From NCBI RefSeq assembly GCF_900176345.1, contig NZ_FWXU01000019.1, forward strand, positions 1-64,000: 64,000 nucleotides of DNA, read 5' to 3'. A model generated the notes under the pieces. That model was not told the origin of the DNA. It did no database searches and saw only the letters and a list, made by a program, of their open reading frames with translations. The position numbers were made by a program, and so were the translations under genes. The DNA is from Rhizobium sp. RU36D (GTDB lineage: Bacteria; Pseudomonadota; Alphaproteobacteria; Rhizobiales; Rhizobiaceae). Of this stretch, positions 1 through 64,000 are shown piece after piece. How positions within the stretch are numbered: the first letter of the stretch is position 1; every line of letters starts with the position of its first letter.

Positions 1-11
1 ACACCCCAAAT

Positions 12-34
12 GCCCGGCAAAACAACAGCCGGGC
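12..34. other. Hairpin at left edge
   Basis: A 7-bp perfect stem (12-18 GCCCGGC with 28-34 GCCGGGC) around a 9-nt A-rich loop. Neither side has a clear T-run, so it may be a weak terminator for a gene outside the window or simply a hairpin. Bases 1-90 hold nothing else I can support. Confidence 0.3.
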
Positions 35-90
35 CACAGAACCGCCGTCTGCAAAAACCAAAATCCCAAAAACTCGGCTTTATGCAACGG

Positions 91-129
91 TCCCCGCTGT
101 GGGGGAGATGCCCGGCAGGGCAGAGAGGG
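91..129. repeat. Dispersed double-hairpin repeat, copy A
   Basis: Two small hairpins in tandem: TCCCC/GGGGA (91-95 with 102-106), then TGCCC-GGCA-GGGCA (109-122), followed by AGAGAGGG. The layout matches the copies at 2205 and 12302-12459. The arm bases differ but pairing is kept and the GGCA loop is constant. It resembles the RIME-type intergenic repeats described in rhizobia; that family name is from memory and was not checked. It lies upstream of the ABC exporter. Confidence 0.6.
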
Positions 130-238
130 CCTTCTTAACCAGTCCCACGCCATGCCTTCCGGTTGCCGCAGACTCATGGTCTACAGGCGGGCTTGTTGCA
201 CAGCCCGTTTTTCTTGCCAGACATTTCCGCGAGCCGCC

Positions 239-2098
239 ATGTCCCTTTCAGACCGCATTTTTCGCCCGTTCGAAACGCTGATACGGCCGCTCGATATTCC
301 CTATCGGCCAATGCCCTCGTCCGGGCCATTCGCCGTGCTCTGGCATTTTGCCCGGATGTTTCGCGGGGTCCTCGCAGCGGTTGCCGTTCTCAGCATCTGT
401 GTCGAACTGATCAATCTCGCGGTTATCTGGGGTGTGTCCTTCGTGGTCGATGGTGTGACGCGTGAGGGAGCCGCGCCCTTCCTGTCGGCGAACTGGCATG
501 CACTCGCAATCATCGGCATCCTGATGTTTCCGGTGCAGCCGCTGATCATCTTCGTCACCAGCGCGCTGTCATCCCTGACGCTGGCGGTCTGTATGCCCGT
601 CGCCATGCAGTGGCAGGGGCACAAGGCGGTGGAGCGGCAGGACCTTGCCTTCTTCCATGACCTGTTCGCCGGACAGGTGGCGAGCCGCATCGGACAGGTG
701 TCGAATGCGGTGCGGTCGCAGGTGGCTGTCGTGGCGCAGAGCCTGCCGCATTTCCTGGTGCAGATCATCGGTTCGACCGCGCTGCTCGGCGCGCTGTCGC
801 TGCCGCTCACCGGCCCGGTCGTCGTCTGGACCATCGCCAATGTGTTGCTCGCGGTCTATGCCGTGCCGCGCTATTCCGAGACGGGCCGCAAGACCGCCCG
901 CGCCCGGAGCATGGTCTCCGGCGCCATGACCGACATCTACAGCAACATCCAGATGGTGAAGCTGTTTGCCGCCGAGGACAGCGAAGCCGGCATGATCCGG
1001 CGGACCATGCAGAAGACGATCGAGACCCAGCACCAGGAGCGCCGCGTGATGCTGGTGACGGACACGGCTGTCCTGCTGCTCAATGTGGCGCTGTGGCTGG
1101 CGATCTTCGGCGTCGGCATCTGGGGGCTGGTGGATGGATTTGTCACCGCTGGCGATTTCGTGGCCTCCGTCGCCATCGTCCAGCGGCTCTCGGCCAATGC
1201 GCGGGCGGTGCTGTCGATGGGCCAGCAGATTTTCGAGGCGGTCGGTACACTGCGCGACGCCATGCCGATCATGACCACGCCGCCCACCATCACGGATCGC
1301 GCCGATGCAGGCGCGCTGACCGTCAAGCGGGGTGAGATCGCCTTCGACCGGGTCGGCTTCGACTATCGCAGCGGCAAGCAGGTCATCCGCGACCTTTCGC
1401 TGACCATTGAACCGGGGGAAAAGGTGGGCCTGGTCGGCCTCTCAGGCGCCGGCAAGACGACGCTGATCAACCTGCTGCTCCGCTTCTTCGACATCAAGAG
1501 CGGTGCGATCCGCATCGACGGCCACGACATTCGAGACGTCACCCAGGCGAGCCTGCGCGCCAACATCGGCGTCATCACGCAGGACGTGTCGCTGCTTCAT
1601 CGATCCGTGGGCGACAATATCCGCTATGGCAGGCCGGGGGCGACGGCAGCCGAGCTGGAGCAAGCTGCGGTCATGGCAGAGGCTCACAGCTTCATTGCCG
1701 AGCTGCGGGATGGCGAGGGACGGACCGGCTATGACGCCTTTGTCGGCGATCGTGGGATCAAGCTCTCGGGCGGGCAGCGGCAGCGGGTGGCAATCGCCCG
1801 TGTGCTTCTGAAGAATGCGCCGATCCTGGTGCTGGACGAGGCAACCTCGGCGCTGGACAGCGAGGCCGAAGCCGCGATCCAGGACAATCTCGGCCAGTTG
1901 ATGCAGGGAAAGACCGTGATCGCCATCGCGCATCGCCTGTCGACGATTTCCGAGATGGATCGGATCGTGGTGCTGGACAAGGGCCAGATCGTGGAACAAG
2001 GACCGCCGGCAGAACTGCTCGCCCGCGACGGGCTCTATGCCCGGCTGTGGAAGCGGCAGACGGGCGGCTTTATTCCCGAGGTCGAGGAGGCGGTTTGA
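239..2098 (+). CDS. ABC exporter, fused membrane and ATPase domains
   Basis: A 619-residue ABC half-transporter of the exporter class. The N-terminal ~330 residues hold about six hydrophobic segments (ABC_membrane type). The C-terminal nucleotide-binding domain has Walker A GLSGAGKTT (400-408), signature LSGGQRQR (509-516), Walker B LVLDEA (530-535) and the switch histidine in AHRLS (H565). It probably works as a homodimer in the inner membrane. The substrate cannot be told from sequence. I chose the ATG at 239 because translation upstream of it is low-complexity and overlaps repeat-derived sequence; an in-frame ATG also exists at 152. No partner gene lies next to it; the next gene is convergent. 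Confidence 0.9.
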   Translation: MSLSDRIFRPFETLIRPLDIPYRPMPSSGPFAVLWHFARMFRGVLAAVAVLSICVELINLAVIWGVSFVVDGVTREGAAPFLSANWHALAIIGILMFPVQPLIIFVTSALSSLTLAVCMPVAMQWQGHKAVERQDLAFFHDLFAGQVASRIGQVSNAVRSQVAVVAQSLPHFLVQIIGSTALLGALSLPLTGPVVVWTIANVLLAVYAVPRYSETGRKTARARSMVSGAMTDIYSNIQMVKLFAAEDSEAGMIRRTMQKTIETQHQERRVMLVTDTAVLLLNVALWLAIFGVGIWGLVDGFVTAGDFVASVAIVQRLSANARAVLSMGQQIFEAVGTLRDAMPIMTTPPTITDRADAGALTVKRGEIAFDRVGFDYRSGKQVIRDLSLTIEPGEKVGLVGLSGAGKTTLINLLLRFFDIKSGAIRIDGHDIRDVTQASLRANIGVITQDVSLLHRSVGDNIRYGRPGATAAELEQAAVMAEAHSFIAELRDGEGRTGYDAFVGDRGIKLSGGQRQRVAIARVLLKNAPILVLDEATSALDSEAEAAIQDNLGQLMQGKTVIAIAHRLSTISEMDRIVVLDKGQIVEQGPPAELLARDGLYARLWKRQTGGFIPEVEEAV

Positions 2099-2204
2099 GG
2101 GAGGATGTCTCGGAGAACTCGGATACCTCCCTCTGGTCTGCCGGACGTTCGGCATTGCAATCGATTCACTGGATCGATTGCTCGGCTACGCCGACCATGC
2201 CTCA

Positions 2205-2247
2205 CCCCCCACAAGGGGGGAGATGGCTGGCAAGCCAGAGGGGGGTA
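2205..2247. repeat. Dispersed double-hairpin repeat, copy B
   Basis: CCCCCC-ACAA-GGGGGG (2205-2220), then AGA, TGGCT-GGCA-AGCCA (2224-2237) and AGAGGGGGGTA. Same order as copy A and the 12.3-kb element. The second stem differs from theirs at paired positions on both sides, while GGCA is unchanged. It sits in the gap between the convergent ABC exporter and Nudix genes. Confidence 0.7.
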
Positions 2248-2271
2248 AACCCAGGCGTCTCCGCCCATACC

Positions 2272-2859
2272 TCAAAGACCCGATTTGTTCAGCGCCAGCC
2301 AATGCAGCAGCATGATGGTCTTGGCGTCGATGATCTCGCCGCGCTCGATCATCGCAAGCGCCTCCGAGGCCTCGATCTCCATGACCTCAATGTCCTCATG
2401 CTCTTCCGCGAGCCCACCGCCATCCTCGACGCGGTCGTCGGCGTCGATGTCGGCGTAGAAGAAGTGAACGACTTCTGTTACGGCGCCCGGCGTCATCATC
2501 GCCTTGAACAGGAAGCGGACATTGCGCAGCCGATAGCCGGTCTCTTCCATGGCCTCCCGGCGAATAGCGTCCTCGGGCTCGGCCCCGTCGAGCAGGCCGG
2601 CCGGCACCTCGATCATGAAGGGCGGGTCGCCCGTCAGGTAGGCCGGAAGACGGAACTGGCGGACGAGAACCACGAGGTCCCGCTGCCGGTCGTAGAGCAG
2701 GATGCAAGCCGCCGGCGTACGGTGGAAGATCTCGCGGCTCAGATGGTGGGTCTGGCCATGGCGGTCGGTATAATCAAGGCTGTAGCGCGACATGCGCGTC
2801 CAACCATCCGACAGGACTTCGTTGCCCTTGATGACAACGCGATCGGTCTTCTCGCTCAT
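2272..2859 (-). CDS. nudK: NudK-like Nudix hydrolase
   Basis: A 195-residue Nudix pyrophosphatase. The Nudix helix (about 88-109) runs from GLLDGAEPED to REAMEETGY. It is one residue shorter than the canonical GX5EX7REUXEEXGU spacing, as I recall for Escherichia coli NudK. Later segments (PGAVTEVVHFFYA, EDIEVMEIE, GEIIDAKT) also follow NudK, which hydrolyses GDP-mannose. Substrate is inferred from family only. The start was set at 2859 because ATGA overlaps the stop of the upstream oxidoreductase gene, implying coupled translation. A longer reading frame would run into that gene. Confidence 0.85.
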   Translation of the reverse strand: MSEKTDRVVIKGNEVLSDGWTRMSRYSLDYTDRHGQTHHLSREIFHRTPAACILLYDRQRDLVVLVRQFRLPAYLTGDPPFMIEVPAGLLDGAEPEDAIRREAMEETGYRLRNVRFLFKAMMTPGAVTEVVHFFYADIDADDRVEDGGGLAEEHEDIEVMEIEASEALAMIERGEIIDAKTIMLLHWLALNKSGL

Positions 2860-4994
2860 GCCTTTTGCAGCCATACGTGATTGTCGTGGAAGGCGGCGCC
2901 GCCATGGGGGGCCACCGCATCGGCGCCGGTCAGCACGTTGATGCCTTCGCCGTCGATATGCGCCTTGTTCGGCCACAGCCCCTCGGCGATCAGCGTGCCG
3001 GGCTTGACGACATCTGTCACCCGCGCATGGATGCGCAGGCTGCCGCGCTCATTGCCGATCCGCACGAGATCGCCTGCGGCAATCCCAAGCGCCCCGGCAT
3101 CCGCAGGGCTGATCATCAGCTCGGGGCGGCCTTCCTTGGCCTGGGACGTGCGGGTCTCGGCAAAGGTCGAGTTCAGGAAGTTGCGCGCCGGCGAGGTCGC
3201 CAGGCGGTAGGGATGCGCGGCATCGGGAAGCTCGATGACATCGACCTGGTCGGGAAAACGGGGCAGCGTATCCATGGGGCCGAGGTTGCCGAGCCGGGCT
3301 GGCGGCTTGTTGGGGGTAACGGTGCTCTCCCAGTCCGGAGAGAACCGAAACTTGCCGTCGGCATGGCCGAAGCCACCGAGGAAATGCGCCTCCTCGAAGG
3401 AGGGCTGGCAATCCAGCCATTTCTCCGCTTCGAGCGTTTGGAGATCGCCACGGCCGCTGGCATTCAGGATGCGATCGATATGCTGGCGTTCATCCAGACC
3501 GAAGCCCGGGAAATCCGCCACGCCGAGGCGCTTGGCCAGTTCCTCGATGACGAAGAGATTGGTGCGCACGGTTTCCGGCGGGTCGACGAGCTTCGGCCCA
3601 AGCAGAATATGGCTATGGCCGCCGCCGCGATAGACGTCGTCATGCTCGACGAACATGGTGGCCGGCAGCACGATATCGGCAAGTTCCGCCGTCTCGGTCA
3701 TGAACTGCTCATGCACGGCGGTAAAGAGATCGTCCCGCAAGAAGCCGCGCTTTACCAGCCGCTGCTCGGGCGCAACATTCACCGGGTTGGTATTCTGGAT
3801 CAACAGCGCGTTGACAGGGCCGCGATGGCGCAGTGCCTCGGCATCGCCGGTCAGCACGCGGCCAATCTGTGACTGGTCGAGCATGCGAATGTCGCGGTCG
3901 AGATAGGCCGTGCCCATCAGTTCCGCCTTGTTGATGCGGAAGATATCGTTGTTGTTGTGGAAGGCGCCCCCGCCCTCGTGCTGCCAGGATCCGAGCACGG
4001 TCGGGATGGACAGGGCGGCATGCATCGCCACGGCCCCGTTGCGCTGGCGGGTAAAGCCATAACCAAGACGGAAGAAGGTTTTCGGCGTGGTGCCGACGAG
4101 GCGCGCGAAACCCTCGATCTCCTCGACCGAAAGGCCCGTGATCGCCGCCGCCCAGTCTGGGCCGCGGGTCTTGAGATGCGCTTCCAGCCCTGCCGGATCA
4201 TCCGTGTAACGCGCCATGTAGGCGTGGTCGGCATAGCCATCGCGGAAAGCGATATGCATGACGGCGCAGGCGAGCGCGGCATCGGTGCCCGGCTTCAGGA
4301 TCAGGCCCATATCGGCCTGTTTCATGGTCGGGTTGTCATAGATGTCAATGACGACGATCTTGGCGCCGCGCTCCTTGCGGGCCTTGATCGCATGGGTCAT
4401 GACATTGACCTGGGTAGCAACCGCATTGGTGCCCCAGATCACCACGCAATCCGATTTGGCCATTTCGCGCGGATCGACGCCGCGCAGCACACCGGTGCCC
4501 ATGACGAAGCCGGTCCAGGCCATGTTGGTGCAGATCGACCCGAAAAAGCCGGAATATTTCTTGGCGTGGCGCAGCCGTTCGATCGAATCGCGCTGCACCT
4601 GCCCCATGGTGCCGGCATAGAAATAGGGCCAGATGGCCTCGGAACCGTTGACCTGCTCGGCCTTGACGAAGGCGTTGGCGATCTCGTCCAGCGCTGCGTC
4701 CCAGGAGATCTCCTGCCAGCGGCCTTCGCCCTTTGCCCCGAGCCGACGTTTGGGCGTCAGCAGGCGGCCGGGATGATAGAGCCGTTCGGCATAGCGGGCG
4801 ACCTTGGCGCAGATGACGCCGGCGGTATAGGAATTGTCAGCGCCACGCACCCGTCCGAGCCTGCCCTCGGTATCGAGATCGATGTCGAGCGCGCAGGCGG
4901 AGGGACAGTCGTGCGGACAGACGGTGTGACCCGTTCGCGGGCCAGCATGGCGGGCGGAGGACGACGCGGCGGAGATGGGGGTGGCGATGTTCAT
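2856..4994 (-). CDS. Molybdopterin-dependent oxidoreductase
   Basis: A 712-residue member of the formate dehydrogenase/DMSO reductase superfamily. The N-terminus carries a 4Fe-4S motif with cysteines at about 26, 30, 34 and 62 (TVCPHDCPSAC, then VICAK). The rest fits the molybdopterin-binding and C-terminal molydopterin dinucleotide-binding domains (RLATSPARNFLNSTFAET, then GDLVRIGNERGSL). There is no clear Tat signal, so it is probably cytoplasmic. The substrate and electron partner are unknown. It overlaps the Nudix gene by four bases. moaD and moaE, needed for its cofactor, lie 7-8 kb away. I chose the ATG at 4994; an in-frame start at 5036 would add 14 residues. Confidence 0.88.
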   Translation of the reverse strand: MNIATPISAASSSARHAGPRTGHTVCPHDCPSACALDIDLDTEGRLGRVRGADNSYTAGVICAKVARYAERLYHPGRLLTPKRRLGAKGEGRWQEISWDAALDEIANAFVKAEQVNGSEAIWPYFYAGTMGQVQRDSIERLRHAKKYSGFFGSICTNMAWTGFVMGTGVLRGVDPREMAKSDCVVIWGTNAVATQVNVMTHAIKARKERGAKIVVIDIYDNPTMKQADMGLILKPGTDAALACAVMHIAFRDGYADHAYMARYTDDPAGLEAHLKTRGPDWAAAITGLSVEEIEGFARLVGTTPKTFFRLGYGFTRQRNGAVAMHAALSIPTVLGSWQHEGGGAFHNNNDIFRINKAELMGTAYLDRDIRMLDQSQIGRVLTGDAEALRHRGPVNALLIQNTNPVNVAPEQRLVKRGFLRDDLFTAVHEQFMTETAELADIVLPATMFVEHDDVYRGGGHSHILLGPKLVDPPETVRTNLFVIEELAKRLGVADFPGFGLDERQHIDRILNASGRGDLQTLEAEKWLDCQPSFEEAHFLGGFGHADGKFRFSPDWESTVTPNKPPARLGNLGPMDTLPRFPDQVDVIELPDAAHPYRLATSPARNFLNSTFAETRTSQAKEGRPELMISPADAGALGIAAGDLVRIGNERGSLRIHARVTDVVKPGTLIAEGLWPNKAHIDGEGINVLTGADAVAPHGGAAFHDNHVWLQKA

Positions 4995-5070
4995 GACACT
5001 TCTATAGGACAAGGCGAGGTCAGCCAAAAGACCCATTGGAACACTTCGCCAGAGAAGATCGAGGCTCGCG

Positions 5071-5922
5071 ATGAACTATCGCCACATCTACCACGCCGGC
5101 AATTTCGCCGATGTGCTGAAACACGCGGTGCTCGCCCGCCTGATCGTTTATCTGCAGCAGAAGGACAAGGCCTTCCGCATCATCGATACTCATGCCGGCA
5201 TCGGGCTGTACGACCTTTCCTTCGAGGAAGCGCAGAAGACCGGCGAATGGCTCGGCGGTATCGGCGCCTTGATGAAGGCCGAGATTTCGCCTGCGGCGCG
5301 CGAACTGCTTGCCCCTTATCTCGATGCGGTCACCGCGCTGAACCCCGATGGCGGATTGAAATATTATCCCGGTTCGCCGAAGCTCGCCCGCATGCTGATG
5401 CGGTCGCAGGACCGGCTGTCGGCGCTGGAGCTGCATCCCGACGATGCGAGGGCGCTCGCCCGCCTGTTCGAGGGCGATTTCCAGGTGCGGGTGACGGAAC
5501 TGGACGGCTGGCTGGCGCTCGGCGCCCATCTGCCGCCCAAGGAAAAGCGCGGCATCGTGCTGGTCGATCCGCCCTTCGAAGAGCCGGACGAATATGGGCG
5601 GCTGGTCGATGGCCTCGCGCGCGCCGCCAGGCGCTTTGCCACCGGCACCTATTGCCTGTGGTATCCGATCAAGAAGGGCGCGCCGGTCGCGGAGTTCCAC
5701 GAACGCCTGCAGGCGCTTGAAATCCCGAAGATGCTGTGTGCCGAACTGATGGTGAAGAGCGACCGTGAGACGACAGGGCTGACCGGCACCGGCCTTATCA
5801 TCGTCAACCCGCCCTTCACGCTGAAGGAGGAGTTGCACGTGCTGCTGCCGGAGTTGAAGCGCGTGCTGGCCCAGGATCGCTTTGCCTCGCAACGCTGCTT
5901 CTGGCTTCGCGCGGAAGCGTGA
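5071..5922 (+). CDS. rlmJ: 23S rRNA (adenine-N6)-methyltransferase RlmJ
   Basis: A 283-residue protein with the family's characteristic N-terminus, MNYRHIYHAGNFADVLKH. RlmJ methylates N6 of A2030 in 23S rRNA in E. coli. A Rossmann-like region contains DTHAGIGLYDL, and the catalytic DPPFE motif is near residue 165. Length matches the family (about 280). It is divergent from the molybdo-oxidoreductase gene, with 76 bp between the two starts. It seems to stand alone; the RNase T2 gene follows after 141 bp with its own possible promoter. Confidence 0.93.
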   Translation: MNYRHIYHAGNFADVLKHAVLARLIVYLQQKDKAFRIIDTHAGIGLYDLSFEEAQKTGEWLGGIGALMKAEISPAARELLAPYLDAVTALNPDGGLKYYPGSPKLARMLMRSQDRLSALELHPDDARALARLFEGDFQVRVTELDGWLALGAHLPPKEKRGIVLVDPPFEEPDEYGRLVDGLARAARRFATGTYCLWYPIKKGAPVAEFHERLQALEIPKMLCAELMVKSDRETTGLTGTGLIIVNPPFTLKEELHVLLPELKRVLAQDRFASQRCFWLRAEA

Positions 5923-6063
5923 GGCTGGCGAGCAGCCGGCTTGACCTTGCAAGGGTTTGCCAACATTGTACCGGCATCTTCGGGAGGCAGGCCATGATCT
6001 CTGGGTTGGACATCGGAATGCATCGCCACGTCCGAACACGCGTCTGGCTTCGATAGAATCATC

Positions 6064-6804
6064 ATGCAGCGATTTGCCGGTATCATTCTTCTCGCCCTCG
6101 TTATGGCCTTCGCCGCAATCTACGCCATCTGGAGCACGCCCGGCGCCAGGCGTCCCGCCGTGGAAGCGGCGACGACCTCGACCCCTGCCCCTGCCCCGGA
6201 TAAACCCGCTGCGGCGAGCGATATCCCCCTTGGCTCGGGCTTCGATTTTTACGTGTTGTCGCTCTCCTGGTCGCCGAGTTACTGCCTGACGAAGGCCGGA
6301 TCCGGCAATCGCCAGCAATGCTCGGGCGACCAGGATTACGGCCTCGTCGTTCACGGGCTCTGGCCGCAAAACGAGCAAGGCTATCCCGAATTCTGCGAAA
6401 GCACCGAGCCGGAACGGGTATCGGAGCGACTGGGCCGCACATTGCTCGACATCATGCCGGGCATGGGCCTGATCGGCCACGAATGGCGCAAGCATGGGAC
6501 CTGCTCAGGCCTGTCTCAGGCCGACTATTTCAAGGTCACCCGCGCCGCCTTCGAGCGGATCAACGTGCCGCAACCGTTCAAGGCGGCGACGCAGCCGTCC
6601 AAGCTTCCAGTTGACGAGGTCGAGCGGCTTTTCACCGAGGCCAATCCGGGCCTGTCATCGACCGCCATCGCGGTGACCTGCGAGGAGCAGCGCCTGGAGG
6701 AAGTGCGCATCTGCTTTTCCAAGGATCTGAAATTCCGGGACTGCGCCGAGGTGGACAGGCGATCCTGCCGCATTCCCTCGGTGTCGGTGCCCCCTATTCC
6801 CTGA
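6064..6804 (+). CDS. RNase T2 family ribonuclease
   Basis: A 246-residue secreted or membrane-anchored RNase. The N-terminus has a hydrophobic stretch (about 5-24), then a Pro/Ala/Thr-rich linker to about 50. The two catalytic segments of RNase T2 are intact: HGLWP (97-101) and HEWRKHGTC (139-147), giving the expected catalytic histidines. Such enzymes cut single-stranded RNA without base specificity and work in the periplasm or outside the cell, usually in nutrient scavenging. Six or more cysteines are present, consistent with disulfides after export. A TTGACC-like -35 lies near 5941. The GST-like gene follows after 27 bp. Confidence 0.9.
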   Translation: MQRFAGIILLALVMAFAAIYAIWSTPGARRPAVEAATTSTPAPAPDKPAAASDIPLGSGFDFYVLSLSWSPSYCLTKAGSGNRQQCSGDQDYGLVVHGLWPQNEQGYPEFCESTEPERVSERLGRTLLDIMPGMGLIGHEWRKHGTCSGLSQADYFKVTRAAFERINVPQPFKAATQPSKLPVDEVERLFTEANPGLSSTAIAVTCEEQRLEEVRICFSKDLKFRDCAEVDRRSCRIPSVSVPPIP

Positions 6805-6831
6805 TTGAGTCTTGACCCTAAGGAAGCCCGC

Positions 6832-7428
6832 ATGAAACTGCTTTACGCCCCCGCCTCTCCCTATTCGGCCAAGGTTCGGATGGCGGCAACCTATCTTAAT
6901 ATTCCGTTCGAGGCGGTGAAGGTCGATACGGCAGCCGCGCCGGCGATCCTGGTCGACGCCAATCCGCTGGGCAAGATCCCCACCTGGCTCGCGGATGACG
7001 GCACGGCGATCTTCGATAGCCGGGCGATCATGCAATATCTGCACCGTCTTTCGGGCAAGGCGCTCTACCCGCGCAAGGACGAAAAACGGACGGAGGCCGA
7101 GGTTCTGGAGGCCTTGTGTGACGGAATCACCGACTGCCTGCTCGCCATCGTCTATGAAAAGCGGCTGCGCCCGGCGGAAATCGTGCACCAGCCCTATATC
7201 GACCGCCAGTGGACCAAGGTGGAGCGCGGCCTCAGCCATCTCGAAGCCCATATGCCCAAGCTCGGCAAATCGCTTCATGGCGGGCATTTTTCGATGGCGG
7301 CGATGCTGGGTTACCTGATGCTGCGCTTTCCCGGTCAATGGGAGAACGGCCATGTCGCGCTCACGGAATGGCCGGAGAAGTTCCGCGATCGCTTTCCTGA
7401 ATTTAGCGACTTGCGGCCTGCTGGCTGA
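6832..7428 (+). CDS. Glutathione S-transferase family protein
   Basis: A 198-residue GST-fold protein. Residues 1-75 form the thioredoxin-like domain, with SPYSAKVRM at the glutathione site, the cis-proline region GKIPTW and the DSRAIMQYL glutathione-contact motif. The remainder is the all-helical domain. Cytoplasmic; the electrophile is unknown. I chose the ATG at 6832 because it has AAGGAAG just upstream and gives the standard MKLLYAPASPYS start. It is 27 bp after the RNase T2 gene and probably shares its transcript. A perfect 10-bp hairpin terminator follows. Confidence 0.85.
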   Translation: MKLLYAPASPYSAKVRMAATYLNIPFEAVKVDTAAAPAILVDANPLGKIPTWLADDGTAIFDSRAIMQYLHRLSGKALYPRKDEKRTEAEVLEALCDGITDCLLAIVYEKRLRPAEIVHQPYIDRQWTKVERGLSHLEAHMPKLGKSLHGGHFSMAAMLGYLMLRFPGQWENGHVALTEWPEKFRDRFPEFSDLRPAG

Positions 7429-7442
7429 TCGCCCAAAACGCA

Positions 7443-7468
7443 GAAAGCCCGGCCGAAGCCGGGCTTTC
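7443..7468. terminator. Hairpin terminator between convergent genes
   Basis: A perfect 10-bp stem (GAAAGCCCGG 7443-7452, CCGGGCTTTC 7459-7468) around a 6-nt loop. It serves both the GST gene (+) and the outer-membrane gene (-). The minus side has a TGCGTTTT tail. Confidence 0.8.
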
Positions 7469-7491
7469 CATCATTCGCCGAGACGAATGAA

Positions 7492-8133
7492 TTAGAACTT
7501 CATGCCAACGCCGACCTTGACGCTGTGGTCGTCGAAGCCGCGCGATACCGTGGTGCCGCCGACGTTGTAGTCGCGGTCCTGGTAGTCGCTGTAGCGATAT
7601 TCTACGCGAGCCGTGACATTGTTGGTAACCATGGCTTCAACGCCGGCGCCGACGGTGTAACCAGCATGGGTGCGGTCATCCTTGCCACGAGCGTTCGAAA
7701 TCTCGTTGTTGGTGACGGCCAGACCGCCCGTGCCGTACAGCAGGAAGGGGTTCATGTCGTAGCCGACGCGTGCACGAACCGAGCCGTTCACGCCCTGCTC
7801 GCCATGGTAGCCGGCGCCTGCATTGCCGTCCTTGCCATCGTAGCCGATGTCAGCTTCGCCGCCGTATACCAGCTGGCCGTTCTGCATGTTGTAACCGCCG
7901 TAGAGCTGACCGCCGAAACCGGTGGTCTTGTAGTCGTCGCCGTTGCGGAAACGACCCAGGCCGTAGGTGCCGGCAGCACCGACGTAAGCGCCAGACCAGT
8001 TGCCAACGGGAGCAGCGCTTTCCATGGCAGCCGGTGCTTCCGGGATCTGGTCTACGGCGTCGGCAGCCTGGGCTGCGCTGAATGCGGTGAGGCCAGCGAC
8101 CGAAGCCACGAGGATCAGTTTGAAGGTACGCAT
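7492..8133 (-). CDS. Small outer-membrane beta-barrel protein
   Basis: A 213-residue porin-like barrel. It has a signal peptide ending near AAQAADAVDQ (about 20), then alternating amphipathic strands (GAYVGAAGTYGLG, FGGQLYGGYNMQ, RVEYRYSDYQDRDY) and a terminal phenylalanine (VGVGMKF), which is the BAM insertion signal. It resembles the Omp25/Omp31-like OMP_b-brl family common in rhizobia and Brucella. An AAAGGAGAC ribosome-binding site precedes the ATG at 8133, which fixes the start. Monocistronic, ending at the shared terminator. The specific role (pore or surface structure) is unknown. Confidence 0.88.
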   Translation of the reverse strand: MRTFKLILVASVAGLTAFSAAQAADAVDQIPEAPAAMESAAPVGNWSGAYVGAAGTYGLGRFRNGDDYKTTGFGGQLYGGYNMQNGQLVYGGEADIGYDGKDGNAGAGYHGEQGVNGSVRARVGYDMNPFLLYGTGGLAVTNNEISNARGKDDRTHAGYTVGAGVEAMVTNNVTARVEYRYSDYQDRDYNVGGTTVSRGFDDHSVKVGVGMKF

Positions 8134-8502
8134 ATATAGTCTCCTTTCGAATTCATGCGGCGGGGGAGGTTCATTTTGAGCCACATGAACAAAATAACGG
8201 TTAGTCCCTGCCCGATCGCTTGATAATTGGAGGTGAATTGCGGATTTGAAAGAGCCGAAATGTGATCTTATTGTGGCACGGGCGTGACGAAATTTGGATG
8301 TTGCTCAAATGTTACAGTAAATTTGTTAACCATAACAGACCGTAAACAGATATACTTGGTGATTAATTGTATTTTATACTTCAGCTCGACTGAGGAAACG
8401 CCAGTGCTCCGGAACTAAAAAATGTGGCGGCCAAGTCTTTGCGTCCGGATGACCTGCCCCATATAGGCGGCAATTCTAAAGTTTGAATGGATCGGACCTC
8501 CC
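8134..8502. promoter_or_regulatory. Divergent intergenic region, omp / SDR
   Basis: This 369-bp AT-rich gap lies between divergent genes and must hold the promoter of the outer-membrane gene (minus) and of the SDR-uvrC unit (plus). I cannot assign a convincing -35/-10 pair. TGTGGCACGGGCGTGAC near 8274 only partly resembles a sigma-54 site. No other gene is seen here. Confidence 0.4.
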
Positions 8503-9270
8503 TTGGAAAAAACTGTGGTAAAAACGGCACTCGTCACCGGTGCAGCCCGCCGACTCGGGCGTGCGATCGCTGAGGACTTGGCGCGCAACGGCTTCAAGGT
8601 CGCGATTCACGCCAACAAGTCCGTTGATCAGGCAGAGGCTCTGGCCGCATCGCTGCGCGCAGAAGGCCATGAGGCTGTGGCCATTGGGGCCGATCTGCGC
8701 GATGCGGGAGCCACCGCCACGCTCGTCGAGCGCACCAAGGCTGCGCTCGGACCTGTCGGCCTGCTCGTCAACAACGCCTCGATCTTCCTTGAGGATGACG
8801 CCGCCCGCTTCGATGCCGAGCGCTATCAGGCGCATTTCGATATCCATCTGCGCGCTCCACTCATCCTGGGTGCGGCGCTCAGGGATCAGGTGGCGCCGGG
8901 GCATCAGGGCCTGATCGTCAGCATCATCGACCAGCGCGTTTGGGCGCTGACACCGAGATTTTTTTCCTATACCCTATCCAAGTCGGCGCTCTGGACCGCG
9001 ACTCGCACCATGGCACAGGCATTTGCGCCCAACGTGCGGGTCAATGCGATCGGCCCCGGCCCCACGGTCAGGAGCGAGCGACAATCGGAATCTGACTTCC
9101 AGGCGCAGATCGATATGCTGCCGATGGAACGGGGACCGCAGACCGAGGAATTCGGCCGGACGATCCGGTTTCTTTTTGACACGCCCTCGATCACGGGGCA
9201 GATGCTGGCGCTTGACGGTGGACAGCATTTGACCTGGAAGATCCCGGGGGCAGCGGAGATTGTGGAATGA
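8503..9270 (+). CDS. SDR oxidoreductase, pteridine-reductase-like
   Basis: A 255-residue short-chain dehydrogenase. The cofactor motif is [12 protein letters not shown] rather than the usual TGxxxGIG; an Arg in this turn is typical of pteridine reductases (PTR1/FolM type) using NADPH. The active site has YTLSKSALW (YxxxK). The likely reaction is pteridine or dihydrofolate reduction, inferred from the motif. The start is uncertain: TTG at 8503 gives [13 protein letters not shown], and GTG at 8515 is the alternative; there is no in-frame ATG. It overlaps uvrC by four bases (ATGA), so the two are cotranslated. Confidence 0.82.
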
Positions 9271-11297
9271 CAGGAGGAAAGCTGCCTGACGGCGGCGTTC
9301 TCTATGATGGCGACGAAGACGAGGACGAGGATTTCGCAGGCGAGGCTTCGGCCGCCCCCCTGGCGCAGGCGATAGACTGGAGCGAGGCGACCCGCAACGA
9401 AAGCGGACTGAAGGGGGCGGACCTCATTGCCGAATTCGTCAAGCACCTGCCAAATGCGCCTGGCGTCTACCGGATGCTGAACGAGGCGGGCGATGTCATG
9501 TATGTCGGCAAGGCGCGCTCGCTGAAGAAGCGCGTCTCCAACTATGCCCAGGGCCGCGTGCATTCCAACCGCCTGTCGCGCATGGTGCGCGAAACCACGC
9601 ATATGGAATTCGTCACGACCCGCACCGAGGTCGAGGCGCTGCTGCTCGAAGCCAATCTCATCAAGCGGCTGCGGCCGCGCTACAACGTGCTGCTGCGCGA
9701 CGACAAGTCGTTTCCGTATATCCTCATCACCGGCGACGGCGACGCGCCGGCCATCTTCAAGCATCGCGGCGCCCGGGCCCGCAAGGGCGACTATTTCGGG
9801 CCGTTCGCCTCGGCCAGTGCCGTGGGGCGCACCATCAACTCCCTGCAGCGCGCCTTCCTGCTGCGCACCTGCACCGACAGCGTTTACGAGACCCGCACCC
9901 GGCCCTGCCTGCTCTACCAGATCAAGCGCTGTTCCGGCCCCTGCACCGGCGAGATCAGCAAGCCCGACTATGCGGAACTGGTCTCCGAAGCGCGGGACTT
10001 CCTGTCCGGCAAGAGCCAGAACGTCAAGAACGCGATCGCCACTGCCATGAACGAGGCGGCCGAGGATCTCGATTTCGAGCGCGCCGCCGTCTATCGCGAC
10101 CGCCTGGCAGCCCTCTCCCATGTGCAGAGCCACCAGGGCATCAATCCCGCCGGTGTGGAAGAGGCCGATGTCTTCGCCATACATCACGATGGCGGCCTGT
10201 CCTGCATCCAGGTCTTCTTCTTCCGCACGGGGCAGAACTGGGGCAACCGGGCCTATTTCCCGAAGGCCGACCCGCAACTGACAGGGGCGGAAGTGCTGAG
10301 CGCCTTCCTGGCGCAGTTTTATGACGACAAGCCCTGTCCGCGGCAGATCCTGTTGTCGGAAACGGTGGAGGAACAGGATCTCCTGTCTCTCGCTCTGTCT
10401 GAAAAGGCCGGCAACAAGGTGCAGGTGCTGGTTCCGCAGCGAGGCGAAAAGAAGGATCTGGTCGACCATGTGCTGGCCAATGCGCGCGAAGCCCATGGCC
10501 GCAAACATGCCGAAACCGCATCTCAATCCCGCCTGCTGGAAGGCCTTGCCGCCACATTCGGGCTGGAGCGCGTGCCGCGCCGCATCGAGATCTACGACAA
10601 CTCCCATATCATGGGCACGAATGCCGTGGGCGGCATGGTGGTCGCGGGGCCGGAAGGCTTCGTCAAGAACCAGTATCGCAAGTTCAACATCAAGTCGCAG
10701 GAGATCACCCCCGGCGACGACTTCGGCATGATGCGCGAGGTGATGACGCGCCGATTCTCCCGGCTGATCAAGGAAGAAGGCATTCCCGATCGCGCAGCCC
10801 CTACGACCGAGGACAGTGCCGACGCGGCATTCCCGGCCTGGCCTGACGTGATCCTCATCGATGGCGGCCAGGGGCAGATGACGGCGGTCCGGGCCATTCT
10901 GGAGGAGCTTGGCATTACGAATGCCGTAACCGCCATCGGTGTCGCCAAGGGTGCGGACCGCGAGGCCGGTCGCGAGCGTTTCTTCGCACCGGGCAAGCCG
11001 GATTTCTCCCTGCCGCCGCGCGACCCCGTGCTCTACTTCATCCAGCGCCTGCGCGACGAGGCCCACCGCTTCGCCATCGGCTCCCATCGCGCCCGGCGCA
11101 AGAAGGAGATGGTGAAGAACCCGCTGGACGAGATCGGCGGCATCGGGCCGACGCGCAAGCGGGCGCTGCTACAGCATTTCGGCACCGCCAAGGCTGTCTC
11201 CCGCGCGGGGGTCAACGACCTCATGGCAGTGGACGGCATTTCCGAGGCGGTCGCCCGGCTGGTCTACAATCATTTTCATGAAAATGGCGCGGAGTGA
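9267..11297 (+). CDS. uvrC: UvrABC system protein C
   Basis: A 676-residue excinuclease subunit that makes both incisions around DNA lesions in nucleotide excision repair. Domains in order: an acidic N-terminal extension ([10 protein letters not shown]), the GIY-YIG nuclease (GVYRMLN to [13 protein letters not shown], about 66-95), a cysteine cluster region ([13 protein letters not shown]), a UVR helix (about 255-290), the RNase H-like endonuclease domain ([25 protein letters not shown]) and C-terminal HhH motifs ([17 protein letters not shown]). Length is normal for alphaproteobacteria. It is translationally coupled to the SDR and followed by pgsA after 113 bp. Confidence 0.97.
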
Positions 11298-11410
11298 CAC
11301 GCGCGCCTCTCGCAAAGAAGCCACCGTCACCTATTAATACAGATGCCGGTGTTGACGCTTAGGGTCGAACGTCGTCATCTACGCCGGCAGACTCATTGAG
11401 ACAGGGCATT

Positions 11411-11998
11411 ATGGCTTCGCGCGCTTACAATCTTCCCAATCTTCTGACCTATGGCCGAATCGTCGCCGTGCCATTGATCGTGCTGTGCTTTTTTCTCGAG
11501 GGGGAGTTGCAAAGCACCGATTTCGCCCGCTGGACGGCGCTTGGCCTGTTCATTCTCGCCTCGGTCACGGATTTTCTCGACGGCTATCTCGCCCGAATCT
11601 GGAACCAGACGTCGAATATCGGTCGCATGCTGGACCCGATCGCCGACAAGCTGCTGATTTCCGTCTGCCTGCTGCTGATGGCCGCCGATACGGAAAAGAC
11701 GATTGCCGGCTGGTCGCTCTGGGCCGCCATCATCATCCTGTGCCGCGAAATCCTGGTGTCGGGCCTGCGCGAATATCTGGCGGAACTGAAGGTCAGCGTG
11801 CCGGTGACGCGAATCGCCAAGTGGAAGACAACGGTGCAGATGGTGGCGCTGGCCTTCCTGCTGGCCGGTCCGGCCGGCGACAAGATCCTGCCCTACACGA
11901 CCCAGATCGGCATCACCCTGCTCTGGATCGCGGCGATCCTGACCATCTATACCGGCTATGACTACTTCCGCGCCGGGTTGAAGCACATGGTGGACTGA
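11411..11998 (+). CDS. pgsA: CDP-diacylglycerol-glycerol-3-phosphate 3-phosphatidyltransferase
   Basis: A 195-residue inner-membrane enzyme that makes phosphatidylglycerophosphate, the first step to phosphatidylglycerol. The CDP-alcohol phosphatidyltransferase motif DGX2ARX8GX3DX3D is complete (D57, G58, A61, R62, G71, D75, D79). Four to six membrane helices are evident. The ATG at 11411 gives the usual start (ASRAYNLPNLLTYGR). A TTG five codons upstream is possible but lacks a better ribosome-binding site. moaD starts two bases after the stop, so pgsA, moaD and perhaps moaE share a transcript. Confidence 0.95.
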   Translation: MASRAYNLPNLLTYGRIVAVPLIVLCFFLEGELQSTDFARWTALGLFILASVTDFLDGYLARIWNQTSNIGRMLDPIADKLLISVCLLLMAADTEKTIAGWSLWAAIIILCREILVSGLREYLAELKVSVPVTRIAKWKTTVQMVALAFLLAGPAGDKILPYTTQIGITLLWIAAILTIYTGYDYFRAGLKHMVD

Positions 11999-12000
11999 CC

Positions 12001-12255
12001 ATGACCAAGCTTGTCTATTTTGCCTGGGTGCGCGAGCGGATCGGCAAGGGCGAGGAGGATCTCGACCTGCCTGACAGTGTCAGGACCGTCTCCGACCTGC
12101 TGCAACACCTGCGGGGGCTCGGCGAGGAATACGAGAACGCGCTTCAGTACCCCCAAGCCATCCGCGTCGCGATCAACCAGGAACATGCCGACCACCACGA
12201 ACCAATCGCCGGCGCGCGCGAAATCGGCCTGTTTCCACCGATGACGGGCGGGTGA
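12001..12255 (+). CDS. moaD: Molybdopterin synthase sulfur carrier subunit MoaD
   Basis: An 84-residue ubiquitin-fold protein whose C-terminus ends in PMTGG. The terminal Gly-Gly is the site of thiocarboxylation. With MoaE it converts cyclic pyranopterin monophosphate to molybdopterin. Length is typical. The start lies two bases after the pgsA stop. moaE is downstream but separated by 236 bp that hold a 158-bp inverted-repeat element. Confidence 0.95.
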   Translation: MTKLVYFAWVRERIGKGEEDLDLPDSVRTVSDLLQHLRGLGEEYENALQYPQAIRVAINQEHADHHEPIAGAREIGLFPPMTGG

Positions 12256-12301
12256 GGATCGCGTGAAGAGTTTCTGATGATGGCTGATCTTGCGGATTGC
12301 G

Positions 12302-12459
12302 TACCCCCCTCTGTCCTGCCGGACATCTCCCCCTCAAGGGGGGCGATTGGCAAGAGGCGCAATCACCACTCAAGCGCCGGCGTTGGCAGTTTGCAAGGCG
12401 GCTCCGCGTATAGATCTCCCCCCTTGAGGGGGAGATGTCCGGCAGGACAGAGGGGGGTA
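12302..12459. repeat. 158-bp element with perfect 42-bp terminal inverted repeats (copies C and C')
   Basis: Bases 12302-12343 and 12418-12459 are exact reverse complements over 42 bp, separated by 74 bp. Each arm has the dispersed-repeat layout: CCCCC/GGGGG hairpin, TGTCC-GGCA-GGACA hairpin (reverse complement in the left arm), then AGAGGGGGGTA. Only short reading frames cross it and there is no transposase. A non-autonomous or mosaic intergenic element is most likely. It sits between moaD and moaE. Confidence 0.85.
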
Positions 12460-12491
12460 TCCGCCCAAAGTGCCCGCCGGGACGGTGGCGC

Positions 12492-12965
12492 ATGACACGA
12501 CCAATCCCCACCATCCGCGTCCAGCGCGCGGATTTCGATCTTGCGGTCGAAAACCAGGCCTTGACCGCCGGTCGTCACGACATCGGCGCCGTGGTCTCAT
12601 TTGTCGGGCTGTGCCGTGACGAGGCGGGCACGCTCGCGGCGCTGGAGCTTGAGCACTATCCGGGCATGGCGGAAGCGGAGATGACGCGAATCGGCGGGCT
12701 GGCGATCGAGCGATTCTCGCTGCTGGGGCTGACGGCCATCCATCGCCACGGCCGGATTGAAGCCGGCGAGCAGATCGTGCTGGTGATTGCCGCCGCCCCG
12801 CATCGGCAGGCGGCCTTCGATGGCGCCAATTTCGTCATGGATTTCCTGAAGACTTCGGCTCCGTTCTGGAAGAAGGAACATGGCACTGATGGCAGCGCGG
12901 GCGGCTGGGTCGAGGCACGGGATGCCGACGATCTGGCGCGGGACAAATGGGCGGGCAAGGATTAA
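12492..12965 (+). CDS. moaE: Molybdopterin synthase catalytic subunit MoaE
   Basis: A 157-residue catalytic subunit that forms the heterotetrameric synthase with MoaD. It carries GAVVSFVGLCRDE, the ELEHYPGMAE segment, HRHGRIEAGEQIVLV and the conserved lysine-containing LKTSAPFWKKE. The ATG at 12492 matches the family start; a longer frame from 12435 would translate repeat sequence and was not used. The stop overlaps the convergent permease gene by four bases. The intervening repeat may affect its expression relative to moaD. Confidence 0.94.
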   Translation: MTRPIPTIRVQRADFDLAVENQALTAGRHDIGAVVSFVGLCRDEAGTLAALELEHYPGMAEAEMTRIGGLAIERFSLLGLTAIHRHGRIEAGEQIVLVIAAAPHRQAAFDGANFVMDFLKTSAPFWKKEHGTDGSAGGWVEARDADDLARDKWAGKD

Positions 12966-13858
12966 GGGATCGCCCGCTCGCGCCGCGACACGACCAGCAC
13001 CGCCACCAGCGCCGAAATCACGACCAGGTCGCGCCACAGGATCGGCGCATAGCTACTCCAGAGCGTTTCCGCCAGGCCGACGATCGCCGCTCCCAGTGCC
13101 GAGCGCCACGGGACGCCATGCCCGCCCGCGGCGGCGATCAAAACCACCTTCAGCCCGAACATCATGCCGGCGCCGATATCCATCGTTCCGTAATAGGAGG
13201 TGGCGAGGATGCCGCAGATCCCGGCCATGCCGCTCGCCGCGACATACGACAGGATGAAGACGGCCCCGGCATCCACGCCGCAAAGGGCCGCCGCCTGAGG
13301 ATCATCCGCAACGGCCCGCCAGATCAGGCCAGCGCGCGTCCATAACAGCACCGCCTGCCCGAGGGCGATCAGCCCGACCATGATCGCCGCATTGCCAAGC
13401 TGAATCACGGTCAGCGTCACGCGAAAACCATCCTCTTCGAACAAGGTGACCGGCACATTGAGGAACGGCGATAGCCATAGTGTGCGACTGTCCATGGCAA
13501 TCCGCGTGCTTTCGGAGAGCACCACCATCAAGGCAAGTGCCGCGACGATGACCGCGTTCGGGGAGGCGCGATGCAGCGGGCGCATCACATATCGAGCGAT
13601 CCAGTAGCCCGCCCCCAGCGTGTAGACCATCGCCACGACGGCGCCGAGCGCCAGCGCCGCCGGCAATATCAGATAGAGCCGGTTCCAACCCATCTCGGCA
13701 AATAGCAGATAGATCTGGCCGGCAAAGGCGAAGAAGGCGCCGTAGGCGATATCCGCCCGGCGCGTCATGCCGAAGGCGATGGCGTAGCCATAGGCCAGCG
13801 CCGCATAGAGGGCGGCGAGTGGCACGGCATTGGCCAGTTGTTGCGCGAGATAGGCCAC
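12962..13858 (-). CDS. Orphan LivH-type ABC permease
   Basis: A 298-residue polytopic membrane protein of the branched-chain amino acid ABC permease family (LivH/BPD_transp_2). It has about eight hydrophobic segments, a typical N-terminus (NAVPLAALYAALAYGYAIAFG) and the late cytoplasmic loop region (GLKVVLIAAAGGHGVPWRSALGAAIVGLAE). No LivM, ATPase or binding-protein gene is nearby, so its partners, if any, are encoded elsewhere. The start is GTG at 13858 with GGGGA just upstream. It is divergent from the CGNR regulator across 56 bp containing a palindrome. Confidence 0.82.
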   Translation of the reverse strand: MAYLAQQLANAVPLAALYAALAYGYAIAFGMTRRADIAYGAFFAFAGQIYLLFAEMGWNRLYLILPAALALGAVVAMVYTLGAGYWIARYVMRPLHRASPNAVIVAALALMVVLSESTRIAMDSRTLWLSPFLNVPVTLFEEDGFRVTLTVIQLGNAAIMVGLIALGQAVLLWTRAGLIWRAVADDPQAAALCGVDAGAVFILSYVAASGMAGICGILATSYYGTMDIGAGMMFGLKVVLIAAAGGHGVPWRSALGAAIVGLAETLWSSYAPILWRDLVVISALVAVLVVSRRERAIP

Positions 13859-13873
13859 GGCTTCCCCGATCTT

Positions 13874-13908
13874 GTATAACTGGTAATATCCATTTTACTG
13901 GTTATAAT
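13874..13908. promoter_or_regulatory. Divergent promoters with a palindromic operator
   Basis: An imperfect inverted repeat: TATAACTGGTAA (13875-13886) and TTACTGGTTATA (13895-13906), pairing at 10 of 12 positions around an 8-bp spacer. A perfect TATAAT (13903-13908) lies seven bases before the regulator ATG, so that message would be leaderless or nearly so. On the minus strand TTATAC (13874-13879) could be the -10 of the permease. A protein bound to the palindrome would cover both promoters. Confidence 0.6.
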
Positions 13909-13914
13909 GGCAAG

Positions 13915-14466
13915 ATGAGTTTTGCTTGGACCCCTCACCGTTTCTCCGGCGGCGCTTTGGCGCTTGACCTCGCCAACAGCGTCATCCTGCGCTTCGATCC
14001 CGCCCGGCGGGTCGATCGTTTCGCGGATCCCGACGCCATCCTAGCTTTTGTGCCTGCGGCGCAGGCCTTTTGCGCGGAGCGGTGGCTGTTTCAGGACATG
14101 GTCGCCACGGACGCGGCGAGCCGCCCTCGCCTCCTGGCACTTCGAGAGGCGATCGATGTCCATTTCCGTCGCCGCGTGCTGGGCACAGACGACCGGAACA
14201 GCCTGAGCACCTTGCTGGATGCTGCCTCTCAGGCGCTGCGGCACGCGCCGGCCGACGGCGCGCTAGAAGCCCAAAGCGCCCATTCTGCCCTGCGCCTGAT
14301 ATGCGAGCCCGATCCGCAGCGGATGAAGATATGTGGCAACTGCGGCTGGCTCTTCCTGGACCGCAGCAAGAACCGGAGCCGCACCTGGTGCGACATGGCT
14401 GTCTGCGGCAACCGGGTGAAGGCCAGCAAGCACTACAAGCGCAAACGCGGGGAGCCCGAGCCATGA
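13915..14466 (+). CDS. CGNR zinc-finger (ABATE domain) regulator
   Basis: A 183-residue protein with an N-terminal ABATE-type domain (LALDLANSVI, about 10-130) and a C-terminal CGNR zinc finger: C140, C143, C159 and C164, with CGNR at 164-167 followed by a basic tail (KASKHYKRKRG). The family is predicted to be a stress-linked transcription regulator; few members have been studied. The ATG at 13915 directly follows a TATAAT box. The divergent permease and shared palindrome suggest it controls that gene and itself. Its stop overlaps the next gene (ATGA). Confidence 0.85.
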   Translation: MSFAWTPHRFSGGALALDLANSVILRFDPARRVDRFADPDAILAFVPAAQAFCAERWLFQDMVATDAASRPRLLALREAIDVHFRRRVLGTDDRNSLSTLLDAASQALRHAPADGALEAQSAHSALRLICEPDPQRMKICGNCGWLFLDRSKNRSRTWCDMAVCGNRVKASKHYKRKRGEPEP

Positions 14467-14972
14467 GAGGTGTTGCAACAGCTTTGGGGATCGCCATCGC
14501 GCTGGTGGCACTAGCGGGATGTCAGCGCGACAGTGAAGACGGCCCGCTCGCCGTTTCCGGGCGGATGTTCGTGTTCAATTACCGCGTGGCGATTGCCAGC
14601 TATCTCGTAACGCTCAATCGCAATGGCGATGTGCCGGCGGGCAGCGTGGTTGAGACAACATTCGAAAATCCGCAAGGAGGCAAAGCGCTGGTGACGCGGC
14701 AGAAGGTGTTTCCGAACCAGCCGAAGCTGGAGCTGGAAAGCCCGCCCGTGCACTGCGTGGTCAAGGATCGTCCCTATGCGGTGACGATCCGATTGAGCGA
14801 CGGCAAAGGTGCTGTCCTGCAGACGCTCGAGACAACAGTCACATCCACTGACGACCAGAGCATCATGCCGGCGAAACCGCTTGTGGTCGGGCCGCATTAC
14901 GACCGGAATCCGGAGGTCTTCAAGCCTGACGGCACCACCGATTTTTCGCCTGAGACAAGTTGCCCAAAATGA
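14463..14972 (+). CDS. Putative lipoprotein, unknown function
   Basis: A 169-residue protein with a lipoprotein signal (MRGVATALGIAIALVALAGC, lipobox LAGC, lipid-bearing C20). After it comes a beta-rich region without a motif I recognise, containing a second cysteine (HCVV) and a third near the C-terminus (TSCPK). It starts within the CGNR gene stop (ATGA overlap), so the two are cotranslated. The link to the regulator is unexplained: an envelope stress sensor or simple co-expression are both possible. Confidence 0.75.
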   Translation: MRGVATALGIAIALVALAGCQRDSEDGPLAVSGRMFVFNYRVAIASYLVTLNRNGDVPAGSVVETTFENPQGGKALVTRQKVFPNQPKLELESPPVHCVVKDRPYAVTIRLSDGKGAVLQTLETTVTSTDDQSIMPAKPLVVGPHYDRNPEVFKPDGTTDFSPETSCPK

Positions 14973-14999
14973 AAAGGCCGGAGCATTGGTGCCCCGGCC
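14966..14999 (-). terminator. Terminator of ndk
   Basis: On the minus strand, stem GGCCGG/CCGGCC (14994-14999 with 14976-14981) is followed by CTTTTCATTTT. It lies 38 bp beyond the ndk stop. Confidence 0.65.
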
Positions 15000-15036
15000 C
15001 TCCTAATATTCACATCCGGCTTGTGCCGAGATCGTA

Positions 15037-15459
15037 TCAGCCGACGATTTCGGTGTCAGAGAACCAGTACTTGATTTCCTGGGCAGCGGTTTCCGGGGCG
15101 TCGGAGCCGTGGACCGAGTTCTCGCCGATCGACAGGGCGTGGGTCTTGCGGATGGTGCCTTCGTCAGCATTGGCCGGGTTGGTGGCGCCCATGATTTCGC
15201 GGTTCTTCAGGATGGCGTTTTCGCCTTCCAGAACCTGAACGACGGTCGGGCCAGAGGTCATGCCTTCGACCAGTTCGCCGAAGAAGGGACGGTCCTTGTG
15301 AACGGCGTAGAAGCCTTCAGCTTCGCGCTTGCTCATCCATACGCGCTTGGAAGCAACGACGCGCAGGCCGGCGTCTTCCAGCATCTTGGTGATGGCGCCG
15401 GTGAGGTTGCGCTTGGTGGCGTCGGGCTTGATCATCGAAAACGTGCGTTCAATCGCCAT
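15037..15459 (-). CDS. ndk: Nucleoside diphosphate kinase
   Basis: A 140-residue enzyme that transfers the gamma phosphate among NTPs and NDPs. Full-length, with the standard start [14 protein letters not shown] and the phospho-accepting histidine in NSVHGSD (H117). Cytoplasmic, probably a tetramer. The leader holds a GGGCGG/CCGCCC hairpin (15488-15506). Monocistronic, with its own terminator. Confidence 0.97.
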
Positions 15460-15579
15460 GGTCTCGTCCTTTGTCTGATGGGAAAGTGGGCGGTTTCTAT
15501 CCGCCCCGAATCATGAAGACAAGGGGGATCAATGAATTTCACCACACCGTCATATTCAGACTGACACCCTGCCGCGTTT

Positions 15580-16263
15580 TCAGGCCACGGCCCGGGCGCG
15601 TCCGCCGAAGAGATCAAGGCATCGATCGAGCCAGAGGGTCACCGGATCTGCGACCGAAAGATGGGTGCTGCCGGTGGTGATGCGCAGCCACTGGAACAGG
15701 CCGACGACGATGTAATCCGCAAACAACGGACCCTCGCCACCCAGGAAGGGCTGGAACTTCAGCATGTGCCGGATCGGCTCTAGTTTGGCGGGAAAGGCCG
15801 CAATTTCGGCGTCGCGATTGGACGAGATGTCTTCAAGCGTGCCGCCGAGCCTGCCCTCCCGCGTTCGACGAAAATACTCCCGGTCCACCGGATCCAGCAT
15901 GTCATGGATCATCTTCACGCCGATTTTCGTGGCGGCGGTATGCAGGACGGTCTGCGAATAGCCTTCGACGAAGCGCGCCATGGCCTTGCCGCCGTCTCCG
16001 TTGAAGAGAGAGGGTTGCTCCGGATAGGCCTCCTCCAGATAGAGAGCAATCTGGAAGCTGTCCGAAACCAGCCGGTCACCGTCGCGGATCAGGGGCACGG
16101 TGGCGGACGCCCCGTTTTCGATCTGCGGGATCGCGGTGAAGGGCAAGGGCCGTTCCTCGAAATCCAGCCCCTTATGCGCCAGCGCCATGACGATCTTCCA
16201 GCAATGGGGCGAGAACGGCCGCGCGGCATCGGTGCCGCAGAGCGAATAGAGGGTGATGGACAT
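15580..16263 (-). CDS. Glutathione S-transferase family protein
   Basis: A 227-residue GST-fold protein. The N-domain includes the RPFSPHCWKIVMAL glutathione-site region, a proline after the NGASATVPLI stretch, and DSFQIALYLEEAYP. The C-domain is helical (FVEGYSQTVLH, FADYIVVGLFQWLR). Cysteines are in the first helix but not in a CxxC. Cytoplasmic; substrate unknown. I took the ATG at 16263 as start. It lies 120 bp upstream of ndk on the same strand and may be transcribed separately. Confidence 0.82.
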   Translation of the reverse strand: MSITLYSLCGTDAARPFSPHCWKIVMALAHKGLDFEERPLPFTAIPQIENGASATVPLIRDGDRLVSDSFQIALYLEEAYPEQPSLFNGDGGKAMARFVEGYSQTVLHTAATKIGVKMIHDMLDPVDREYFRRTREGRLGGTLEDISSNRDAEIAAFPAKLEPIRHMLKFQPFLGGEGPLFADYIVVGLFQWLRITTGSTHLSVADPVTLWLDRCLDLFGGRARAVA

Positions 16264-16395
16264 GGCGGTCTCCTGACTGATGGTTGTGGCGCCCATCTTT
16301 GGTTCAGCGGGCTCCCGGGATCAAATCAGGATATTTGATGCAAGCCATGTCAGATGGTGAAAGGAGCCGGCGCCGGGCTGGTTCCCCTCCCCGAA

Positions 16396-16425
16396 CGAAA
16401 AAGCCGCGGAGGTGTTCCGCGGCTT
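16396..16425 (-). terminator. Terminator of the chemoreceptor gene
   Basis: A perfect 10-bp stem (AAGCCGCGGA 16401-16410, TCCGCGGCTT 16416-16425) with a 5-nt loop. On the minus strand it is followed by a T-run (CTTTTTCG), 26 bp past the chemoreceptor stop. Confidence 0.85.
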
Positions 16426-16450
16426 CTGACGTCAGATGAAATGTCGTCGC

Positions 16451-18049
16451 TCAGGCGGCCCGGCGGGCCGGGGACTGGTACGAGGTAGCTGAACTGATGG
16501 AGAAGCGCTGCATCAGCCGTTCCAGCGTGCCGGCCTCATCGGCCAGCGAGGAGACGGCCGCGGAGGATTCCTCCACCATGGCGGCATTCTGCTGGGTGGT
16601 GCGATCGATCTGGCCGATGGCCGCGTCGATTTCCGTCAATCCGAGGGACTGTTCGCGGGCGCTGGCGACGATGCGCTCGATCTCCTGGCTGATCGTGTTG
16701 ACCTCCTGGGCGATGGTCTGCAGCGCCTCGCCTGCCTGGTCCACAAGGGCGACGCCATTCTTCACCTGGGAACCGGATGCGTTGATCAGTTCCTTGATTT
16801 CCTTGGCCGCCGTTGCGGAGCGCTGCGCCAGTTCACGGACCTCCTGGGCGACGACGGCAAAACCCTTGCCGGCCTCGCCAGCGCGGGCTGCCTCGACGCC
16901 AGCATTGAGCGCCAGCAGGTTGGTCTGGAAGGCGATCTCGTCGATCACCCCGATGATGTTGCCGATTGCCTGCGAGGAGCTTTCGATCTTGCTCATGGCC
17001 TGCACCGCATCAGTGACAATGGAACCGGAGCGTTCAGCTCCGTTGCGGGCCTGCGCCACCATGCGTCCGACATTCTCGGCGACCTTGGCGGTCTGGCGCA
17101 CGGTCTCGGTCACGTTGGTCAGCGCGCCTGCCGTCTCCTCGATCGAGGCGGCCTGACGTTCCGTGCGGGCGGAGAGGTCGTTGTTGGCCTGGCTGATCTG
17201 CGCGGTGCCGGTATGGATAACCCTCACCACCTGACCGGCCTGGCCGATCACGCTTTCGAGGTTTTCCACCGAGGCGTTGAACGACAGGCGTAGCCGGTCC
17301 AGTTCGCCCTGGAACTGGTCCATGATGCGGTAGCTGAGATTGCCGTCCGAGAGATGGTGAAGCGCGTCCCCGAGCTTGGTCACGGCCAGATTGACGGCAG
17401 CGGCCTCGCGCGCCTTTTCCTGCTCGCGCAGCACGCGCTGCTCTTCGGCCTGACGGTCTGACTTGCGGGCCAGTTCGCCCATGGCCGTGGCGTTCTTCTC
17501 GGCCGATGTGGCGGCTTCAACGGCTGCATCCGATGCCATGAAGGCGCTGACGACGGAATGGGCAAGCGCGATCAGCACGCCCGACTGCAGGATCAGCACG
17601 ACCGCATGCAGGACCACGCGCGAAAAATCCGACTCGCCGGGGAAGATCGCCAGCGGCATCAAGAAGAACAAGAGGATGTGGTGGACAGCCACCAGCGCCG
17701 CATAGCCGACGATCGCACGCCAGTCGATCCAGACCGCGCAGATCGCCAGCGAGGCGAAGAAATACATGTGAATGTCGATCTGCAGCGGCGAGCCGGAGAA
17801 GGAGTAGACCAGGATCGCCACCGTGGCGGCATGGGCCATCGAGGTAACGACACGGGTCGTGGGTCCGATGCGGTCGGCCATCCAGCTTGCGGTGGCCGAG
17901 CCGACGATGATCAAACAGGCGATGACCGGCAGGAATTCGAAGCTGTCATGCCCGAGCGCCTCCCGGGCGATGAGCATCAGCATGTTGATCCACAGCAGCG
18001 CGACGATGCCTGTGGATGCCTTCTCACGCAGTAATCTCAACGAATTCAT
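16451..18049 (-). CDS. Methyl-accepting chemotaxis protein with polytopic membrane sensor
   Basis: A 532-residue chemoreceptor. The N-terminal ~165 residues contain about six hydrophobic helices with almost no periplasmic domain, including [13 protein letters not shown]. Next is a coiled coil (about 175-215) and a HAMP-like segment, then a full MCP signalling domain with the hairpin tip ([20 protein letters not shown]) that contacts CheA and CheW. There is no C-terminal CheR-binding pentapeptide. With no ligand domain outside the membrane, it may sense membrane state, redox or a hydrophobic cue (inference). The start at 18049 lies 4 bp after a small membrane protein gene. Confidence 0.9.
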
Positions 18050-18053
18050 AATA

Positions 18054-18344
18054 TTACCCCCGCTGGCATCCAACCGCCAGACTATGATTTAAAACAAGCA
18101 GTGCACCCGATTGCCTGAGGCGTTCCGGAAAATCCTCTGCTTCCGAATAGGCGACGGCCAGCCATGGAAAACGACCCTGTTCGACAAACAAGCCACCGGC
18201 TTTTCCGATCACCTCCAGCATGCCCTGGGGCGTCTGGGCGGGATCGGCCAATACCAGCACGTAGCGGCCTTGCGGCGCGGCCCAGACCGCCAGGGCCAGG
18301 ACCAGGAAAAGGCCAAAGTTGATCGCCACAACAGCCCTGTTCAA
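18054..18344 (-). CDS. Small membrane protein upstream of the chemoreceptor
   Basis: A predicted 96-residue protein with one N-terminal hydrophobic helix (about 4-24) and a C-terminal soluble part ([35 protein letters not shown]). The start is uncertain. I prefer TTG at 18344, eight bases after AGGAG; GTG at 18419 would add 25 residues. Its stop is 4 bp before the chemoreceptor ATG, so the two look like an operon. I do not recognise the family. A periplasmic or accessory partner of the receptor is an inference from position only. Confidence 0.55.
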
Positions 18345-18705
18345 TGCCACTGCTCCTGCAAGCGCCGAAGTACCGTTTGCGCCGCCATGGATTTCATTGA
18401 GGCCACGGATACACTGCACTCCTCCAACAGGAGGGAGACTACGCCGACGAGGCTAAGTTTGCATTAATTGCATTCGTCAAGTCTGTGCGCCGACGAAACG
18501 GATGGGTCTTGGCCGAGAACGGGGACCACAGCGGTCGACCTTCCGCAGCAAAGCATTAACCCAAGCGAAAACAACAGGCTCGCCAGAACCCCGCCGGTCG
18601 GCACCATTAACGCTTTCTACGCAAGATCTTGGCCATGGTCGCAGCCAATGGGGAAAATTCATAGCGAGGTTGGCGAGCCCCAGGGGCCGCCGCGAGGACC
18701 AGACA
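18345..18705. other. Intergenic region between divergent chemoreceptor unit and GGDEF gene
   Basis: A 361-bp gap that must contain promoters for both directions. Short frames cross it on both strands, but none has convincing features. No hairpin or clear -35/-10 pair is seen. AT-rich bases near 18460-18475 are the likeliest promoter zone. Confidence 0.35.
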
Positions 18706-19788
18706 ATGAGTGACGTTACGACAGAGCAGACGAATTCCAAGCCGGGCCGCGGCAGCGAGGCCGCCGACAGCCTGCAGAAGGTGGCCCATGCGATGTCGCG
18801 CCTCAATGTTCCGGGGTTGCCGCGCAATTACGAACTGTTCCATGAGGCGCTGTTCGGCCATGACGCGGGCCTGACGCGGGAGGTTATGGCGCTCAGCGCG
18901 CCGCCGAGCCAGTTGATGCTGGACCAGATCGGCCTGAAATACCGGCTGCCCAGCCATTGCGGCGTGGCCGAGGAGACAGTGCAGCGGGGCGCCGAAGGTG
19001 TGCTGAAGTCGCTGACCGCCCAGATCTCCGCCGGTGTCGATCATAAGAAGAGCTTTACACGCGCGCTGGAGACGATCGTGCGCTCGATCCGCGAGGATGA
19101 GAGCCGAGGCCTGCGCGATCTGCTGGAAGAGCTGGACTATCTCAGCAGCACGGCAACCGACCTGCTCGTATCCGAGAATGCGCTCAGCCAGACGCTCAAT
19201 GACGGACTGGAACAGATCCAGGCCTCGGCCAAGGCGGCACTGGCCGCCAATGCGGCGATGCTGCGGGACCGGCTGACCCATCTGCCAAACCGGATTGCTT
19301 TCACCAACCGGTTGTCGGCTCTGTATGAAGGCGACACCAATCCCAGCGGCACCGCGCTTATCCTGGCCAATATCAATGATTTCGCGTCGATCAATGCCGA
19401 ATATGGCGAGGATGCCGCCAACCGCATCCTCCGGCGCCTGGCGGTCATCTTCCGGAAGACGATCAAGAAGAACGATTTCGTGGCACGCATCGGCGGTGAC
19501 GAATTCGCCTTCTTCTTCGGCGACGTCAACCTTGACGCCGCTCGCGCCATTGCCGAGCGCCTGCACCAGGCTGTGCTGGACAACCTGATCTTTGCCACCG
19601 ACAGCGAAGGCGAGACTTCCGGCCTGGAACTCGCCATGGGCGTCGCCATCACCGACAGCGCCCTGTCGCCTGCCCAGCTACTTGCCCAGGGCGAGGCTGC
19701 ATTGGCCTCCGCCCGGAAGAACAGGCGAACACCCGTGGTCGTCTACGCCACCGACAAAGCAGCTTCCAGCTCCCGCCGCGTGGCGTGA
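18706..19788 (+). CDS. Diguanylate cyclase (GGDEF domain)
   Basis: A 360-residue protein. The first ~180 residues are predicted helical with no sensor domain I recognise. The C-terminal GGDEF domain has RLTHLPNRIAF, ANINDFASINAEYG and an intact GGDEF at 263-267, so c-di-GMP synthesis is expected. The inhibitory I-site position reads KKND instead of RxxD, so product inhibition may be weak (inference). No EAL domain and no clear membrane segment. The ATG at 18706 was chosen over upstream frames because it starts the compact protein. It is divergent from the chemoreceptor operon. Confidence 0.88.
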   Translation: MSDVTTEQTNSKPGRGSEAADSLQKVAHAMSRLNVPGLPRNYELFHEALFGHDAGLTREVMALSAPPSQLMLDQIGLKYRLPSHCGVAEETVQRGAEGVLKSLTAQISAGVDHKKSFTRALETIVRSIREDESRGLRDLLEELDYLSSTATDLLVSENALSQTLNDGLEQIQASAKAALAANAAMLRDRLTHLPNRIAFTNRLSALYEGDTNPSGTALILANINDFASINAEYGEDAANRILRRLAVIFRKTIKKNDFVARIGGDEFAFFFGDVNLDAARAIAERLHQAVLDNLIFATDSEGETSGLELAMGVAITDSALSPAQLLAQGEAALASARKNRRTPVVVYATDKAASSSRRVA

Positions 19789-19818
19789 TCGCACCGCAAG
19801 CCCTCATCTGATTACAAA

Positions 19819-19847
19819 CAGTCGGCACCGGCTACCGGCGCCGACTG
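19819..19847. terminator. Hairpin between convergent genes
   Basis: An 8-bp stem, CAGTCGGC (19819-19826) with GCCGACTG (19840-19847), with further internal pairing (CCGG/CCGG). It lies 30 bp past the GGDEF stop and 15 bp from the stop of the convergent gene. No T-run. Confidence 0.5.
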
Positions 19848-19862
19848 CATGTCATGTCATCG

Positions 19863-20579
19863 CTACGCAGCGACGAACTGGTTGTTCTGGGTGAAGCGCA
19901 CGGAGATGTCGGTTACACCCTGGTAGACGATTTCATAGGCGGCGGTCGAAACGGCCGTGTCGATCACCTGTCCCTGCACGAACGAGCCTGCCAGCACGTA
20001 GTAGCGCGGCTTCGGCGTGAACTGGTAAACGAGGTTCGGTTCGAGCTGAACCGCGATCGCCGAACGATTGGACATGGCCAAACCGACATTGACGGACACC
20101 TTCTGGCTCGCCTGCACCAGCACGGTCGGGATCGTGTTGTCGGACTGGACAACGATCAGTCCCTTGGTTCCGTCCGTCGGGGCTTTGGGGAAGCCCGGAG
20201 CGCCATACGGGAAATTCCCCTGATAGGTCACGCCGAGCGTGTTGGCGTTGTCGATCATGACGCCGACCTGGCTCGCAGTCTGGAAGCTGCGCGGGTTGGT
20301 AGTCGTGCCGAGGTCCTGGATGTAGCCGGCGGTGGCCGCATAGTCGATCGTCCACTGGAACTGCGACTGGCTGGGATTGTTCGGAGAGCCCGCTGCCGCA
20401 CCGCCGACCATCCAGGCCAGCGAAATAGGATCGAAGGACGCGCCGATCACCTTCGGAATGGTCTGAAACAGCGCGAACTGCTGGAACTTCGCATTCTCGT
20501 TCAGGATCGTCAGCGTATAGGGCTGCCCGGCTGCGGCCTTGCCGGCAAATTTGATCGTGTCACCCATCCAAATCGTCAT
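19863..20579 (-). CDS. Possible RhiA-like protein, unknown function
   Basis: A 238-residue protein without a signal peptide or membrane helix. It is rich in Thr, Ser, Asn and Gln, with beta-type segments (YTLTILNENAKFQQFALFQ, ISLAWMVGG, FQWTIDYAA, VYQFTPKPRYYVLAG). Length (about 240) and the SLAW...FxWTIDY pattern recall the rhizosphere-induced protein RhiA of Rhizobium leguminosarum; this is from memory and not verified. The start at 20579 has GGGAGAAAATC upstream. It is divergent from a Crp/Fnr regulator, a plausible controller. Confidence 0.7.
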   Translation of the reverse strand: MTIWMGDTIKFAGKAAAGQPYTLTILNENAKFQQFALFQTIPKVIGASFDPISLAWMVGGAAAGSPNNPSQSQFQWTIDYAATAGYIQDLGTTTNPRSFQTASQVGVMIDNANTLGVTYQGNFPYGAPGFPKAPTDGTKGLIVVQSDNTIPTVLVQASQKVSVNVGLAMSNRSAIAVQLEPNLVYQFTPKPRYYVLAGSFVQGQVIDTAVSTAAYEIVYQGVTDISVRFTQNNQFVAA

Positions 20580-20801
20580 GATTTTCTCCCGTTGTGTTGA
20601 AGACATGCGGAGCACCTCGCCCCGCATCGTCGGCCGGTCAGCCCATGACGGGTTGCCGGAAGCGATTTGTTGCAAACCGCAAACACAACCCTAAATATGT
20701 TTATTAGTGGCGTCTGTTACGGTCGAGACAACCAATGTTTGTATTTTTAACCATAGTGATCCGTTCATATGTTCCCCGTCTCGACCACAGGATCCCGACA
20801 C
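20580..20801. promoter_or_regulatory. Divergent control region, RhiA-like / Crp-Fnr
   Basis: A 222-bp gap between divergent genes. It holds GTTGTGTT (about 20591-20598) and its reverse complement AACACAAC near 20684, and an AT-rich imperfect palindrome around TAAATATGTTTATTAG (near 20692). No canonical FNR box (TTGAT-N4-ATCAA) is present. Promoter positions are not assigned. Confidence 0.4.
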
Positions 20802-21524
20802 ATGAAGCTGCGCATACTTCGTCCCTATTCCGAGGAACTCAAGGCTATCCATCTGTTCGCCGCGATCGACGAAGCGGCGCTGGCCGGACTGGAAACTGCA
20901 TGCCGCTCGCAGACCTACCAGCCTGGCCAGGTGATCTTCCAGGCAGGTGATACCTGCCGCAGCGTCGCCGTGGTGCTGTCCGGCACGGTCGGTCTCTATT
21001 TTCATTCGGAAAGCGGCCAGGAGGTGATCATCCAGGAATTGCGTGCCGGCGATATCATGGGGGAAATCGAGGTGGTACTCGGCATGCCGCGCACGACGAG
21101 TGCAGTGGCCAGCGAAGTGACCCGGTTGCTGGAGATCGATCGGCACGCTTTTTCCCGTCTGCTGCGGCAACCGGAAATCTCTGAATTCATCTTGAGAAGC
21201 TGCGCCCGCAAGCTCCTGTCCGCGCTGGGCTTTGCCGAGGGCGTCGCGCTTTATCCGATCGAAACGCGCCTCGCACGGCTGCTGATCGACCTGGCGGAGG
21301 TGCATGGCAAGCCCTATGGCACGGGTATCCTGATCGACAAGGTGGTGTCGCAGAACCGGATGGGCCAGCTGATCAATGCCAGCAGGCCACGCGTCAACGC
21401 GCAATTGCAGATGTGGAAGGCAAGACGGATCATCGACCTGGAACGCAATCGCATTCTGATCCACGATCCGGAGCACCTGCGCCGCCGCTCGCGCCGGATC
21501 TCGACAGCCAAGTCGTCGAGGTAA
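20802..21524 (+). CDS. Crp/Fnr family transcriptional regulator
   Basis: A 240-residue regulator. The N-terminal cyclic-nucleotide-binding fold spans about 10-130 (AIDEAALAGLE, GQVIFQAGDTC, GTVGLYFHSESGQEVIIQEL, GDIMGEIEVVLG). A dimer helix and a winged helix-turn-helix follow (LARLLIDLAEVHG, VVSQNRMGQLINASRPRVNAQLQMW). It lacks the N-terminal cysteine cluster of FNR, so it is not an Fe-S oxygen sensor of that kind; the effector is unknown. Start: ATG 20802 is preferred, with 20769 as an alternative adding 11 residues. It probably acts on the divergent RhiA-like gene (inference). Confidence 0.85.
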   Translation: MKLRILRPYSEELKAIHLFAAIDEAALAGLETACRSQTYQPGQVIFQAGDTCRSVAVVLSGTVGLYFHSESGQEVIIQELRAGDIMGEIEVVLGMPRTTSAVASEVTRLLEIDRHAFSRLLRQPEISEFILRSCARKLLSALGFAEGVALYPIETRLARLLIDLAEVHGKPYGTGILIDKVVSQNRMGQLINASRPRVNAQLQMWKARRIIDLERNRILIHDPEHLRRRSRRISTAKSSR

Positions 21525-21618
21525 ACCTCACCGCCAAGGAGGATCATGGCACGCCGCGCGAACCATCTGGATGCGGGCGGCGTGCTGAAGCGATGCCTGG
21601 CTGGCGGACTGCGGATGC

Positions 21619-22494
21619 CTAGTTGCAGCCGCCCTTGACATAGGCCACCATGTCCGCGGTGTCCTGGGTGAAGGCGGGGCCGTAGACCCCGTCCTGGTCG
21701 CCAGCAGAGACGACGCTCACCGCCTTGTATGGCTCCCCGGTGCCGATGAACCATGCGCCTCCGCTGGCACCACCGCCATACATGGGGTGAGGACGTGCGT
21801 CATAGGCATTGCCGGCCTTGAGGATCACCGTCGCGGTTTCCCGATACATGTATTCGCCCCCTTCGAGGCGCCCCGGATAGCCCGTGATCGTGACCGCGGC
21901 ATCGACTCCCGTCTCACCCAGATCGTATCGACCAACCGCCGACGGTTTGGTCGTTCGCATGGCGGCATAGTCATATTGCGATTTCCCCAGTGATACCGGG
22001 TTCGTGGATATGTTGGTCCATTCGGTAAGCACCGCCGCCATGTCGATGTCATAGTTCGTCCCGCCGCCATTGCTGTAGCCCTGGACGAACCGAATGTTCG
22101 TGGCCGCCTTGCCGCCTTTCCAGAGACTGTGTGCCGCGCCGATCACGATCTTGTCGTCGGCCACAAACTGGGCGCTGGCCACATAGTCATCACCATCGCG
22201 GGTGTAGAAGAGCTTGCCGCCGAACTTGTAGGGCGCCTCCCCGATCGGTGCGCGCTCGGCATCGCCATCGGTCAGGGGTTTGCCCAGCTCAAACGGCGAA
22301 CCGTCGAGCGGCTCGGACTCAGGCTCTGGCCTGGCATTCGCCTTCCGCTCGTCGGTCCAGTAGTCCGCGGCGGCCGTGGCGATCTGGCTGACAGTCGGCG
22401 CCCAGCAGGTGAACCTGTCGTCCGCCAGGGCTCCTCCGGCCGGCGTCAGATGAACGGTCAGCGCGATAGCCGACACTCCGAGATATAGTCGCAT
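21619..22494 (-). CDS. Secreted trypsin-like serine protease
   Basis: A 291-residue exported protein. A signal peptide ends near GGALA (about 24). The chymotrypsin-like fold is supported by the triad: His in IGAAHSLW, Asp in YDYAAMR and Ser in GGGASGGAW. Disulfides are few. It is similar in scale to V8/trypsin-like extracellular peptidases, and likely acts in the periplasm or outside. The ATG at 22494 was chosen because it starts the signal peptide. The gene is convergent with the Crp/Fnr gene and divergent from the ABC-F gene. The substrate is unknown. Confidence 0.8.
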   Translation of the reverse strand: MRLYLGVSAIALTVHLTPAGGALADDRFTCWAPTVSQIATAAADYWTDERKANARPEPESEPLDGSPFELGKPLTDGDAERAPIGEAPYKFGGKLFYTRDGDDYVASAQFVADDKIVIGAAHSLWKGGKAATNIRFVQGYSNGGGTNYDIDMAAVLTEWTNISTNPVSLGKSQYDYAAMRTTKPSAVGRYDLGETGVDAAVTITGYPGRLEGGEYMYRETATVILKAGNAYDARPHPMYGGGASGGAWFIGTGEPYKAVSVVSAGDQDGVYGPAFTQDTADMVAYVKGGCN

Positions 22495-22650
22495 GATCTC
22501 TCCCCTATTTTCTTCGAGCGCCAATATCGACGCATCAGAATCCTACTGGGGCGGGGCTGGGATGGCTGTTTCGGGAGGCACAGGCGAATTCCTTTGCTTC
22601 GGCGGCTCGGCTCTTGTCATCGCCAAGGCTTTCAGCCAAAAGCCAAGGCC

Positions 22651-24540
22651 ATGATCACGATCAACGACATCTCCGCCCGTATTGCAGGCCGCCTGCTCAT
22701 CGACCACGCCACCGTATCGCTTCCCAGCGGGACGAAGGCCGGCCTCGTTGGCCGCAATGGCGCCGGCAAGTCCACGCTGTTCCGCATCATCACGGGAGAC
22801 CTGGCGCCGGAAAGCGGCTCGGTCTCGATGCCGAAGAACGCGCGCATCGGCCAGGTGGCCCAGGAGGCGCCCGGCACGGAGGAATCGCTGATTTCGATCG
22901 TGCTTTCCGCGGACAAGGAACGGGCGGCCCTGCTGGCGGAGGCAGAGACCGCGACGGATCCCAACCGGATCGCCGAAATCCAGACACGGCTTTCGGATAT
23001 CGACGCCCATTCGGCCGAAGCCCGTGCGGCAACGATCCTTGCGGGCCTCGGCTTCAGCCCGGAGGCGCAGCTTCGCCCGGCCTCGTCCTTTTCCGGCGGC
23101 TGGCGCATGCGCGTGGCGCTGGCGGGCGTGCTGTTTTCCGAACCCGACCTGCTGCTGCTGGACGAGCCGACCAACTATCTCGACCTCGAAGGCACGCTTT
23201 GGCTGGAAGATTATGTGCGGCGCTATCCGCACACGGTCATCGTCATCAGCCACGACCGCGACCTGCTCAATACGGCCGTCAACTCGATCATCCACCTCGA
23301 CCAGAAGAAGCTGACCTTCTATCGCGGCGGATATGACCAGTTCGAGCGGCAGAAGGCGGAAGCCGACGAATTGCAGATGAAGGCCAAGGCGAAGAACGAC
23401 GCGGCGCGCAAGCACCTGCAGAGCTTCATCGATCGCTTCAAGGCCAAGGCAACCAAGGCCAAGCAGGCGCAGTCTCGCGTCAAGGCGCTGGAACGCATGG
23501 GAACCGTGGCCGCGGTCATCGAGGATCACGTGCAGCCGATCAGCTTTCCAGAGCCGGAAAAGCAGCCCGCCTCTCCCATCATCGCCATTTCAGGTGGCGC
23601 GGTCGGTTACGAGCCCGGCAAGCCGATCCTCAAGAACATCAATCTGCGGATCGACAATGACGACCGGATCGCGCTGCTCGGCTCGAACGGCAACGGCAAG
23701 TCCACCTTCGCCAAGCTGATCGCCGGGCGCCTCTCCCTGCAGGCCGGCGAGATGAAGCAGCCGCCGGCGCTCTCCGTCGGCTTCTTCGCGCAGCATCAGC
23801 TGGACGACCTCGTGCCCGAGGAGACACCGGTGGACCATGTTCGCCGGCTGATGCCGACAGAACCCGAGGCCAAAGTGCGCGCCCGGGTGGCGCAGATGGG
23901 TCTGGCCACGGAAAAGATGGCGACTGCCGCCAAGGACCTTTCGGGTGGCGAGAAGGCGCGGCTGCTGATGGGCCTTTCGGCCTTCCATGCACCGAACCTG
24001 CTGATCCTCGACGAGCCCACCAACCACCTCGACATCGACAGCCGCCGGGCCCTGATTGCGGCCCTGAACGACTATGACGGCGCTGTCATCCTCATCTCGC
24101 ATGATCGCCATTTGATCGAGGCAACGGTGGACCGGCTATGGCTGGTCAACAATGGCACCGTGTCGGCCTTCGAAGGCGACATGGAAGAATATCGCAGCCT
24201 GATCGTCTCTACGGGCAAGAAGAAGGACGACAAGGACAAGCCCAGCGCCGAGCAGGAGCAGGTGAGCAAGGCGGACCAGCGCAAGGCCAATGCCGACAAG
24301 CGCGCCAACCTTGCCCCCTTGCGCAAAAAGATCAACGAAATCGAAGCGATGACGAAGAAACTGGAAACGCTGATTCAGGCACTTGATGCCGAACTTGCAG
24401 ATCCCAGGCTCTATGAGAAGTCGCCCGCCAAAGCTGCCGAAAAGGCAAAGCAAAGAGGCGAAGCCGCTGCCAAACTGGCGGCAGCCGAAGAACAGTGGCT
24501 AGAACTTTCAAGCGAATATGAAGAGGCCATGGCGGGCTGA
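22651..24540 (+). CDS. ABC-F family ATPase
   Basis: A 629-residue soluble protein with two ABC ATPase domains and no membrane part. Walker A motifs are GRNGAGKST and GSNGNGKST, signatures FSGGWRMR and LSGGEKAR, and Walker B motifs LLLLDEPTNYLD and LLILDEPTNHLD. Between the domains is the P-site-tRNA interaction linker (charged helices, KAKNDAARKHLQSFIDRF). The C-terminus is a lysine-rich coiled coil, as in Uup/YheS types. ABC-F proteins act on ribosomes, rescuing or tuning translation, or giving antibiotic protection; which applies here is not clear. ATG 22651 matches the family start (MITINDISARIAG). Confidence 0.92.
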   Translation: MITINDISARIAGRLLIDHATVSLPSGTKAGLVGRNGAGKSTLFRIITGDLAPESGSVSMPKNARIGQVAQEAPGTEESLISIVLSADKERAALLAEAETATDPNRIAEIQTRLSDIDAHSAEARAATILAGLGFSPEAQLRPASSFSGGWRMRVALAGVLFSEPDLLLLDEPTNYLDLEGTLWLEDYVRRYPHTVIVISHDRDLLNTAVNSIIHLDQKKLTFYRGGYDQFERQKAEADELQMKAKAKNDAARKHLQSFIDRFKAKATKAKQAQSRVKALERMGTVAAVIEDHVQPISFPEPEKQPASPIIAISGGAVGYEPGKPILKNINLRIDNDDRIALLGSNGNGKSTFAKLIAGRLSLQAGEMKQPPALSVGFFAQHQLDDLVPEETPVDHVRRLMPTEPEAKVRARVAQMGLATEKMATAAKDLSGGEKARLLMGLSAFHAPNLLILDEPTNHLDIDSRRALIAALNDYDGAVILISHDRHLIEATVDRLWLVNNGTVSAFEGDMEEYRSLIVSTGKKKDDKDKPSAEQEQVSKADQRKANADKRANLAPLRKKINEIEAMTKKLETLIQALDAELADPRLYEKSPAKAAEKAKQRGEAAAKLAAAEEQWLELSSEYEEAMAG

Positions 24541-24563
24541 CGCCCACCACCTGTCGTCAGCCG

Positions 24564-25730
24564 TTACCGCTCTGCCGAAGACCTGGGCTCGCTGGTGAAG
24601 GCCAGGATGGCGAACAGGCCGCAGGCGACAGCGGCAAAGATCGCCAGTCCATGGGTTGCCGCCTGCATGGAGAAGCCGGCCGCCAGTGGTCCGATCAGGG
24701 CGCCACCGCCCCAGGTCAGCCCCATCAGCGCGTAGATGCCAACGAGATCACCACCCTGGAAACGGCTGCCGACGATGGTCAGCGCCAGCGTATAGATGCC
24801 GACGAAGAAGCCACCCCAGACAAAGAGCAGCACATAGGTGGCAACAGGCGAGGATAGCGCCCAGGGCCAAAGTGCTGCGCCGCCGGCGGAGATCAAGGCG
24901 CAGGCGATGATCAGCTTGCGGCGGTCCATCTTGTCGCCCAGCCAGCCAATCGGCAGTTGTAGCAAAATAGCGCCGATCATCATCACGAACATCAGTTGTG
25001 CCGCGCCTTCCTGCTGCCAGCCAAGGCCGACGGCATAGAGGGCTAGGAAGGACAGGCCGGCCGTCTCGATCGCGGCATTCAACGTCACGGCGCCGATCGC
25101 CATCGGTGCGAGACGGAAGAAGCGCAGCGGATTGCCCGAGGAGGGCTTTTCGAAGGCCGGGACGATGAGACCCGGCAGGAACATCATGCAACTTGCTAGC
25201 AGGGCAACACATGCGCCGAGAAGGAACGGCAGGCTGCCCTGGGCGCCGACCAGCGACAGTACGAGGGGGCCGAGCGCCAGCCCCAGCGAAAGCGCTGCGG
25301 TATAAGTCGCCATGGCCCGCGAGCGCGTGCTTTCCGTGCTCAGCGCATTGATCCAGGTTTCCGACAGCACGAACAGCGCCTCCGCCGACATGCCGAGCAG
25401 CAGGCGGAGCGGGAACCACAACCAGATGCGATCGATCATTCCGAAGGCCACCAGGATCAGGGCGGACATGCCGAGCGAAGCCAGGATCAGCCGGCGCGGT
25501 CCAAAGCGGGAGGCAAGCCTGGGCAGAATGAGCGCGGTGATCAAAACACCGACGGCATGCATGGCGGCATTGATGCCGATCACGAAATCGCTGGCGCCTC
25601 TCGCTGCCATTTCAAGCGCAATCAGCGGTGCGCTCAAGGAATAGGTGAGCCCGAAGATCATCGCCGTCACGACGACAGCGGCTCGGGACAGGAGGGAGCC
25701 GCGACCGGAGCCGAGTGCAAGTTCAGTCAT
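24564..25730 (-). CDS. MFS transporter
   Basis: A 388-residue major facilitator with 12 predicted helices. The loop 2-3 motif reads RLASRFGPRRLILA and the loop 8-9 equivalent GWLGDKMDRRKLIIA. SETWINALSTESTRSRAMATYTAALSLG resembles the YcaD-like group of putative exporters. Inner membrane; substrate unknown. It overlaps the upstream HdeD-like gene by four bases (TCATG region), so the pair is cotranslated, suggesting a shared envelope role. Confidence 0.87.
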   Translation of the reverse strand: MTELALGSGRGSLLSRAAVVVTAMIFGLTYSLSAPLIALEMAARGASDFVIGINAAMHAVGVLITALILPRLASRFGPRRLILASLGMSALILVAFGMIDRIWLWFPLRLLLGMSAEALFVLSETWINALSTESTRSRAMATYTAALSLGLALGPLVLSLVGAQGSLPFLLGACVALLASCMMFLPGLIVPAFEKPSSGNPLRFFRLAPMAIGAVTLNAAIETAGLSFLALYAVGLGWQQEGAAQLMFVMMIGAILLQLPIGWLGDKMDRRKLIIACALISAGGAALWPWALSSPVATYVLLFVWGGFFVGIYTLALTIVGSRFQGGDLVGIYALMGLTWGGGALIGPLAAGFSMQAATHGLAIFAAVACGLFAILAFTSEPRSSAER

Positions 25731-27058
25731 GGCGTAATCTCCTTCACGCCCCTGCCGACAGCATGGTCATGCAACCAGTCGAGAAGCTTCAGCGGAAATG
25801 CGGCATGGTTCGGTTCTATGATCCGCTGCAGGGTCCGCGCGTAGTCGAGAACGATGCCAGGGGTCCAGCACATGTGCTCCGCACGCGAACGGATATAGGC
25901 GGCCTGCCAAAGCGCGGGTGTCAGCAGCAGGGCAATCAGCCGCAGCCAAGGATAGGAGCAATGCAGGCTGCCCTCGAAGGCCGATTCCAACCCGCCGGCA
26001 ACGGCAATCGAGCAATTTCTGTTGGTGACGTTGTAGGCGTTCAACTGGCTGTAGCCCGCCCAATAGGCTTTGAGCCGCCGCAGGTCATACCGGGTGAATT
26101 CGACATGCTGGTCCGCCGCCGTCCAGTCCGAACATTCGTATTCGTAGGAAGGCAGGAACATGCCCTGCATGTCGTTCTTGGCGCCGGAATAGAACACATG
26201 GGCGAGATCGCGGGCGCTGGCACGGATCTCATCCACCGGCCAATGGCTGAGATAAACTTCCCCCGGCACCTCCAGGGCGGCGTGACCGGTGGACGGTTTG
26301 CCGTCGACATCGAATGCCATGAGATAGCGGTCGATGATCGGACGCCTGGTCTTGATGTCGGCCGCTCCGGTCGGCGTCCAGACATGGACGGTGAGAGCCG
26401 GCTTCGGCCCCTCCTCCGGCTCGTCGTCGCCCACCAGCACGGGTGCATTTTCATTCCAGTTGCGCGTGCCGAACAGGGAAAAGGCATAGATTGCCATCTC
26501 CTCCGGCTCGTTGCGCAGCGTGATGGCGAAATGCAGCAGAATACCGCCGGAACCGACCAGCAGCAGGCCGATGCAGATCGGAATGTCGAGATGCGCGGGC
26601 AGTGGCCAGTCGCTGACGATCAACACGGCAAGCAGCATTTCCACGACGCTGAGGGCGACCGCCTCGCGCCAGCGCGGGAACCGGACGAGCCCCACCAGGA
26701 ACAGGCGCGTCAGGCCATCAACGGCAAATCCTGCGGCAAACAGCCAGCCCAGCACCGTGACGTTGCCCGTGGGGGCCAGGAAGATCAGGACACCGAGCCC
26801 CGTCAGCAGAAGTGCCTTCAGCCCACTGGCAAGGCGGCTGGCTGTCGTTTCCTTCGAGGCGGTTACCACGATGCCGATGACGCCTTGCAGGAGGAAGACC
26901 AGCCCGAAGAACTGGGTGGCGAAAATGGAGATGCCATCGGCAAGATCGGCAATGATGACAACGGCCAGGAGGATCAGCGCGGAACCGACAACGGCCGGAG
27001 CCCACCAATGGGCTCGAAACGCCTTTCCACCGATCAACAGCAATGCAAGCTTAATCAT
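25727..27058 (-). CDS. HdeD-like membrane domain fused to a papain-fold-like domain
   Basis: A 443-residue two-part protein. Residues 1-~185 form about six membrane helices of the HdeD/DUF308 type (FFGLVFLLQGVIGIVV, GWLFAAGFAVDGLTRLFLVG). The C-terminal ~240 residues are soluble and contain a histidine in TGHAALEV followed later by a cysteine in TNRNCSIAVAGGLE. This His-then-Cys order, with NC before a helix, fits circularly permuted papain-like (LRAT/PPPDE/NlpC-like) domains. That assignment is inference from motif order. It could be a membrane-tethered peptidase, amidase or acyltransferase. Cotranslated with the MFS gene. Confidence 0.72.
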   Translation of the reverse strand: MIKLALLLIGGKAFRAHWWAPAVVGSALILLAVVIIADLADGISIFATQFFGLVFLLQGVIGIVVTASKETTASRLASGLKALLLTGLGVLIFLAPTGNVTVLGWLFAAGFAVDGLTRLFLVGLVRFPRWREAVALSVVEMLLAVLIVSDWPLPAHLDIPICIGLLLVGSGGILLHFAITLRNEPEEMAIYAFSLFGTRNWNENAPVLVGDDEPEEGPKPALTVHVWTPTGAADIKTRRPIIDRYLMAFDVDGKPSTGHAALEVPGEVYLSHWPVDEIRASARDLAHVFYSGAKNDMQGMFLPSYEYECSDWTAADQHVEFTRYDLRRLKAYWAGYSQLNAYNVTNRNCSIAVAGGLESAFEGSLHCSYPWLRLIALLLTPALWQAAYIRSRAEHMCWTPGIVLDYARTLQRIIEPNHAAFPLKLLDWLHDHAVGRGVKEITP

Positions 27059-27059
27059 A

Positions 27060-27153
27060 CAAGGGGCTCAATGACATCGGAACTGTGAGCCGGTTCTAGA
27101 CCATGGCGGTAAACATGACATCCCAGGACAGCGCTGCTGCCCTGTCCTTTTTT
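27060..27153 (+). ncRNA. Candidate small RNA ending in an orphan terminator
   Basis: The plus strand has a hairpin (GGCTCA 27065-27070 with TGAGCC 27086-27091) followed by a strong intrinsic terminator: AGGACAG (27125-27131) with CTGTCCT (27142-27148), then a T-run to 27153. No plus-strand gene lies upstream; the neighbour starts at 27058 on the other strand. A short RNA, an RNA antisense to that gene's start, or a leader attenuator for the deacetylase gene at 27344 would each explain it. No clear promoter was found. The 5' end is a guess. Confidence 0.4.
27125..27153 (+). terminator. Orphan rho-independent terminator
   Basis: A 7-bp stem, AGGACAG/CTGTCCT, with a 10-nt loop and six Ts directly after. 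It points rightward and lies 190 bp before the polysaccharide deacetylase start. Confidence 0.8.
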
Positions 27154-27343
27154 AGCACTAACCTCAAAAGACAGAACGCTTTGGCCCGGCTTTTTGCGCT
27201 CCGCGGGGCGGGCGACCACCGATCGCTCCTTCATCGCCCTGGCGAGTAGATCATGGTTAACGGCAGCCCATCGATCTACACGAATTATTTACCATAACTG
27301 CCCTAGGCTCCGCGGCATCCAACCCTCTTCGCCACGAGCTTCC

Positions 27344-28192
27344 ATGATTTCCCTGCGACTTCTTGCGTCCATTTCGCTTGCGTCTTGCATCGCCTTTGGC
27401 GCTGCGAGTTGCTCCACCACCAAGACAGATCAGAGCGCCCTGAAGACGGCCTACGTGCCGGCCATCAATCGCCCTGCGGAACTCAAGGCGAGCGATCCAC
27501 TCCCCATGGAACCCGCGGCCTGGGGCAAGCCGAACAATCCCTCCGGCCTTGCAGGGCGCACGCTGACGGTGGGTTCGGTTTCTGACATCCGGCTCGGGCC
27601 GAAGGAAGTCGTATTGACCTTCGACGACGGCCCCATGCCGGGCAAGACGGAGACCATTCTTGCGACACTTGATCGCTACGGCGTGAAGGCAACATTCCTG
27701 ATGGTGGGCCAGATGGCCAAGGCCCATCCGGCGCTTGCCCGCAAGGTCGCGGCACGCGGGCATTCGATCGGCAGCCACACCTGGCGTCATGCCAATCTCG
27801 CGGGCCTCGGTTACGACCAGGCGATGACCGAGATCCTGAAGGGCGAAGATGCCGTCGAACGGGGCAGCGGCACGGAGGCCGGCTTCTTCCGCTTTCCCTA
27901 TCTGGCCTCGACGCCCAAGCTACGCTCAGCACTGGCGCGCCGCGGCACAGTTGTTCTCGACGTCAGCGTCGACAGCAAGGACTACTTCAAGTCTGCGCCG
28001 GAAACCGTAGTGGCGCGCACGATGGGCATCCTCAGGCACCGCCACGGCGGCGTGATCCTAATGCACGACATCCACGGCCGCACCGCCGCAGCCCTGCCGG
28101 GGCTTCTGGCCCAACTGAAAGCCGAGGGCTACAAGGTGGTCAACCTGCGCTACAAGCGCTCCCGCATGGACATGATCGCGTCATTGAACTGA
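27344..28192 (+). CDS. Polysaccharide deacetylase (NodB homology), probable lipoprotein
   Basis: A 282-residue carbohydrate esterase family 4 protein. A signal region leads to a cysteine at about 23 (GAASC), so it may be lipid-anchored. The NodB domain has TFDDGP, the metal-binding SHTWRHANL (HxxxH type), RFPYLAST and VILMHDIH. It would remove acetyl groups from peptidoglycan or an exopolysaccharide in the periplasm; which one is unknown. The ATG at 27344 starts the signal peptide. Longer frames upstream would cross AT-rich noncoding DNA. It stands alone, followed by VapBC. Confidence 0.87.
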   Translation: MISLRLLASISLASCIAFGAASCSTTKTDQSALKTAYVPAINRPAELKASDPLPMEPAAWGKPNNPSGLAGRTLTVGSVSDIRLGPKEVVLTFDDGPMPGKTETILATLDRYGVKATFLMVGQMAKAHPALARKVAARGHSIGSHTWRHANLAGLGYDQAMTEILKGEDAVERGSGTEAGFFRFPYLASTPKLRSALARRGTVVLDVSVDSKDYFKSAPETVVARTMGILRHRHGGVILMHDIHGRTAAALPGLLAQLKAEGYKVVNLRYKRSRMDMIASLN

Positions 28193-28201
28193 GTGCTGGT
28201 T

Positions 28202-28246
28202 TTGCAAGACAGATGAATATTCGCTACTATGCTGGTGAATATTCAT
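28202..28246 (+). promoter_or_regulatory. Promoter and operator of the VapBC module
   Basis: A perfect 10-bp inverted repeat, ATGAATATTC (28213-28222) and GAATATTCAT (28237-28246), 24 bp apart start to start. Each half contains the 8-bp palindrome GAATATTC. A promoter TTGCAA (28202-28207), 17 bp, TACTAT (28225-28230) overlaps it. This is the usual autoregulation layout of type II toxin-antitoxin modules. Confidence 0.75.
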
Positions 28247-28258
28247 ATGGAGCCCGCC

Positions 28259-28513
28259 ATGCCACTCTATGTTCGAGACGAAAGGGTCAACGAGCTCGCC
28301 GAAGAGGTTCGCAAGATCCTGAAGGCGCCGACAAAAACCGAGGCGATCCGCCAGGCCTTGGAGCGTGTGATGACCGAAAACGCGTCGGAACCCACGCTCG
28401 CCGAACGACTGGCTAAAGTGCGTGAGAAATACGATCTCCCGCAATACGCTGACCTCGAAACCTTTGATCAGAAGGCCTATCTGGACGAGATGTGGGGCAC
28501 CGATGTTTCTTGA
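28259..28513 (+). CDS. vapB: VapB-type antitoxin
   Basis: An 84-residue antitoxin of the Rv0623/PSK-type family. The N-terminus (PLYVRDERVNELAEEVRKIL, then KTEAIRQALERVM) forms a ribbon-helix-helix-like DNA-binding unit. The C-terminal part (LAERLAKVREKYDLPQYADLETFDQKAYLDEMWG) would wrap the toxin. Start: ATG 28259 with GGAG six bases upstream. Earlier ATGs at 28229 and 28244 lie before or at the expected transcript start or within the operator. Its stop overlaps the toxin start by 11 bp. It should repress its own promoter with VapC. Confidence 0.88.
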   Translation: MPLYVRDERVNELAEEVRKILKAPTKTEAIRQALERVMTENASEPTLAERLAKVREKYDLPQYADLETFDQKAYLDEMWGTDVS

Positions 28514-28895
28514 CAGCTCCGCGATCGTAGAAATCTTGCTGGATGCCCCTGAACGAGGCGCGCTACTTTCGCGCCTTGAAGCGGCTTCCGGTCCTTTCAC
28601 GACCTCCGCAACTGTCATATTCGAAAGCAGTCTGGTTCTCAGCACCAGACTGAAGATGGAACCGCAGCGCGCGCATCGCCTTGTCGAAGATTTTCTGACC
28701 GCGTTTTCGGTCGATGTTCTCTCCATTACGCGCGATACCGCAGCAGTCAGCGTCGAGGCCTTTTCCCGGTATGGAAAGGGTCGCCATCCGGCAAAACTGA
28801 ATTTCGGCGATTGCTTCAGCTATGCGGGCGCAAGGCAGGCCGGCCTTCCGCTGCTATATGTTGGCGAGGATTTCGCGCTCACCGACCTCGCCTGA
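28503..28895 (+). CDS. vapC: VapC-type PIN-domain toxin
   Basis: A 130-residue PIN-domain ribonuclease. The acidic active site is visible as D4 (MFLDSSAIVEIL), a glutamate in FESSLVL and an Asp in NFGDCFSYA; a late Asp lies near EDFALTD. Such toxins cleave tRNA or rRNA when free of antitoxin. The target is unknown. The ATG at 28503 lies inside the antitoxin gene, giving coupled translation. The pair sits between a deacetylase gene and holC, with no mobile element in sight. Confidence 0.87.
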   Translation: MFLDSSAIVEILLDAPERGALLSRLEAASGPFTTSATVIFESSLVLSTRLKMEPQRAHRLVEDFLTAFSVDVLSITRDTAAVSVEAFSRYGKGRHPAKLNFGDCFSYAGARQAGLPLLYVGEDFALTDLA

Positions 28896-28900
28896 ATCCC

Positions 28901-29350
28901 TCACGCCTTCTTTTCCCACCGGCCTTCGGGGGTCTGCTGCCAATAGGTCAGCTTGTGGCCGTCCGCCTTCAGCCGCTTCCATTCGGCGCGGGCCGCCTCA
29001 AGCTGGGCCTGGTCGTGGCCGTCGAACATCAGCACAAGCCGCTCATAGGCGGAGGGATCGGGCGCCGGCACGCCCTCGACGCAGAAGCGGACGGTCGCAG
29101 TGTTCGGGTTCTCGTCGCCAGTCAGAAGCAGAACGGGTTGCTTCTCGGCAAACTCGTTGGCATCCGTGCCGTGCGGCACGAAACTGTCGTCGCGAAAGGT
29201 CCACAAATGGGCATCGAACGCGTCGCGTGCCGCGGTGTCGGCCATTTGCACCGCCACCCGCCAGCCGCGTTCCAGGCTTTTTTCGATCAGCGGCGGCAGG
29301 GCGTCCGTCAGCCGCGATTCGGTCAGGTGGTAGAAGAGGATATCTGTCAT
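28901..29350 (-). CDS. holC: DNA polymerase III subunit chi
   Basis: A 149-residue clamp-loader accessory subunit that links the replisome to SSB. The start MTDILFYHLTESRLTDALPP and segments GWRVAVQM, LWTFRDDSFVPHG and VLMFDGHD follow the HolC family. Cytoplasmic. It lies 14 bp downstream of pepA on the same strand, the usual rhizobial pairing, and is convergent with the VapC gene. Confidence 0.9.
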   Translation of the reverse strand: MTDILFYHLTESRLTDALPPLIEKSLERGWRVAVQMADTAARDAFDAHLWTFRDDSFVPHGTDANEFAEKQPVLLLTGDENPNTATVRFCVEGVPAPDPSAYERLVLMFDGHDQAQLEAARAEWKRLKADGHKLTYWQQTPEGRWEKKA

Positions 29351-29364
29351 GAAGGCCGCTGCCC

Positions 29365-30858
29365 TCAGCTCTCGTAATGGGTGCGAACCAGCTCATCCAG
29401 CAGGCGAACGCCGTAGCCAGACCCCCAGGATTGATTGATCTCGTCCGACGGAGACGACATCGCGGTACCGGCAATATCCAGATGTGCCCAGGGCGTGTCG
29501 CCGACAAACCGCTTGAGGAATTGGGCGGCGGTGATCGAACCGGCATGGCGCCCGCCGGTGTTCTTCATATCGGCAAACTTGCTGTCGATCATCTTGTCGT
29601 AGTCCTTGCCGAGCGGCATGCGCCAGAGCCGCTCGTTCGTGGCGATGCCGGATGCCAGCAATTGCTCGGCAAGCTCGTCGTCATTGCTGAACAGCCCGGC
29701 ATGCAGGTTTCCAAGCGCAACCAGGATGGCGCCGGTCAGCGTGGCCAGATTGATCATGAAGCGCGGCTTGAAGCGTTCGTTGCAGTACCAAAGGGCGTCG
29801 CACAGCACCAGGCGGCCCTCCGCATCGGTGTTGATGACCTCGATGGTCTGGCCCGACATCGAGGTGACGATGTCGCCCGGACGCTGGGCATTGCCGTCGG
29901 GCATGTTTTCCACAAGCCCGATGATGCCGACAACATTGGCCTTGGCCTGGCGAGCGGCCAGCGCGTGCATGAGGCCGGTGACGGCGGCCGCACCGCCCAT
30001 GTCGCCCTTCATGTCTTCCATGCCGGCGGCCGGCTTGATGGAGATACCGCCGGTGTCGAAGACGACGCCCTTGCCGATGAAGGCGACAGGCCGATCCTTG
30101 GCCTTGCCACCCTTCCACTGCATCACGGCAAGCCTGGGCGGACGGACCGAACCCTGGGAAACACCCAGAAGCGCGCCCATGCCGAGCTTCTTCATTTCCT
30201 TCTCGGTGAGGATCTCCACCTCGACGCCGAGCTTTACCAGTTCGCGGGCCTTGTCGGCAAATTCGACCGGCCCCAGGATATTGGCCGGCTCGTTGACCAG
30301 ATCGCGCGCCAGCATGACACCATCGGCTATGCCTTCGGCCTCGGAGAAGGCCTTCTTGGCGGCGGTGGCGGCAGCGGTCACGATGGTGACCTTGATCTGC
30401 TTGACATCGGCCTTGTCGTCGTCGGAAGCCTTCTTGGACTTGTAGCGATCGAACTTGTAATTGCGCAGCAGCATGCCCAGCGCGAAATCAGCGATATTGC
30501 GGGCGGACGGCGATGCCTCTGGGTCGTCCACAAAAATCGTCACCTTCTCGGCGGACTTGAACGCGCCCCTCGCGGCACCGCCGGCCTTCAGCCAGTCATG
30601 GGCGGTGATGTCAGCGGACTTTCCCAGCCCCAGAACCAAGAGCCGATCGACAGGAGAGCCTTCCGGCGCCAGGATATCGACCGTCGAGAGCGACTTGCCG
30701 GTGAACTTGACCAGCTTTCCGGCCTTCTCGATGACGCCAGAGGGATCGACCTCCGCCGCGCCCGGCGCAGCCGCGGATTCGACGCTTTTCAACAAGATCG
30801 CCAGACCACCTGCGGGTTTTGCGGATTTGGAAAAGGCAATTTCGATCTTTGCGGACAT
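29365..30858 (-). CDS. pepA: Leucyl aminopeptidase
   Basis: A 497-residue M17 cytosol aminopeptidase that removes N-terminal residues from peptides with two metal ions. The C-terminal catalytic domain holds [16 protein letters not shown] (K263, D268, K275), D286 and the family signature NTDAEGRL (343-350; D345, E347). Hexameric in homologues. The E. coli protein also binds DNA. The ATG at 30858 gives the usual [13 protein letters not shown] start; the frame stays open to 31056 but that part is cysteine-rich and unlike the family. Likely an operon with holC. Confidence 0.96.
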
Positions 30859-31061
30859 GGGCACTCCGAGTTCCTTTAAGCTGCAAGAGTCGCAGATCAT
30901 CTCGTTTTCGCCGGCGAACGCAAGGGCTTCGCCACAGGCGTCGTTGTCGCAATGCCCTAACTCGGCCACATAGCAGAGGTTCTTTGCGCCGCATTCGGGA
31001 TCAGATCGCGCCGCCTCTTGCCCTGGCAGCGACGGCACGGTTAAAGCTCCCGTCATGAATA

Positions 31062-31889
31062 GTGCCTAGACAGGCAAAAACTCGGGAATCGCGATTGAGC
31101 TTCGTACCGACACAAAAGCCCGGCCTGGGGCAGTTTCTATCGCTCGCGGCCGGCATCCCGGCGCTGCGCGCGGCAGCAGCCCTGTTTGTGACCTGGTGGA
31201 TCTTGCTGGCTTTGTTCTACAAACTGCCGCAGATCGATCTGGCCACATCGGCGGCCTTTTTCCGCGATGAAAATTGTGTGGAGCCGGTGCTTGCAACACA
31301 GGTGTGCGGCAGCTTCTTCTATGCGGGGCAGCCGGTGTTTATCGGCCTGCGCCAAGTCCTTTATTATCTACCGCATGTTTGTGCCGTGGGTCTGCTGGCA
31401 CTGATCATCATTCAGATCTGGCAAAACAAGACCTTTGCGTCGACATTCTCCCGCGAAAGACTAGCGCTGATGCTTGCCGCCCTGATGCTGGGGCCGGTTG
31501 CGCTGGTCAATCTTTGGCTCAAGGCCTTTGCCGGCAGGCCGAGGCCTTACCAGACCGACCTGTTCGGTGGCGATTTCACCTTCATGCCAGCAGGCGCTTT
31601 CGGCGGCCAGTGCATCAGCAATTGCTCGTTCATTTCCGGGGAGGCCGCCGGTGCAGGATGGCTCCTGTGCCTCGTCGTGCTGATCCCCTCGCATCTGCGC
31701 ATGATCCTGGCGCCGCCGATCATCGCGGTCGCGCTCGTCACTCCGGCATTGCGCGTCGCCTTTGGCGGACACTATCTGTCGGATGTGGTTTTGGGATGGT
31801 GGTCGTCCCTTGTCATCGTGGCGCTGGTGATGGGCGTTGCACAACTGCTTCGCTTGCAGAAAAAGCGTTGGGATGATGTCCCGTTGTGA
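31062..31889 (+). CDS. PAP2 family membrane phosphatase
   Basis: A membrane phosphatase of up to 275 residues with about six helices. PAP2 motifs: KAFAGRPRP (KX6RP), [10 protein letters not shown] in place of the usual PSGH, and [12 protein letters not shown] (RX5HX3D). The histidine of motif 2 is replaced by glutamate. Likely substrates are lipid phosphates (lipid A, undecaprenyl pyrophosphate or phosphatidylglycerophosphate); not resolvable here. The start is GTG 31062 or TTG 31095; no ATG fits. It is divergent from pepA and followed by lptF after 91 bp. Confidence 0.82.
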
Positions 31890-31980
31890 CACGCGGACCG
31901 TCGCCAAGGGATGAAAAGCAGCTTAGATAGGGCCGAATTCGTCAACGACCGCCTGCCGGTCGTCGCGCTGGGAATGCTGA

Positions 31981-33162
31981 ATGAAATTGCTTGAACTCTA
32001 CATCCTGCGACGTGTCGTGCAGATGTTCCTCACCGCGCTTTTGCCGGTGCTGGCGATCATCTGGACGACGCAGGTGCTGGGGCGAATCAATCTCGTCACC
32101 GATAGCGGCCAGTCGATCGGCTCCTTCATGAAACTGGCGACGCTGATATTGCCGACGCTGATACCGGCGGTCATGCCGTTTGCGCTGGTCATCGGCATTA
32201 CCCAGACACTGACGACGATGAACAACGATTCCGAACTGGCGGTCATCGATGCGGCGGGAGCGCCGCGCATGATCATCTGGCGGCCGATCGTTCTGTTTGC
32301 GATCGCGTTGAGTGCATTCTCGTTCTTGTCCGTCAATTTCATCGAACCGAAGCTTCGTGTCGCGGCCCGTGAGATGATTGCCGCCGCCTATGCCGACCTG
32401 TTGTCGACGGTGATCGAGGAAAAGAGCTTCCGCAAATTGGATGACGGCCTGTACGTGCAGATATCCGAGCGTCATTCCGGCCGGGTGCTTAAGGGCCTGT
32501 TTGTCGCTGACATGCGTGATCCGGCCTCGGACCTGATCTATTATGCGCGCGAAGGTGCCGTCGACGACAGCGGCACGGCGCTGATCATGCGCGATGGCGA
32601 GGTACAACGGAAATCGCCCGAGGGTACGGTCTCGATCGTGCGATTCGATTCCTACTCGTTCGATCTGTCCGAACTCGCCTCCGACAGAGGCCAGGCGCAG
32701 CTTTATCCGCTGGACCGCGACATCTTCTTCCTGTTGAATCCGGATCCCAATGACAAGGATTATCAGTTCCGGCCCGGGCAATACCGCGCCGAACTGCATC
32801 GACGACTGAGCTACTGGTCGTTTTCCCTGATCTTTGCGCTGGTGTCTCTTGTTTACGCTGGTGATTCCCGGTCGCACCGGCAGGCACGACTGCACCCCAT
32901 GGCGATCGGGCTGACGGCGGCCGTGGCCATCTATGGGACCACGAACTATATGGCGAGCCAGGCGGAAGGCGACCCGGCCTTCATTCCCGGTATCTATGCG
33001 GTTCCGCTGCTCGTCACGGCGGCTGCCTCCGCGCAGTTGTTCCTGGGGTGGCGGCCACGGCTGCCTCTGCTGATCCAGCGGCCGCTGCAAGCGCTCCTTT
33101 CAACCATTGCTGCCCGTGCGAATCGCAACAGGCTACAGTCCGGAGGCAATGGCGCGACATGA
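31981..33162 (+). CDS. lptF: LPS export permease LptF
   Basis: A 393-residue inner-membrane subunit of the LptB2FG transporter that extracts lipopolysaccharide and passes it to the Lpt bridge. The YjgP/YjgQ fold is clear: three N-terminal helices (LYILRRVVQMFLTALLPVL, FALVIGITQTL), a periplasmic beta-jellyroll (about 115-265) and three C-terminal helices. It overlaps lptG by four bases. LptB, LptA and LptC are not in this window. Confidence 0.95.
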   Translation: MKLLELYILRRVVQMFLTALLPVLAIIWTTQVLGRINLVTDSGQSIGSFMKLATLILPTLIPAVMPFALVIGITQTLTTMNNDSELAVIDAAGAPRMIIWRPIVLFAIALSAFSFLSVNFIEPKLRVAAREMIAAAYADLLSTVIEEKSFRKLDDGLYVQISERHSGRVLKGLFVADMRDPASDLIYYAREGAVDDSGTALIMRDGEVQRKSPEGTVSIVRFDSYSFDLSELASDRGQAQLYPLDRDIFFLLNPDPNDKDYQFRPGQYRAELHRRLSYWSFSLIFALVSLVYAGDSRSHRQARLHPMAIGLTAAVAIYGTTNYMASQAEGDPAFIPGIYAVPLLVTAAASAQLFLGWRPRLPLLIQRPLQALLSTIAARANRNRLQSGGNGAT

Positions 33163-34244
33163 TCCGCACACTCGGCCTCTATTTCTTCAGGCGTTATGCC
33201 GTGACCGCCCTGTGGTTCCTCCTTGGAGTGACCGCCGTCATCTACCTTGTCGACTTCACCGAGACCAGCGGCCGGCTTGCCGGTTTGACGGGCTATTCCG
33301 TGCCGGGCATGGTCTTCATGACGGCCCTGCGCGTGCCGCTTATCCTGCAACAGACCATCCCCTTCATCGCCTTGTTCGTTGGGATGACGACCCTGATATC
33401 GCTCAACCGAAAGTATGAGTTGGTCGTTGTGCGCGCGGCCGGCATATCGGTATGGCAATTCATGCTGCCTTTGTGCATTGGCGCCCTGCTCCTGGGGATG
33501 CTGGCCATGCTGGCGATCAATCCGCTGGCCGCCTGGGGCCAGCGTCAGGCACTGAACATCGAGGCGACCTGGCGCGAGGCGGGAGGCACCGCCAGCGGTG
33601 CCCCGACGGTTCCGTGGATCCGCCAGATCAGCGGCCAGACCGATACGATCATCGGCGCCAAGTCGATGGTGGACAACGGCAAAATGCTGACAGATGTTGT
33701 CCTGATTCACTTCGACAGCGATGGCCGCATCATCCTGCGGCAGGATGCGGCATCGGCAAAGTTGGAAGATGGTTACTGGCGGCTTAACGGCGTTACCGAG
33801 ACGCGGCCCGGCGAAATTCCCACGAAGTCCCCCACCGTCGATGTGCCGACCAATCTGCGGCAGGAGTTGATTGCCGAAGGCCTGTCCCAGCCGGAAACGG
33901 TTGCTTTTTATGATCTTTCTAACAAAATCGAGACCGCTCGATCATTTGGCGTATCCACCAAGGCTCTGGAGACACAATTTCACTCCCTGATGTCGCTTCC
34001 GTTCATGCTGATTGCGATGACGCTGATTGCGGCAACCGTCTCCTTAAAATTTAGTAGATTCAACCAGTCACGTTCCGTGATTCTGGGTGGAATCCTTTCC
34101 GGCTTCGTGCTTTATGTTGTCACCGTGCTTGTAAAAGCATTTGGAAGCAGCGGTGTCGTACCGCCCTTTATCGCAGCCTGGATTCCCGTGGTGGTGGCGA
34201 TGGCGTTGGGTGGCACGATCCTGCTTCATCAGGAGGATGGTTAG
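33159..34244 (+). CDS. lptG: LPS export permease LptG
   Basis: A 361-residue partner of LptF with the same layout. It starts MIRTLGLYFFRRYAVTALWF, has LNRKYELVVVRAAGIS in the coupling region that contacts LptB, a periplasmic jellyroll and three C-terminal helices. The start ATGA overlaps the lptF stop, and its stop TAG shares a base with the GTG start of lptD. This makes lptF-lptG-lptD a tightly coupled unit. Confidence 0.95.
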   Translation: MIRTLGLYFFRRYAVTALWFLLGVTAVIYLVDFTETSGRLAGLTGYSVPGMVFMTALRVPLILQQTIPFIALFVGMTTLISLNRKYELVVVRAAGISVWQFMLPLCIGALLLGMLAMLAINPLAAWGQRQALNIEATWREAGGTASGAPTVPWIRQISGQTDTIIGAKSMVDNGKMLTDVVLIHFDSDGRIILRQDAASAKLEDGYWRLNGVTETRPGEIPTKSPTVDVPTNLRQELIAEGLSQPETVAFYDLSNKIETARSFGVSTKALETQFHSLMSLPFMLIAMTLIAATVSLKFSRFNQSRSVILGGILSGFVLYVVTVLVKAFGSSGVVPPFIAAWIPVVVAMALGGTILLHQEDG

Positions 34245-36571
34245 TGGCGGTAAGTGACCGCAAGAATAAGAGTTGGCTGCTTTCGGTCCTACTGACCACG
34301 GCGATGGCATTTCCGTATCTTGCTTCGGGCACTGGTGCCCGCGGACAGGACGCGGGGAATACCCTTGGCGTGACGGTGCCCGATGACGCCAAAATGCTTC
34401 TTGCAGCAGACGAACTGATCTACAATCGCGACGCGCAAAACGTGAGCGCTGTAGGCGGCGTACAGATCAATTACAACGGCTACCGCATGGTTGCCCAGCG
34501 GGTCGACTACAACCAGCAGACCGGTCGCGTTATGGCCGTCGGCAATATTGAGTTGGTCGAACCCGATGGCAACCGGATCTATGCCGATTCGCTCGATGTG
34601 ACCGATGACTTCGGCCAGGGCTTCATCAATTCCATCCGGGTCGAGACCCTGGACAATACCCGGTTCGCGGCTGAAAGCGGCGAGCGCGTCGGTGGCCGCG
34701 ACGTTATCCTGAACAATGGTGTCTATACCGCGTGCCTGCCCTGCGCCGACAAGCCGGATCGCCCGCCCCTGTGGCAGATCAAGGCCGAGCGCATTATTCA
34801 GAACGGTGAAAAACACACCGTCCGGCTCGAAAAAGCCCGGTTCGAACTGTTCGGAAACGCGGTTGCCTATCTTCCCGTTGCCGTGGTTCCCGACCATACC
34901 GTGAAGCGGAAGTCCGGCTTCCTCTTCCCGAAGATGAGCATGACCGAGAACCTCGGCTTCGGTGTCACGGTTCCCTATTATTATGTCATCTCGAACCATA
35001 TGGACGCGACGCTCAACACGACCGGCTATACCAAGCAGGGCGTTCTGATCGATGGCGAGGTTCGTCGCCGCTATCGCAACGGCTCGGTGAAATTCCAGTT
35101 TGCCGCAATCAAGCAGGCGCGTCCTGGCGCCTTTGCCGCCGGCTCGAGCGACGCGACCAGCGATGCACGCGGGATGATCGGGTCAAGCGGTGAATTCAAG
35201 ATCAATCCGCGCTGGACGTTCGGCTGGGACGCCATGTACCAGACGGACAATAATTTCGCCTACACCTACTCGCTGGAAGGCAAGAAGCAGTCGACCTTCA
35301 CCAACAAGGTGTATCTGACCGGCCTTGGCGAGCAGAACTACTTCAATGCCAGCGCCTATTATTTCGATGTGCAGAATGCAGATGCGCTCAATGCGTCGGA
35401 AAAGTCGCAGGCCGTCGTTCTGCCTGTGGTCGACTACAGCTACGTGGCGCCCGAACCTATTGCAGGCGGCGAACTCTCGGCCGACCTGAACTTCACCTCG
35501 CTGTCGCGCTACAAGGCCGACACGTCGGTTGTCGGAAACAGCCGGCGCTATCGCGGCCTCAAGGGTTACATGTCCCGCATGACGGGCGAGGTCGAATGGG
35601 ACCGCACGTTCAATCTCGGCGGGCTGTTGCTGACGCCTCTGGTTGCCGCGCGCGGTGACGCCTATGGCTTCAACATGACGGGTCCGACGAATTATGCCGG
35701 CAACTTTACCAATGAAGCGTCGGCAACCCGCTACATGCTGACGGCCGGGCTTGAGGCACGTTATCCGATCCTCATGACGACGGATAACAGCAGCCATGTC
35801 TTCGAGCCCATGGCTCAAATCTTCGCTCGCAACGACGAGCAACTGGCCGGGCGGCTGCCGAACGAGGATGCGCAGAGCTTCGTCTTCGATACGACCACGC
35901 TGTTCAGCCGCGACAAATTCTCCGGTTACGACCGGGTTGAAGGCGGTACGCGTGCCAATGTCGGCGTGCGCTACACGGGCACATTCGACAACGGCTTTGG
36001 CTTGAATGCCATGTTTGGCCAGTCCTTCCATCTGGCCGGCCTGAACTCTTTCGCCACCCCTGATCTGGTCAATGTCGGCGCCGATTCCGGCCTGGAAACG
36101 AAGAAGTCCGATTATGTCGCGGGAGCGGGCGTGACGACGCCGTACGGCGTGTCTGTTGCGGTCAATACGCGTCTCGATGAGAAGACGCTCGACGTTCGGC
36201 AAACCAATGCGATGGTCGGGTTCTCGAATAAGCGCCTGACGACGAATGTGATCTTCACGCAGCTCGCTGCTCAGCCGGAATATGCTTTCGCGACGAAGAG
36301 CAACGAGATCCAGACCAACAGCTCGTTCAAGCTCAACGATAACTGGAGCACGTTCGGCTCGCTCACCTACGATATCGACAACAAGCTGATCAGCAAGTAC
36401 GGCGCTGGCATTGCTTATGGAGACGAGTGCACGACCTTGACGCTCGCCTATAGTGAGATCAACGACAAGAACAATACGACCGCCAATGACTGGGCCGTCA
36501 ATGCTGTTCTGACGTTCCGCACGCTTGGCGATATCAAGGTTGGCACAGAAGAGCTTACGAACAACGACTAA
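34244..36571 (+). CDS. lptD: LPS-assembly outer-membrane protein LptD
   Basis: A 775-residue outer-membrane translocon that inserts LPS into the outer leaflet with LptE. It has a signal peptide (to about 35), an N-terminal OstA/LptA-like jellyroll (LLAADELIYNRDAQNVSAVGGV, to about 150), then a large beta-barrel. Cysteines are few: CLPCAD near 165 and one near the C-terminus (GDECTTL), fewer than the four of E. coli, as in other alphaproteobacteria. The start is GTG at 34244, sharing one base with the lptG stop. A hairpin terminator follows. Confidence 0.94.
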   Translation: MAVSDRKNKSWLLSVLLTTAMAFPYLASGTGARGQDAGNTLGVTVPDDAKMLLAADELIYNRDAQNVSAVGGVQINYNGYRMVAQRVDYNQQTGRVMAVGNIELVEPDGNRIYADSLDVTDDFGQGFINSIRVETLDNTRFAAESGERVGGRDVILNNGVYTACLPCADKPDRPPLWQIKAERIIQNGEKHTVRLEKARFELFGNAVAYLPVAVVPDHTVKRKSGFLFPKMSMTENLGFGVTVPYYYVISNHMDATLNTTGYTKQGVLIDGEVRRRYRNGSVKFQFAAIKQARPGAFAAGSSDATSDARGMIGSSGEFKINPRWTFGWDAMYQTDNNFAYTYSLEGKKQSTFTNKVYLTGLGEQNYFNASAYYFDVQNADALNASEKSQAVVLPVVDYSYVAPEPIAGGELSADLNFTSLSRYKADTSVVGNSRRYRGLKGYMSRMTGEVEWDRTFNLGGLLLTPLVAARGDAYGFNMTGPTNYAGNFTNEASATRYMLTAGLEARYPILMTTDNSSHVFEPMAQIFARNDEQLAGRLPNEDAQSFVFDTTTLFSRDKFSGYDRVEGGTRANVGVRYTGTFDNGFGLNAMFGQSFHLAGLNSFATPDLVNVGADSGLETKKSDYVAGAGVTTPYGVSVAVNTRLDEKTLDVRQTNAMVGFSNKRLTTNVIFTQLAAQPEYAFATKSNEIQTNSSFKLNDNWSTFGSLTYDIDNKLISKYGAGIAYGDECTTLTLAYSEINDKNNTTANDWAVNAVLTFRTLGDIKVGTEELTNND

Positions 36572-36602
36572 GTTGTGTCCGCAAGCATGACAAGTTTAGG
36601 AG

Positions 36603-36623
36603 ATGCCGGCCCCTGGCCGGCAT
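36603..36623 (+). terminator. Hairpin after lptD
   Basis: An 8-bp perfect stem, ATGCCGGC/GCCGGCAT, with a 5-nt loop, 31 bp after the lptD stop. It has no T-run, so it is a weak or partial terminator; read-through to surA is possible. Confidence 0.5.
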
Positions 36624-36746
36624 TGCTTATCCGAGGCGTCATTGTTTCGCCGCAAGAATTGTGCAATTGGTCGGCGATAGTATTAACGTGAGGCAGGTTC
36701 GTGCGTGGAGCGGCCTGCAAGCCCGCGCGTATCGGGGGAAAACAAG

Positions 36747-37691
36747 ATGAGCTGGACAAACAAACGCATGAAGGCCCTGGTGCTGAGCGCTGCCATTGTA
36801 GCGCTTGCGATGGGTCACGTTCCGGTCGTGGCACCGGCTTTCGCGGCTTCGGAAATCCAGGCCGTGGTCAACAAGACGGCCGTCACCAGCGGCGACATTT
36901 CACGGCGCCAGGCGTTTCTGAAACTGCAGCGGCGCACCGGAAACCTTGCCAAGATCGCCAAGGAAGAGATGGTGGACGAGATCCTGAAGCGTCAGGAAAT
37001 CGCGCGCGTCGGCATGTCCGTCAGCACGACCGACGTCGATGCGGCTTTCGAACGCTTTTCGGCCTCCAACAAGCTGTCGTCGCAGCAAATGTCGCAGATC
37101 CTGAACCAGGCCGGTGTGGGGGTCGAGCATTTCAAGGCCTTCATCGCCGTCCAGATGAGCTGGCCGCGTCTCGTCAACGCCCGCTATAATTCCAGGGGCA
37201 AGATGTCGAACCAGGAAGTCGTCACGCGCCTCCTGGAAAACAAGCAGAAGCCGGTGACGACGGAATATTTCCTCAAGCAGGTGATCTTCGTCGTGCCGGA
37301 ATCCAAGCGCAACGCCATCACCGGCAAGCGCAAGGCCGAAGCCGAGGCCTCGCGATCGAAATTCCCCGGCTGCGAACAGGCCATGGATTTCGCCAGGGGC
37401 TATAAGGACGTGTCCATCCGCAATCTGGGCCGCGTCATGGCGCCGGAACTGCCGGCCGAATGGAAGCCCCTGATCGAGAAGGCATCTGGCGGCACCACGG
37501 GCACGCGCGTCACCGAAAAGGGCGTCGAGTATCTCGCCATCTGCAATCAGCGGCAGGTCTCCGACGACGCGGCCGCCGAGGTGGTTTTCCGGGCCGAAGA
37601 CCTCGGCAAGGCCAACGCGCAGCAGGACGATCCGAACTCCAAGAAATATCTGGAAGAGCTGCGTTCCAAGGCGCAAATCATATACCGCTGA
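36747..37691 (+). CDS. surA: SurA-like periplasmic chaperone/peptidyl-prolyl isomerase
   Basis: A 314-residue periplasmic protein. The signal peptide is about 1-33 (ALVLSAAIVALAMG, cleavage near AFAAS). A SurA N-terminal chaperone domain follows (SEIQAVVNKTAVTSGDISRRQAFLKL), then one degenerate rotamase-like region (YFLKQVIFVVP, SIRNLGRVMAPELP, VEYLAICNQRQV). It escorts outer-membrane barrels, including LptD, to BAM. I chose ATG 36747. Position after lptD and before pdxA-rsmA matches the E. coli surA-pdxA-rsmA order. Confidence 0.88.
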   Translation: MSWTNKRMKALVLSAAIVALAMGHVPVVAPAFAASEIQAVVNKTAVTSGDISRRQAFLKLQRRTGNLAKIAKEEMVDEILKRQEIARVGMSVSTTDVDAAFERFSASNKLSSQQMSQILNQAGVGVEHFKAFIAVQMSWPRLVNARYNSRGKMSNQEVVTRLLENKQKPVTTEYFLKQVIFVVPESKRNAITGKRKAEAEASRSKFPGCEQAMDFARGYKDVSIRNLGRVMAPELPAEWKPLIEKASGGTTGTRVTEKGVEYLAICNQRQVSDDAAAEVVFRAEDLGKANAQQDDPNSKKYLEELRSKAQIIYR

Positions 37692-37706
37692 CGCGGACGG
37701 AGCCGA

Positions 37707-38732
37707 ATGAGCGACGCATCATCACTTCCGCTTGCGCTGAGCCAGGGCGATCCCGCAGGCATCGGCCCCGATATTGCGCTGACCGCGTGGCTGAGGCGCG
37801 CGGAAACGAAGCTGCCGCCATTCGTTTACATCGGCGATCCCAAGGTCTTGGCCGTGCGTGCTCGGCAGTTGGAGATCGAGGTTCCGGTGCGGGAATGCAC
37901 CGTCGAGGCGGCCGTAAGCACGTTTGCCCAGGCGTTTCCGGTGCTCCCCGTACCGGCGGGCATAGACGTTGTTGCAGGCGAACCACATGTCGCGACGGCC
38001 AAGGGCACGATCGCCGCCATCGAAACGGCTGTGTCGCTCTGCATGTCCGGCAAGGCGTCGGCCGTTGTCACCAATCCGATCGCCAAATCGGTGCTCTATG
38101 AGGCCGGTTTCGGCTTTCCCGGCCATACGGAATTCCTGGCGGACCTGGTGAAGCGCGCAACGGGCACAAATCCACGGTCAGTGATGATGCTCGCCGGCCC
38201 CAAGCTGAGGGCCGTGCCCGTGACCGTGCATATTCCGGTGAAGGACGTGGCCCCGGCGCTGACGGAGGCGCTGATCGTCGACACGGCGCGGATTGTTGCC
38301 CACGACCTCAAGAGCCGTTTCGGGCTGGAGCGCCCGCGCCTTGCCGTGGCCGGTCTCAATCCCCATGCCGGCGAAAGCGGGACGATGGGTCTGGAAGACC
38401 AGGACATCATTCATCCTGCCGTACGCAAGCTTCGTGACGAAGGCATTGATGCCTTTGGTCCCCTGCCCGCGGATACCATGTTCCATGAGGATGCCCGCGC
38501 CCGCTATGACGTGGCGCTGTGCATGTATCACGACCAGGCGCTGATCCCGGTGAAGGCACTGGATTTCGATGAATCTGTTAATGTGACGCTCGGGCTTCCC
38601 TTCGTGCGCACCTCGCCGGATCATGGTACGGCCTTTGGCATTGCGGGCGCCGGGATCGCCCGCGAGACTAGCCTGGTGGCCGCCCTGAAACTGGCGGCGG
38701 ACCTCAGCCGGCACGGAGCTTCGACTTCCTGA
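37707..38732 (+). CDS. pdxA: 4-hydroxythreonine-4-phosphate dehydrogenase
   Basis: A 341-residue NAD-dependent enzyme of pyridoxal 5'-phosphate synthesis (DXP-dependent route). Signature segments: [57 protein letters not shown], and [15 protein letters not shown] with metal-binding histidines. Full length. It lies 15 bp after surA and its stop shares a base with the rsmA start. Confidence 0.96.
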
Positions 38733-39562
38733 TGGCCTCCTTCGACGGCCTGCCGCCACTGCGTGACGTTATCCAACGTCACGGCCTGGATGCCCGCAAG
38801 GCGTTGGGCCAGAACTTCCTGCTCGACCTCAATCTCACCCAGAAGATCGCCCGAACGGCAGGCCCACTGGAGGGCGTCACTGTTTTTGAGGTGGGCCCGG
38901 GCCCCGGCGGCCTGACGCGCGCCATCCTGGCGCTGGGCGCTGCCAAGGTGATCGCCGTGGAGCGCGACGCCCGCTGCCTGCCGGCCCTGGCGGAGATTGC
39001 GGATCACTATCCCGGCCGTCTTGAGGTCATCGAAGGTGACGCCCTCAAGACCGATTTCGAGGCGCTGGCGCCGCAGCGACCCGTCCGCATCATTGCCAAC
39101 CTGCCCTATAATGTCGGCACGCAATTGCTGATCAACTGGCTTTTGCCGCGCCAATGGCCTCCCTTCTGGGAATCGCTGACGCTGATGTTCCAGAAGGAAG
39201 TGGGCCAGCGGATCGTGGCTGAGGCCGATGACAACCACTATGGACGGCTTGGGGTTCTCTGCGGCTGGCGGTGCCAATCCCACATGGCCTTCGATGTGCC
39301 GCCGCAGGCCTTCACGCCACCACCGAAGGTCACGTCATCGGTGGTGCATCTGATACCGAGAGCGCAGCCGCTGCCCTGCGACAGCGATGCGCTGGAGCGT
39401 GTGACGCTTGCGGCCTTCGGCCAGAGGCGCAAGATGCTGCGTCAGAGCCTGAAGCCCCTCGGCGGCGAAGCTCTGCTGAACAAGGCCGATATCGATCCGT
39501 CACGCCGGGCGGAGACGCTCTCGGTGGAGGAATTTGTGCGGATTGCCAATCTCGTCGGGTGA
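38732..39562 (+). CDS. rsmA: 16S rRNA dimethyladenosine transferase
   Basis: A 276-residue methyltransferase (KsgA) that dimethylates two adjacent adenines in helix 45 of 16S rRNA, a late check in 30S assembly. It has [10 protein letters not shown], the SAM site [10 protein letters not shown] (51-60), an acidic VERDA and the catalytic NLPYN (123-127). The C-terminal helical domain is complete. Its start overlaps the pdxA stop by one base (TGATG). Confidence 0.96.
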
Positions 39563-39565
39563 CAG

Positions 39566-39590
39566 CGGTCGGCAATCCGACCGTGTCTTT
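39566..39590 (+). terminator. Terminator after rsmA
   Basis: A 7-bp stem CGGTCGG/CCGACCG (39566-39572 with 39577-39583), with a CAAT loop, then TGTCTTTT. It ends the lptF-rsmA block between convergent rsmA and gmk. Confidence 0.7.
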
Positions 39591-39611
39591 TGAAAAATTT
39601 CCGACTGTCGA

Positions 39612-40262
39612 TCAGGCCTTCACGAGGCCTTCGACGAAATCGAACAGGCCGTGGCGGCGATCGCGGCGCAGGCGTTCAGCGCGGATGATCGCCTGGACAG
39701 CCTCAAAGGCGGACTGCAGGTCGTCATTGACGATGACATAATCATATTCGCGCCAATGGGCGATTTCCGCGCGGGAATTGGCGAGCCGCATCTGAATCAC
39801 CTCTTCGGTATCCTCGGCACGGCGATGCAGGCGGGACTGCAATTCCTGCATGGTGGGCGGCAGGATGAAGATCGACACGACGTCGGCCGCCATCTTCTCC
39901 TGCAACTGCTGGGCACCCTGCCAGTCGATGTCGAACAGCATGTCACGGCCCTCGGCCATGGCGATTTCGACCGCCTCACGTGGTGTGCCGTAATAATTGC
40001 CGTGGACCTGCGCCCATTCCAGAAGCGATTCCGAGGTGCGCAAGGCTTCGAACTCACGCTGCGAGGCGAAATGATAGTGGACGCCTTCGATCTCGCTCTG
40101 CCGCCTGGCACGCGTCGTCACGCTGACGGACAGGCTGATCTCCTTGTCCTTGTCCAGCAAGGTTCGCGCAATCGTTGACTTGCCCGCGCCCGACGGCGAG
40201 GAAATCACGAGCATGAGACCCCGACGGGCGATCCTGGTATTGCTTTCCCCGGACTTCGACAT
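39612..40262 (-). CDS. gmk: Guanylate kinase
   Basis: A 216-residue enzyme that phosphorylates GMP/dGMP to GDP/dGDP. P-loop SPSGAGKST (22-30), GMP-binding segment ([18 protein letters not shown]), HGNYYGTP and lid region ([17 protein letters not shown]) are all intact. It starts 4 bp after the YicC gene stop and belongs to the fabD-to-gmk minus-strand series. Confidence 0.96.
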
Positions 40263-40266
40263 GCGG

Positions 40267-41157
40267 CTACTCCAAATTCTGGATCTGTTCCCGGAACTGG
40301 TCGATCACGACCTTCAGTTCGATGCCTGCCGTTGTCACGGCAACGCTGTTCGACTTGGAGCAGATGGTATTCGATTCACGGTTAAATTCTTGGGCAATGA
40401 AATCAAGCTTGCGGCCGACCGGCGCGCCCTGGGCGAGCAGTTCGTGGGCAGCCGCCACATGGGCCGTCAGCCGGTCGATCTCTTCGCGCAGGTCGGCCTT
40501 GGTGGCGAGCAAAGCCGCCTCCATGTAGAGCCGGTCCGCGTCGAGCGCCGGTGCGGCACCGATGAGAGCCGCAACCTGCGCCTCCAGCCGGCGGGCGATC
40601 TCCTCGGGCGATCTGGAGGGATCCGCTTCGACCTGGCGCGTCAGTTCCTCGATGCGATCCACGTGGCCGGCGAGAATGCGACGGAGCGCTTCCCCCTCCG
40701 ATTGGCGCATGGCGACGAGGGACGTCACGGCCTGTTCCAGCCCGGTGAGAATCGCCTTCTCACGCTTCGCGCGCTCCTCTTCGCCGTCCTCGGCCTCCCG
40801 CAGGTCCACGAGACCGCGGATCGAGAGGAGCGTATCGAGCCTGAGCGCTGTCGGCTCGACAATCGCCGGTCCCAGCCGATCGCGCAGGGCAAGCACCGCG
40901 GACAAAGCATCCTCGTTGAGCACCGCGTCGATACGGTTTTCCATCGTCGTGACGGAAAGAGATACCTGCAGGTTGCCTCGGCTGACCTGTGCAGAAATCA
41001 CCCGGCGCACCTCGCCCTCCAAGGCCTCCATGCCCTGTGGCAGGCGCAGCCGCAGATCCAGTCCCTTTCCGTTGACGGAACGGATTTCCCAGGTCCAGTG
41101 ATGGCGGCCGGTTGCTCCCTCGCTGCGGGCGAAGCCGGTCATGGATTGCAGTGCCAT
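40267..41157 (-). CDS. YicC family endoribonuclease-like protein
   Basis: A 296-residue YicC/YloC protein. It starts [14 protein letters not shown], the family hallmark, has an N-terminal domain with [17 protein letters not shown] and a C-terminal DUF1732 region ([32 protein letters not shown]). E. coli YicC is reported as an endoribonuclease affecting RyhB stability; that role is carried over from memory. I used ATG 41157; the frame continues upstream without family similarity. gmk follows after 4 bp, a conserved pairing. Confidence 0.92.
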
Positions 41158-41271
41158 TCTTCGCCCCCCAGCGAAACAGTGGATCGCGCGGCAAACCCTC
41201 AAGGGGTCGCATACGGCGCTCGTTCTTGTCCTGGATACGTATGAGCGCCCGGCATCCGGGAGCTTCACGTG

Positions 41272-42504
41272 TCAGTTCTTCTTGCCCTTCTTGACGACGG
41301 CAGGCTGGGCTGGCTCTTCGGCCTCACCCTCCGGCTGTCCGTCAACGAGTATTTCCGGATCCGCGCCGCGCTCGGCCTCGATCTTGCGCCAGCGGCGGAC
41401 ATTGGCGTTGTGCTCTTCCAGCGTCTGCGCGAAGAGATGCCCGCCGGTGCCATCGGCCACGAAATAGAGATCCTTGCTTCGCCAGGGATTGGCAACCGCT
41501 TCAAGAGCCGCGCGGCCGGGATTGGCAATCGGCGTCGGCGGCAGTCCCTTGATCACATAGGTGTTGTAGGGCGTCTCTTTCTTGATGTCGGACTGATAGA
41601 TTGGCCGATCGGATGGCTTTCCATCGCCGCCGAACAGCCCGTAGACGATCGTCGGATCGGACTGAAGCCGCATGCCCTTGTTCAGCCGGTTGTAGAAGAC
41701 CGATGCGACATGGGCGCGCTCGTCGGCCCGGCCGGTTTCCTTTTCGACGATGGAAGCGAGGATGACGAGTTCTTCCTTCGACTTCAAAGGCAGGTCGGGA
41801 TCACGGCGCTGCCAAACCTCGTCAATCAGCTTCTGCTGGGCCGCGAGCATCTGCTTGACGATGTCGGCGCGTTTGTCACCGCGCGAATAGAGATAGGTGT
41901 CCGGGCGCAGGCTGCCTTCGGGTGGAAGTTCGGCCGGAAGGTCGCCTTCCAGAATGCTGTCTTCGGCGAGCTTGTTGAACATCTGCTTGACCGTCAGGCC
42001 CTCCGGGAACGAGACGGAATAGGTGATCGACTTGCCGGATTTGAGGAGATCCATGATCTCCTTCATCGACGCGCCGGCCCGTATGGCATATTCGCCGGCC
42101 TTCAGGCTTTCACCCTCTTCGAGATAGATGTCGGAGACATAGCGGAAGATGCGGCCGTCGCTGACGATGCCATTGCGCTCCAGGCTGCTGCCAATTTCGG
42201 CGGGCCCTGCCCCATTGCGCACCACGAAATTGGTGTTCACCGCCAGCGGCCCGGGATTCTGATAGGCGGACATGACGTAGTAGAAGGCTGCGACCGCCAC
42301 GACGCAAAGGGCAACCGCCAGCGTCATGATGAAGTTCAGGAAAATCACCAGCTGGCTGCGGGCCTTGCGCGAGCGGCGCGGCGGCTGCGGAACACGCTCC
42401 GGCTTCAGCGCCTCATTCGGAGATTTGGGAATGATCGGGCCTTTCGGCGCGTCCTCGCTGTTGCGGCCGAATGGAATCCCGTTGTTCTGGTTCTTATCGG
42501 TCAC
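41272..42504 (-). CDS. mltG: Endolytic murein transglycosylase MltG
   Basis: A 410-residue inner-membrane enzyme that cuts nascent peptidoglycan strands and so sets glycan chain length. A cytoplasmic Pro-rich tail (1-50) precedes one helix (about 51-79). Then come a LysM-like subdomain (AIGSSLERNGI to IRAGASMKEIMDLL region) and the YceG catalytic domain with LASIVEKETG (catalytic Glu about 254-256) and RLQSDPTIVYG. The C-terminus is Lys/Glu-rich. The start is GTG at 42504. It lies downstream of fabF, as in many alphaproteobacteria. Confidence 0.94.
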   Translation of the reverse strand: MTDKNQNNGIPFGRNSEDAPKGPIIPKSPNEALKPERVPQPPRRSRKARSQLVIFLNFIMTLAVALCVVAVAAFYYVMSAYQNPGPLAVNTNFVVRNGAGPAEIGSSLERNGIVSDGRIFRYVSDIYLEEGESLKAGEYAIRAGASMKEIMDLLKSGKSITYSVSFPEGLTVKQMFNKLAEDSILEGDLPAELPPEGSLRPDTYLYSRGDKRADIVKQMLAAQQKLIDEVWQRRDPDLPLKSKEELVILASIVEKETGRADERAHVASVFYNRLNKGMRLQSDPTIVYGLFGGDGKPSDRPIYQSDIKKETPYNTYVIKGLPPTPIANPGRAALEAVANPWRSKDLYFVADGTGGHLFAQTLEEHNANVRRWRKIEAERGADPEILVDGQPEGEAEEPAQPAVVKKGKKN

Positions 42505-42580
42505 CGGCAGTCCTCTTTATTTCCGTATGGCTGCTGTTTGACCGTTCATTGCGGCAAAAAGCAGGTCCGTAAAATCAGTA

Positions 42581-42608
42581 GGGCAAGGCGGACAGCCACG
42601 CCTTGCCC
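42581..42608 (-). terminator. Hairpin after fabF
   Basis: A perfect 10-bp stem, GGGCAAGGCG/CGCCTTGCCC, with an 8-nt loop, just past the fabF stop on the minus strand. The tail TACTGATTTT is a weak T-run, so partial read-through into mltG is likely. Confidence 0.65.
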
Positions 42609-42624
42609 GCCAGTCATTTAAAAA

Positions 42625-43887
42625 TTATCCCTCGTAGCGGCGCAATACCAGCGACGCGTTCGTTCCGCCAAATCCGAACGAATTCGACAGCGCCACATTG
42701 ATCTCCCGCTTGCGTGCCTTGTGCGGCACGAGGTCAATTGCGGTCTCGACACTTGGGTTGTCGAGATTGAGCGTTGGCGGGGCGACGTTATCGCGAATGG
42801 CCAGCGCCGAGAAGATGGCCTCGACGGCACCGGCGGCGCCTAAGAGATGCCCGATCGCCGACTTGGTCGAGGACATCGAGATCTTCGATGCGGAGTCTCC
42901 CACGAGACGTTCCACAGCGCCGAGCTCGATGGTGTCGGCCATGGTCGATGTGCCATGGGCATTGATGTAGTCGATGTCCGCAGGGGTCAGACGGGCGCGC
43001 TTCAGCGCCATGGTCATGCAGCGGAATGCACCGTCGCCATCTTCGGAGGGAGCGGTGATGTGGAAGGCGTCGCCTGACAGGCCATAACCCACGACTTCGG
43101 CAATGATGTTGGCACCACGGGCCAGGGCATGCTCGAGTTCTTCGAGCACGACGATGCCCGCACCTTCGCCCATGACGAAGCCGTCGCGGTCGCGGTCATA
43201 AGGACGCGATGCCTTTTCGGGGCTGTCATTGTGCTGCGTGGACAGGGCCTTGCAGGCAGCAAATCCCGCCAGCGAAATGCGGCTGATCGGCGATTCCGTG
43301 CCGCCGGCGACCATGACGTCGGCATCGCCCAGCGCAATCAAGCGGCTCGCGTCGCCGATGGCATGGGCACCCGTCGAGCAGGCGGTGACCACCGAATGGT
43401 TCGGACCGCGCAACTTGTGGCGGATCGAGACCTGGCCCGAGGCCAGATTGATCAGACGACCGGGAATGAAGAAGGGAGACAGGCGACGCGGGCCCTTGTC
43501 GCGCAGGATGTGCCCTGCCTCGACAATGCCTTCCAAGCCACCAATGCCGGAGCCGATCAGGACACCGGTTGCGCACTGGTCGTCATAGGTCTCGGGGTGC
43601 CAACCGGCATCCTTGAGCGCCATGTCGGCCGCGGCAATTGCGTAGATGATGAATTTGTCGACCTTGCGCTGTTCCTTCAGCTCCATCCAATCATCGGGAT
43701 TGAAGTTGCCGTCGGCGGCATCGCCAAGGGGAATACGGCACGCGATCTTGGCCGCGATATCCTCGACCTCGAAATCCGTTACACGCTGCGCGCCGCTCTG
43801 CCCGGCCAGAAGCCGTGACCATGTTAACTCCGTGCCTAAGCCCAGAGGAGATACCATTCCGGTACCCGTAATTACGACACGCCTCAT
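42625..43887 (-). CDS. fabF: 3-oxoacyl-ACP synthase II
   Basis: A 420-residue condensing enzyme that extends acyl-ACP with malonyl-ACP. The Cys-His-His active site is intact: C170 in VVTACSTGAH, His in NAHGTSTM and His in KSAIGHLLGAAG. Full length, starting MRRVVITGTGMVSPLG. It is 102 bp downstream of acpP, which has its own terminator. Cytoplasmic dimer. Confidence 0.96.
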   Translation of the reverse strand: MRRVVITGTGMVSPLGLGTELTWSRLLAGQSGAQRVTDFEVEDIAAKIACRIPLGDAADGNFNPDDWMELKEQRKVDKFIIYAIAAADMALKDAGWHPETYDDQCATGVLIGSGIGGLEGIVEAGHILRDKGPRRLSPFFIPGRLINLASGQVSIRHKLRGPNHSVVTACSTGAHAIGDASRLIALGDADVMVAGGTESPISRISLAGFAACKALSTQHNDSPEKASRPYDRDRDGFVMGEGAGIVVLEELEHALARGANIIAEVVGYGLSGDAFHITAPSEDGDGAFRCMTMALKRARLTPADIDYINAHGTSTMADTIELGAVERLVGDSASKISMSSTKSAIGHLLGAAGAVEAIFSALAIRDNVAPPTLNLDNPSVETAIDLVPHKARKREINVALSNSFGFGGTNASLVLRRYEG

Positions 43888-43921
43888 CGCCTGTAACTTA
43901 CCCCGCCTACGAAGTCGATGT

Positions 43922-43948
43922 TAAAAAAATGCCGCTCGCGGCAGCGGC
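43922..43948 (-). terminator. Terminator of acpP
   Basis: On the minus strand, GCCGCT and AGCGGC (43943-43948 with 43931-43936) form a stem followed by an uninterrupted T-run (the A-run at 43923-43929). A second GC-rich hairpin (about 43952-43978) lies between it and the acpP stop. Confidence 0.85.
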
Positions 43949-43989
43949 TCTGCCGGGTCGGGCCAAGGCCCGCCCGGCGAAGCACGAGA

Positions 43990-44226
43990 TCAGGCCTGAG
44001 CCTTCTCGATGAACTTGACGGCATCGCCGACCGTCAGGATGCTGTCAGCGGCATCGTCCGGAATCTCAACGCCGAATTCCTCTTCGAAGGCCATGACGAG
44101 TTCGACAGTGTCGAGCGAGTCCGCACCGAGGTCGTCGATGAAGCTTGCGCCTTCGACAACCTTTTCGGCGTCAACGCCGAGATGATCAATAACAATTTTC
44201 TTTACGCGTTCTGCGATATCGCTCAT
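43990..44226 (-). CDS. acpP: Acyl carrier protein
   Basis: A 78-residue acidic carrier. The phosphopantetheine serine is S37 in [10 protein letters not shown]. It carries acyl chains for FabD, FabG and FabF, encoded on both sides, and for lipid A synthesis. The start at 44226 gives [12 protein letters not shown]; a longer frame from 44253 begins inside a palindrome and is not used. It has a dedicated terminator, consistent with very high expression. Confidence 0.97.
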
Positions 44227-44254
44227 GTCGGTTTCCTCGACCTTTTCAATCACA

Positions 44255-44275
44255 AGGGTGCCATAATGGCACCCT
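44255..44275. promoter_or_regulatory. Perfect palindrome in the acpP upstream region
   Basis: AGGGTGCCAT (44255-44264), one central base, then ATGGCACCCT (44266-44275): a 21-bp perfect palindrome 29-49 bp before the acpP start. As RNA it makes an 8-bp stem with a 5-nt loop in the leader; as DNA it could be an operator. No other gene lies in 44276-44478. Confidence 0.6.
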
Positions 44276-44478
44276 GCCCTGTTTGAGCCGGAAAGCGGGG
44301 AAAACCCTTATTTCCGGCAAACCTTAGTTACCCGTACAGCTGCGACCCGACCATGCGAATGCATAACCGCCGCCTGTTTTGTCGGGACGACTGTTCACAG
44401 TCATGGCCCGCTTAACATGGTTTAGTGCCGTCGCAAAGCCTGAAAATCGGCGGCGGCGGCGCCCTCAACATGCAATTC

Positions 44479-44504
44479 CGCCGCCACAGTCCCCTGTGGC
44501 GGCG
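44479..44504 (-). terminator. Hairpin after fabG
   Basis: A perfect 11-bp stem, CGCCGCCACAG/CTGTGGCGGCG, with a 4-nt loop, starting 6 bp after the fabG stop on the minus strand. There is no T-run, so it may instead protect the fabD-fabG message 3' end. Confidence 0.6.
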
Positions 44505-44510
44505 AAGGGA

Positions 44511-45248
44511 TCAGATCATGGCCATGCCGCCGTTGACGTGAAGCGTCTGGCCGGTCATGTAGGCCGCCTCGTTGGAAGCGAGGTAGACGACGGCGGACGC
44601 AACCTCGGCGCCGGTGCCCATGCGCTTCATGGGGATAGCCCCCATGATCGCGTCCTTCTGCTTGTCGTTCAGCTTGCCGGTCATGGCGCTTTCGATGAAG
44701 CCGGGAGCCACGCAGTTGACCGTGACGTTACGCGTGGCGATCTCCTGGCCAAGTGACTTCGTAAAGCCGATCATGCCCGCCTTAGAGGCGCAGTAGTTGG
44801 CCTGCCCCGGATTGCCGGTGACGCCGACGACGGAGGTGATGTTGATGATGCGGCCAAAGCGGCGGCGCATCATCGGATGGGTCAGTTCCCGCGTCAGGCG
44901 GAAGACGGCGGTCAGATTGACCTCAAGCACCGCGTCCCAATCGGCATCGCTCATGCGAACGAACAGGCCGTCCTTGGTGATGCCGGCATTGTTGACCAGG
45001 ATGTCGACGCCTTCCAGTTCAGCCTCGGCCTTCTCGCCAAGCGCCTTCACTTCGGCGCGGTCCGACAGGTTGGCCGGGAAGATCTTGACGCGATCACCAA
45101 GCTCGCCGGCCAGCGCCTCAAGCTTTTCGACGCGCGTGCCATGCAGGCCGACGATCGCGCCCTGGGCATGCAACTGACGGGCAATCTCCTCGCCAATGCC
45201 GCCGGTAGCGCCCGTCACCAAGGCCTTGCGGCCGCTCAGATCAAACAT
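44511..45248 (-). CDS. fabG: 3-oxoacyl-ACP reductase
   Basis: A 245-residue NADPH-dependent SDR that reduces beta-ketoacyl-ACP. It has TGATGGIGEEIA, the NNAGITKDGLF segment, the serine of INITSVVG and YCASKAGMIGFTKS. Ends in HVNGGMAMI as usual for FabG. It lies 29 bp downstream of fabD. Confidence 0.96.
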   Translation of the reverse strand: MFDLSGRKALVTGATGGIGEEIARQLHAQGAIVGLHGTRVEKLEALAGELGDRVKIFPANLSDRAEVKALGEKAEAELEGVDILVNNAGITKDGLFVRMSDADWDAVLEVNLTAVFRLTRELTHPMMRRRFGRIINITSVVGVTGNPGQANYCASKAGMIGFTKSLGQEIATRNVTVNCVAPGFIESAMTGKLNDKQKDAIMGAIPMKRMGTGAEVASAVVYLASNEAAYMTGQTLHVNGGMAMI

Positions 45249-45277
45249 GGTTTCAATCCCTTTCGTTGATGGGCCGG

Positions 45278-46222
45278 TCAGCCGTTGAGGCTTGCAAGCG
45301 CGGCCTCGATATCGGCAGGGCCGTTGACGGCAATGCCGGTCACGCTCTTGTCGATGCGACGGGCCAGACCCGTCAGCACCTTGCCGGCTCCAATTTCATA
45401 AAGCGTGGTCACACTGTTGGCGGCAAACCACTCGACCGTCTCGCGCCAGCGAACCTGACCGGTCACCTGTTCCACAAGAAGAGCTGCGATCTCTTCGGCA
45501 TTGCTGACGGGGGCGGCGCGCACATTGGCAATGACGGGGACCAGCGGGTCCTTCTTCTCCACCTTGGCCAGGGCTTCCCGCATGGCATCGGCGGCCGGAC
45601 CCATAAGCGCCGAATGGAAGGGGGCCGAAACCGGCAGCATGATGGCGCGCTTGGCGCCTTTCTCTGTCGCAAGGGCGGCTGCCTTTTCCACAGCGGACTT
45701 GGCGCCCGAGATAACCAGCTGGCCACCGCCATTGTCATTGGCGATCTGGCAGGGGCCTTCAGAGGAGGCTGCAGCGCAGACCGCATCGACATCGCCGTGC
45801 TCAAGACCGATGATCGCGGCCATGGCGCCAGCGCCGACCGGCACCGCGGCCTGCATGGCATTGCCGCGGATGCGCAGAAGCCTGGCCGTATCGGCCAGCG
45901 TAAACATGCCGGCGGCACAGAGCGCCGAATATTCTCCGAGGGAATGGCCGGCCACATAGGAAACCTTGGCCTTCAGGTCGAGGCCACGCGCCTGCATGAC
46001 CCGGATCGCGGCGATCGACACGGCCATCAGCGCGGGCTGGGCATTGGCGGTCAGGGTCAGGGTTTCCTCCGGGCCGTTCCACATGATGTCGGACAGCTTT
46101 TCGCCCAGCGCCTCGTCGACTTCATCGAAAACGGCACGCGCTTCAGAATAGGTATCGGCGAGCTCCTTGCCCATGCCGACTGCCTGGCTGCCCTGGCCCG
46201 GAAATGTAAATGCCACACCCAT
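45278..46222 (-). CDS. fabD: Malonyl-CoA-ACP transacylase
   Basis: A 314-residue transferase that loads malonyl groups onto ACP. Nucleophile S94 in GHSLGEYSA, oxyanion region FPGQGSQ (8-14) and histidine in SAPFHSALM are intact. A GGGAAGGG ribosome-binding site precedes the ATG at 46222. First gene of the fabD-fabG-acpP-fabF series. Confidence 0.96.
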   Translation of the reverse strand: MGVAFTFPGQGSQAVGMGKELADTYSEARAVFDEVDEALGEKLSDIMWNGPEETLTLTANAQPALMAVSIAAIRVMQARGLDLKAKVSYVAGHSLGEYSALCAAGMFTLADTARLLRIRGNAMQAAVPVGAGAMAAIIGLEHGDVDAVCAAASSEGPCQIANDNGGGQLVISGAKSAVEKAAALATEKGAKRAIMLPVSAPFHSALMGPAADAMREALAKVEKKDPLVPVIANVRAAPVSNAEEIAALLVEQVTGQVRWRETVEWFAANSVTTLYEIGAGKVLTGLARRIDKSVTGIAVNGPADIEAALASLNG

Positions 46223-46425
46223 GGGATACCCTTCCCTATCGTTTTTTTCTTCCCATTCACGTTCTCGGTGAATGAGTCAAGGGCAAGACCGACTGTCCCG
46301 CATCTGTGAAAAACGGTGTGGATGACTTGCAGTCGATCAAATCGGACTTAGATTTGCGCGCGATCTTCCTCCCTCCATCGCAGCATCGGCTGCTTTATCA
46401 CCAATAGAAGAGACCGGGGTATTCC

Positions 46426-47469
46426 ATGAAGTACAACCAACTGGGGCGCACGGGCATGTCGGTGTCCGAGATCTGCCTGGGCACGATGACCTGGGGCAGT
46501 CAGAACAGCGAGGCCGATGCCTTCGAGCAGATGGATCACGCCGTGGAGCATGGCGTCAACTTCTTCGATACGGCAGAGCTTTATCCGACCACCCCGATCT
46601 CGCCGGAGACCTATGGCGATACCGAGCGGTTTATCGGCAACTGGTTGGCCCGCACCGGCAAACGCAAGGACATCATCCTGGCGACCAAGATCGCCGGACC
46701 CGGTCGTCCCTATATCCGCAACGGCAGCCCGATCACGGCGCAAAGCATCAAGACGGCCCTCGACGGCAGCCTGAGCCGGTTGAAGACCGATTATGTCGAT
46801 CTCTACCAGATCCACTGGCCCAACCGCGGCCATTATCATTTCCGCCAGTCCTGGACCTATGACCCCAGCCGCCAGGACAAGGCCAAGGCGCAGGCCGACA
46901 TCCTGGAAATCCTGGAAACGTTGAACGAGCTGGTGAAGGCGGGGAAAATCCGCGCCATCGGCCTCTCCAATGAAACCACCTGGGGCACGCAGAAGTATCT
47001 CACCCTGGCCGAGCAGAAGGGCCTGCCACGGGTGGCGTCCATCCAAAACGAATATAACCTGCTCTATCGCAGCCATGACCTCGACCTGGCGGAGCTATCC
47101 CATCACGAGGATGTCGGCCTGCTGGCCTATTCGCCACTCGCCGCCGGTCTGTTGTCGGGCAAATATCTCGATGGCCACAAGCCTGCCGGCTCCCGCGGTG
47201 CCATCAATGGCGATCTCGGCGGTCGCCTGCAGCCGCTGCAGGAGGCCGCGACGCGCGCTTATGTGGATCTCGCCCGTGAGCATGGGCTCGATCCCTCGCA
47301 GATGGCGCTTGCCTTCTGCCTGTCGCGTCCGTTCATGGCATCGGCCATCATCGGCGCAACGTCGATGGAGCAGTTGAAACTGAATATCGGCGCCGCCGAT
47401 ATTGCCCTGTCTGACGAGGTGCTACGCGGTATCGCAAAGATACACCGTCTCTACCCGATGCCGATCTGA
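46426..47469 (+). CDS. tas: Aldo/keto reductase, Tas-like
   Basis: A 347-residue NADPH-dependent oxidoreductase with a TIM-barrel fold. It follows E. coli Tas closely from memory: LGTMTWGSQNSEADAFEQMDHAVEHG, FFDTAELYPTTP, GNWLARTGKRKDIILATK, DYVDLYQIHWPNR and SNETTWG. The catalytic Asp, Tyr, Lys and His positions are present. Its substrate is unknown; Tas suppresses tyrosine auxotrophy in E. coli. Divergent from fabD with a 203-bp gap. Confidence 0.9.
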   Translation: MKYNQLGRTGMSVSEICLGTMTWGSQNSEADAFEQMDHAVEHGVNFFDTAELYPTTPISPETYGDTERFIGNWLARTGKRKDIILATKIAGPGRPYIRNGSPITAQSIKTALDGSLSRLKTDYVDLYQIHWPNRGHYHFRQSWTYDPSRQDKAKAQADILEILETLNELVKAGKIRAIGLSNETTWGTQKYLTLAEQKGLPRVASIQNEYNLLYRSHDLDLAELSHHEDVGLLAYSPLAAGLLSGKYLDGHKPAGSRGAINGDLGGRLQPLQEAATRAYVDLAREHGLDPSQMALAFCLSRPFMASAIIGATSMEQLKLNIGAADIALSDEVLRGIAKIHRLYPMPI

Positions 47470-47475
47470 GAAACC

Positions 47476-47504
47476 TGGCCCGCGCCTGGACAAGGTGCGG
47501 GCCA
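47476..47504 (+). terminator. Hairpin after the aldo/keto reductase gene
   Basis: An 8-bp stem, TGGCCCGC/GCGGGCCA, 7 bp after the stop. No T-run, so it is a weak terminator. The rest of the gap to 47738 holds an imperfect AT-rich inverted repeat (CGATTTAA ... TTTAATCG, 47579-47598) that may belong to the next gene's promoter. Confidence 0.5.
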
Positions 47505-47738
47505 AACGCACCATGCGGCGCGCCGCAAGACGCCATTCGACCCGGTCCTCGCGACGATCGCGGACATTGCATCAAAAACGATTTAACCTCTTTAATCGCC
47601 GCTTACCGGATCTCGCGATCGTAGTGGCGCAACAGGTGCGTCGCGCGTAGGGTGAGCCCATGAGATCCGGCATGATGGCGGACAAGGCTTCAAGCGGCGC
47701 GCAATGACTGCGAAGGCGCGTTTTCCACCGGATGGACG

Positions 47739-48626
47739 ATGGCCAGCATCAACGCCTTCTACCGCAATTCAAGCGCCTCGACATATGCATCGCAGCTGTT
47801 CAGCGGTGCCAAGACGCAAGCCCCGACAGGCACTTCACGCGATACGGCCACTCCGACCTATGTGCCTGGTGCCAGTGCCGCCGAAAAGGCAATCTCCCGG
47901 ATCATCGAGATCCTGGCGCTGGGCGGCGGAGATAGCGAGGATGCCGCCAGTGTGGACGAGAGTTTCGGCCATATCACGGCTGCACGGGGCACCAAGAACG
48001 ACGACAAGCTGACGCTGGCCGGACGTACGGTGAGCAATGTGTCGGCCGATGCGGGCGATGACACGGTGACGGTCAAGACGACCTCGGCGTCATCCATAGA
48101 TGGAGGCGATGGGGCAGACCAGATCAAGCTGGCCGCCCGCTTCATCAGCGATATCACCGGTGGCAAGGGTGACGACACCATCGAGATGTCAGGCGAGTCG
48201 ATCCTGACGGTCGATGGCGGCGCCGGCAACGACACGCTCAAGGTCGCGGCGACGACGGCGCTCGGCGTTGGTGGCGGCGAAGGCGATGACAATCTCTATC
48301 TCGAAGGCAAGCGTCTGTCCGCATCAGGTGGCACCGGCAACGACACTGTGACCTTCAACATCAAGGACAATGGCACAGCCGAATATGCCTTTGCCAAGGG
48401 CGATGGCAAGGACACAATCGCCAGCGATGGTCCGCTGAACATCAAGCTGACGGGCTACATGCCGTCCGACGTCACCGTGACGGCCAGCGACAACAAGCTG
48501 ATGCTGACCTTCAAGGGCTCGGAAGACAAGATCACTATGGATTTTGCCAAGGGCTCGCTTGGTGTGGCCAAGCCGGACTATACCTTCGCACTGGACAAGG
48601 GCGCCTTGCTGCTGAAGATAGCCTGA
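47739..48626 (+). CDS. RTX-like repeat protein
   Basis: A 295-residue acidic protein. Residues ~80-215 contain seven Asp/Gly-rich units (TKNDD, DAGDDT, GGDGADQ, GGKGDDT, GGAGNDT, GGEGDDN, GGTGNDT) spaced 18-20 residues apart. Classic RTX repeats follow each other every nine. It should form a calcium-binding beta-solenoid. No N-terminal signal peptide. The C-terminal ~80 residues (LMLTFKGSEDKITMDF, TFALDKGALLLKIA) could carry a type I secretion signal, but no ABC/HlyD genes are nearby. Start ATG 47739. Function unknown; a secreted or surface protein is likely. Confidence 0.75.
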   Translation: MASINAFYRNSSASTYASQLFSGAKTQAPTGTSRDTATPTYVPGASAAEKAISRIIEILALGGGDSEDAASVDESFGHITAARGTKNDDKLTLAGRTVSNVSADAGDDTVTVKTTSASSIDGGDGADQIKLAARFISDITGGKGDDTIEMSGESILTVDGGAGNDTLKVAATTALGVGGGEGDDNLYLEGKRLSASGGTGNDTVTFNIKDNGTAEYAFAKGDGKDTIASDGPLNIKLTGYMPSDVTVTASDNKLMLTFKGSEDKITMDFAKGSLGVAKPDYTFALDKGALLLKIA

Positions 48627-48798
48627 TACTGCTCCTCTGCGCACGCTGGCGCCCGTTCGTCGCCGCCGACCAAGGCGGCGGAGTGCGACTGCGTGAATAG
48701 GCCTATTGCCCCTTCACGTTCCACCGGTCCGAATGCTTGCCGCCTCCGGCAAAGCTGTGAAAACAATAATATCGATTGAAACATCGCGGCGCAAATCT

Positions 48799-48826
48799 CC
48801 ACATATTGCGTCGCAACAATACGTGG
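48799..48826. promoter_or_regulatory. Nested palindrome upstream of the 57-codon gene
   Basis: CCACATATTG (48799-48808) and CAATACGTGG (48817-48826) are reverse complements except at one position. The centre holds TTGCG-T-CGCAA (48806-48816), a perfect 11-bp palindrome. It lies 55 bp before the ATG at 48881. Operator or promoter element is an inference; the rest of 48627-48798 shows nothing firm. Confidence 0.45.
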
Positions 48827-48880
48827 AATAGTGCGTTTAGGGACAGTTTTTCAACCCTGGTTCTTCTTGAGGAGAGATAG

Positions 48881-49054
48881 ATGACCACGGCATTTCCCAT
48901 GCGCGGCGACGACGCCAAGACCAAGCTGCTGAGCCACCTGGCGCAGTATAACCTCATCCCGCCGCAGAACTGCGTGATCACCTTCCACGAACTCCACGCA
49001 ATCGTGTCCTCCCAGCACTCCACGGCGCTGGGATCGGCGCGGACGGCCTGGTAA
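48881..49054 (+). CDS. Small protein of 57 residues, unknown
   Basis: An unannotated short gene. It has a strong ribosome-binding site (GAGGAGA, 8-9 bases before the ATG), rhizobial codon use and a strong terminator 14 bp after the TAA. The product begins MTTAFPMRGDDAKTKLLSHL and ends in STALGSARTAW. It includes PPQNCVITFHELHAIVSSQH, with one Cys and several His. No membrane helix or signal peptide. I do not recognise the family. The own terminator and the upstream palindrome argue that it is a real, separately regulated gene. Confidence 0.65.
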   Translation: MTTAFPMRGDDAKTKLLSHLAQYNLIPPQNCVITFHELHAIVSSQHSTALGSARTAW

Positions 49055-49068
49055 CGAGCGATTGATCC

Positions 49069-49104
49069 GGTTCTGCCAGCGCGCCACTGGCTGGCAGAAC
49101 CTTT
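49069..49104 (+). terminator. Terminator of the 57-codon gene
   Basis: A perfect 12-bp stem, GGTTCTGCCAGC/GCTGGCAGAACC (49069-49080 with 49090-49101), 9-nt loop, followed by TTT. It lies just past the small gene. Confidence 0.8.
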
Positions 49105-49237
49105 CGTCGGCTGAGCGTGCGTATCGTCAACGAAATTTTGAACAGCAGTGATCTATCAATCCACCTGAAGCGTCCCGACTTTAAGCAGGAAAAAATCGGG
49201 TTAACGGGCTCAGCGGGCCTCAACAACGGGGATTCTC

Positions 49238-50170
49238 TTGGATTACATTCTGGTGGCCGGCGGTCTCGTGGGACTTTACTTCGGGGCGGAATGGCTTTTG
49301 CGCGGCGCCATCGCGCTCGCACAGAAATTGGCGCTTCCCACATTGATCGTATCACTTGTCATCGTCGGCTTTGGCACGTCCATGCCGGAACTGCTCGTGT
49401 CAGTGCGTGCCGCATTGTCTGGGTCGTCGGACATTGCGCTCGGTAACGTGGTGGGATCGAACACCGCCAACATCCTGCTGATCATCGGAGCTTGCGCGAT
49501 GATCTTTCCGATCACCCACTGGGACAAGAGCGTCAAGCGCGACACATATGTGATGATCGCGGCCGCCGTGGTGCTGCTTGGCCTTGTCCAGCTGCCCGAG
49601 ATTGGACGGCTGGCGGGAATTGCCATGGTTGCAGGCATTTTTGCCTACCTAGCTTACGCCTACATGCAAGGGAAGGGTAGTGTCGAAGCGACCGAAGATG
49701 CCGACGTAAAGCATGAGACCCTGAGTGGCGCCATGATGGCGGGCCTGATTCTCGGCGGTTTGGTCACCTTGTTCATTGGCGCGGAACTGCTTGTGCGCGG
49801 CGCGACCAGCCTTGCCCGAGATTTCGGTGTGTCCGAAGCGGTCATCGGCCTGACCGTGGTTGCGGTGGGAACCTCGCTGCCAGAACTCGCAACCGGCATC
49901 ATGTCGGCCTTGCGCAAGCATTCCGACATCATGATCGGCAACATCGTCGGATCGAACATCTTCAACATCCTGTTCATCCTTGGCATAACCGCAGTCATTC
50001 AGCCGATCACAGTCGACCCGCGCTTCGGCAGTTTCGACGTGCCGGTCATGGTGGCAGTGACGATCGGCTTCGCTGTTTTGCTGCTGGCGCATCTCGGCAT
50101 CCGAAGGCTGACGGCAGCTGCCATGCTGGTGGCCTATGTTGGTTACACCTTCGCCCTCGTCCAGGTGTAG
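49238..50170 (+). CDS. Calcium/sodium antiporter
   Basis: A 310-residue inner-membrane cation:proton or sodium exchanger of the CaCA superfamily (YrbG-like). The two alpha repeats are clear: VGFGTSMPELLVSVRAAL...ALGNVVGSNTANILL and VAVGTSLPELATGIMSAL...MIGNIVGSNIFNILF, each with the ion-binding glutamate. Ten helices. The start is TTG at 49238 with GGGGA upstream; no ATG fits. It lies downstream of the 57-codon gene but is separated by its terminator. Confidence 0.92.
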   Translation: MDYILVAGGLVGLYFGAEWLLRGAIALAQKLALPTLIVSLVIVGFGTSMPELLVSVRAALSGSSDIALGNVVGSNTANILLIIGACAMIFPITHWDKSVKRDTYVMIAAAVVLLGLVQLPEIGRLAGIAMVAGIFAYLAYAYMQGKGSVEATEDADVKHETLSGAMMAGLILGGLVTLFIGAELLVRGATSLARDFGVSEAVIGLTVVAVGTSLPELATGIMSALRKHSDIMIGNIVGSNIFNILFILGITAVIQPITVDPRFGSFDVPVMVAVTIGFAVLLLAHLGIRRLTAAAMLVAYVGYTFALVQV

Positions 50171-50481
50171 GAACGGCCTTACGGCATCAACCCAATCAGC
50201 GGGACCGCATGGCACAAAATGCCGTGCGGCCCTTGCCTTCCCGGGGAAAATGCGTATAAGCGCGGCTGTTCACAACGCCCGGTCTTATGGCTGGTGGCTG
50301 AACGGAGGGCTGGCTTTCTTGAAAAGCCGCAGGGACCGCAGGGTTTCCGGCCTCCCGTGTCTCCGCTCTCGACCGTCTCGATACAACAGCTTTTCTTGCC
50401 TTGGTTCATCCAAACAGGAGCAGTCGTTGAGGCTTAGCGCCGTGCCCGGGTAATGACAACAGCAAGAAAGGCAAAGCTATC
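50171..50481 (+). promoter_or_regulatory. rpsF promoter and long leader
   Basis: A promoter CTTGCC (50232-50237), 17 bp, TATAAG (50255-50260) fits the alphaproteobacterial housekeeping pattern. It implies a leader of about 215 nt before rpsF, long enough for structure. Segments such as GGACCGCAGGGTTTCCGG and GGCCTCC could pair. An S6:S18-binding autoregulatory leader is possible, but I cannot confirm the motif. Confidence 0.55.
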
Positions 50482-50940
50482 ATGGCTCTTTACGAACATG
50501 TATTCCTTGCCCGGCAGGATATGTCCGCACAGCAGGTGGACGCGCTTGTAGAACAGTACAAGGGTGTCCTCGAAGCGAATGGCGGCAAGGTCGGGCGCGT
50601 AGAAAACTGGGGCTTGAAGTCCCTCACCTACCGCATCAAGAAGAACCGCAAGGCTCACTACGCTCTCATGGACATCGACGCTCCGGCGGCTGCCGTTCAT
50701 GAAATGGAGCGCCAGATGCGCATCAACGAAGACATCCTTCGTTACATGACCATCGCTGTGGAAGCCCACGAAGAAGGTCCGTCTGCAATGATGCAGAAGC
50801 GCGACCGTGACGACCGTCCGCGTCGTGATGGCGACGACCGTCCGCCGCGCCGCGAGTTCGGTGACCGTCCGCCGCGCCGTGACGGCGACTTCCAGCGGGC
50901 CCCGCGCCCGGACCGCGCTCCGCGCGAAGACCGGATCTGA
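50482..50940 (+). CDS. rpsF: 30S ribosomal protein S6
   Basis: A 152-residue S6 protein that pairs with S18 on the 30S platform. The first ~100 residues are the standard fold ([48 protein letters not shown]). The remaining ~45 residues form a low-complexity Arg/Asp/Pro tail with repeats like DDRPRRDG and GDRPPRRD. Such tails are common in rhizobial S6. rpsR starts 12 bp downstream with GAGGAG between. Confidence 0.97.
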
Positions 50941-50952
50941 GGAGAATAGACC

Positions 50953-51201
50953 ATGGCTGAAGTTTCTTCCGCTCCCGCACGCCGCCCGTTCCACCGTCGC
51001 CGCAAGACCTGCCCCTTCTCGGGCGCAAACGCTCCGCGGATCGACTACAAGGACGTTCGCCTCCTGCAGCGCTACATTTCCGAGCGTGGCAAGATCGTTC
51101 CTTCGCGCATCACTGCCGTTTCGCAGAAGAAGCAGCGCGAACTGGCACAGGCCATCAAGCGCGCCCGCTTCCTGGGCCTGCTGCCCTACGTTCTGTCCTG
51201 A
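50953..51201 (+). CDS. rpsR: 30S ribosomal protein S18
   Basis: An 82-residue S18 protein. The central [19 protein letters not shown] and [38 protein letters not shown] segments are typical. It lies 12 bp after rpsF in the same transcript and is followed by a strong terminator. Confidence 0.97.
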
Positions 51202-51210
51202 TTGCTTTCG

Positions 51211-51236
51211 AACCGGCGGCTTCGGCCGCCGGTTTC
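51211..51236 (+). terminator. Terminator after rpsR
   Basis: A perfect 10-bp stem, AACCGGCGGC/GCCGCCGGTT, closed by a stable TTCG tetraloop, followed by TTTCTG (51211-51234 for the hairpin). 9 bp after the stop. Confidence 0.85.
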
Positions 51237-51362
51237 TGACATCCCCCTTCCGCGTTGGGCGCGGATCGGTTCTCTAAAACATGCGCATTTCCAGTGAATG
51301 CCCACAAAACCCATGTTGGGGATCGGATGATCCTCTAACTGCTCGATAGCAGGACAGCGAAC

Positions 51363-52346
51363 GTGAAACAAATGAACGCGAAATTGCTGCTGACCGGCAT
51401 CTTGGCTGGTATCACCTCAGCGCTCCTGGCGCTGGGTGCGAGCGTTCAGCCATCCTTTGCCTTCATGCTCTACGCCGCGTCAGCTCTTCCCGTTCTGATC
51501 GCTGGCATGGGCTGGGGAAACATCACGGCCATCGTGGCGATCGGCACGGCGGCGGTGGTCGGCGCTGTCGGGGTATCTCCCGCCTTTGCCGGAACGCTGG
51601 CGATCTTCACGCTGCTGCCGGCTGGCTGGATCAGCCATCTTGCCAATCTTGCGCGTCCGGCCAAGGAATTGGGCGGCCCGGACGGGCTGATGGCCTGGTA
51701 TCCGCTGTCCGACATCCTGTTTCATCTGTGCTGCGTCATTTCGATTGCCGTCATCATCCTCGGCGCAATTATCGGCTACGGCCCTGAATTCGTCGAGCAG
51801 TACATCAAGATCATCACCGAATCGCTGAGCCAGCAGCAGCCGACCCCGGCGATCGACATGGCGGTGCTGGAAGAATCGGCGCGCATGATGCTCACCATGC
51901 TGCCGATCGTTCAGGGCGGCATGTGGGTGATCATGCTGTTCTCGGCCTATTATTTTGCCACGCGCATCGTATCGGCATCCGGCCATGCGCTTCGCCCGCG
52001 CGAGGACATGCCGTCTGCGCTGCGCATGAACCGCAATTCGGTCTTCGTTTTTCTCGGCGCGATCCTGCTTGCCTTTGCCGGCGGCGTGCCGGGGCTGATT
52101 GGCGCAGTCGTCTGCGGCACCTTCGGCGCGGGTTTCCTGCTGGCCGGGTTTGCATCGCTGCACCTGCGCTCGCGCGGCAAGGACTGGCGGCTGCCGGCGC
52201 TGATCCTCGCTTACATCTCCTGCATCTTCCTGTTGCCGGCGATGATCGTTCTCATCCTCGGTATCGCCGACACAAGGCGGACCGTTGCCCTGACACCGGC
52301 GGCCGGCAAGGCTGCCCCACCCAATGACAAACAAGACCAGAACTGA
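51363..52346 (+). CDS. DUF2232 membrane protein
   Basis: A 327-residue polytopic membrane protein with about eight helices, found between rpsR and rplI in many alphaproteobacteria. Typical segments are LLTGILAGITSALLALG, LPVLIAGMGWGNITAIVA and AGWISHLANLARPA. The function is unknown; the family is DUF2232 by position and sequence feel. The start is GTG at 51363, or ATG three codons later. rplI starts 15 bp after its stop with AAAGGA between, so they are cotranscribed. Confidence 0.85.
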   Translation: MKQMNAKLLLTGILAGITSALLALGASVQPSFAFMLYAASALPVLIAGMGWGNITAIVAIGTAAVVGAVGVSPAFAGTLAIFTLLPAGWISHLANLARPAKELGGPDGLMAWYPLSDILFHLCCVISIAVIILGAIIGYGPEFVEQYIKIITESLSQQQPTPAIDMAVLEESARMMLTMLPIVQGGMWVIMLFSAYYFATRIVSASGHALRPREDMPSALRMNRNSVFVFLGAILLAFAGGVPGLIGAVVCGTFGAGFLLAGFASLHLRSRGKDWRLPALILAYISCIFLLPAMIVLILGIADTRRTVALTPAAGKAAPPNDKQDQN

Positions 52347-52361
52347 AAGGACGTAACGACA

Positions 52362-52937
52362 ATGCAAGTCATTCTTCTCGAACGCATCGCCAAGCTCGGC
52401 CAGATGGGCGAAACCGTCAAGGTTCGCGACGGCTTTGCCCGTAACTACCTGCTGCCGCTCGGCAAGGCACTGCGCGCCAACGAAGCCAACAAGAAGCGCT
52501 TCGAATCCGAGCGTGCGACGCTCGAAGCCCGCAACCTCGAGCGCAAGTCGGAAGCCCAGAAGGTTGCCGACGCCCTGGAAGGCAAGTCCTTCATCGTCGT
52601 GCGTTCGGCTGGCGAAACCGGCCAGCTCTACGGTTCGGTCGCTGCTCGTGACGTGGCCGAGATCCTGGCTGCCGAAGGCTTCAACGTCGGCCGCAACCAG
52701 GTCGAGCTGAACACCCCGATCAAGGCCATCGGCCTGCACAAGGTCACGCTGCACCTGCATGCCGAAGTTGAACTCGCCATCGAATTGAACGTTGCCCGTT
52801 CGTCCGAAGAAGCAGAGCGCCAGGCCAAGGGTGAAAACCTCACCTCCGCCGAAGCCATCTACGGCGTTGACGAAGACGCCCTTCGTCCGGAAGACTTCTT
52901 CGATCCGGACGCAGACCGCGACCTCGAAGACGAATAA
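52362..52937 (+). CDS. rplI: 50S ribosomal protein L9
   Basis: A 191-residue L9 with the N-terminal rRNA-binding domain ([38 protein letters not shown]), the long connecting helix and the C-terminal domain. The acidic tail ([22 protein letters not shown]) makes it longer than the ~150-residue E. coli protein, as is usual in rhizobia. Followed by a strong terminator. Confidence 0.97.
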
Positions 52938-53276
52938 GACTCAAGGGATTCCTATCCCAGAGGACAACGCCCGGAGCAATCCGGGCGTTTTTCGTTTGCG
53001 GGATGGCGATCAGGTGAGTCGGGACCGCCGCGATGAATCCTGTCCCGGATTCAACGCCTTGTCGGCGATGTCTCATGAGCGGCTTCCGACTTGGCGCCGA
53101 CCGCAACTGTCAAATGATTTTGTTGAATTCAGCCACATTGGCAGGCTATCGGATATTCAGCCTGTGAATCACTGTGTGAATCACGTCTGCCGCTGGCCTT
53201 GCGTGGTAGCAGGCGCCAACCTGTGGCATCTGGCACGGACGAATTGCCAAGGCTATAATTGATTGGAAAAGACCAG
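52938..53276 (+). promoter_or_regulatory. rplI-dnaB intergenic region with tandem palindromes
   Basis: A 339-bp gap. It starts with the rplI terminator. At 53163-53184 the decamer TGTGAATCAC occurs twice, 12 bp apart; each contains the palindrome GTGA-A-TCAC, suggesting a dimeric regulator site. TATAAT at 53254-53259 is a possible dnaB -10, with a poor -35 (TGGCAC). No further gene is seen. Confidence 0.45.
52966..52993 (+). terminator. Terminator after rplI
   Basis: A 9-bp stem, AACGCCCGG/CCGGGCGTT (52966-52974 with 52981-52989), followed by TTTT. 28 bp after the stop. Confidence 0.88.
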
Positions 53277-54776
53277 ATGAGCGATGCATTGCGAAAGATT
53301 GCTCCGGCGAAGCCGGCGGCAGACACCCTTTACCGCGAGGCGCCGAACAATATTGAGGCCGAGCAGGCCCTGCTGGGCGCCATTCTCGTCAACAACGACG
53401 CCTATTACCGCGTTTCCGACTTCCTGAAGCCGGCGCATCTCTATGAACCGCTGCATCGGAAGATCTTCGAGGTCGCCTCCGACATCATCCGCATGGGCAA
53501 GACGGCCAATCCCGTCACCATCAAGAACTTCCTGCCGGCCGATGCCAAGGTCGGCGAAATGACCGTGCCGCAATACCTAGCGCGCCTTGCCGCCGAGGCC
53601 GTTTCGATCATCAATGCCGAGGATTACGGTCGTGCGATCTATGATCTGGCGCTGCGCCGTGCGCTGATCCAGATTGGCGAGGACGTCGTCAATATTGCTT
53701 ATGACGCGCCGCTCGACATGCCGCCGCAGGCGCAGATCGAGGATACCGAACGCCGGCTGTTCGAACTGGCCGAAAACGGCCGCTACGATGGCGGCTTCCA
53801 GTCGTTCAACGATGCCGTGGCGCTGGCCATCGACATGGCGGGTGCGGCCTTCGAGCGTGATGGCCACCTCTCCGGCATCTCGACGGGCATCCACTCGCTC
53901 GATTCGAAGATGGGTGGCCTGCAGCGCTCCGACTTGATCGTGCTCGCCGGACGCCCGGGTATGGGTAAGACCTCGCTTGCGACGAACATCGCTTATAACA
54001 TCGCCGCTGCCTATGAGCCGGAGGTGATGCCTGATGGTTCGTTCAAGGCCAAGAATGGCGGCGTGGTCGGCTTCTACTCACTCGAAATGTCGTCCGAACA
54101 GCTCGCCACCCGTATCATTTCCGAGCAGACCGAAGTCTCCTCCTCCAAGATCCGCCGTGGTGACATCACAGAGGCTGATTTCGAGAAGCTGGTGGCCTGC
54201 AGCCAGATGATGCAGAAGGTGCCGCTCTATATCGACCAGACCGGTGGTATCTCGATTGCCCAGCTGTCTGCCCGCGCCCGCCGGCTGAAGCGCCAGCGCG
54301 GTCTCGACGTGCTGGTGGTCGACTACGTGCAGCTGATGACCGGATCCGGCAAGGGCGGCGAAAACCGCGTGCAGGAAATCACCCAGATTACGACGGGCCT
54401 GAAGGCGCTGGGTAAGGAACTCAACGTCCCGATCATCGCGCTGTCGCAGCTGTCGCGTGCGGTCGAAAGCCGTGACGACAAGCGTCCGCAACTATCCGAC
54501 CTTCGCGAATCCGGTTCGATCGAGCAGGACGCCGACGTGGTGCTTTTCGTGTTCCGCGAGGAATATTACGTCAAGAACTCCGAGCCACGCGATCCCGCCG
54601 ATCCGAAATATCCGGAATGGGAAGCGCTGATGGACAAGGTCAAGGGCACGGCAGACGTGATCATCGCCAAGCAGCGCCACGGACCGACGGGCACGGTCAA
54701 GCTCGCCTTCCAGGCCGAGTTTACCCGTTTCGCCGACCTGGCCGATCCGAGCTTCACCCAATACGAAGAACCTTGA
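53277..54776 (+). CDS. dnaB: Replicative DNA helicase DnaB
   Basis: A 499-residue hexameric helicase that unwinds DNA at the fork. The N-terminal domain (PNNIEAEQALLGAILVNNDAYY) and C-terminal RecA-like domain are complete. Walker A is GRPGMGKT (225-232), Walker B DVLVVDYVQLM, with the SRAVESRDDKRPQLSDLRESG arginine-finger region. ATG 53277 gives the standard start; an in-frame ATG at 53259 would add six residues. Convergent with azlD. Confidence 0.97.
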   Translation: MSDALRKIAPAKPAADTLYREAPNNIEAEQALLGAILVNNDAYYRVSDFLKPAHLYEPLHRKIFEVASDIIRMGKTANPVTIKNFLPADAKVGEMTVPQYLARLAAEAVSIINAEDYGRAIYDLALRRALIQIGEDVVNIAYDAPLDMPPQAQIEDTERRLFELAENGRYDGGFQSFNDAVALAIDMAGAAFERDGHLSGISTGIHSLDSKMGGLQRSDLIVLAGRPGMGKTSLATNIAYNIAAAYEPEVMPDGSFKAKNGGVVGFYSLEMSSEQLATRIISEQTEVSSSKIRRGDITEADFEKLVACSQMMQKVPLYIDQTGGISIAQLSARARRLKRQRGLDVLVVDYVQLMTGSGKGGENRVQEITQITTGLKALGKELNVPIIALSQLSRAVESRDDKRPQLSDLRESGSIEQDADVVLFVFREEYYVKNSEPRDPADPKYPEWEALMDKVKGTADVIIAKQRHGPTGTVKLAFQAEFTRFADLADPSFTQYEEP

Positions 54777-54796
54777 GGCCAAGGGTTTCTAGGCCC

Positions 54797-55099
54797 TCAG
54801 AAGCCCAGGGCACGCAGTGAGGCGACAACAACGACGCCCGCTGCCGCCGCCGGCAAGAGCGATAGCCGCACGGACGCGAGCGCCACGACGGCGCAGCCAG
54901 TCGTCTCCGCCCAGCCGGTGGCGAGCGCGGTCGGCGTCACCACCGCCATCAGAACGGCAGGCGGCACCGCCTGCAACGCCTTTTCCAGGCGCGGCGACAA
55001 GCCCAGGCGATTGATGAGCAAGGCACCCGACAGACGGGTGAAGACGGTCGCGGCCATCATCGCCAGGATGGCGGCAAGGGTTGCCGGATCGATCGTCAT
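54797..55099 (-). CDS. azlD: AzlD family branched-chain amino acid exporter subunit
   Basis: A 100-residue protein with three to four helices (AILAMMAATVFTRLSGALL, VPPAVLMAVVTPTALA). With AzlC it exports branched-chain amino acids, by analogy with Bacillus AzlCD and E. coli YgaZH. The ATG at 55099 overlaps the azlC stop by four bases. Last gene of the AraC-azlC-azlD unit. Confidence 0.88.
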   Translation of the reverse strand: MTIDPATLAAILAMMAATVFTRLSGALLINRLGLSPRLEKALQAVPPAVLMAVVTPTALATGWAETTGCAVVALASVRLSLLPAAAAGVVVVASLRALGF

Positions 55100-55797
55100 G
55101 CGCGGACCTCCTTCCGCTCCGGAGCTGCAACGGCGACGACAAGTCCCGCAAGCGCGCCGGCGGCGATATACCACGCACCAGCCACGAGGCTGTGGACCGA
55201 AAGCGAGGCAACGGCGCTGGCCAGCAGGATCAGGCCGGTCTCCCTGCCCTTCCAGAAGCCCATCAGCAGCACGATGAACACGGCGGGAAAGGCGAAATCC
55301 AGACCGTAGACGGCGACATCGCCAAGCAGCGTTCCGAACAGTGCCCCGCCAAGGCTGGCCAGCACCCAGCTGGCATAGAAGGGGAGCGAAAGCCCGAAAT
55401 AGAACGCCGGCGTGAGAGGCACCTTGCGGGCCCGCGCCTCCGCCATCGCCCAGTTTTCATCCGCCATGATCAGCAGGGCCGGCAGCTTCTGCCATGACCG
55501 AAAGCCGCCAAGGCTTCGTGCAAGGGATGCCCCCATCAGCATGTGCCTGAGATTGACGAGAAGGGCGGCAAAGCCGAGGGCGCTCCAGGCGGCGGGATGG
55601 CTCCATAGGTCCATGGCCACGAATTGCGAGCCGCCGGCAAATACGAGCGCGCTCATCAGCACCGTTTCCAGAGGTGAGAGCCCGTTGCCGGTCGCGACCG
55701 TGCCGAAGACGAAACCGATCGGCAGGACAGCGAGCACCAGCGGTAGAATGGCGCGAATGCCGTCCTGAAATTCGCGCAGATCATTATATGATGTCAT
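55096..55797 (-). CDS. azlC: AzlC family branched-chain amino acid exporter subunit
   Basis: A 233-residue large subunit with about seven helices. Family segments: DGIRAILPLVLAVLPIGFVFG, FAGGSQFVAMDLW, LLVNLRHMLMGASL and ADENWAMAEA. Inner membrane. It is 64 bp downstream of the AraC-type gene, likely its regulator, and overlaps azlD. Confidence 0.92.
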   Translation of the reverse strand: MTSYNDLREFQDGIRAILPLVLAVLPIGFVFGTVATGNGLSPLETVLMSALVFAGGSQFVAMDLWSHPAAWSALGFAALLVNLRHMLMGASLARSLGGFRSWQKLPALLIMADENWAMAEARARKVPLTPAFYFGLSLPFYASWVLASLGGALFGTLLGDVAVYGLDFAFPAVFIVLLMGFWKGRETGLILLASAVASLSVHSLVAGAWYIAAGALAGLVVAVAAPERKEVRA

Positions 55798-55861
55798 GAA
55801 TGCCTCCTTGATGTCGGAGGCATTAGCCTTGCCTAAGCGCTTCGGTCTTGAAGGAAAGTGA

Positions 55862-56725
55862 TCAGGCGGCGCGGAACACGGCGGGCGTCAGGCCGGTGCG
55901 GGCCTTGAACTGGCGCGTCATATGCGCCTGGTCGGCAAACCCGCAGGCCGCCGCCGTATCGGAGGGCGTTGCGCCCAGGCGCAGCAGATGCCGGGCGTGG
56001 CGGATGCGCATATCCGTCTGGAAGGCGTGGGGCGTGATGAAATATTCCCGGCGGAAGGCGCGGATCATATGGGCGCGGCTGAGGCCTGCAACCCTCGCCA
56101 GCGCCTCAAGTCCAATGTCTTCATCGAAATGCGCGCAGATATAGTCGCGCACTCGTCGCATCGCGAGCGGCTCCCGATGGTCGGGTGCGCGGATGATCTC
56201 GCTGCCATGGCGCGCAAACATGGTGGCGAGCACGCAATACATGCTCTCCTCGCCAGCTAGATCAGCGGGTTCACCGCTTTCGATGCGATCATGGGCGCGA
56301 ATGAAGGCGCTTGCCAGGTCAGGATCGGTCAGCAACTGCCGGCCGAAATGCGGCGTTCCGTTGAAGGACCGGCCGGTGACATCCTCGATGATATCGGTCA
56401 GCACCTGCGTCTCGGGATAGATCATCCGGTAGCGATAGCCATCGGGTGCACCGGGCTGGCCGTCATGCACCTCGCCCGGATTGATGAGGTAGAGCGCGCC
56501 GGGGCCGGTATGTTCGCGCGTGCCGCGGATACTGGCCAGCTGGCACCCCGTTTCGATCGCGCCGATGGAAAAGGTATCGTGTGAATGCGGCGCGAATTCA
56601 TGGGTGATGAAGGACGCCGTCAGACATTCCATCTGGCGGAAGCGCGCATCCCGCCAGAAGCGGGTGCGCTCCTTGCGCGATACCGGATTGGCCTCAGCCG
56701 CCTGTTGCTGCGAAACACTGTGCAT
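55862..56725 (-). CDS. AraC family transcriptional regulator
   Basis: A 287-residue regulator. An N-terminal cupin-like effector domain (HEFAPHSHDTFSIGAIETG, LINPGEVHDGQPG) precedes two helix-turn-helix units (IGLEALARVAGLSRAHMIRAFRREYFITPHAF and TPSDTAAACGFADQAHMTRQFKARTGLTP). Upstream of azlCD on the same strand, so it probably activates amino acid export; the ligand is unknown. Divergent from alr with an 87-bp gap. Confidence 0.9.
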   Translation of the reverse strand: MHSVSQQQAAEANPVSRKERTRFWRDARFRQMECLTASFITHEFAPHSHDTFSIGAIETGCQLASIRGTREHTGPGALYLINPGEVHDGQPGAPDGYRYRMIYPETQVLTDIIEDVTGRSFNGTPHFGRQLLTDPDLASAFIRAHDRIESGEPADLAGEESMYCVLATMFARHGSEIIRAPDHREPLAMRRVRDYICAHFDEDIGLEALARVAGLSRAHMIRAFRREYFITPHAFQTDMRIRHARHLLRLGATPSDTAAACGFADQAHMTRQFKARTGLTPAVFRAA

Positions 56726-56812
56726 AGCAGCATATTATCGAGCCGCCGCATTTTCGTCTTGAAGAAAAGTGCTAGGGTCCTGGCAATATCGATCAACCAA
56801 GCGCCCTAGTAC

Positions 56813-57979
56813 ATGACAGACCGTTTTACCATCCTCGACGCGCCGGACGAGTTCTTGTCCGCCCCGCTTCGCCTCACCATCGACCTTGGCGCCATCGCCG
56901 ACAACTGGCGCGACATGGCCCGCCGGTCGGGACGCGCGCGGGCATCCGCCGTGCTCAAGGCTGACGCCTATGGATTGGGCATCGAGGATGTCGGGCAAAC
57001 GCTCTATCGCGCCGGTGCCCGCGACTTCTTCGTCGCCGTGCCTGCCGAAGGCGCGACGCTGAGGCCCTATGCGCCGGAAGCCCGCATTTTCGTGCTCTCG
57101 GGCATCTGGCCGGGACAGGAAGAGACCTTCTTCAACAACGACCTGGTGCCGGTGATCGCCTCGGAGGAGCAGCTTGCCTTCTGGATGGCGGTATTGACCG
57201 AACGCGGCCCCTACCCTTGCGCTGTGCATGTCGATACCGGCTTCAACCGCCTCGGTCTGCCGCTCGCCGCCGCGCTGGAACTGACCGACGATGTGTCGCA
57301 GCCGACGAGTTTCGATCCGGTGCTGGTCATGAGCCATCTTGCCTGTGGCGACACCCCGACCTCTCCGATGAACAAGGCGCAGCTTGAGAAATTCCTGATG
57401 GTCAGCGCCGCCTTCGAGGGTGTTGAGGCGAGCCTATCGGCCTCCGCCGGTATCTTTCTCGGATCCGACTACCACTTCGACCTCACGCGCCCTGGTATCG
57501 CGCTCTATGGCGGCGAGGCGGTGAACGGCGCCAAGAACCCGATGCGTGAGGTGGTTAAGGCCGAAGCGCGAATCCTGCAGATCCGCGATGCCAAGGCCGG
57601 CGAAAGCGTCAGCTACGGCGCCGCCCATGTGTTTTCCCGCGACAGCCGCCTCGCGGTGGCAAGCGTCGGTTATGCCGACGGCTATCTGCGCAATCTCTCC
57701 GGCGCGGGCATCCCGCTGCGGCAGACCGGGATATTAGGCGCGAGCGGCGTGATCGCAGGCCGGCCTGTTCCGGTGCTTGGCCGGGTCACTATGGACCTCA
57801 CCATCTTCGACGTGACAGACTTGCCCGACCATGCCGTTCGCGCCGGTGACTATGTCGAGCTGTTCGGTCCGGCGATGCAGGTGGACGATGTGGCGCGGGC
57901 TGCCGGCACGATTGGCTACGAGATGCTGACCGGACTGGGGTTGCGGTATGAGCGGCTGTATCTTTCTTCTGTCGATTAG
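56813..57979 (+). CDS. alr: Alanine racemase
   Basis: A 388-residue PLP enzyme that makes D-alanine for peptidoglycan. The PLP lysine is K49 in AVLKADAYGLG; HVDTGFNRLGL and the tyrosine-containing C-terminal segment (VSYGAAHVFSRDSRLAVASVGYADGY) are present. Full length. ParDE follows after 66 bp with its own promoter, then radA. Confidence 0.94.
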   Translation: MTDRFTILDAPDEFLSAPLRLTIDLGAIADNWRDMARRSGRARASAVLKADAYGLGIEDVGQTLYRAGARDFFVAVPAEGATLRPYAPEARIFVLSGIWPGQEETFFNNDLVPVIASEEQLAFWMAVLTERGPYPCAVHVDTGFNRLGLPLAAALELTDDVSQPTSFDPVLVMSHLACGDTPTSPMNKAQLEKFLMVSAAFEGVEASLSASAGIFLGSDYHFDLTRPGIALYGGEAVNGAKNPMREVVKAEARILQIRDAKAGESVSYGAAHVFSRDSRLAVASVGYADGYLRNLSGAGIPLRQTGILGASGVIAGRPVPVLGRVTMDLTIFDVTDLPDHAVRAGDYVELFGPAMQVDDVARAAGTIGYEMLTGLGLRYERLYLSSVD

Positions 57980-57995
57980 CACGGTGGATGGACTT

Positions 57996-58024
57996 GGAAA
58001 GCCGCCGTAACCTGTGCTAAAGAA
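57996..58024 (+). promoter_or_regulatory. Candidate promoter of the ParDE module
   Basis: TTGGAA (57996-58001), a 17-bp spacer and CTAAAG (58019-58024), 17 bp past alr. AAGGAG precedes the antitoxin start. No clear operator palindrome is seen. Confidence 0.45.
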
Positions 58025-58045
58025 GAACAAAAGGAGATCGCCGCC

Positions 58046-58357
58046 ATGAACATCCAACTGAGTTCTGAGGATATGACCTTCGTTGAGAATTTGGTTGAAG
58101 CGGGTGTCTACAAAAATGTGGATGAAGTGGTGGCAACGGCTCTGCGCCTTCTCGGCAGCAATGAAGGCAAGTTTGTCGAGCTTCAGCGTCTCATTCAGGA
58201 GGGAGTGGACGACATTGAGGCCGGACGCGTCCTGGAATTTGATAGCGCAGACCAGTTGACTGCGCATATCCTTGAGATGGCCGAGGAGCAGAAGAATGCG
58301 AAAGCGCCGGTTGGTGATCTCGCTAAAGGCACTAAACGATCTGCTCGCAATTCATAA
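58046..58357 (+). CDS. parD: ParD-type antitoxin
   Basis: A 103-residue antitoxin. The N-terminal ribbon-helix-helix (MNIQLSSEDMTFVENLVEAGVYKNVDEVVATALRLL) is typical of ParD; the acidic middle (VDDIEAGRVLEFDSADQL) would bind the toxin. The last ~20 residues, overlapping the toxin gene, are basic and Ala-rich. A strong AAGGAG precedes the ATG. It probably represses its own promoter. Confidence 0.85.
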   Translation: MNIQLSSEDMTFVENLVEAGVYKNVDEVVATALRLLGSNEGKFVELQRLIQEGVDDIEAGRVLEFDSADQLTAHILEMAEEQKNAKAPVGDLAKGTKRSARNS

Positions 58358-58604
58358 TTATATCTCCGATTTCAATCCAGCCGCTGCCAAAAAAATGCTG
58401 CGCAGCATCAATGAGAAGTTGGACTGGATGGCTAAATCCGGCGCTATCGGCGCGCCAAGGCCGTTTGCTCCAGGCCTAAAGGCCGTGCCCTTCCGCAACT
58501 ACTGCATTTATTTCGTGGTTAGCGAAACGACGATGACAGTTTTGCGCATTCGTCATGGCCGGCAAAATGTGACTCCTGACGACTTCACCGAAAGCGAAGA
58601 CTGA
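58296..58604 (+). CDS. parE: ParE/RelE-type toxin
   Basis: A 102-residue ParE-like toxin with LVISLKALNDLLAIHNYISDFNPAAAKKMLRSI, FAPGLKAVPFRNYCIYFVV and TVLRIRHGRQNV segments. ParE toxins poison gyrase; RelE relatives cut mRNA, and the fold alone does not separate them. The ATG at 58296 gives an unusually long 62-bp overlap with parD. The radA ATG follows the stop with no gap, so radA translation is probably coupled to the toxin. Confidence 0.84.
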   Translation: MRKRRLVISLKALNDLLAIHNYISDFNPAAAKKMLRSINEKLDWMAKSGAIGAPRPFAPGLKAVPFRNYCIYFVVSETTMTVLRIRHGRQNVTPDDFTESED

Positions 58605-60005
58605 ATGGCCAAGGCCAAGACGCAATTCATCTGCCAGAACTGTGGCACCGTCCACAGCCGCTGGGCCGGCAAATGTGACGGCTGCGGCGAATGGAACACC
58701 ATCGTCGAGGAAGACCCGATGGGCGGGATCGGGTCGGGTCCCGGCAAGGTGCCGAAAAAGGGGCGGCCCGTCACGCTGACATCGCTTTCCGGAGAGATCG
58801 AGGAAGCCCCGCGCATCCCCACCGGCATGAGCGAACTGGACCGGGCGACCGGCGGCGGGTTCGTGCGCGGCTCGGCCGTGCTGATCGGCGGCGACCCAGG
58901 CATCGGCAAATCGACGCTGCTGATGCAGGCGGCGGCTGCCCTGTCGCGCAAGGGCAATCGCGTCATCTACGTGTCAGGCGAAGAGGCGGTCGCCCAGGTG
59001 CGGCTGCGCGCCCAGCGGCTGGATGCGGCTCAGACCGACGTGTTGCTGGCGGCCGAAACCAATGTCGAGGACATCCTTGCGACCATCTCGGAAGGCAAGC
59101 GGCCCGACCTCGTGATCATCGATTCCATCCAGACCCTGTGGAGCGATACGGCCGATTCGGCGCCCGGCACGGTCACGCAGGTGCGGACCGGCGTGCAGGC
59201 CATGATCCGCTTTGCAAAGCAGACCGGTGCCACCATGGTGCTGGTCGGCCATGTGACCAAGGACGGCCAGATCGCCGGCCCGCGCGTGGTGGAGCATATG
59301 GTGGATGCCGTGCTCTATTTTGAAGGTGATCGCGGCCACCATTACCGTATCCTGCGCACCGTGAAGAACCGCTTCGGGCCGACCGATGAAATAGGCGTGT
59401 TCGAAATGTCGGACAAAGGGCTGCGGGAGGTCGCCAACCCCTCCGAACTCTTTCTTGGGGAGCGCAACGAAAAGGCGCCGGGCGCTGCCGTCTTTGCCGG
59501 CATGGAGGGCACGCGACCCGTCCTGGTCGAGGTGCAGGCGCTGGTTGCGCCAACCTCGCTCGGCACGCCGCGCCGGGCCGTAGTCGGCTGGGACTCCGCA
59601 CGGCTTTCGATGATCCTCGCTGTGCTGGAGGCCCATTGCGGCGTCAGGCTCGGCAGCCATGACGTCTATCTCAACATCGCCGGCGGCTATCGCATCTCCG
59701 AGCCGGCCGCCGATATGGCTGTTGCATCGGCCCTTGTTTCATCCCTGGCCGGGCTTGCCCTGCCGGCCGATTGCGTCTATTTCGGCGAAGTCAGCCTGTC
59801 GGGTGCCGTCCGGCCGGTTGCGCACACGGCCCAGCGTCTCAAGGAAGCCGAGAAACTGGGGTTTTCAGCAGCGGTCCTGCCCGCGGCCTCGCCCGATCTG
59901 CCGAAAAGCGCGGGGCGGCTCAGCGAGATCGACAGCCTGCCTGATCTCGTGGCGCGCATCGCCGGTTCGAAGTTGCGCAACACCCGTGGGGAGGACGAGG
60001 GTTGA
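58605..60005 (+). CDS. radA: DNA repair protein RadA (Sms)
   Basis: A 466-residue helicase-like protein that extends branches during recombination. It has an N-terminal four-Cys zinc motif (C10, C13, C24, C27), Walker A GGDPGIGKST (95-104), VIIDSIQTL, the KNRFG motif (VKNRFGPTDEIGVFEM) and a C-terminal Lon-like domain (NIAGGYRISEPAADMAVASAL). Its ATG directly abuts the ParE stop. There is no good independent ribosome-binding site. Confidence 0.96.
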   Translation: MAKAKTQFICQNCGTVHSRWAGKCDGCGEWNTIVEEDPMGGIGSGPGKVPKKGRPVTLTSLSGEIEEAPRIPTGMSELDRATGGGFVRGSAVLIGGDPGIGKSTLLMQAAAALSRKGNRVIYVSGEEAVAQVRLRAQRLDAAQTDVLLAAETNVEDILATISEGKRPDLVIIDSIQTLWSDTADSAPGTVTQVRTGVQAMIRFAKQTGATMVLVGHVTKDGQIAGPRVVEHMVDAVLYFEGDRGHHYRILRTVKNRFGPTDEIGVFEMSDKGLREVANPSELFLGERNEKAPGAAVFAGMEGTRPVLVEVQALVAPTSLGTPRRAVVGWDSARLSMILAVLEAHCGVRLGSHDVYLNIAGGYRISEPAADMAVASALVSSLAGLALPADCVYFGEVSLSGAVRPVAHTAQRLKEAEKLGFSAAVLPAASPDLPKSAGRLSEIDSLPDLVARIAGSKLRNTRGEDEG

Positions 60006-60101
60006 CGCTTTCACAGCGTCTCACTGTCGTGTAAGAGGATGACGCCCCGGCCGGGTGGTGCAAATGCGGCCGATGACGGCCTAGTCTTGGAGTTGCAATT
60101 T

Positions 60102-60689
60102 ATGCCCATTACGATTTTCGACGGTATCGTCATCGGCGTCGTGCTTTTTTCGGCGGTGCTGGCGATGGTGCGCGGCTTTTCGAGAGAGGTTCTTTCGATC
60201 GCGAGCTGGGCAGGTGCCGTTGCGGCAGCATATTATCTTCATCCCTTTCTCGTTCCCTATATCAAGACCTACACGACAGATGACCGCATCGCGATGGCTG
60301 GTGCCGCCGGCATCATCTTCATCATCGCGCTGATTGTGATTTCCTTTATCACCACGCGTATTGCAGACTTCATCATCGACAGCCGCATCGGCGCGCTGGA
60401 CCGCACGCTCGGCTTTCTGTTCGGAGCCGCGCGCGGCCTGCTGCTGCTGGTGGTGGCGGTCGCCTTCTGGAACTGGCTGATCGATGCCAAGCATCGTCCC
60501 GACTGGGTGAACGAGGCAAAGTCGAAGCCGTTCCTGGACGCGATGGTACTTAAGCTGGAAGCCGTGCTGCCCACTGATATCGAGCCGCAGATCCGGGCTC
60601 GCATCCTGGGCGCCGACAAGCAGGACACGCCGGCGGAGCAGGCACCGGCCGAAGACGCACCGGCGGCACCTCCTGCGGCTAACAATTGA
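60102..60689 (+). CDS. cvpA: CvpA family membrane protein
   Basis: A 195-residue inner-membrane protein with four helices (FDGIVIGVVLFSAVLAMVRGFSREVLS, GIIFIIALIVISFITT, LGFLFGAARGLLLLVVAVAFW). The tail is Ala/Pro-rich. CvpA affects envelope stress and, in E. coli, colicin V production. Its place before purF is conserved. ATG 60102 gives the family start MPITIFDGIVIG. A 96-bp gap separates it from radA. Confidence 0.93.
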   Translation: MPITIFDGIVIGVVLFSAVLAMVRGFSREVLSIASWAGAVAAAYYLHPFLVPYIKTYTTDDRIAMAGAAGIIFIIALIVISFITTRIADFIIDSRIGALDRTLGFLFGAARGLLLLVVAVAFWNWLIDAKHRPDWVNEAKSKPFLDAMVLKLEAVLPTDIEPQIRARILGADKQDTPAEQAPAEDAPAAPPAANN

Positions 60690-60740
60690 CGCAATGCGGC
60701 ATTAGCCGCACGGCAGAGATTCATGAACATGCAGGCATGC

Positions 60741-60778
60741 CTTGGCGGAGCGCCCGCCAAGTCCCCGCAAGGGGCCTT
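60741..60778 (+). terminator. Tandem hairpins upstream of purF
   Basis: CTTGGCGG/CCGCCAAG (60741-60748 with 60754-60761) followed at once by CCCC-GCAA-GGGG (60763-60774) and CCTTTATC. It could end cvpA transcripts or attenuate purF, which starts 39 bp later. The T-run is short. Confidence 0.5.
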
Positions 60779-60816
60779 TATCCCGTTCATTCGGTAGCGA
60801 CCAAGGGTTTGAAGCC

Positions 60817-62307
60817 ATGATCCAGAGCCATTCCATCCGCATCTCGGACGAGATCGACGGCGACACCCTGCATGAGGAATGCGGGGTGTTCGGCATTTTG
60901 GGGCACCCCGATGCCGCGACATTGACGGCGCTCGGGCTGCACGCGCTGCAACACCGCGGCCAGGAAGCCGCCGGCATCGTCTCCTTCGACGGCAAGCAGT
61001 TCCACACGGAAAAGCACATGGGCCTGGTTGGCGATCACTACACCAACCCCGCGACGCTCGCGAAACTGCCGGGTCATATCGGCATCGGCCACACCCGCTA
61101 TTCCACGACCGGCGAAGTGGCGCTGCGCAACGTGCAGCCGCTGTTTGCCGAGCTGGAGGAAGGCGGCATCGCCATTGCCCATAACGGCAACTTCACCAAT
61201 GGTCTGACCCTGCGGCGCCAGATAATCGCCACCGGCGCGATCTGTCAGTCGACGTCCGATACCGAAGTCGTGCTGCACCTCATCGCCCGCTCCCGCCATG
61301 CCTCCACGTCCGACCGCTTCATCGACGCGATCCGCCAGATGGAAGGCGGTTATTCGATGCTGGCGATGACGCGCACGAAGCTGATTGCCGCGCGCGACCC
61401 GATCGGCATCCGTCCGCTGGTCATGGGCGAGTTGGATGGCAAGCCGATCTTCTGTTCGGAGACCTGTGCGCTGGATATCATCGGCGCCAAGTTCGTGCGC
61501 GATGTGGAAAACGGCGAAGTGATCATCTGCGAGATCCAGCCCGATGGATCGATTTCGATCGATGCCCGCAAGCCGGCCAAGCGCCAGCCGGAACGGCTCT
61601 GCCTGTTCGAATATGTCTATTTTGCCCGTCCGGACTCGGTCGTCGGAGGTCGCAATGTCTACCAGACCCGCAAGGCCATGGGCATGAACCTGGCAAACGA
61701 AGCGCCGTGTGACGGCGATGTCGTCGTGCCGGTGCCGGATGGCGGCACGCCTGCGGCGCTGGGTTATGCCCAGGCCAGCGGCATTCCCTTCGAATACGGC
61801 ATCATCCGCAACCATTATGTCGGCCGCACCTTTATCGAGCCGACGCAGCAAATCCGGGCTTTCGGCGTCAAGCTCAAGCATTCGGCCAATCGCGCGATGA
61901 TCGAGGGCAAGCGCGTGATCCTCGTCGACGATTCCATCGTGCGCGGCACCACCTCGGTCAAGATCATCCAGATGATCCGCGATGCCGGCGCCAAGGAAGT
62001 GCATATCCGGGTGGCGAGCCCGATGATCTTCCATCCCGACTTCTACGGCATCGATACGCCTGACGCCGACAAGCTGCTGGCCAATCAATATGCCGATGAA
62101 AAGGCGATGGCCAAGTATATTGGCGCCGATTCGCTCGCCTTCCTGTCGATCGACGGGCTCTATCGCGCCGTGGGTGGCAGCCCGCGCAACAACGACAGTC
62201 CGCAGTTCACCGACCACTACTTCACCGGCGACTATCCGACCCGCCTCCTCGACAAGGAGGGCGAGAAGATGGGCCGAAAGGTGTCGATGCTGGCGTCGAA
62301 CGGCTGA
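60817..62307 (+). CDS. purF: Amidophosphoribosyltransferase
   Basis: A 496-residue enzyme for the first step of purine synthesis (PRPP + glutamine to phosphoribosylamine). The glutaminase nucleophile is Cys22 in HEECGVFGILG; a short propeptide would be removed, as in the Bacillus type. Glutaminase residues HTRYSTTGE and the PRPP loop VILVDDSIVRGTT are intact. Start ATG 60817 gives the compact N-terminus. Confidence 0.96.
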   Translation: MIQSHSIRISDEIDGDTLHEECGVFGILGHPDAATLTALGLHALQHRGQEAAGIVSFDGKQFHTEKHMGLVGDHYTNPATLAKLPGHIGIGHTRYSTTGEVALRNVQPLFAELEEGGIAIAHNGNFTNGLTLRRQIIATGAICQSTSDTEVVLHLIARSRHASTSDRFIDAIRQMEGGYSMLAMTRTKLIAARDPIGIRPLVMGELDGKPIFCSETCALDIIGAKFVRDVENGEVIICEIQPDGSISIDARKPAKRQPERLCLFEYVYFARPDSVVGGRNVYQTRKAMGMNLANEAPCDGDVVVPVPDGGTPAALGYAQASGIPFEYGIIRNHYVGRTFIEPTQQIRAFGVKLKHSANRAMIEGKRVILVDDSIVRGTTSVKIIQMIRDAGAKEVHIRVASPMIFHPDFYGIDTPDADKLLANQYADEKAMAKYIGADSLAFLSIDGLYRAVGGSPRNNDSPQFTDHYFTGDYPTRLLDKEGEKMGRKVSMLASNG

Positions 62308-62334
62308 CCATAGGGTGGACCGGCCAGGGAAAGC

Positions 62335-62991
62335 ATGATGTTTCTGCCGGTTATCAGCTACACGCTCTACCATTCCTCGAATTCCTATATCGGCACCGCA
62401 TTGCTGCGCCGGGCGCTGAGGCGTTTCGACAGCGTTGAACTGGTGCGCCGCCCCATCCTGGTGCCGCGCTCAATGGGCGTGAGGGTCATCGACATGCTCG
62501 ATGGCAAGGACAACCGCAACGCGGCATCCTATGGGCTGGAAGACGACCGGCGGTGGTCGGAGCGCTATCGCATTCCCTTCAAGCCACTGGATGCGGGGAC
62601 CTTCAACGAGTGGGCGCGGCGCTGGGCGACCGCCAAGTTCGAGCGGGAGGAGCTTGCCGCCCGCGCCTTCTATGCCGCCGAGCCTGCCGGGCGCGATGCG
62701 CTTGATGACGCGCTGTTCGAGGCCGTTTGGGTGGAGGGTCTCGATGTCAATGAGGAAAGCACGATCCGCTGGGCCGCCACCCGCGCCGAACTCGATCCGG
62801 ACCGGCTGTGGATCAGCATCAATGATGGAGCCGGCGCCGTGGAAGCCTGGGCGGCCGTTGAGGATTTTCTGGCCGCCGAATGCCCTGGCGTGCCGACCGT
62901 GATGATCCGCGGCGAACGCTTTTTCGGCAAGGACCGGGTTGATTGGATTTTCAACCGATGTAAGGAACTCACGGCGGACGGCAAGGAATAG
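62335..62991 (+). CDS. DsbA-fold / HCCA-isomerase-like protein
   Basis: A 218-residue thioredoxin-fold protein. The start (FLPVISYTLYHSSNSYIGTALLRRAL) and end (GVPTVMIRGERFFGKDRVDWIFNRC) match 2-hydroxychromene-2-carboxylate isomerase/kappa-GST types. There is no CxxC, so it is not a disulfide oxidoreductase; Ser near the N-terminus may bind glutathione. Substrate unknown. It is 27 bp after purF and 18 bp before an SDR gene, so probably in one operon with both. Confidence 0.78.
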   Translation: MMFLPVISYTLYHSSNSYIGTALLRRALRRFDSVELVRRPILVPRSMGVRVIDMLDGKDNRNAASYGLEDDRRWSERYRIPFKPLDAGTFNEWARRWATAKFEREELAARAFYAAEPAGRDALDDALFEAVWVEGLDVNEESTIRWAATRAELDPDRLWISINDGAGAVEAWAAVEDFLAAECPGVPTVMIRGERFFGKDRVDWIFNRCKELTADGKE

Positions 62992-63009
62992 CCGCCGAAG
63001 GAGACTTGA

Positions 63010-63762
63010 ATGACATCAGACGCCACCCCAGACCTCAAGGGCCGGATCGCGCTCGTCACCGGTGCCTCGCGCGGCATCGGCTATTTCACGGCGCTGGAAC
63101 TGGCCAAGGCTGGCGCGCATGTTATCGCCTGCGCCCGCAGCGTCGGCGGTCTCGAGGAACTGGACGACGCGATCAAGGCGGCCGGCGGATCGGCCACGCT
63201 CGTGCCTTTCGATCTTGCCGACATGGGCGCCATCGACAAGCTGGGCGGCTCCATTCACGAACGCTGGGGCAAGCTCGACATCCTCGTGGCCAATGCCGGG
63301 GTGCTTGGCGTGATCTCTCCCGTCGGCCATATCGAGGCGAAGGTCTTCGAAAAGGTCATGACGATCAACGTCACCGCCACTTGGCGCCTGATCCGTTCGG
63401 TGGAGCCGCTGCTCACCAAGTCCGACCAGGGCCGCGCGCTCATTCTCTCCTCGGGTGCGGCGCATAAGTGCCGGCCCTTCTGGGGCGCCTACTCCGCCTC
63501 CAAGGCCGCCGTCGAAGCGCTGGCCCGCACCTGGGCAGCGGAAACTCAGCGCCTGCCCCTGCGGGTCGTCTCCATCGATCCCGGCGCCACCCGCACCGCC
63601 ATGCGGGCGCAGGCCATGCCGGGCGAGGATCCGGAGACCCTGCCCCATCCGTCCGAAGTCGCCAGGACGTTGTTGCCGCTTTGCGGGCCTGACCTCACCG
63701 AGACGGGCAAGCTGTTCATCGTCCGCGAAAACCGTCTTCTGGACTACCGGCTGCCGGAGTGA
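63010..63762 (+). CDS. SDR family oxidoreductase
   Basis: A 250-residue short-chain dehydrogenase. TGASRGIGYFTALELAKAG, the ANAGVLG segment, a serine in LILSSGAA and YSASKAAVEALART (YxxxK) are present. Cytoplasmic; substrate unknown. The location after purF is conserved in rhizobia as far as I remember. ATG 63010 has GAAGGAGAC upstream. Confidence 0.9.
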   Translation: MTSDATPDLKGRIALVTGASRGIGYFTALELAKAGAHVIACARSVGGLEELDDAIKAAGGSATLVPFDLADMGAIDKLGGSIHERWGKLDILVANAGVLGVISPVGHIEAKVFEKVMTINVTATWRLIRSVEPLLTKSDQGRALILSSGAAHKCRPFWGAYSASKAAVEALARTWAAETQRLPLRVVSIDPGATRTAMRAQAMPGEDPETLPHPSEVARTLLPLCGPDLTETGKLFIVRENRLLDYRLPE

Positions 63763-63803
63763 GACCATGACGAGGCGTGACCGCGTCATGGGCGGATATC
63801 TCC

Positions 63804-64000
63804 ATGGCCACTAACCTCTCCGAAGAACAGCAGGAGCAGGCCGAAGCCACAGCAAATCTTGTTGCCTCAGCGATGGTCCGTCTGCGGCGGGAGCATGGCG
63901 AGGCAGCCGTGATGGAGGCAATGCGGCTGATCAGCACCGCCTTCGCCACCGATGAACGCCGCCAGGCCATCGCCAAGGCGCTCGGCACCAGGCCAGATAG
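63804..64000 (+). CDS. Hypothetical protein, cut by the window edge
   Basis: The first 65 codons of a frame that starts ATG 63804 and is still open at the right edge. It begins MATNLSEEQQEQAEATANL and continues with helical, charged sequence (AAVMEAMRLISTAFATDERRQAIAKALG). No motif recognised. It lies 41 bp after the SDR gene. It may end just past the edge, which would make it a short protein. Confidence 0.6.
   Translation, partial: MATNLSEEQQEQAEATANLVASAMVRLRREHGEAAVMEAMRLISTAFATDERRQAIAKALGTRPD

Follow-up and report, generated by a model that had tools for sequence, protein, structure and literature searches.

A predicted cytoplasm-facing thiol domain fused to an HdeD-type membrane domain and often paired with an MFS transporter in Proteobacteria

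Background

What would a thiol enzyme do when it is carried on an HdeD-type membrane domain? The question is raised by a gene of Rhizobium sp. RU36D that lies in a window of 64,000 nucleotides (contig NZ_FWXU01000019.1, positions 1 to 64,000, the whole stretch of DNA analysed here). An earlier note, made from the sequence alone, described its product as six HdeD-type helices followed by a permuted papain-like domain, called this fusion unusual, took it to be cotranslated with an MFS transporter and suggested that it could act on lipids, peptides or the cell wall at the inner membrane.

Several enzymes with the permuted papain-like fold that bear on this question have been characterised. RID and IcsB are lysine fatty-acyltransferases (PMC13059803, PMC10924143, PMC8339906), palmitoyl-CoA is the acyl donor of RID (PMC8339906) and an IcsB-like enzyme from an environmental bacterium without a T3SS is active (PMC13059803). 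DUF4105 is the lipoprotein N-acyltransferase Lnb and Tox-Act1 a phospholipase cleaving PG and PE (PMC12994826), and permuted NlpC/P60 enzymes with lipid-binding sites have been described (PMC3142127).

Here we present an analysis of the fused gene, its relatives and its transporter partner. With slightly better than even confidence, we read the protein as an inner-membrane, cytoplasm-facing thiol acyltransferase that is often paired with an MFS transporter.

Results

The fused gene and its parts

The features of the locus are as follows.

24564..25730, minus strand: MFS transporter gene, 388 aa, the coupled partner (Pfam MFS_1, E 6.8e-34)
25727..25730, minus strand: ATGA shared by the stop codon of the fused gene and the start codon of the MFS gene
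25727..27058, minus strand: fused gene with ATG start, 443 aa, HdeD-type membrane domain and putative permuted papain-like thiol domain
25730..26419, minus strand: putative permuted papain-like domain and C-terminal helices, residues 214-443, predicted to face the cytoplasm
26012..26014, minus strand: Cys349 codon; the predicted nucleophile, which opens helix 349-360
26135..26137, minus strand: Glu308 codon; possibly the third catalytic residue, the position being acidic in 32/32 rows
26282..26284, minus strand: His259 codon; the predicted catalytic His, with which a core strand begins
26510..27058, minus strand: amphipathic N-terminus followed by the six transmembrane helices of HdeD/DUF308 type, residues 1-183

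An ORF of 457 aa on the opposite strand (25715-27088) overlaps the 443-aa ORF; the minus-strand ORF was taken as the gene because all relatives examined align with its frame. The full-length AlphaFold2 model of the fused protein (mean pLDDT 83.7, pTM 0.82, 60 sequences) begins with a short helical stretch at the N-terminus, after which come six long helices (residues 19-41, 45-66, 72-94, 100-124, 130-149 and 155-183); a linker modelled with low confidence then leads to an alpha/beta domain that begins near residue 222. Modelled alone, the domain (214-443) reached a mean pLDDT of 84.1. In the model His259 opens a core strand (259-264) and Cys349 opens helix 349-360, positions in the secondary structure that fit the permuted papain-like class; along the sequence His259 (TGHAALEV) precedes Cys349 (NRNCSIAV). 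The six modelled helices and this order of residues, together with the structural entries given below, bear out the fusion that the earlier note had described.

Conserved residues and distribution

A pattern scan of named genomes returned 226 stretches, 212 of which were relatives, and the best 80 of these 212 were kept (L014-L093). By title they come from Alpha-, Beta- and Gammaproteobacteria, with one short contig labelled Eremiobacteraeota. One alignment (A2, 60 rows) holds the 443-aa protein, 58 of the 80 scan loci and one further locus (L008), the 22 scan loci left out being thinned near relatives and the incomplete L043. A second set came from protein and profile searches and has 33 loci, with L102-L107 and L094 left out as membrane-only, as a second piece or as the 443-aa protein's own locus. 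With the 443-aa protein added and two duplicates removed, this second set comprises 32 rows, which fall into 24 clusters at 70% identity.

Neither His259 nor Cys349 varies: both are found in 60/60 rows of A2, where the Cys count is biased since RNC, part of one of the two patterns scanned for, partly selects for Cys, and in 32/32 non-identical rows of the second set, which keeps some bias because its search profiles were built from sequences already having the conserved residues. The two residues singled out by the earlier note are therefore conserved across homologues. Equally constant in the second set (32/32) are Arg347, Asn348, Tyr269, Ser271, Trp398-Thr-Pro-Gly401, Asp405 and Tyr406. Candidates for a third polar catalytic residue in that set are Ser271 (32/32), Glu308 (acidic in 32/32) and His272 (19/32). 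Judged by its residues, the domain has the His-before-Cys order of the circularly permuted papain-like class, with both residues conserved.

Among 100 related genomes, its own included, a full-length relative occurs in nine and a match to the membrane part only in four more. A phylum sample contained the thiol domain in 16 of 398 genomes, at 18 places; all 18 have a frame of sufficient length, with 188-219 residues that align to the membrane part, a judgement made by alignment and not by an HdeD score for each case. In one genome (G702; L121, L129 and L130) the thiol domain protein is present three times. To call the fusion unusual is only partly right, since it is a standing family in Alpha-, Beta- and Gammaproteobacteria.

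The fold of the thiol domain

Structure searches with the model gave a divided answer. Foldseek with the domain model found no solved structure at E<=0.001 (best E 1.4), and its first 50 rows held no papain-like fold; with the full-length model it found no match at E<=0.001, and this list was set aside because helical proteins fill it. A second structural aligner, applied as a re-ranking of 771 chains already ranked by Foldseek, placed MARTX toxin RID first (5xn7, Z 8.7, 137 aligned, rmsd 3.8), followed by TseH (6v98, Z 7.9), PPPDE1 (3ebq, 6.0), a deSUMOylase (DeSI, 2wp7, 5.8), Aichivirus 2A (7zv1, 4.5), HRASLS3 (4dot, 4.3) and H-REV107 (2kyt, 3.0). All entries after the seventh are unrelated proteins with Z of 2.7 and below. 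The aligner's own note warns that top Z values between 7 and 8 are often seen and that a single Z proves little, and RID and TseH, with a Z gap below 1, are a tie by its own rule. A permuted papain-like fold is suggested because the first seven entries, Aichivirus 2A included, all have one rare fold. The structural comparison called for by the earlier note thus supports the fold with the second aligner and gives nothing significant with Foldseek. The domain appears to belong to the permuted papain-like class by its residues and, less firmly, by structure.

Sequence searches of the PDB gave no match with the single 443-aa protein and nothing significant with profiles, the domain profile ranking RID (5xn7) first at E 0.72. 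The domain of the 443-aa protein does not match the Lnb_N/DUF4105 profile (PF13387). That profile is touched by 48/60 A2 relatives at E<=10 (best 6.5e-5), and its cut-off of 22.2 bits is reached by one distant relative, G708. When compared by hhalign with two Lnb_N alignments, only the Cys helix aligned, at E 0.018 and 0.017 (one-against-one values). By profile, the family does not belong to Lnb_N, nor does it have a significant sequence match to RID.

Likeness to the LRAT/HRASLS and YiiX group lies in the two structural matches HRASLS3 and H-REV107, and in the His-Cys spacing, which is 90 residues in the fused protein as in HRASLS3. The second His of LRAT-like proteins, about 12 residues after the first, corresponds to His272, which is present in 57/60 rows of A2 but in only 19/32 of the second set and is hence not a constant feature of the family. 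The fused protein further differs from LRAT/HRASLS by extra C-terminal helices with WTPG...DY.

The membrane part and the side of the membrane

The relation of the six helices to HdeD is real but, by profile, weak. Pfam DUF308 matches the 443-aa protein with 21.7 bits (E 2.5e-4), under the cut-off of 25, and also stays below the cut-off in five relatives scanned singly. No NCBIfam model is matched by the 443-aa protein; the HdeD model (PRK10209) is matched by 48/60 relatives at E<=10, with a best value of 1.1e-7. Six helices, a pattern of Gly, Trp130 and Pro152, and these profile matches are common to the fused proteins and stand-alone HdeD/DUF308, whereas the stand-alone proteins have no thiol domain and mostly do without two acidic residues of the fused ones. 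Asp114, within helix 4, is found in 60/60 rows of A2 and 29/32 of the second set, against 0/9 stand-alone HdeD proteins (Glu in 2/9). Glu140, within helix 5, is found in 59/60 and 27/32 rows, against 0/9 (Asp in 2/9). Arg118 is constant in A2 (60/60) but not in the second set (20/32). From these residues we infer that the membrane part does more than anchor the protein and that its helices may help to bind the substrate.

Which side of the membrane the thiol domain faces was predicted from charge. Lys and Arg together average 6.4 per row in the N-terminus and loops 2-3 and 4-5, as against 1.2 in loops 1-2, 3-4 and 5-6, with the loop limits set by hand and the same outcome when the stretch after helix 6 is included. 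In 60/60 A2 rows the excess is on the side where the N-terminus lies. Because of this bias, the positive-inside rule places both protein ends and the enzyme domain in the cytoplasm, so that the thiol domain probably sits on the cytoplasmic face of the inner membrane. The predicted side argues against cell-wall substrates, which the earlier note had considered. It also argues against a simple Lnb role: Lnb/DUF4105 (PF13387) shares the order of Gly-His before Asn-Cys and the weak profile matches, yet Lnb_N is described as periplasmic by Pfam, whereas the domain of the fused protein follows the helices and is predicted to be cytoplasmic. The Rhizobium genome has Lnt and no match to PF13387; replacement of Lnt by the fused protein was rejected, as this Lnt scores well above the cut-off (363.5 vs 132.9 bits).

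The MFS partner

The MFS gene is a real partner of the fused gene, and the partnership is old and close without being obligatory. Among the best 80 of the 212 relatives, a gene for a relative of this MFS protein (scored at E<=1e-20, 43-74% identity) is adjacent on the same strand in 54 loci, downstream in 50 and upstream in four. For the other 26 it is divergent in one, missing in 24, and the flank is too short in one. Stop and start overlap by four bases, in frame and open, in 49/50 downstream pairs (36 ATGA, 13 GTGA), which supports the coupling claimed by the earlier note; of 25 targets without an MFS match, five end in GTGA and none in ATGA.

The two genes also occur together across genomes. 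At E<=1e-100 the MFS protein is present in eight of the 100 related genomes, all within the nine that bear the enzyme, and one genome (G028) has the enzyme and lacks the transporter. Fisher's test on 8/1/0/91 gives p = 4.8e-11, with a threshold chosen post hoc and kinship uncorrected; at E<=1e-60 another genome, G078, adds an MFS relative of 38% identity with the enzyme absent.

That the transporter is not obligatory follows from the 24/80 loci without an adjacent MFS gene and from six of ten searched genomes without any. These ten genomes belong to the 24 MFS-less loci; six have no MFS relative at E<=1e-30, one has a relative of 34% identity, and three have one of 52-61% identity elsewhere, among them G843, which also carries a linked copy (L037). 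Serratia and several Pantoea relatives have the enzyme without the MFS partner. In Pantoea-like loci the downstream MFS gene is present in L062, L065, L072 and L091 and absent from L074, L078, L081 and L093, while the enzyme stays, which suggests gain or loss of the MFS gene. The MFS protein matches no known lipid-transporter family, an Aas-type NCBIfam model being touched only at E 0.51.

Neighbours, plasmids and names

Our own gene calling at the 80 loci, with the target itself uncalled in seven, found no constant neighbour other than the MFS gene. A polysaccharide deacetylase gene (27344-28192) was rejected as a partner, since it adjoins the fused gene only in three near rhizobial loci; an annotated polysaccharide deacetylase also lies near the fused gene on an E. 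coli plasmid. Elsewhere in the window, a 301-aa ORF with a GGGASGGAW stretch (21619-22524, minus strand) looks trypsin-like by eye and has no Pfam match at E<=0.001. A PIN-domain protein (28422-28895, plus strand; PF01850, E 2.5e-15), possibly the toxin half of a toxin-antitoxin pair, is absent from the named loci at E<=1e-8. Phage origin was rejected, there being no match in 50,697 phage records.

Plasmids carry the family as well. The fused gene occurs on IncF plasmids in 3 of 5,426 complete E. coli genomes; on pSA31IncF (L131, 6001-7338) it lies near an IS66 element, a polysaccharide deacetylase and an SMR transporter. A separate DUF4105/Lnb_N protein directly adjoins the fused gene on a Cedecea neteri plasmid (L133, 6281-6904) and on contig 5 of G702 (152836-153285), and such a protein also adjoins it on an Ochrobactrum plasmid (L132, 3559-6120), with a patatin-like phospholipase beside it. 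These neighbours hint at lipid metabolism.

The E. coli plasmid copies carry the RefSeq name 'HdeD family acid-resistance protein', and other database labels for the family are hypothetical, protease, TctB and MFS. The enzyme half has been overlooked because databases name the family by its membrane half or by one of these labels. Among the matches listed from the open literature, no title or abstract start describes a fusion of HdeD with a thiol domain. Pei and Grishin (2009) reportedly mention a group of bacterial membrane proteins, as yet uncharacterised, that are homologous to RID; if so, the fused family was probably already glimpsed in 2009. Neither HdeD nor MFS occurs in the text of PMC13059803.

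Discussion

If the protein is an acyltransferase, its six HdeD-type helices would hold the permuted papain-like domain against the cytoplasmic membrane face, where Cys349, activated by His259, would form a thioester with the acyl group of a lipid or acyl carrier. The group would then pass from Cys349 to a second substrate, a lipid or a membrane protein, in or at the membrane. The MFS transporter, which would be made from the same message in many species, might move a lipid-like substrate or product across the membrane. Acyl chemistry is proposed for Cys349 because the known activities in the fold class are mostly acyl transfer or acyl cleavage; PPPDE1 and DeSI, which are peptidases, are the exceptions. 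The acyl step is suggested by fold relatives, a lipid may be the substrate, and LplT-Aas is the closest working model for the role of the transporter. In that pair, lysophospholipid is flipped by LplT and then acylated by Aas at the cytoplasmic surface (PMC11416262), so that there too an MFS transporter is coupled to a cytoplasm-facing membrane acyl enzyme; the likeness is one of analogy, not homology, for either partner.

Other readings place the same residues in the service of different chemistry. Cys349 could take a fatty acyl group from acyl-CoA or acyl-ACP and attach it to lysines of proteins in the inner membrane or near the membrane, the MFS partner perhaps being the target, and the protein would then perhaps be a resident counterpart of RID and IcsB. 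We regard such a lysine fatty-acyltransferase as fairly unlikely, even though RID, with its permuted papain-like fold, is the best structural match and comes first in the profile search (not significantly), and both RID and IcsB act at the membrane, the IcsB-like enzyme being active without a T3SS (PMC13059803). Glu308 lies 49 residues after His259, close to the 50 between His145 and Asp195 of IcsB (PMC13059803); if the positions correspond, it would stand where the His-Asp-Cys triad of RID and IcsB-like enzymes has Asp. The tie of RID with TseH weakens this reading, as does the His-Cys spacing, 90 residues in the fused protein and 161 in IcsB (PMC13059803); RID and IcsB are moreover exported effectors that work in host cells, whereas the fused protein is an integral membrane protein that the cell keeps. 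With cleavage instead of transfer, the protein would act on inner-leaflet lipids as a phospholipase or deacylase, and the MFS protein would export the soluble or lyso product. The activity of Tox-Act1 on PG and PE (PMC12994826), the presence of HRASLS3 among the structural matches and the linkage to the MFS gene speak for it, but constitutive activity on the inner leaflet should harm the cell itself and the gene is not regularly accompanied by a regulator or an immunity-like gene, and we think it improbable.

We give slightly less credence still to a cysteine peptidase or isopeptidase bound to the membrane, whose MFS neighbour would be unrelated or would export peptides. PPPDE1 and DeSI stand in the structural list and some plasmid annotations carry the label 'protease', but the entries closer by Z, RID and TseH, are acyl or proposed acyl enzymes, and a membrane tether with charged membrane residues would fit a lipid substrate better. 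That the domain is a catalytically idle binding or sensor domain retaining the fold is very improbable: Foldseek, taken alone, finds no fold, but His259 and Cys349 are invariant in 32/32 rows spanning 24 clusters under 70% identity.

Conclusions

The acyltransferase that we favour may also be conceived more specifically. An HdeD-type domain adapted to lipid binding by its intramembrane acidic residues, a cytoplasm-facing RID-like thiol acyltransferase and a dedicated MFS flippase from the same message, which would bring in or take away the lipid, would together form a resident two-gene machine for acyl remodelling in Proteobacteria, a proposal that we consider rather unlikely in this complete form. 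Such a machine, if real, would stand beside LplT-Aas as a third design of this kind in bacteria, one that joins an acyltransferase to a transporter, and the fold that effectors of Vibrio and Shigella turn on host proteins might have its cellular source in it. If the protein is an acyltransferase at all, many Proteobacteria would have an extra acylation step at the inner membrane. A biochemical context would be gained for the HdeD domain, of whose own role little is understood, and a harmless resident relative would be at hand for studying a chemistry that is best known from host-directed effectors.
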